A program made the position numbers and the translations under genes. DNA of 18,117 nt from assembly GCA_025924495.1 (NCBI GenBank), contig JAICIG010000132.1:1-18117 (forward strand), written 5' to 3'. Source of the stretch: Pirellulales bacterium. Its GTDB lineage: Bacteria; Planctomycetota; Planctomycetia; Pirellulales; JAICIG01. Shown here piece after piece: positions 1 to 18,117 of this stretch (position 1 is the stretch's first letter; the number at the start of each line of letters is the position of its first letter). Below the pieces are notes generated by a model. It was given only the letters and a program-made list of their open reading frames with translations, was not told the origin of the DNA and searched no databases.

Positions 1-1
1 C

Positions 2-118
2 GGCTGGCAGGAGCTGGCGGGCAATACTCGTTTGGAACAAGCGAAGACTCTCTTGGCCGCGGTCGGCATCGCGGCCTTGGCGCTGCACTTCCGCAAATTC
101 CTAATCCATCACGGCTAG
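2..118 (+). CDS. C-terminal end of an unidentified protein (partial, 5' end outside window)
   Basis: The frame is open from the window edge to a TAG at 116-118 and encodes 38 residues. The last ~22 residues are hydrophobic (a stretch around LLAAVGIAALAL) followed by a short basic tail, which could be a C-terminal membrane anchor. A good promoter for the next gene begins about 30 nt after the stop, which fits a gene ending here. Frame 1 is also open over this stretch, so the choice of frame rests on the plausible composition and on the stop position. No family can be assigned from this fragment. Confidence 0.4.
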   Translation, partial: GWQELAGNTRLEQAKTLLAAVGIAALALHFRKFLIHHG

Positions 119-149
119 CCGCCCGTCAAGCGGGCATGGTCCAAACTCA

Positions 150-178
150 TTGACAGCCCTAACTTGCCTACCCACAAT
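150..178 (+). promoter_or_regulatory. Sigma70-type promoter for the small membrane protein gene
   Basis: A perfect -35 box TTGACA (150-155) is followed after 17 nt by CACAAT (173-178), which matches the TATAAT consensus at four of six positions. The predicted transcript would start near 185, about 75 nt before the ATG at 259. This supports the 259 start over the longer frame opening at 199. Assigned by motif only. Confidence 0.45.
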
Positions 179-258
179 ACTGCCGTCCTTCTCGTCGTTT
201 GCCGGCAGTCCGTCTGACGCTTATTCTTGATTCCTCTCGCACTCTCAGGACCCAAACT

Positions 259-930
259 ATGTCGATGGACCCCAATGCTCCGTACCAGCCTCCCGGAACC
301 CAGAGCGGGCCGCCGCAAAAGGGAGGCGGCTCCAAACTCATGCTTGGCGTCGGCATCGGCTGCGGACTGGTGCTGCTTTTGTGCTGCGGCGGCGGCGTGG
401 CGATGTTCATGATCGGCAAGAGCGCCATCCAGATTGAGACCACTCCTGCGCAAGTCTCTACCGTAGCGCAAGGCGTCACCGACATGGACGTTCCTGCAGG
501 CTTCGAGCCTAAAATGTCAATGGCCATGAAAGTGCCTTTCGTCAACAAGAAGATCATGACCATGGCCCTGTACACGGGTCCGAACGAGAAAGGCATGATC
601 ATGGTGGCCGATTTCGGCCAGGAAATGGCGGGCAACGGGCCTGAGCAGATGAAGATGCAAATCGAACAGTCGATGCGCCAGCAGCAGCAACAAGGCCAAG
701 GCGCTCAGAATCTTCAGATGGAAGGCGAGCCCAAGGAGATCAAGATTACCGTCCGCGGCCAGGAAAGCACGTTCAAGATTCAGAAAGGCAAGACGCAAAA
801 TGGGGAAGAGTTCCTGCAAGTCGAAGGAACGTTTCCCGGCAAAGAAGGTCCGGGAGTTCTGATCGGGCAATTGCCGGCCAGCGATTTTTCTGAAGAGGAC
901 GCCGAAGCCTTCGTGAAGTCGATCAAGTAA
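259..930 (+). CDS. Hypothetical single-pass membrane protein
   Basis: The 223-residue protein has three visible parts. A Pro/Gly/Gln-rich cytoplasmic-type N-terminus (residues 1-26) is followed by one strongly hydrophobic, Cys/Gly-rich transmembrane segment (about 28-52). The C-terminal domain (about 55-223) is Met-rich and contains a Gln run at about 141-145. The organisation, a Pro-rich head plus one TM plus a soluble domain, is common among uncharacterised planctomycete proteins. I recognise no Pfam family. The frame continues upstream to 199, but the residues before ATG-259 do not look like part of the fold, and the promoter at 150-178 leaves a normal leader to 259. A second in-frame ATG lies at 265. 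The gene stands alone: the next gene runs toward it on the other strand and ends 27 nt away. Coding is well supported by codon usage and length; function is unknown. Confidence 0.8.
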   Translation: MSMDPNAPYQPPGTQSGPPQKGGGSKLMLGVGIGCGLVLLLCCGGGVAMFMIGKSAIQIETTPAQVSTVAQGVTDMDVPAGFEPKMSMAMKVPFVNKKIMTMALYTGPNEKGMIMVADFGQEMAGNGPEQMKMQIEQSMRQQQQQGQGAQNLQMEGEPKEIKITVRGQESTFKIQKGKTQNGEEFLQVEGTFPGKEGPGVLIGQLPASDFSEEDAEAFVKSIK

Positions 931-957
931 TCCGCGCCGAATATTCGCCGCGACGCG

Positions 958-1410
958 CTAGTCGCCGCGGCGATGGTTGCGGCCCACTTCGTCAAGCCGA
1001 CGCGCTAAGCGGCCGCTCTTTAACTCCGCCTCGAATTCTTCGACGTCGGCATAGAGCGCGTGACTGAGAAACTTGACCGCCCAATTGTGCTTGAGCGGAC
1101 TAATGGTCACCACGGTCCGCCCGGCGCAATAAGCCTCCCACATCTCGATCGCCGTACCCATCGAGGCTTCGGGCACAAAGGCCAGCACCACGTCGACTTC
1201 GCGGCAGAGTTGATTGTGGTGCAAGAACACACGGCGGCCCAAGTCATCGTCGTAATCGAGCGAGTTCGCATGGTCGGCCAGCGGATCGTAGATCTCGGCT
1301 TCGGAAAAATGCGTCGCCAACAACTCTTTGAGCCGAGCGCGGTAATCCTGATTATGCAGCGCCGTGCCAAGATGCGAGCCTTGCATGATTCCGGCTAAAA
1401 AGAATCGCAT
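958..1410 (-). CDS. Nucleoside 2-deoxyribosyltransferase-like protein
   Basis: The 150-residue protein fits the nucleoside 2-deoxyribosyltransferase / deoxynucleoside-hydrolase superfamily in size and motif order. It opens with a beta strand MRFFLAGIM carrying the usual AGI-type nucleotide loop. A YDPLADH motif lies at 41-47 and an Asp-containing strand DVVLAFVP at 73-80. The family signature S-M-G-T-A-x-E-M (83-90) places the probable catalytic Glu at E89. Members cleave or exchange the N-glycosidic bond of (often modified) deoxynucleosides in the cytoplasm; the substrate here cannot be predicted. The ATG lies only 9 nt after the rarA stop, so the two are probably co-transcribed and translationally coupled. 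No strong Shine-Dalgarno sequence is visible. The basic tail after residue 130 is likely disordered. Confidence 0.8.
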   Translation of the reverse strand: MRFFLAGIMQGSHLGTALHNQDYRARLKELLATHFSEAEIYDPLADHANSLDYDDDLGRRVFLHHNQLCREVDVVLAFVPEASMGTAIEMWEAYCAGRTVVTISPLKHNWAVKFLSHALYADVEEFEAELKSGRLARRLDEVGRNHRRGD

Positions 1411-1419
1411 CGCTCAGCG

Positions 1420-2763
1420 TTATGCCCCGCCGCTCGCTTCGGATGACTGGCGGCCTTCGCGTAATCGCGCACGAATCCCCTTCAGGCGGTCCGCCAATTC
1501 CGCTTCGAAGCCACGCGGAACGGGGCGGTAATATTCGCGCTCGACGCCAAGATAATCCTGAGCGGCGATGCCACCTTCGGCGTCGTGGGAGTATTGATAA
1601 CCCGCGCCGTGCTCCAGGCGTTTCGCGCCAGCGTAATGGCGATCCTTCAGATGCACAGGCACGGGCAACAACCTTCCTTCGGCGACATCGCGCCGCGCTT
1701 CGCCGATGCCGACGGTCGCGGCGTTCGATTTCGGGGCGCAGGCCAGATAGGTCGCGGCCTGGGCCAGCGGCAACTGGCACTCCGGCAGACCGACAAATTC
1801 GGTCGCCTGCATGGCGGCCACGGCCAGCGGCAAGGCGTGCGGGTCGGCATTGCCAATGTCTTCGCTGGCGGAAATCACGATTCGTCGCGCCAGGAAGCGC
1901 ACATCCTCGCCTGCCTCGAGCATCCGCGCCAGCCAATAAAGCGCCGCGTCGGGATCGCTGCCGCGAATGCTTTTGATCAGCGCGCTAGCCGCATCGTAAT
2001 GGGCATCGCCCGTCGCATCATACTCGAGCGCCTTGCGCTGTACCGACTCTTCGGCCAAGGCCCGCGTGAAGACCAGCGGCCGCTCTTCGCTCGACAACAC
2101 GCCGACCTCCAAGGCCGATAGAGCCCGCCGCGCGTCCCCGTCGCTCACCTCAGCCAGGAATTCCAAGGCATCATCTTCCAGGCGAACATCAAACTGGCCC
2201 AGCCCGCGTTCGCGGTCCGCCAAGGCACGACGCAGCAGGGTTTTGATGTCGTCCGATGATAACGGCTGAAACTGAAAGATGCGGCTGCGACTGACCAGCG
2301 CGCTATTGATGGCGAAGAACGGATTTTGCGTCGTCGCGCCAACCAGAATGACGACTCCTTCCTCGACATCGGGCAATAGTACGTCCTGCTGTGATTTGTT
2401 GAAGCGGTGTATTTCATCCACGAACAGCAGCGTCTTCTGCGCACTGACCGATAGGCGGTCGCGCGCCCCCGCCAACACTTCGCGCAATTCCTTGACGCCG
2501 CTGGTCACGGCATTGAGTTGCACGAAGCGGCTGCGACTCTCGGCGGCCAACAAACGGGCCAACGTGGTTTTGCCGGTCCCCGGCGGACCATAGAAGATGA
2601 CCGAGCCCAGGCGATCGGCTTTCAGCAATCGCCGCAGCAGTTTGCCTTCGCCCAAAAACTGCTGCTGTCCGGCAAACTCGCTTAGGTTTCTCGGCCGCAT
2701 CCGGGCCGCCAATGGCTCGGCCTTGCGACGATTGGCGGCTTCACTGGCTTCGAATAAAGACAT
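1420..2763 (-). CDS. rarA: Replication-associated recombination protein A (AAA+ ATPase)
   Basis: RarA/MgsA (eukaryotic WRNIP1 homologue) is a clamp-loader-like AAA+ ATPase that acts at stalled replication forks with SSB and the recombination machinery. With the start at 2763 the protein is 447 residues, the usual length. Visible motifs are Walker A GPPGTGKTT (59-67), Walker B LLFVDEIH with the DE pair at 116-117, sensor 1 in GATTQN (N147) and an SRSR arginine-finger region near 158-161. The family's helical and tetramerisation C-terminal domains follow, including the ISASEDIGNADP stretch. The frame remains open to a TTG at 2799 and has ATGs at 2772 and 2763. Family members commonly begin MSLF, so 2763 is preferred and 2772 is the next choice; neither has a clear ribosome-binding site. 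The gene is divergent from the PSCyt1 gene and leads into the deoxyribosyltransferase-like gene. Confidence 0.95.
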   Translation of the reverse strand: MSLFEASEAANRRKAEPLAARMRPRNLSEFAGQQQFLGEGKLLRRLLKADRLGSVIFYGPPGTGKTTLARLLAAESRSRFVQLNAVTSGVKELREVLAGARDRLSVSAQKTLLFVDEIHRFNKSQQDVLLPDVEEGVVILVGATTQNPFFAINSALVSRSRIFQFQPLSSDDIKTLLRRALADRERGLGQFDVRLEDDALEFLAEVSDGDARRALSALEVGVLSSEERPLVFTRALAEESVQRKALEYDATGDAHYDAASALIKSIRGSDPDAALYWLARMLEAGEDVRFLARRIVISASEDIGNADPHALPLAVAAMQATEFVGLPECQLPLAQAATYLACAPKSNAATVGIGEARRDVAEGRLLPVPVHLKDRHYAGAKRLEHGAGYQYSHDAEGGIAAQDYLGVEREYYRPVPRGFEAELADRLKGIRARLREGRQSSEASGGA

Positions 2764-2835
2764 AGATGTCATTGGAGCAAGTTTTCGGGCGCGACTCAAT
2801 TGGCCGTTTTACGCGCGCCCAGCGGAACATCGTCG

Positions 2836-2864
2836 TTGAACCGATCAAGCGGCACAGATACGAT
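2836..2864 (+). promoter_or_regulatory. Sigma70-type promoter for the PSCyt1-DUF1549-DUF1553 gene
   Basis: TTGAAC (2836-2841) and TACGAT (2859-2864) are separated by exactly 17 nt, each matching consensus at four or more positions. Transcription would start near 2871, giving a leader of about 70 nt before ATG-2941. Because the -10 box overlaps the upstream in-frame ATG at 2863, this promoter argues for the 2941 start. It sits in the divergent region between rarA and this gene. Confidence 0.5.
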
Positions 2865-2940
2865 GGAGAGGCCAACCGCAGGGTGGCGCCCTTATAAGCC
2901 GCGAACGAAACTGCCCGCCGCCATCCGCAGGACACGCTTC

Positions 2941-5900
2941 ATGCCCGCGCCCGCACGGATCTCCTGGCGATTGACCTTGTCTGCCGCAATCCTCTTCGCG
3001 CTTGTCGGTCTCGCGTTGTCGCGCAGCGCTGCTACCGAGCCTGCGGTGGCGCCGGCGGCGAACAAACCGACGCCAGAGGCGGTCGAATTCTTCGAGAAAC
3101 GAGTACGGCCGCTACTGGTCGCGCACTGCCAGAAGTGCCACGGCGCCGACGAACAAAAAGGCGGATTACGGCTTGACTCGCGCGCGGCAATTCTGGCAGG
3201 CGGCGACTCGGGACCGGCCATCGTGCCGGGCAAAATCGACGAAGGGCTGTTGCTCGATGCGGTCGCTTATGGCGATCTCTTCCAGATGCCCCCCAGCGGA
3301 AAACTGCAGGCCGCCGAGATAGAAACCTTGCGCGAGTGGGTCTCAGCGGGCGCGGCGTGGCCCGCCGAAGACGCCAAGGCCGCGGCCCCCAAGGGCGCCG
3401 GCTTCGATCTCGCGGAGCGCGCCAAGCATTGGGCATTCCAGGGCCTCGTGGCTCATGATCCGCCCCCGGTGAAAAACGTTGGGTGGCCCGCGTCGCCCAT
3501 CGACCATTTCATTCTCGCTCGGCTCGAATCAGCCGGCTTGGCGCCAGCCGAAGGCGCCGATCGATCGACGTTGCTGCGCCGGCTTTCGTTCGATCTTGCC
3601 GGCCTGCCCCCAACGCTTGCGGAGGTGCAGGCATTTCAGGCGGACGACTCTCCCCAGGCATGCGAACGGGTGGTCGATCGGTTGCTCGGTTCTCCGCATT
3701 ACGGCGAGCGTTGGGCCAGGCATTGGCTCGATCTCGTGCGCTATGCGGAAAGTCGCGGCCATGAATTCGACTATCCGATCCCCAACGCCTATCAATACCG
3801 CGACTATGTGATTCGGGCGTTCAATCGAGACCTGCCCTACGACCAGTTTGTTACCGAGCAGGTCGCGGGCGATCTGCTCGAACATCCGCGACAGAACCAA
3901 GAGCGAGGTTTTAACGAATCGATTCTTGGCACAGGGTTCTGGTTTCTCGGCGAAGAAGTCCATTCGCCCGTCGACATCCGCAGCGACGAAACCGATCGCA
4001 ATGACAACAAGATCGACGTCTTCTCGAAAACCTTTCTCGGCCTGACGGTGGCATGCGCCCGCTGCCACGATCATAAGTTTGACGCCATCTCGACCAAGGA
4101 TTATTACGCTCTGGCCGGCTTCATGCTGAGTTCGGGGTACCGTCAGGCGGCATTCGAGTCGCTAGAGCCGCAGCGCAAAATCGCGCACGAGATGCAGTCC
4201 GTTCGAGAGGCCGCGCGGCCGCAAATCGCCGCACAGGTCGTCTCGGTGGCTAAGCCCGCTCTCGAGCGGGCGGCGGAGTTGCTGCTCGCGGTGCGCGAAT
4301 TGATTTTGGCGTCGCCCGCTGGCACCGTTACGGCTGACGCGGCGAGCGGCGGTGAGAAGCCCTTGGAGCAAACAATCGAAGCCGTCGCCGTACGGCGACA
4401 GCGAATTGACGAAGTTGCACAGCAGCATGGGCTCGATGCGGCCATTCTGACTGCCTGGCTCGCGGAGGTTCGGCGCGCGCCGCAAGATCCAAGCTCGCCA
4501 TTGGCCCTGTGGGCGACGCTTTGTATGGCTCCAAAGGAAGCTTCTTCTGCTGACGTCCTGACAACCGAATTGCAGCGAGAACAACAACGGCAGCAACAGG
4601 CCGAGCAGGCTCTTGCAGGCGCGCGAGTCCTCTTGGATTATGCCAATTGCGGTCCAGCGGAATGGCTGCAGGACGGATTTACGTTCGGCCCGGCGCCCAT
4701 GAGGATGGGCGAGTTTCAACTTGGCGCCGATCCGGCACGACCGATCGCCAGGATCTTCAACCGCGCCGCGGCCTTCACGCAGAATCCAGACTTCGCTCCC
4801 GATCCGGTCGGAGCGGAGCGCGAGTCGGGTCGCCTGAGTTGGCTGCAGTCGGGGCGAACGCTGCGCACGCCAAACTTTCGTTTGCAGACCGGCAAGCTCT
4901 ACTATCTGGTCAGCGGGTCGGGCTATGCCTATGCAGCCGTCGACTCGCATCGGATGAATAATGGCCCGTTACATGGCGCGCTGATCGGCGAATGGAAAGC
5001 GGGCGATCGGTTCCAATGGATCGAGCAGAACTTATCCGCCTACGCCGGGCATCGCCTGCATATCGAATTCAGCCCAAGGCCGGCATCGGAACTTGCCGCC
5101 GCCGAGTCGCCGCAATTGGCCATTGCCATGATTGTCGAGGCGGACCATCCGCCGGCTCCGCTTGAGCGGCCGCATCAGGCGTTACTCCAGGCGATCTCGT
5201 CTAACGGCTCGTTGTCGCCGGAGAACGTTGCACAGGCTTATGAGCAAACTGTATTGCGCGCCGCCGAACGATTCGGCGCGCAGAATGACGAGGCAAGCGC
5301 TGCGGCGCAAGACGACGCGCGATGGGCTGATTGGCTTTTTACGCGTCCCGAACTTTGGTCGACCGCCGACAGCGCCGCGCGTCAAGCGGTCGCCGAAGTT
5401 GCCAGTCCGGCGATCGAATCGCTTGCCAAGCTCACGTCGGCTATTCCGCGACAATCGGCTCTGGCGCCGGCCATGTTCGACGGCGCCGGCGTCGATGAAT
5501 GCGTGCTGCTGCGAGGTAATACGAAAACGCCAGGCGAGACCGTACCGCGCCGCTTCCTGGAAGCCATCGCCGGCGCCGATCAGCCGCCGATTCAAACGGG
5601 GAGCGGGCGGTTGGAACTGGCTCGGCGGATGACCGACCCGCGTCATCCCTTGCTGGCCCGTGTGTTTGTCAATCGCGTCTGGCAGCATCTGTTTACCCGG
5701 GGCATCGTCGCCTCGGCCGACAATTTCGGCGTGCTCGGAGAAATGCCCACGCATCCGGAATTGCTCGACTACTTGGCTAGCGACTTTGTGCAGAGCGGCT
5801 GGTCAATCAAGCAATTGATCCGCAAGCTCGTGCTGACGCGTACCTATCAAATGTCGAGTCGCCCGTCGGCGCAGGCCTTGCAAGTCGATCCGCGAAATCT

Positions 5901-6471
5901 GCTTTGGCAACACATGCCGCTCAAGCGTCTCGAAGCCGAGGCAATTCGCGACGCCGTGTTGGCCGTTTCCGGGAGACTGGACGATAAGATGTACGGCCCA
6001 TCGGTGCCTACCTATCTGACGCCGTTCATGGACGGGCGCGGCAGGCCCGCCAGCGGACCGCTCGACGGCGACGGACGACGCAGCCTGTATCTCAGCGTGC
6101 GCCGCAACTTCATGAACACCATGTTTCTGGCCTTCGATTATCCGATTCCTTTCACGTCGGCGGGCCGCCGCAGCGTCTCGAACGTGCCGGCGCAAGCCTT
6201 GACCATGATGAACAGTCCGTTCGTCGTCGCGGAGGCCAAGCGTTGGGCCGCCCGCGCGCTATCCCAGCCGGCGGCATCGCCACAAGAACGAATCGACCGC
6301 CTTTATCTGGCCGCCTTTTCGCGGCAGCCAACCGAGGCGGAACGGGCAAGCGCTCTGAGCTTTCTCGCCGAGCAAGCGACCCGTTACGGCAGCCAGACCG
6401 ACGATGCGCGAGCCTGGACCGACCTGTGCCATGTGCTATTGAACGTGAAGGAGTTCATCTTCGTGCGGTGA
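2941..6471 (+). CDS. Planctomycete cytochrome C / DUF1549 / DUF1553 protein, exported
   Basis: The protein is about 1176 residues from ATG-2941. It starts with a basic n-region and a hydrophobic core (about 15-30), a signal peptide or anchor. The PSCyt1 domain (about 45-125) carries a c-type heme motif C-Q-K-C-H at 63-67. DUF1549 spans about 180-395 and ends in a second motif, C-A-R-C-H at 372-376, followed by DHKFD. A Gln/Ala-rich probable coiled coil (about 541-563) precedes an extra beta-rich region (about 575-720) with aromatic-rich strands, like an inserted carbohydrate-binding or jelly-roll module. DUF1553 runs from about 887 to the C-terminus and includes the typical ARVFVNRVWQHLF and FGVLGEMPTHPELLDYLA blocks. 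Such proteins are hallmark planctomycete exports of unknown biochemical role, probably redox or polysaccharide related. They are usually paired with DUF1501; here the next gene is a carboxypeptidase-regulatory-like protein 54 nt downstream. The frame stays open back to a TTG at 2800, but the promoter and signal peptide favour 2941. Confidence 0.93.
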   Translation: MPAPARISWRLTLSAAILFALVGLALSRSAATEPAVAPAANKPTPEAVEFFEKRVRPLLVAHCQKCHGADEQKGGLRLDSRAAILAGGDSGPAIVPGKIDEGLLLDAVAYGDLFQMPPSGKLQAAEIETLREWVSAGAAWPAEDAKAAAPKGAGFDLAERAKHWAFQGLVAHDPPPVKNVGWPASPIDHFILARLESAGLAPAEGADRSTLLRRLSFDLAGLPPTLAEVQAFQADDSPQACERVVDRLLGSPHYGERWARHWLDLVRYAESRGHEFDYPIPNAYQYRDYVIRAFNRDLPYDQFVTEQVAGDLLEHPRQNQERGFNESILGTGFWFLGEEVHSPVDIRSDETDRNDNKIDVFSKTFLGLTVACARCHDHKFDAISTKDYYALAGFMLSSGYRQAAFESLEPQRKIAHEMQSVREAARPQIAAQVVSVAKPALERAAELLLAVRELILASPAGTVTADAASGGEKPLEQTIEAVAVRRQRIDEVAQQHGLDAAILTAWLAEVRRAPQDPSSPLALWATLCMAPKEASSADVLTTELQREQQRQQQAEQALAGARVLLDYANCGPAEWLQDGFTFGPAPMRMGEFQLGADPARPIARIFNRAAAFTQNPDFAPDPVGAERESGRLSWLQSGRTLRTPNFRLQTGKLYYLVSGSGYAYAAVDSHRMNNGPLHGALIGEWKAGDRFQWIEQNLSAYAGHRLHIEFSPRPASELAAAESPQLAIAMIVEADHPPAPLERPHQALLQAISSNGSLSPENVAQAYEQTVLRAAERFGAQNDEASAAAQDDARWADWLFTRPELWSTADSAARQAVAEVASPAIESLAKLTSAIPRQSALAPAMFDGAGVDECVLLRGNTKTPGETVPRRFLEAIAGADQPPIQTGSGRLELARRMTDPRHPLLARVFVNRVWQHLFTRGIVASADNFGVLGEMPTHPELLDYLASDFVQSGWSIKQLIRKLVLTRTYQMSSRPSAQALQVDPRNLLWQHMPLKRLEAEAIRDAVLAVSGRLDDKMYGPSVPTYLTPFMDGRGRPASGPLDGDGRRSLYLSVRRNFMNTMFLAFDYPIPFTSAGRRSVSNVPAQALTMMNSPFVVAEAKRWAARALSQPAASPQERIDRLYLAAFSRQPTEAERASALSFLAEQATRYGSQTDDARAWTDLCHVLLNVKEFIFVR

Positions 6472-6525
6472 GGAGCGACCGCCTCGCCATGTCCACGCGT
6501 TGCCCTTTAAATCCGGGGAGATCAA

Positions 6526-8760
6526 ATGAGACGCCGAGGCAACCCGTTCGCGGTCTGTGGTGTGCTTTCGCTTTGCCTTGGCTCACTCTGTCTGGCGGCC
6601 GATGAGCCGGCGCCGCAAGAAGCGCAAGCGACCTTCCGCGTCCACGTCGTCGACAAGCTCACCGGTCAGCCGATCGCCGGCGCCAGCGTCGGCGTGCGGT
6701 CGACGGAGTTGCCGCCGTTGGACTTTCCGGAGGAGCGTTTGGACGACGCGTTCGGCGAACGCCTCGCCTCGCGCGATACGCCAGCCGCACGGGCCGACGA
6801 TCATGGCCGAGCGACCTGTCCGCGTCTTCCCGCGGGCCGCCACATCATCGAAGCGTGGGCCGACGACTACGTCAAACAATGGAAGGAAGTCCTCATTGGC
6901 CCGGGCGCCTTTGAGGCGGAAATCGAATTCCGCCTGACGCCGGCCGTTGCGGTCGAAGGAGTCGTTCGCGATACCGAGGGCAAGCCGCTGTCGGCCCGCG
7001 TACAATTCCGCGGCCAACCTTCCAACCCGCCTGAGTTCGCCCAAGTGACCGATGATGCACCGGGAGGCAAAACGCGAACAGGGCGAGTCCCTTACTACCC
7101 GCCGCTTACGATCTGGGGACATGAGGCGGCGACGATCGCGACCACCGATGCGAACGGGAACTACCGGCTTCCTTTCATTCCGCGCGATGCCGAAGTCCTG
7201 ATTCTCGCCTCCGCGACGGAGCCGGGATATTTGGACGGCGCGCATATCACTGGGGCAACCGCCGACTCGCCGCCACGCGTTGATTTGGTCTTGGAGCGCC
7301 GCCCTCGCGGCGCGGCGATTCACGGAGTCGTCGTGGACGAAGCGGGAAATGCCGTCGCTGGGGCCGTCGTAGAGCAGCCCGTTTACGGCGACTGGCGAGA
7401 TATGCCGAGGGCGACCACAGGACACGATGGCCGCTTCCGCATGGATGACGTCTTGGGCAGTGCGGCATTCGTGGTCGTGCACGCCCGCGGCTTCGCGCCG
7501 CATTATGCTTCCGTCCCATTGGCAGGGCAGGACAAACCGACGGAAGTGAAGTTCGTGCTTCTGCCCGGACACCGCTTGGCGGCAAGAGTGGTCGACGAGC
7601 AAGGAAACCCCGTCGGACAGGTCGAGGTCGGGTTGTGGGCGAGCGCAGCACCGGGAACGTCCGCTATAGGCCAGACGGATGACGACGGAAGATTTACTTC
7701 GGAATCGCTTCCTGCAGCCTGCAAATTCACCTTCGCCAAGCAGGGCTTCATGATGATTCCGGCGCGGCCATTGGAACTTGACTCCAATGCCGAGACGGTC
7801 ATCGTCATGCAGCGCATCGCCGCTCGGCGCGTCGAGGTTGTCAGCGCTGCTGATGGCCGCCCCGTGCGCGAATTCGTCATGGGAACGAGGACGAGATTGG
7901 GCGACGTCGGCAAGCCGAGGGATCGGGCGTTGCACGTTTTCACCGCGGATGGGACTATTGAACTCGATCGCTTGTGGAAGGACATGCCCGAGCGTCTGGT
8001 CGTCGACGCGAAGGGATACGTGCGGCAGATCAGCGAAAACTTAGCGGGCGCTTCACGCGACAACGTGCCGGTCATCGTATTTGCACTAGATGTCGACGAT
8101 CCGGCGGCCTACGCGAAGTACGGCGGCCGCATCCTCGACGATGATGGCTCGGGGGTCGCAGACGTCGAGTTACGGCTGCTGTGCACGGTCAGCGCACCGG
8201 ACGAGGACCATGTAACGACGAATACGTACCTCGACAGCATCGTGAGGGGTTGGGCCAAGAACTTCGATAGAATCGTGCGCTGTGAGTCGGCGAAAAGCGA
8301 TCCGCAGGGGCGATTCGCGTTTGCCGGCGTGCCGCGAACCGCTCACGTGTTTCTGGTCTGGTGGAAGGCGGGGAAAGCGCCGGGTATGAGCACGCACTTG
8401 GAAAAACTTACCGGCGCGGCCGCCGAGCAAATGGCACTCATTGCCGAGTCGGCGGCCAGTGCCGAGGTCCATATCGACCGCCAGGCGTTTCCAGACGCCA
8501 AGGAAGTGTTTTTCTTCCGGCCGCGACGCGACGCGATCATAGAGCTCGTCACAACATTGCGATTGGAACTTGATCCCGGACAGGACTCGGTCGAAATAGG
8601 CGACCTGCCCGCGGGGAATTACGAGGTGCAATTGCGCGGCGCCCGAGGTCCAGGCGGCGCGTTAGCCCGACACGGCTTCCGTCTGGACCGGGGGCAGAAG
8701 CTTCGCGTCGATTTATCCGCCGAACATCGCGAAGGCGCCCGCCGGCGTCGGGGGCGTTGA
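6526..8760 (+). CDS. Secreted protein with tandem carboxypeptidase regulatory-like domains
   Basis: The 744-residue protein has a signal peptide (basic MRRR start, hydrophobic core about 9-24, probable cleavage near LAA-DEP). At least five transthyretin-like carboxypeptidase-regulatory modules follow, recognised by their repeated opening strand-turn motif of the type V-x-D-x-x-G-x-P-x-x-G-A-x-V. They begin near residues 36, 141, 262, 349 and 532. The modules are Ig-like beta sandwiches that usually act as adhesive or surface-display spacers; no catalytic domain is visible. A strong Shine-Dalgarno sequence (GGGGAG, centred about 9 nt before ATG) fixes the start. The gene lies 54 nt behind the PSCyt1-DUF1549-DUF1553 gene with no obvious terminator, so the two probably form an operon and may act at the same cell surface. 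The Arg-rich extreme C-terminus is unusual for an exported protein. Confidence 0.88.
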   Translation: MRRRGNPFAVCGVLSLCLGSLCLAADEPAPQEAQATFRVHVVDKLTGQPIAGASVGVRSTELPPLDFPEERLDDAFGERLASRDTPAARADDHGRATCPRLPAGRHIIEAWADDYVKQWKEVLIGPGAFEAEIEFRLTPAVAVEGVVRDTEGKPLSARVQFRGQPSNPPEFAQVTDDAPGGKTRTGRVPYYPPLTIWGHEAATIATTDANGNYRLPFIPRDAEVLILASATEPGYLDGAHITGATADSPPRVDLVLERRPRGAAIHGVVVDEAGNAVAGAVVEQPVYGDWRDMPRATTGHDGRFRMDDVLGSAAFVVVHARGFAPHYASVPLAGQDKPTEVKFVLLPGHRLAARVVDEQGNPVGQVEVGLWASAAPGTSAIGQTDDDGRFTSESLPAACKFTFAKQGFMMIPARPLELDSNAETVIVMQRIAARRVEVVSAADGRPVREFVMGTRTRLGDVGKPRDRALHVFTADGTIELDRLWKDMPERLVVDAKGYVRQISENLAGASRDNVPVIVFALDVDDPAAYAKYGGRILDDDGSGVADVELRLLCTVSAPDEDHVTTNTYLDSIVRGWAKNFDRIVRCESAKSDPQGRFAFAGVPRTAHVFLVWWKAGKAPGMSTHLEKLTGAAAEQMALIAESAASAEVHIDRQAFPDAKEVFFFRPRRDAIIELVTTLRLELDPGQDSVEIGDLPAGNYEVQLRGARGPGGALARHGFRLDRGQKLRVDLSAEHREGARRRRGR

Positions 8761-8858
8761 ACTTCACCGACCGATCATTCACCAAAAAAGTTAGGCAGGC
8801 GCTGTTCCGTCGCGGCGGTGAGTAACGACCGCAGGACGTTCATCCGCCGACAAACAGT

Positions 8859-9974
8859 TCAACTGCTTCTCTCGGCGCCCGGCGGCGACAGTTGCTGAAT
8901 CTGAATCTCGCGGAAGTAGATTTCCGCCTTCAGCGCCTGGAGCATGATGCGGCCTCGGTGCAAGGTGGCATGGCCTCGCTCATCGATCGTTCGGGCCTCA
9001 TTCACTAGCTTGCCGTTAAGGCGAATCGAAATCTTGTCGCCCAGGCAGATGCACTCGAGGGTGTTCCATTCGTCGTGCGGCTTCTCAAGATCGACGCGAC
9101 CGCGGAATCCTTTCACATCATGCCACTTCGGCGCCCGGCGCAGCCGGATCAATTCGCCGCGTGAAAAGGTCGTCAAGGGAGCGCCCGGCCGGAACTGATA
9201 GTACGGCAGGGTCGACTTCGGCGATTTGGCTGCCGGGTCGAGCTCCAACAAATTGGCCTCGGCCGTCAGGCTCAAGACATGATGGCGTCCGAAGCCGATG
9301 AGTTGCAGGCTGCCGGTATCTCCTTCCATGATTCGGCAGCGCACCGACTTCATCCAATGCTGGTTCACGGCGCCGTCGAGGCCGTCGCAATGCAACAACA
9401 CGCCGCTCGAACGCGCCAGGGCTTCACGCGGCGGCCAGGTTTGCTCGCCCCACTTGTACTCGATGACAAGGCGATAGTTCTCGTATTCCTCTTCCGTCAC
9501 GAGGCCCCCTTCCACCTCGCCCGAAAAATGAATCATGTGGTCGCGAACGGAGATCGTACGCTTCGGATCGTGGTTGACGCCGAGCGGCGCGGCGCCGGGC
9601 AACGGCGGACCAAGATACGTGTAAAAGTTGCGCAAGCTCAACCCGTTGAACAACCGCACCAGTTTGCCGGCTTCTTGCTTGGCCGGTCCGGGCACATCCG
9701 CGCTGGCTGACGGTTTTGCCGGCGGCTTGGCCTCGCCTTGCGGCGGGGAGTCGCTCGCCGCGACCGGCGTCACAACGGCGTCTTTAACCTTTGCGTCGGT
9801 AGACGGCGTCGAGGCCGCAGGCGCCACCGCGTCAGGCGCACCCGGATCGGCCGCAGGCGCCAGCTTATCGGTGAATTTAAGTCCGACCGCGACGAGAATC
9901 GGTGCAATCACCGTGGCGAACGCGCCGCCGAGAACCTTGATCCAAAAACTATCCGCTGATCCATCCGTAGCCAC
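8859..9974 (-). CDS. Membrane-anchored DUF1080 (3-keto-disaccharide hydrolase-type) protein
   Basis: I choose a GTG start at 9974 because AGGAGA lies 7 nt upstream; the frame extends to a TTG at 10004 without a comparable site. The 371-residue product has a short cytoplasmic N-terminus, one transmembrane helix (about 10-32), and an Ala/Pro/Ser-rich linker (about 39-102). A C-terminal DUF1080 domain follows (about 103-365), a concanavalin-like jelly roll that Pfam now names 3-keto-disaccharide hydrolase. Recognisable blocks are LVRLFNGLSLRNFYTYL, the ENYRLVIEYKWG strand, SSGVLLHC, the DEWNTLEC block, and IRLNGKLVNEA followed by GRIMLQ near the end. The domain probably sits outside the cytoplasmic membrane and binds or cleaves oxidised saccharides; the substrate is not readable. 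It is the last gene of a same-strand block behind a sugar-acid-type kinase. A further gene converges from the left. Confidence 0.88.
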   Translation of the reverse strand: MATDGSADSFWIKVLGGAFATVIAPILVAVGLKFTDKLAPAADPGAPDAVAPAASTPSTDAKVKDAVVTPVAASDSPPQGEAKPPAKPSASADVPGPAKQEAGKLVRLFNGLSLRNFYTYLGPPLPGAAPLGVNHDPKRTISVRDHMIHFSGEVEGGLVTEEEYENYRLVIEYKWGEQTWPPREALARSSGVLLHCDGLDGAVNQHWMKSVRCRIMEGDTGSLQLIGFGRHHVLSLTAEANLLELDPAAKSPKSTLPYYQFRPGAPLTTFSRGELIRLRRAPKWHDVKGFRGRVDLEKPHDEWNTLECICLGDKISIRLNGKLVNEARTIDERGHATLHRGRIMLQALKAEIYFREIQIQQLSPPGAERSS

Positions 9975-10259
9975 CGTGGCTCTCCTCGCACTGCCTCGGA
10001 ACAACCCCGCTAAAGGCTTTAATGAACGCGATAACGGCCTGCTACTTACACTCGGTGCAGCTCAATTTTAGCACTCGCTGGGTCCGTAGCCATACAACGG
10101 CGACAAAGAGCCGCGGAGCCACTGCTGCAAGAGACGTCAAAGCCAAGCAGCCCTCGGACTTGGGCGTTGCGTGGACAATGGCTATCAGCGAACTCTGCAT
10201 TGATCCGCAAGTCTTGCCTGGCAGCAAAGATGCCGCGGCCAAATGCAATTGCGCCGCAG
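9975..10259 (-). other. Intergenic region between the sugar kinase and DUF1080 genes
   Basis: About 285 nt separate the two same-strand genes. Short frames on both strands here have poor composition and no ribosome-binding site, so I do not call them. An AT-rich element reading TAAAAT on the - strand (10065-10070) could be a -10 box, but its -35 region is poor. A small inverted repeat GCGGC (10235-10239) / GCCGC (10253-10257) directly follows the kinase stop and lacks a T-run, so it is only a weak terminator candidate. The length suggests the DUF1080 gene has its own promoter. Confidence 0.4.
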
Positions 10260-11348
10260 TTATCGCCGCACGCGGCCCGAAGCCATACCGCCCACGAGCG
10301 CGGCGACTTCATCTTTGGTGACGTAGTTGAAATCGCCTTTGATGGAGTGCTTCAAGCAACTGGCGGCGACGGCAAAGTGCAAAGCCTTGTCGGGCTCGGC
10401 AAAATCCTGCGAGTGCAAGGCATAGAGCAATCCGGCGCCAAAGGCGTCGCCCGCCCCGACGCGATCGACGATATGACGGATTTCGTAAGGCTTATATTCG
10501 CCTTGCTCATCGACCGGCGCAAACATCGCGCGGCCGGTGGGCACGTCGAATAACATCGCTCCCCAATTGTTATGATCGGCCGAGATGCTTTCGCGCAGCG
10601 TGATCGCCACCTTCGACAGATTGGGAAATCGCTCGGCGATCGCTTCTGCGACGCGATGATATGCCCTGGCGTGAATGCGGCCGTGTTCGACGGCGGTCCC
10701 TTCGGCATGGATGCCCAAGACGTCGGCGGCGTCTTCCTCGTTGGCGATCACCAGGTCGACGTGCGGCAGAATTTGCGACATGCATTCGTGCGCCAGTTGC
10801 TTGGCGCCGAAGCCCGGTCGCCAGCGCCACAACTTATTGCGGAAGTTCAGATCGCACGATACGCCAAGCCCGCGCTGCTTGGCCAGGCGAACCAGTTCGA
10901 GCGTGGCGAGAAATCCATTCTCGCTCAGCGAAGGCGTGATGCCGGTGACGTGCGTCCAAGTCGCGCCTTCCAGCGCGGCGGCGAAGTCATATTCGGCCGG
11001 CGCGGCCAGACTGATCGCACTGTGATCACGATCGTAGACCACCGTCGAGCTACGCTGGTTGGCGCCGGTCTCGACAAAGTACACCCCTAAGCGACCGGAA
11101 TCGCGGCGGAGGATCTGACTCGTATCGACCCCTAATTGCCGCATCACGGCCACGACGCTCTCGGCAATCGGATTCTTCGGCAGCGCCGTCAGATAACGGC
11201 ATGGGGCGCCGAACATTGCCAACGACGCGCAGACGTTCGCCTCGGCGCCGGCAAAGGTAATATCGACGCTGCCGGGCATTGCCTGGCGAAAGCGTAATTG
11301 CCCAGGCGGGGCGACCCGCATCATGATCTCGCCAAATGCGACAAACAT
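10260..11348 (-). CDS. kdgK: PfkB-family sugar kinase, probably 2-keto-3-deoxygluconate kinase
   Basis: The 362-residue protein is a ribokinase-fold kinase. It begins with the strand VAFGEIMMRVAPP, typical of 2-keto-3-deoxygluconate kinases, followed by the substrate-binding G-A-E-A-N-V motif (34-39). It carries DLNFRNKLW (166-174) and the PfkB signature DRVGAGDAF (295-303), where D301 is the expected catalytic base and GAGD forms the anion hole. It would phosphorylate a sugar acid such as 2-keto-3-deoxygluconate with ATP in the cytoplasm, feeding an aldolase of the Entner-Doudoroff or pectin/alginate routes. Fructose- or other sugar-specific members of the fold cannot be excluded. The stretch around 165-265 is longer than in minimal members, fitting a 362-aa planctomycete subgroup. 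GAAGGA about 9 nt upstream supports the ATG. A hairpin CGCCTG/CAGGCG (11368-11382) lies between this gene and DUF1501. Confidence 0.87.
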   Translation of the reverse strand: MFVAFGEIMMRVAPPGQLRFRQAMPGSVDITFAGAEANVCASLAMFGAPCRYLTALPKNPIAESVVAVMRQLGVDTSQILRRDSGRLGVYFVETGANQRSSTVVYDRDHSAISLAAPAEYDFAAALEGATWTHVTGITPSLSENGFLATLELVRLAKQRGLGVSCDLNFRNKLWRWRPGFGAKQLAHECMSQILPHVDLVIANEEDAADVLGIHAEGTAVEHGRIHARAYHRVAEAIAERFPNLSKVAITLRESISADHNNWGAMLFDVPTGRAMFAPVDEQGEYKPYEIRHIVDRVGAGDAFGAGLLYALHSQDFAEPDKALHFAVAASCLKHSIKGDFNYVTKDEVAALVGGMASGRVRR

Positions 11349-11442
11349 CGAGCTGTTCCTTCGCTAGCGCCTGCGACAGGCGGCTGATTATCGAGAGTTC
11401 GGGAAAGCCAAGTAGCCGCGAGTCTTGGGCAACGCGCGTGCG

Positions 11443-12771
11443 TTAAATCAGTTCACGAATCGGCAGGGCCGAGGAGGGCAAGAGCGGCACGGGCCGATCA
11501 AAGCGATCTTTCACGAACGAATGCGGATCAATCCCAAGTCGCTGATACAGCGTCGCGAGCACATCGAGATAATGCACTGGGCGGCCCGCGGCATACGCGC
11601 CCAGCTTGTCGGTCGAGCCGATCACTTGTCCGGTCCGCATTCCTCCGCCTGCCAACAGCGCCGAATTGACCGGCGCCCAATGGTCGCGGCCAGCCTGCGC
11701 GTTGATCTTAGGCGTGCGGCCGAACTCGCCCCACACAATCACCGTCACGTCATCGCCGAGGCCGCGTTGGTGCAGGTCTTCGACCAGCGCCGAAATGCCC
11801 TGGTCGTACTGCGGCAAATTCCCCTTCAAATGACCGAAGTTGTTGCCATGCGTGTCCCAAAAGCCATAGCCGACCGTAACGCAGCGGGCGCCGGCTTCGA
11901 CCAGCCGACGGGCCATCAGCAAGTGATCGTTCAACAGCGGGGCGCCGTCCCCCTGATGCTTCGGCGAGCCGTGACCGTAGCGTTCGCGTATGGCCGCATC
12001 CTCGCGATCAAGATTCATGGCCTCAAGCAGCTTGCTCGAAGTCAGCACGTCAAACGCCCGGCGATAAGCCGTGTCCAGCTTATCGACTTCCAGACTGTCG
12101 ACGTCGCGGCGGAAGCGATCGAAGCCGTCGAGCAGCCGGCGGCGATCTGAGAGTTGGTCGAGGGAGATCTCGCGCAGCTTCATGTTGGCCACGTCCTCGC
12201 CGTGCGCGGTCACGCCGCCGAAGGCGCTGCCCAAGATGCCCGGCCCAGGGCTGTTGTACGGCCGGTGCTGCATCACGGGGAACAAATCGACGAAAGGCGG
12301 CACAGCATCGTCCGGGGACCCCTTCAACCGCGCCACCACTGACCCAACGTTGGGCCGCCCATCGCGGTTCGCCTCGTTCATCGGGTAACCGGTCAGATTT
12401 TGGAAGCTGGAGTGCTCGTCGCGCAAGCCGACGATCGATCGAATCACCGCCAGCTTATCCATCATGCCGGCGAGCTTCGGCAGTAACTCGCAAATCTGCA
12501 CGCCGGGCAGACGAGTGTCGATGGGCTTGAATTCGCCCCGCACCTCTTGCGGCGCCTCGGGCTTTAAGTCAAACGAGTCCTGATGAGCCAGACCGCCGGT
12601 GAGATACACCATGATGATGGCTTTGCGCGATCGCCGGGCGCCCGTCGCTTCTTCAGCCTGCAGCAAGCCTGGCAAGCTTAGCCCGCCCGCTGCCAGGGAG
12701 CCGATTTTCAGAAACGAGCGCCGCGAAACGCCATCGCAAAGACGGCGTTTTTCGCCTACCAAGGTCAGCAT
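11443..12771 (-). CDS. DUF1501 family protein, Tat-exported
   Basis: The 442-residue protein matches DUF1501, an alkaline-phosphatase/sulfatase-fold family expanded in planctomycetes. A twin-arginine motif S-R-R-S-F-L-K (16-22) precedes a hydrophobic core (about 23-37), so the protein is probably folded, cofactor loaded and Tat-exported. Family blocks include the YLTGGLAHQDSFDLKP block (56-71) near the metal site, LPKLAGMMDKLAVIRSI, DEHSSFQNLTGYPM and the C-terminal WGEFGRTPKINAQAGRDHW. The latter contains conserved Asp/His residues that bind metal in the superfamily. Activity is not established for the family. AGAGGA about 9 nt before the ATG supports the start. The usual DUF1549/DUF1553 partner is not adjacent: the only one in the window lies about 5 kb away on the opposite strand. 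Upstream is a zinc-ribbon gene on the same strand. Confidence 0.93.
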   Translation of the reverse strand: MLTLVGEKRRLCDGVSRRSFLKIGSLAAGGLSLPGLLQAEEATGARRSRKAIIMVYLTGGLAHQDSFDLKPEAPQEVRGEFKPIDTRLPGVQICELLPKLAGMMDKLAVIRSIVGLRDEHSSFQNLTGYPMNEANRDGRPNVGSVVARLKGSPDDAVPPFVDLFPVMQHRPYNSPGPGILGSAFGGVTAHGEDVANMKLREISLDQLSDRRRLLDGFDRFRRDVDSLEVDKLDTAYRRAFDVLTSSKLLEAMNLDREDAAIRERYGHGSPKHQGDGAPLLNDHLLMARRLVEAGARCVTVGYGFWDTHGNNFGHLKGNLPQYDQGISALVEDLHQRGLGDDVTVIVWGEFGRTPKINAQAGRDHWAPVNSALLAGGGMRTGQVIGSTDKLGAYAAGRPVHYLDVLATLYQRLGIDPHSFVKDRFDRPVPLLPSSALPIRELI

Positions 12772-12821
12772 CGCTCAGTCCTCTTGCACTCTAGAGATTT
12801 TTCCGAAAGCCATTTGCCGCG

Positions 12822-12844
12822 TTCTGATCGCCGCCTTCTGATCG
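12822..12844 (-). repeat. Direct repeat TTCTGATCG x2 upstream of DUF1501
   Basis: The 9-mer TTCTGATCG occurs at 12822-12830 and 12836-12844, spaced 14 nt start to start. On the coding strand of the downstream gene it reads CGATCAGAA twice. It lies about 50-75 nt upstream of the DUF1501 ATG, where a promoter is expected, so it may be a tandem regulator site. A chance repeat is possible. Confidence 0.3.
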
Positions 12845-12922
12845 AATTCGACTGATTTTAGGTTGAGCGGGGGGGCGGCCGCAAGCTGAACGAGGCTATG
12901 CTGAATTGCTCCTACATTACCA

Positions 12923-13564
12923 TCATGACGCTGGTTGGAAATGTGTCATAAATTCCGATACGGCCGAGGCAAAGGCTGCCACGGTTTCCAGCACAGCGGC
13001 CCTCGTCGTTGGATTGCCAAAGTCCGTCTTGGCGACCGTTCGGCACATGCCGGTCTGGTCCAACAACTCGGCAAGAAGATAACCTGTTCCAGGCTTAAAG
13101 CTGAAACTGAACAATTCCCCAGCTTTGGCATAATCGACCCAAACGCGCTCGGCTGGATGTCGAGGCCTGTTGCAAGCGTTGAAAACGAACCCGACCGCAA
13201 AGAGCGCCGGCTCAATTTCCTCGCGGACGAGATCGATTAAGGTGGAAACGCCAATCGGTTTGTCGGGCTTCGGCGGAGACTCGCGCCGGCGCTTCCGGCA
13301 CGTGCGGCAGCGTTTGGTCGTGGAATAGATCGATCCCTTCGCAACTTCGTACCACCATTGCTGCTGTCTGGCGGTCCACACCTCTGATTTTCCGCAATCC
13401 GCGCAAACGAAAGGTTCGTCCTGGTAAAACGACCGGCCGCTGTAAGAGTTATTTGGCGCCTGTCGGGACGCGTCGGCGACGATAATGGCTCCAGGCGCCG
13501 GCGGGGATGGCCGCTCGCTCTGTTCCGCCTCTCGTTGGTATCGCGGCACGCGCTTTTTCGCCAT
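12923..13564 (-). CDS. Zinc-ribbon protein with an uncharacterised C-terminal domain
   Basis: The 213-residue protein has three parts. The basic N-terminus (1-45) is probably disordered. The zinc ribbon (about 50-95) has cysteines C54-x2-C57 and C86-x2-C89, separated by an aromatic segment that includes WTARQQQWWYEVAKG. That arrangement matches the Pfam probable zinc-ribbon family zf-trcl. A C-terminal alpha/beta domain follows (about 105-213) with an amphipathic helix DLVREEIEPALFAVGF and several beta strands; I do not recognise it. The linker between ribbon and domain is Arg/Pro/Lys rich. Function is unknown; nucleic-acid or protein binding is only a guess from the ribbon. It lies 151 nt upstream of DUF1501 on the same strand and is divergent from the phosphatase fusion gene. 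The ATG is well placed, but no strong Shine-Dalgarno sequence is visible. Confidence 0.75.
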   Translation of the reverse strand: MAKKRVPRYQREAEQSERPSPPAPGAIIVADASRQAPNNSYSGRSFYQDEPFVCADCGKSEVWTARQQQWWYEVAKGSIYSTTKRCRTCRKRRRESPPKPDKPIGVSTLIDLVREEIEPALFAVGFVFNACNRPRHPAERVWVDYAKAGELFSFSFKPGTGYLLAELLDQTGMCRTVAKTDFGNPTTRAAVLETVAAFASAVSEFMTHFQPAS

Positions 13565-13691
13565 GGACGCACAATACCATACTTATGGTCATGCCGTGCC
13601 ATTCCACCATCGCGGGTTCGCCGTCCGTTGCGGCCTGTCTGCCAGCGATGTTCGGTCTGCCGACGCCCTTTTATCGCTCTCTGGCCGGCCC

Positions 13692-13721
13692 TTGACCGTG
13701 TTGCGTAACAATCGGTATAGT
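13692..13721 (+). promoter_or_regulatory. Sigma70-type promoter for the TsaC-like/phosphatase fusion and rpiB
   Basis: TTGACC (13692-13697) and TATAGT (13716-13721) each match consensus at five of six positions and are 18 nt apart. This is the best promoter match in the window. Transcription would begin near 13728, about 40 nt before the ATG at 13768. It lies in the 203-nt divergent region shared with the zinc-ribbon gene. Confidence 0.6.
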
Positions 13722-13767
13722 AAGTTGTTAGGTTCAATGACTGTCATGCAAGACACAAGCGTCGCCC

Positions 13768-14889
13768 ATGCCTCCCGTCGTTATCGATTTGCGCAGCGCG
13801 GAAGATTCTCGCGATGTCGTGCACCGCGCCGTGCAAGCTTTGGCTGAAGGCAAAGTCGTAGCGTTCCCAACCGAAACGGTCTACGGACTGGCGGCCAGTG
13901 CGCTGAGCGAATCGGCGGTGAACCAGTTGGTCAAAAGCGGGCTGACGGGCGGCAAACAACCGCTGACCTTGGCCGTCAAAAGCGCGGACGAGGCGCTCGA
14001 TTATGTACCCAACCTCAGCCCATTGGGCGAACGGCTGGCCCGTCGCTGCTGGCCCGGGCCGGTGACCCTGGTTGTGGAAGACAGTCATCCCGACAGCCTC
14101 CTCCGGCAACTCTGTCCCGCAGTCCAGCAAGCCTTAGCCCCTGATGGCACGGTAGGGTTGCGAGTGCCGGCTCATCAGGCCATCCACGACGTGCTCCGAC
14201 TGCTCGCCGGGCCGGTGGTATTAACCGGCGCGCGCCGCGAGGGTCAGCCCGACGCGGTCACCGCCCAACAGGTCATCGAGCGTTTGAACGATGACGTGCA
14301 GTTGGTGCTCGACGACGGGCGCAGTCGGTTCGGCCAGCCTGCCAGCGTCGTGCGCGTGCACGAGCGAGACTTTGACGTCGTCGAAATCGGCGTCGTCTCT
14401 GAACAGACGCTCAAGCGATTGGCGAGCCTGATCGTGTTGCTCGTTTGCACGGGCAATACCTGCCGCAGCCCGATGGCCGAGGGCTTGTTCCGCCATCTGT
14501 TGGCGAAGAAAGTGGGTTGCCAGCCAGGCGAACTGGAAGATCGCGGAGTGGTCGTCATGTCGGCCGGCATTGCCGCCATGTTGGGCGGCCGCGCCGCCGC
14601 CGAGGCGATGCAAGTCATGTCGGAGCAGAACATCGATTTATCGACGCACGAAAGTCAGCCGCTCACCGAACAGCTCGTGCGACACGCGGATCTGATTCTG
14701 CCTATGACTCGTTCGCATCGGCAAGCAATCCTGGCGGAATGGCCGGAGGCGGCCCCACGCGTCAAACTGCTCGCTCATGACGGGACCGACGTCCCCGACC
14801 CGATCGGCGGTCCCATCGAACAGTACCAACGCTGCGTGGCGCAGATGAAGCCAGAAATCGAAAAGTGGGTGGATGAACTGAAACTCTGA
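13768..14889 (+). CDS. Fusion: Sua5/YrdC/TsaC-like domain + low-molecular-weight (arginine-type) phosphatase
   Basis: Two domains share one 373-residue polypeptide. Residues 1-215 have the Sua5/YrdC/TsaC fold, with VVAFPTETVYGLAA (30-43), GTVGLRVP (127-134) and the final strand block. This fold normally makes threonylcarbamoyl-AMP for tRNA t6A. The usual K-x-R site reads KSGLTGGKQPL (56-66) with no Arg, and the usual S-x-N site reads TGARREG (153-159), so this half may be YciO-like or inactive for t6A. Residues 221-373 are a low-molecular-weight tyrosine/arginine phosphatase. The P-loop is C-T-G-N-T-C-R-S (227-234, nucleophile C227) and the acid loop is DPIGG (D344). The Thr at 231 occupies the position that gives Bacillus YwlE its phosphoarginine specificity, where tyrosine phosphatases usually carry Ile. 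rpiB follows 46 nt downstream. In Bacillus subtilis the separate genes ywlC, ywlE and ywlF (rpiB) occur in this order. No frameshift is visible; the linker is continuous. Confidence 0.93.
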   Translation: MPPVVIDLRSAEDSRDVVHRAVQALAEGKVVAFPTETVYGLAASALSESAVNQLVKSGLTGGKQPLTLAVKSADEALDYVPNLSPLGERLARRCWPGPVTLVVEDSHPDSLLRQLCPAVQQALAPDGTVGLRVPAHQAIHDVLRLLAGPVVLTGARREGQPDAVTAQQVIERLNDDVQLVLDDGRSRFGQPASVVRVHERDFDVVEIGVVSEQTLKRLASLIVLLVCTGNTCRSPMAEGLFRHLLAKKVGCQPGELEDRGVVVMSAGIAAMLGGRAAAEAMQVMSEQNIDLSTHESQPLTEQLVRHADLILPMTRSHRQAILAEWPEAAPRVKLLAHDGTDVPDPIGGPIEQYQRCVAQMKPEIEKWVDELKL

Positions 14890-14935
14890 ACGTTTTTGCA
14901 GCGACTGCCTGAAACGTTAGAAGGATTGAAAGCTC

Positions 14936-15388
14936 ATGCGTATTGCCATCGGCAGCGACCATCGCGGTTTTGCCGTCAAACAGAAATTGATCGAACTGCT
15001 CAAGCAGCTTGGCCATGAGGCCGTCGACGTCGGCGCCAGCGGCTCAGAGAGCTGCGACTACCCCGACATCGCCAGCGTCGTCGGACAGCAAGTCAGCCAG
15101 CATGAGGTGGACCGCGGCATCTTGATTTGCGGCACGGGCATCGGCATGTCGATCGCAGCCAACAAGATTGCAGGCGTGCGCGCGGCGCCGTGTCACGATG
15201 ATCTCTCGGCGGAAATGAGCCGGCGCCATAATGATCTGAACGTGCTCTGCCTCTCGGCCGACATGCTCGGCGAAAAGCTGATCGACCGGATGGTCGAGAT
15301 TTGGCTGAACACGGAATTCGAAGGCGGTCGCCACGCGCGACGAGTCGAAAAAATCCAGCAACTGGAAAGCCAGACGCTCAAGGGTTGA
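14936..15388 (+). CDS. rpiB: Ribose-5-phosphate isomerase B
   Basis: RpiB interconverts ribose 5-phosphate and ribulose 5-phosphate in the non-oxidative pentose phosphate pathway; some family members act on allose or galactose phosphates. The 150-residue length is normal for the family. Active-site residues are all visible: SDHRG (D8, H9), the catalytic Cys in ICGTGIGMSI (C65), H98 in RRHND, and phosphate-binding R132 and R136 near the C-terminus. This set matches the characterised Escherichia coli enzyme. AGAAGGA upstream of the ATG is a fair ribosome-binding site, somewhat distant (about 10 nt). The gene lies 46 nt after the phosphatase fusion on the same strand with no terminator between, so an operon is likely. 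Paired hairpins follow the stop. Confidence 0.96.
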   Translation: MRIAIGSDHRGFAVKQKLIELLKQLGHEAVDVGASGSESCDYPDIASVVGQQVSQHEVDRGILICGTGIGMSIAANKIAGVRAAPCHDDLSAEMSRRHNDLNVLCLSADMLGEKLIDRMVEIWLNTEFEGGRHARRVEKIQQLESQTLKG

Positions 15389-15393
15389 TTCGA

Positions 15394-15439
15394 GGGCGAC
15401 TTCTTCGCCCGCCGCGCGCTGCGGCAACCACGCGCGGCG
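15394..15439 (+). terminator. Tandem hairpins after rpiB, possible terminator or 3' stabiliser
   Basis: Two adjacent inverted repeats begin 6 nt after the rpiB stop. The first is GGGCGA (15394-15399) / TCGCCC (15405-15410) with a 5-nt loop. The second is CGCCGCGCG (15410-15418) / CGCGCGGCG (15431-15439) with a 12-nt loop, a perfect 9-bp stem. The following CGACTTTCTA is only weakly T-rich, so this is not a textbook intrinsic terminator. The arms share base 15410, so the two could be alternatives. Confidence 0.4.
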
Positions 15440-15566
15440 CGACTTTCTACGGCGAGTTTGCCGGTTATGCCGATTCTAGCAGCGAAACATTTGCGTCCTT
15501 AGCGATTGCGCGACACGCCTGCGACAAACTTCGTGAGATTCCTTAAAGAGGCTCGCGCAAAGCGTC

Positions 15567-15594
15567 TTGAACCCCTCGCGAATCCTGTTAGAGT
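15567..15594 (+). promoter_or_regulatory. Candidate promoter for the 188-residue hypothetical gene
   Basis: TTGAAC (15567-15572) and TAGAGT (15589-15594) are separated by 16 nt and match consensus at five and four positions respectively. Transcription would start about 50 nt before ATG-15653. A separate promoter is expected here because of the 264-nt gap and hairpins after rpiB. Confidence 0.35.
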
Positions 15595-15652
15595 CGAAAC
15601 TTAGGAAGCAATTGATTCGCCGCAAAGATGTGCTGGGGAAAAGGCTGGCGCC

Positions 15653-16219
15653 ATGCAGGAATTCAACCTGAGCCGATCGGACGACGTCGATCATTTGTTG
15701 CGCAATGCCCAACTGCGCGATGAATTGGAGCCGTTCTTCGACGAGTCGATCACGCGGCTCAACATTCAGGAAATGCCGACCCCGGTTGAAAATGAATATC
15801 TGGCCAGCATGCTGGCCTGGGAACGGGCGCCCGTCGTGCCAATCTCGCAATGGTTCGATCCCGAACTGAAGCTTCCGGCGCCTGAGTCGCTTGATGATTT
15901 AGCGCTGCACGAGACGCTGTGGGATACGATCCAGAAACTGTTCGACAAGCGAATCGTGCTCGACTTCACCGACCATCTCTCCGACCGGCAGTTATATTGC
16001 CTGATCTATCGCGACATTCTGCCATCGCCCGAAAAGAAGATCGCCGCCTCAGAGCACTACTTGCACTGGGACTGCGCCGATGCCGGCGGCGATCCGGACG
16101 TCTGGCTGCGTTATTACGCATCGCCAGAAGATCGCGAGCATTGGTCGGAGTCGGGCGAACCGCTGCCCCCGGTCGAGCCGCTTCCGTATCCGCGCCGCTT
16201 GCCTCGCCGTCCGCTGTAA
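15653..16219 (+). CDS. Hypothetical soluble protein
   Basis: The 188-residue acidic protein has no signal peptide or membrane segment. It looks largely helical in its centre, around DDLALHETLWDTIQKLF and the LSDRQLYCLIYRDILP block. It has a Trp/Tyr-rich region (about 138-160) and a Pro/Arg-rich C-terminal tail (about 168-188). I recognise no known domain; proteins of this style are common as conserved hypotheticals in planctomycetes. GGAAAAGG about 10 nt before the ATG is a plausible ribosome-binding site, and an upstream promoter-like pair exists. It may be transcribed independently of rpiB. Coding is supported by strongly biased third-position GC and by the lack of competing frames. Confidence 0.78.
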   Translation: MQEFNLSRSDDVDHLLRNAQLRDELEPFFDESITRLNIQEMPTPVENEYLASMLAWERAPVVPISQWFDPELKLPAPESLDDLALHETLWDTIQKLFDKRIVLDFTDHLSDRQLYCLIYRDILPSPEKKIAASEHYLHWDCADAGGDPDVWLRYYASPEDREHWSESGEPLPPVEPLPYPRRLPRRPL

Positions 16220-16244
16220 CGAGAGGCAAGTAACAAGAGGCAAA
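16217..16244 (+). repeat. Imperfect 14-nt tandem repeat overlapping a stop codon
   Basis: TAACGAGAGGCAAG (16217-16230) is followed immediately by TAACAAGAGGCAAA (16231-16244), matching at 12 of 14 positions. The first unit begins with the TAA stop of the 188-residue hypothetical gene, so both units carry an in-phase-like stop at their start. It looks like local slippage duplication; no function is implied. Confidence 0.5.
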
Positions 16245-16359
16245 GCGAAAACCGCATTGCGCTGAAGACTCGCCCGCTAGCGCCGCTGGAGGATCGGCGA
16301 TTCGACGCGGCAGTGACATTTGCGCCGGCGATGCCGTTGGGCCGTGCACTCGCCGCGCA

Positions 16360-17541
16360 CTATTCGTGGCGCAGCGCAATTTCTGTCGCTTTTGGGTCAG
16401 CCGATCGTTCCAGCAATTCGCTAAGTTGGAACTGGTAGTACCGCTGCGTGGCGGCGGGTTGGCCGTCGGCCGATGCGTTGGCGACCCAGAGCTTTGTTGA
16501 TTTCGGCTCGAATAGGACGCTGTGCAGGTTCGACTTCATCGCCACGGGACAATCCATCAGGCGAAGCGCCGTCTCTGCGGTGAACTGTCCGCGCTGCTCG
16601 CGCACTCGGCGGGCCAACTCCTTGTAGCGATCGCCGGCCGATAATAGCACGGCGTCTTCAGTCGGCTCGGGCAACCGCGGATGGAATTCGCCTGGCTTGA
16701 TCACCTGAAACTCGTTCCAGTGGGCGGCGAGCCCGACCGCCTGATTTTCATCGCCGTCAGCCACGACGTAATAGTATTCGCATGTGCGTTTGCTCTCGCG
16801 GAAGATGGCAACGGCATCGTCGAGCGTTTTCGCCTCTTCTAGCACGCGGCGCACGAGGAACGCCATGGGAGTTCCTTCCCAATGCCCCAGACCGCGGCCG
16901 CCCATTTCACCGACGGAGACATGTTCAGCGTTCATGCCCGTCACAGAGCCGACGAAGCCGGCATAGGTCACATTGATGAAGGGAATCCTTCCTTCCGGCT
17001 CTCCCACAACCAGCACCGCGTGCTCCTGCAGCTTCCAGTCGATCGAGTAATCGAGAATGCGGCCGTGATAGAGCGTACCGTCCTGCGTCGCACTGTTCAT
17101 CACCGCGAAACCGCTGCAGTGAAACAACTCGGGAATGAAGTTCGCCACGATCACGTCTTCCGCTTCGCACTCGGCGCCTGCCGCAATGCCGTTCATCTCT
17201 TCCAGAAATCGCTCCGGCATATGTCTCCGCTGGATGCCGACGATCATCGAAATCAACTGCTTGGGCTCGAGCTTCAGACCGAAGAACTCCAGCTTGGCGT
17301 CTTTAGCCTTTACCTCGAACAAGTAGTGCATGTTTTCGCGGATGTGGTCTTTCAACAGCGCCCCGTGCTGATAGCCCATCTCGTACGGCGTGCCTTTCAC
17401 ATGCAGCACGCGGTAGCCGTCGATCTCTTCCAAGAAACCGTCGCCGCAGCGGGCGATCGTTTCCGCATGGGCGGGCAGACACAGAGCCGCCGCAAGCAGC
17501 GCCAGCGTAAAACGAGAAAACCTGCAAAACGCGGCAACCAT
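16360..17541 (-). CDS. Secreted C45-family Ntn-hydrolase / acyltransferase-like protein
   Basis: The 393-residue protein has a clear signal peptide: hydrophobic core about 10-24, cleavage probably after AHA (26). The mature part matches the C45 acyl-CoA:6-aminopenicillanic-acid acyltransferase / phospholipase B-like Ntn group. An early GTPYEMGYQHGALL block (50-63) is typical. The probable N-terminal nucleophile after self-cleavage is C142 in FHCSGFAV, followed by LYHGRILDYSID and the SVTGMNAEHVSVGE strand. Such enzymes hydrolyse amide bonds in the periplasm or outside the cell; the substrate is not predictable. Two family members with different substrates cannot be told apart here. AGGAG 7 nt before the ATG supports the start. 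The S13 carboxypeptidase lies 186 nt upstream on the same strand, also an amide-bond enzyme, but the gap suggests separate promoters. Confidence 0.87.
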   Translation of the reverse strand: MVAAFCRFSRFTLALLAAALCLPAHAETIARCGDGFLEEIDGYRVLHVKGTPYEMGYQHGALLKDHIRENMHYLFEVKAKDAKLEFFGLKLEPKQLISMIVGIQRRHMPERFLEEMNGIAAGAECEAEDVIVANFIPELFHCSGFAVMNSATQDGTLYHGRILDYSIDWKLQEHAVLVVGEPEGRIPFINVTYAGFVGSVTGMNAEHVSVGEMGGRGLGHWEGTPMAFLVRRVLEEAKTLDDAVAIFRESKRTCEYYYVVADGDENQAVGLAAHWNEFQVIKPGEFHPRLPEPTEDAVLLSAGDRYKELARRVREQRGQFTAETALRLMDCPVAMKSNLHSVLFEPKSTKLWVANASADGQPAATQRYYQFQLSELLERSADPKATEIALRHE

Positions 17542-17727
17542 CGCATGCTCCTCGCTCGAGCCAATGACAAGGCGGTCTACTGCTCTATACCGCGAATATA
17601 GCCGAAAGGTTTCAAACGGCCCCAGACCAGTTCCGCCGGCGCACGAGGCAGCCGTGCGCTAGGTTCGAAGGGTTCCGCTAAACGCCGGGACCAAACCGCT
17701 CCCTGGAAGACGCTTCGTCAGTTGTCG

Positions 17728-18117
17728 CTATTCCGCTTGACAGATGATCTCGCACAGCTTGCCGAGCGTCTGTCCGACCTTCTCGCGGTCGGCCGAACCT
17801 TTCGTGTGAACATGGTTCACGAACATGGCGAAGGCCAACTCGCGTCCCTTGGCTGTCGTCAAATATCCCGCTAACGCTTTGCTGGTCAGCAGTTCGCCGC
17901 CATTCATGGTGTTCGACCAGAGCAACGTGCCGGTCTTGGCCTGCACCTTGCCGCGGGCCGGGCTGTCTTTACCGACGGCGCGTGCCAGCGTGCCGTCCCG
18001 CCCCAAAACAGGCAGCCCTTCGCGATACGCCGCGAAATCGGGACGTGATGACATATAGCGGAGCAGTTGCACCGCGGCGCGCGGCGTGACATAGTCGGCC
18101 GGGTCGCCGCCGGCAGC
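17728..18117 (-). CDS. dacB: D-alanyl-D-alanine carboxypeptidase/endopeptidase, S13 family (3' part)
   Basis: The open frame enters from the right edge and ends at TAG 17728-17730, giving 129 C-terminal residues. The third conserved penicillin-binding motif K-T-G is visible in VQAKTGTLLWSN, followed by the NGG turn, the AGYL strand and the ELAFAMFVNH strand typical of PBP4/S13 enzymes. The preceding VTPRAAVQLLRYM also fits the family. The protein trims or cleaves peptidoglycan peptides in the periplasm. Planctomycetes were once thought to lack peptidoglycan but are now known to make it, so a PBP4-like gene is expected. The SxxK and SxN motifs lie outside the window. The start codon is not in view; an internal GTG at 18072 is not the true start. 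Confidence 0.85.
   Translation of the reverse strand, partial: AAGGDPADYVTPRAAVQLLRYMSSRPDFAAYREGLPVLGRDGTLARAVGKDSPARGKVQAKTGTLLWSNTMNGGELLTSKALAGYLTTAKGRELAFAMFVNHVHTKGSADREKVGQTLGKLCEIICQAE

Follow-up and report, generated by a model that had tools for sequence, protein, structure and literature searches.

Gene layout of the locus

The window, the whole stretch of DNA analysed here, comprises 18,117 nucleotides from a Pirellulales bacterium (phylum Planctomycetota; contig JAICIG010000132.1 of assembly GCA_025924495.1). Its forward strand carries at 13768..14889 an ATG-initiated gene for a 373 aa protein in which a TsaC-like domain (residues 24-205, 13837..14382; PF01300, E 3.4e-37) that lacks the KxR/SxN signature is fused to an intact low-molecular-weight (LMW) phosphatase domain of the YwlE type (residues 223-367, 14434..14868; PF01451, E 1.6e-27). 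This gene is followed on the same strand, after a gap of 46 nt, by rpiB (14936..15388; PF02502, E 3.4e-58), whose 150 aa product, ribose-5-phosphate isomerase B, lies above the NCBIfam TIGR01120 equivalog cut-off (176.4 vs 138.65 bits). Open reading frames and Pfam matches thus confirm the fusion and the spacing given in an initial annotation of this DNA. The tsaC, ywlE and rpiB functions adjoin on one strand, and the two genes probably form one operon. The single strong promoter that had been proposed is weakly supported: a sigma-70-like candidate, TTGACC-18-TATAGT, lies at 13692..13721 on the forward strand and has 10 of 12 consensus bases, but it must be considered weak because one such site is seen upstream of the fusion gene when 0.5 (sd 0.6) are expected by chance. 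AlphaFold2 predicts the structure of the fusion protein with a mean pLDDT of 94.9 and a pTM of 0.89.

The TsaC half has lost its signature

TsaC, the threonylcarbamoyl-AMP (TC-AMP) synthase, is an essential tRNA modification enzyme and the first enzyme of t6A synthesis, which is near-universal. In the window protein its fold is recognizable by PF01300, by the AlphaFold2 model and by Foldseek matches (Sua5 6f89 and 3aje, and T. maritima TsaC2), and the PTETVY, WPGP and RVPAH blocks are retained. The KxR/SxN signature is gone: codons 58-60 (13939..13947, forward strand), the place of KxR in active TsaC/Sua5, read G-L-T, and codons 154-156 (14227..14235, forward strand), the place of SxN, read G-A-R, leaving G58, T60, G154 and R156. 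At the threonine site (T33/S181/R195 in P. abyssi numbering) T35 is kept, with A192 and E206 differing. Six of the seven TsaC/Sua5 ligand residues are therefore substituted and T35 alone is unchanged; an excerpt on yeast Sua5 states that all seven are required (PMC10321239). Against TIGR00057 the window protein scores 122.4 bits, 0.8 below the 123.2 cut-off, which intact fusions exceed (157.9 bits in L005, 163.1 in L073).

The signature-lost set to which this protein belongs contains 78 members (77 relatives and the window), in which positions 58, 60, 154 and 156 are highly variable (the fragment P0028 was set aside in motif counts). Most of the domain has nevertheless persisted: a comparison with 43 intact relatives yields 71 conserved positions, 54 of which are still at least 90% conserved in the lost set, including T35 (invariant in 78/78), E36, Y39 and R132. 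At position 206 Glu has replaced Arg in 42 of the 78, and decay extends beyond the signature to the PTETVY motif in G025/G106 and G072/G085, among other lineages. The TsaC half of the window protein is unlikely to retain TC-AMP activity, and since its signature is gone and the nearest relatives carry a separate Sua5, the fusion would not combine a working TsaC with a phosphatase. Residual ligand binding is possible, because T35 and most other conserved positions persist.

The phosphatase half resembles YwlE

The phosphatase half has the LMW-PTP P-loop, C(X)5R(S/T), as CTGNTCRS (14446..14469, forward strand; C227, R233, S234), together with the catalytic Asp (D344, followed by P345). It also has Thr (T231) at P-loop position PX5, which, according to an excerpt of PMC8001253, sets the preference for phosphoarginine (pArg) or phosphotyrosine (pTyr). 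The best Foldseek structural matches of the window model include YwlE (4etn, 4kk4; 35-36% identity to YwlE structures), and the domain looks like a YwlE arginine phosphatase. Across both genome sets (described below), the P-loop Cys and Arg-Ser are present in all 40 signature-lost fusions and Thr in 38 of them. CTGNTCRS with Thr is found in the window and in 37/37 fusions newly added from relatives of G001. In the first set, 18/97 fusions have Ser, Leu, Ile, Met or Arg in place of Thr, so pArg specificity need not extend to all fusions.

PF00217, the family of McsB-type kinases, was matched in 114/118 Planctomycetota genomes, and both matches inspected are McsB; oddly, a control search matched 0/14 genomes, B. 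subtilis presumably included. Given the P-loop Thr and the presence of McsB in the phylum, the substrate is predicted to be pArg rather than pTyr. The presence of McsB had also been suggested as a check of the link between the TsaC-like domain and the phosphatase, but for this purpose it does not discriminate: PF00217 is near-universal whether the fusion is present (91/93 genomes) or absent (23/25).

Distribution of the fusion and its association with rpiB

The fusion is present in 93 of 118 sampled Planctomycetota genomes, 91 identified by HMM and two by eye. The latter, G042 and G071, are divergent and have K-G-G-R where KxR would lie; their state was also judged by eye. In this count G035 is scored as unfused although a contig end cuts its TsaC frame; a separate count, of short unfused TsaC genes, excludes the G105 piece. 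Both domains are present in 120/120 homologues among the best matches listed. These two counts rule out a frameshift, chimera or assembly artefact; nothing was found in favour of an artefact or a one-off fusion, for which the probability is close to nil. No two-domain protein occurs among the best matches listed from 299 genomes of the phylum of L007, a Firmicutes locus.

As the initial annotation had anticipated, adjacency to rpiB far exceeds chance: rpiB lies directly after 56 of the 90 sample fusions with room for it (the G045 fusion, at a contig end, was set aside) and after 0 of 28 separate Sua5 genes in the same sample. The recurrence of the trio in distant phyla likewise holds. When 61 genomes from the Firmicutes phylum of G007 were searched, the 30 best-scoring rpiB loci included 29 in which an LMW phosphatase adjoins rpiB, with a CTGNTCRS or CSGNTCRS P-loop in 28 of these (unmatched in L218), and a TsaC/Sua5 gene is also seen, within the short stretch fetched, in 13 of the 30. 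YwlE-RpiB fusions number three among these 30 loci, and Planctomycetota have one TsaC-RpiB fusion in addition to the TsaC-YwlE fusions. The window matches the Bacillota cluster both in the three functions encoded and in their order (in B. subtilis ywlC-ywlE-ywlF, which we take to be tsaC/sua5, ywlE and rpiB in that order). In contrast to the window, the Bacillota genes are usually separate, apart from fused YwlE-RpiB in L007, L230, L232 and L233; the TsaC of L007 is an intact protein of Sua5 length.

Signature loss accompanies a separate Sua5

In the 118-genome sample, the signature is lost with a separate TsaC/Sua5 present in 20 genomes and without one in a single genome (G021); it is kept with a separate copy in one (G030) and without one in 69, to which G042 and G071 add two further cases. 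In a second set, relatives of G001, the corresponding counts are 14 lost with Sua5, 0 lost without, 7 kept with Sua5 and 17 kept without (including G096). G001, G096 and G121 are common to both sets; in the second, G001 and G121 were not refetched, and there is no fusion row for G462, which is split into two pieces at contig ends, or for G437, which lacks a PF01300 match. The first two-by-two table appeared two-way, and the second set revealed a mainly one-way pattern. The association is thus mainly that loss accompanies Sua5, not that Sua5 always brings loss: because 7/21 Sua5-bearing relatives retain the signature, displacement by Sua5 does not force its loss. A separate Sua5 occurs in the nearest relatives of the window and is probably present in its own genome too. 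For G021 no Sua5 was found even with TIGR00057, and its assembly may be incomplete; its close relative G040 has one.

Origin of the second copies by duplication of the fusion was ruled out, as those tested carry the Sua5_C domain (10/10) and the Sua5 proteins group in a separate, starred clade. A hidden TsaC in long PF01300 frames was also considered and rejected: 20 such frames from genomes scored as without, plus that of G021, are all HypF-like, with four CxxC motifs ahead of the domain and no PTET/PTDT inside it, as in HypF; for genomes outside the group that kept the signature without Sua5, the inspection covered only some of the long frames. The search for separate copies reached the listed PF01300 matches, and a very divergent separate TsaC could escape it.

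A tree of 132 fusions, built with the motif columns removed and without G105 (TsaC half over two frames) and G460 (phosphatase cut by a contig end), requires a minimum of 15 state changes. On the loss side, seven independent pairs on starred (supported) branches gave on average 6.5 in agreement and 0 opposed (median p 0.016); on the Sua5 side, nine pairs gave 6.2 in agreement, 0 opposed and 2.8 without difference (median p 0.03). The tree is flagged for long branches (G084, G062, G087) and odd letter make-up, and significance was reached only with this full-length, motif-stripped alignment: in phosphatase-only trees the pair tests were above 0.05, with 0 pairs opposing the rule and too few pairs.

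The signature-lost domain is under purifying selection

In relatives sharing the loss, the dead TsaC domain is under purifying selection. Its dN/dS is 0.11-0.24 in 11 of 12 pairs of relatives (lowest values 0.107-0.112), close to that of the phosphatase domain, the outlier being G072-G085 at 0.45; the pairs are partly non-independent and several have dS >1. The TsaC domain of the lost group evolves faster than the phosphatase (median ratio 1.25 vs 0.83). Five of its positions are more constrained in the lost group, with R185 at 100%, but this is no excess over the phosphatase domain (5 vs 5). Five Sua5-bearing genomes (G014, G036, G051, G066 and G079) have a phosphatase with the same P-loop type in a frame without a TsaC match, and the TsaC domain is therefore dispensable.

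Comparison with known systems

The window protein shares with TsaC/Sua5 (YrdC, COG0009) the PF01300 fold and the three sequence blocks named above. It differs in lacking KxR/SxN and two of the three threonine-binding residues, and in having an LMW phosphatase instead of the C-terminal SUA5 domain. With the protein-arginine phosphatase YwlE/PtpB it shares the C-T-G-N-T-C-R-S P-loop, Asp-Pro 344-345 and the LMW-PTP fold; YwlE is free-standing, whereas the predicted arginine phosphatase of the window lies behind a TsaC-like domain. HypF, TobZ and TsaN (the last appearing among the Foldseek matches as PDB 8ide) also have a TsaC-like domain within a larger protein, according to extracts of PMC10321239 and PMC9654439, but there the partners are Kae1/TsaD-type domains, and HypF and TobZ use the TsaC-like domain catalytically. 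Membership in YciO was considered and rejected. YciO is a PF01300 protein described in excerpts of PMC3223725 and PMC12506659 as unable to replace TsaC; it retains most of the active-site residues of TsaC (PMC12506659), whereas the window domain is fused and its ATP-site tetrad is gone.

Interpretation

We favour, with a probability of roughly 0.78, a history in which a bifunctional TsaC-YwlE enzyme had its TsaC half displaced by Sua5, the phosphatase retaining that half as a pseudo-enzyme module. The fusion in most sampled Planctomycetota would be bifunctional, with a TsaC half and a phosphatase half. Where the signature is kept and the fused domain is the sole TsaC found in the genome, it is for those reasons presumably the supplier of TC-AMP for t6A modification of tRNA. 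In several lineages, apparently including that of the window, a separate Sua5 is present, and in these the fused KxR/SxN ATP-binding signature has often been lost. Purifying selection nevertheless preserves the TsaC fold and the phosphatase active site, and the dead domain would serve as a scaffold or as a docking or regulatory module. The functional link suggested in the initial annotation accordingly stands as a recurring association and not as a pairing of two active enzymes in the window, where the TsaC half is without its signature.

What the dead domain does may be read in several ways. That it is retained purely for folding or translation of the phosphatase, with no partner and no ligand, is a serious possibility, if short of even odds: the predicted two-domain fold is of high confidence, the dead active-site positions are highly variable, PTETVY itself decays in G025/G106 and G072/G085, and newly constrained sites are not in excess, yet dN/dS values down to 0.107-0.112 and 54/71 conserved positions kept are much for a mere spacer. 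A coupling of arginine dephosphorylation to the t6A pathway, through docking to TsaD/TsaB/TsaE or sensing of a t6A metabolite, we put forward tentatively. Its docking form, a special form of the pseudo-enzyme explanation, is somewhat doubtful; here the domain would bring the phosphatase to TsaD/TsaB/TsaE, where McsB marks would be removed and TsaD spared Clp degradation. For B. subtilis, an extract of PMC7546277 links YwlE functionally to t6A synthesis: YwlE protects TsaD, and McsB and YwlE govern TsaD stability via Arg282. The TsaC-YwlE-RpiB gene order in Bacillota-type genomes, purifying selection on the dead domain and its five tightened positions, R185 among them, point the same way; the equal number of tightened sites in the phosphatase and the five Sua5-bearing genomes that do without the domain argue against it.

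Two further alternatives would alter the assigned activities. That the phosphatase half instead acts on tyrosine, as a Wzb/Ptp-type enzyme controlling exopolysaccharide, is unlikely: such enzymes belong to the same superfamily, source names of some homologues say protein-tyrosine phosphatase, and the 18 fusions without Thr would suit this reading, but the window and all 37 added fusions have CTGNTCRS, the closest solved phosphatases include YwlE, and PF00217 is nearly ubiquitous in the sample. Still less should be expected of a living TsaC domain, with altered chemistry or with binding of threonine, TC-AMP or a nucleotide that regulates the phosphatase; invariant T35 and the recurrent Glu at position 206 are in its favour, but ATP-site residues 58, 60 and 156 vary widely in the clade with no common replacement.

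Implications

The papers on protein-arginine phosphorylation surveyed here concern mainly Gram-positive bacteria. Since roughly four in five of the Planctomycetota genomes sampled encode the fusion, the t6A and arginine-phosphatase pathways may well be tied far beyond Bacillota. The results also carry a warning for annotation: a protein of this clade may not make TC-AMP even when it is labelled 'L-threonylcarbamoyladenylate synthase' or 'Sua5/YciO/YrdC/YwlC family', and P0099 bears the former name though it lacks the signature. Because the signature was lost repeatedly, and nearly only with Sua5 present, nature provides matched proteins with a live or a dead TsaC on a like phosphatase, sets that would allow the service of the TsaC domain to the phosphatase to be probed directly. 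If the coupling reading is true, Planctomycetota show, many times over, the domain of an essential enzyme outliving its catalysis through a second, regulatory job.

The fusion gene and its neighbours

The fusion open reading frame (ORF) at 13768-14889 encodes a 373-aa protein and is followed on the same strand, after 46 nt, by the rpiB ORF (14936-15388, 150 aa, LacAB_rpiB in Pfam). Both ORFs of the initial annotation were thus confirmed, as were the two domains of the first: Sua5_yciO_yrdC (residues 24-205) and LMWPc (residues 223-367) in Pfam. An AlphaFold2 model of the fusion has a mean pLDDT of 94.9 and a pTM of 0.89, with the lowest pLDDT (about 81-83) at approximately residues 51-70, the former KxR site; Foldseek matches include Sua5/TsaC2 and YwlE. 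For the single strong promoter that had been proposed, one TTGACC-18-TATAGT site is present, against a chance expectation of half a site.

Downstream of rpiB, a plus-strand gene (15653-16219) encodes a 188-aa protein without Pfam or NCBIfam matches; relatives 64-71% identical over the aligned part are encoded at fusion loci (L005/L018 and L068). Two minus-strand genes encode a sugar kinase (10260-11348), for which the top NCBIfam model describes the kinase portion of a KHG/KDPG aldolase-sugar kinase fusion (score 427.6 bits, below the cut-off of 700), and a C45-family autoproteolytic acyltransferase/hydrolase (16360-17541; NF040521, 180 bits versus a cut-off of 85).

Distribution of the fusion and of adjacent rpiB

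A homologue search scored 8000 candidates, of which 7651 passed E 1e-10; both domains are present in all of the best 120 of these, and the named near relatives are Planctomycetota, many of them Pirellulales. One relative (P0114, 606 aa) carries an extra PF13808 domain. Among 118 genomes sampled evenly across the Planctomycetota, HMM searches found the fusion in 91, and two further, divergent fusions (genomes G042 and G071) were recognised by eye. Leaving out one fusion at a contig edge, 56 of the 90 sample fusions with room for it have rpiB directly behind them in the same orientation (42/69 with the TsaC signature kept, 14/21 with it lost). The same sample has 28 separate Sua5 genes, none of them next to rpiB. 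Among its short unfused TsaC genes, 8 of 13 adjoin rpiB, a count that omits a fusion piece in G105 and one further gene truncated where its contig stops. Of 62 adjacent cases, the window and five genomes from outside the sample among them, 28 show a gap of zero or less before the rpiB domain. The eight loci with a short unfused TsaC beside rpiB are L057, L158, L159, L160, L161, L163, L164 and L170; five of these genomes (G060, G073, G086, G107 and G122) have no PF01451 match and do have PF00217.

The proposal that the trio recurs across distant phyla was borne out in the phylum to which the Firmicutes locus L007 belongs. There, an LMW phosphatase lies beside rpiB in 29 of the 30 best-scoring rpiB loci from 61 genomes; TsaC/Sua5 is also visible within the short stretch fetched in 13 of the 30, and three are phosphatase-RpiB fusions. 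None of the best matches listed from 299 genomes of that phylum covers both TsaC and phosphatase domains. YwlE-RpiB fusions were seen in Bacillota-type genomes (L007:7001-7930, L230, L232 and L233), and one planctomycete (G099) has a 432-aa TsaC-RpiB fusion (L165:3301-4596); together with TsaC-YwlE, all three pairings of the trio therefore occur fused. The PDB sequence file gives the label RpiB to the solved structure 4egs, an LMW phosphatase.

Loss of the TsaC signature

As described in PMC10321239, K56xR58/S143xN145 are the ATP-site residues of Pyrococcus abyssi Sua5 and T33/S181/R195 its threonine-site residues, yeast Sua5 required all of them, and KxR/SxN served as a sequence filter; for YrdC, PMC3223725 reports an identical signature. 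At the corresponding positions the window has G58, T60, G154, R156, T35, A192 and E206, so that six of seven residues are substituted and the TsaC half is, by its signature, dead. The Rosetta-stone fusion that had been proposed is real, but it does not appear to be a working TsaC-phosphatase enzyme in the window. With the NCBIfam TsaC model the window scores 122.4 bits, just under the cut-off of 123.2, versus 157.9 and 163.1 bits for intact fusions; the margin is tiny, so this score alone is not decisive.

Signature loss is strongly associated with a separate TsaC/Sua5 gene. In the 118-genome sample, SxN is lost in 20 fusions with a separate copy and in one with none found (G021), and is kept in one with a copy (G030) and in 69 without (Fisher p 6.7e-18, kinship ignored). 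In the alignment, two of these 69 are without the Lys: G091 carries Arg, and G105 is split over frames. G042 and G071, additional to the 69, keep the signature and have no separate copy. Long PF01300 frames considered as hidden TsaC genes, 20 from genomes without a separate copy and that of G021, were HypF-like. A second set of 42 relatives of G001, a window relative, yielded 38 genomes with a fusion row: 14 lost with Sua5 (in one, G461, only the Asn is changed), seven kept with Sua5, 17 kept without (including G096, counted in both sets) and none lost without. Among genomes found by similarity to the window, four (G002, G003, G004 and G006) have a lost signature and a separate copy; G005 keeps its signature and has no separate copy. 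The association runs in one direction: loss occurs together with Sua5, and Sua5 is also present in genomes without loss, which fits an intermediate stage.

All 10 separate copies tested carry a Sua5_C domain, and the TsaC domains of separate copies form one supported clade with two Bacillota-type Sua5 rows, apart from fused TsaC. A tree of 132 fusions, built without the motif columns, requires the lost state to have changed at least 15 times. Across its supported branches, seven independent pairs differ in loss, of which 6.5 on average agree with the association and none oppose it (median p 0.016, range 0.016-0.125); nine pairs differ in Sua5, with 6.2 agreeing, 2.8 in the same state and none opposing (median p 0.03, range 0.016-0.0625). 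Trees of the phosphatase only also gave no opposing pairs, but p was at least 0.06.

Selection on the inactivated domain

We compared 77 signature-lost homologues from the best listed, plus the window, with 43 intact relatives. The lost set keeps the old residue in 4% of cases at positions 58, 60 and 156 and in 24% at 154. Even so, 54 of 71 TsaC-half positions conserved in intact relatives are still at least 90% conserved, as are 45 of 47 in the phosphatase half. Relative to the phosphatase, the TsaC half evolves faster in the lost set (median TsaC/phosphatase ratio of 1.25 versus 0.83 in intact relatives). Nei-Gojobori dN/dS for the dead half is 0.107-0.241 in 11 of 12 pairs with both signatures lost and 0.452 in the remaining pair (G072-G085); several dS values exceed 1 and are therefore rough, and a single group of four genomes supplies four of the 12 pairs. 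Phosphatase dN/dS in the same pairs is undefined for G025-G106 and otherwise spans 0.09-0.26; the range is 0.116-0.330 in seven intact pairs, and the window against G001 gives 0.136 and 0.139. In G046-G061 the loss may postdate the split, because G027, with its signature kept, groups beside them. Judged by these substitution patterns, the dead TsaC half is still under selection.

The phosphatase half and arginine phosphorylation

The window P-loop is CTGNTCRS. According to PMC8001253, Thr at the position of T231 steers LMW phosphatases towards phosphoarginine, and Ile steers them towards phosphotyrosine. In the first set, 79 of 97 fusions have this Thr, as do all 37 that the second set newly contributes. 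Every signature-lost fusion keeps the Cys and Arg-Ser: all 26 in the first set, window included (Thr in 24), and all 14 in the second. The divergent fusions L237 and L238 (G042, G071), as well as L155 and L156 (G058, G024), have CxGNLNRS, and their specificity may be different.

PF00217 was found in 114 of the 118 genomes; the search control gave 0 of 14 genomes, which is odd if these, like the controls of the other searches, include B. subtilis, whose McsB should match. Of two PF00217 matches checked, L061 is McsB by solved structures; both L061 (470.9 bits) and L058 (454.2) exceed the 385-bit cut-off of McsB model NF002194, and both fall under that of the newer NF053707. A McsA-like gene lies upstream of McsB in L061 (NF053706, 117.2 bits, cut-off 210), and by eye a similar-looking ORF does so in L058. 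McsB is equally common in genomes with and without the fusion, so that its presence supports phosphoarginine chemistry in the phylum and not a link to the fusion.

Proposed history and significance

We infer that TsaC, YwlE and RpiB were ancestrally encoded in one operon, and that TsaC and YwlE would then have joined within the Planctomycetota. In most members the joined protein is predicted to supply TsaC activity, and no other source of it was found. In genomes with Sua5, the fused domain would have come under relaxed selection for TC-AMP synthesis and its ATP site would have decayed, the domain itself being retained, presumably because the phosphatase still depends on it. The window gene is accordingly read, on sequence grounds, as encoding a phosphatase with a TsaC domain that has been inactivated repeatedly and is nevertheless conserved. 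Loci from five Sua5-bearing planctomycetes without the fusion (L175, L176, L177, L178 and L179) have phosphatase frames with the loop CTGNTCRS and no TsaC matches; these stand-alone enzymes are possibly the end point of displacement.

Such a dependence could take several forms. That the dead domain helps the phosphatase to fold is the leading candidate, although still a tentative one. Docking of the domain to t6A proteins is somewhat less probable; it has an experimental footing in B. subtilis, where McsB marks TsaD at Arg282 and YwlE shields TsaD from ClpCP (PMC7546277). Ligand sensing by the domain seems unlikely.

PMC10321239 describes the co-occurrence of TsaC and Sua5 as rare and unstable; a keyword check of its main text gave no planctomycete term, and the dead fusions would not have passed its KxR/SxN filter. 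McsB, arginine phosphorylation and a planctomycete term appear once each in PMC4395418. Among the papers listed in searches of the open-access literature, with subscription papers largely outside it, none was seen on a TsaC-LMW phosphatase fusion, on planctomycete arginine phosphorylation or on TsaC displacement by Sua5 in these fusions. The architecture as such is not new, since the fusion is already visible in databases. The finding is genuine and above the ordinary, with its centre shifted to the inactivated TsaC domain. What is new, we think, is the displacement pattern together with the selection on the dead domain.
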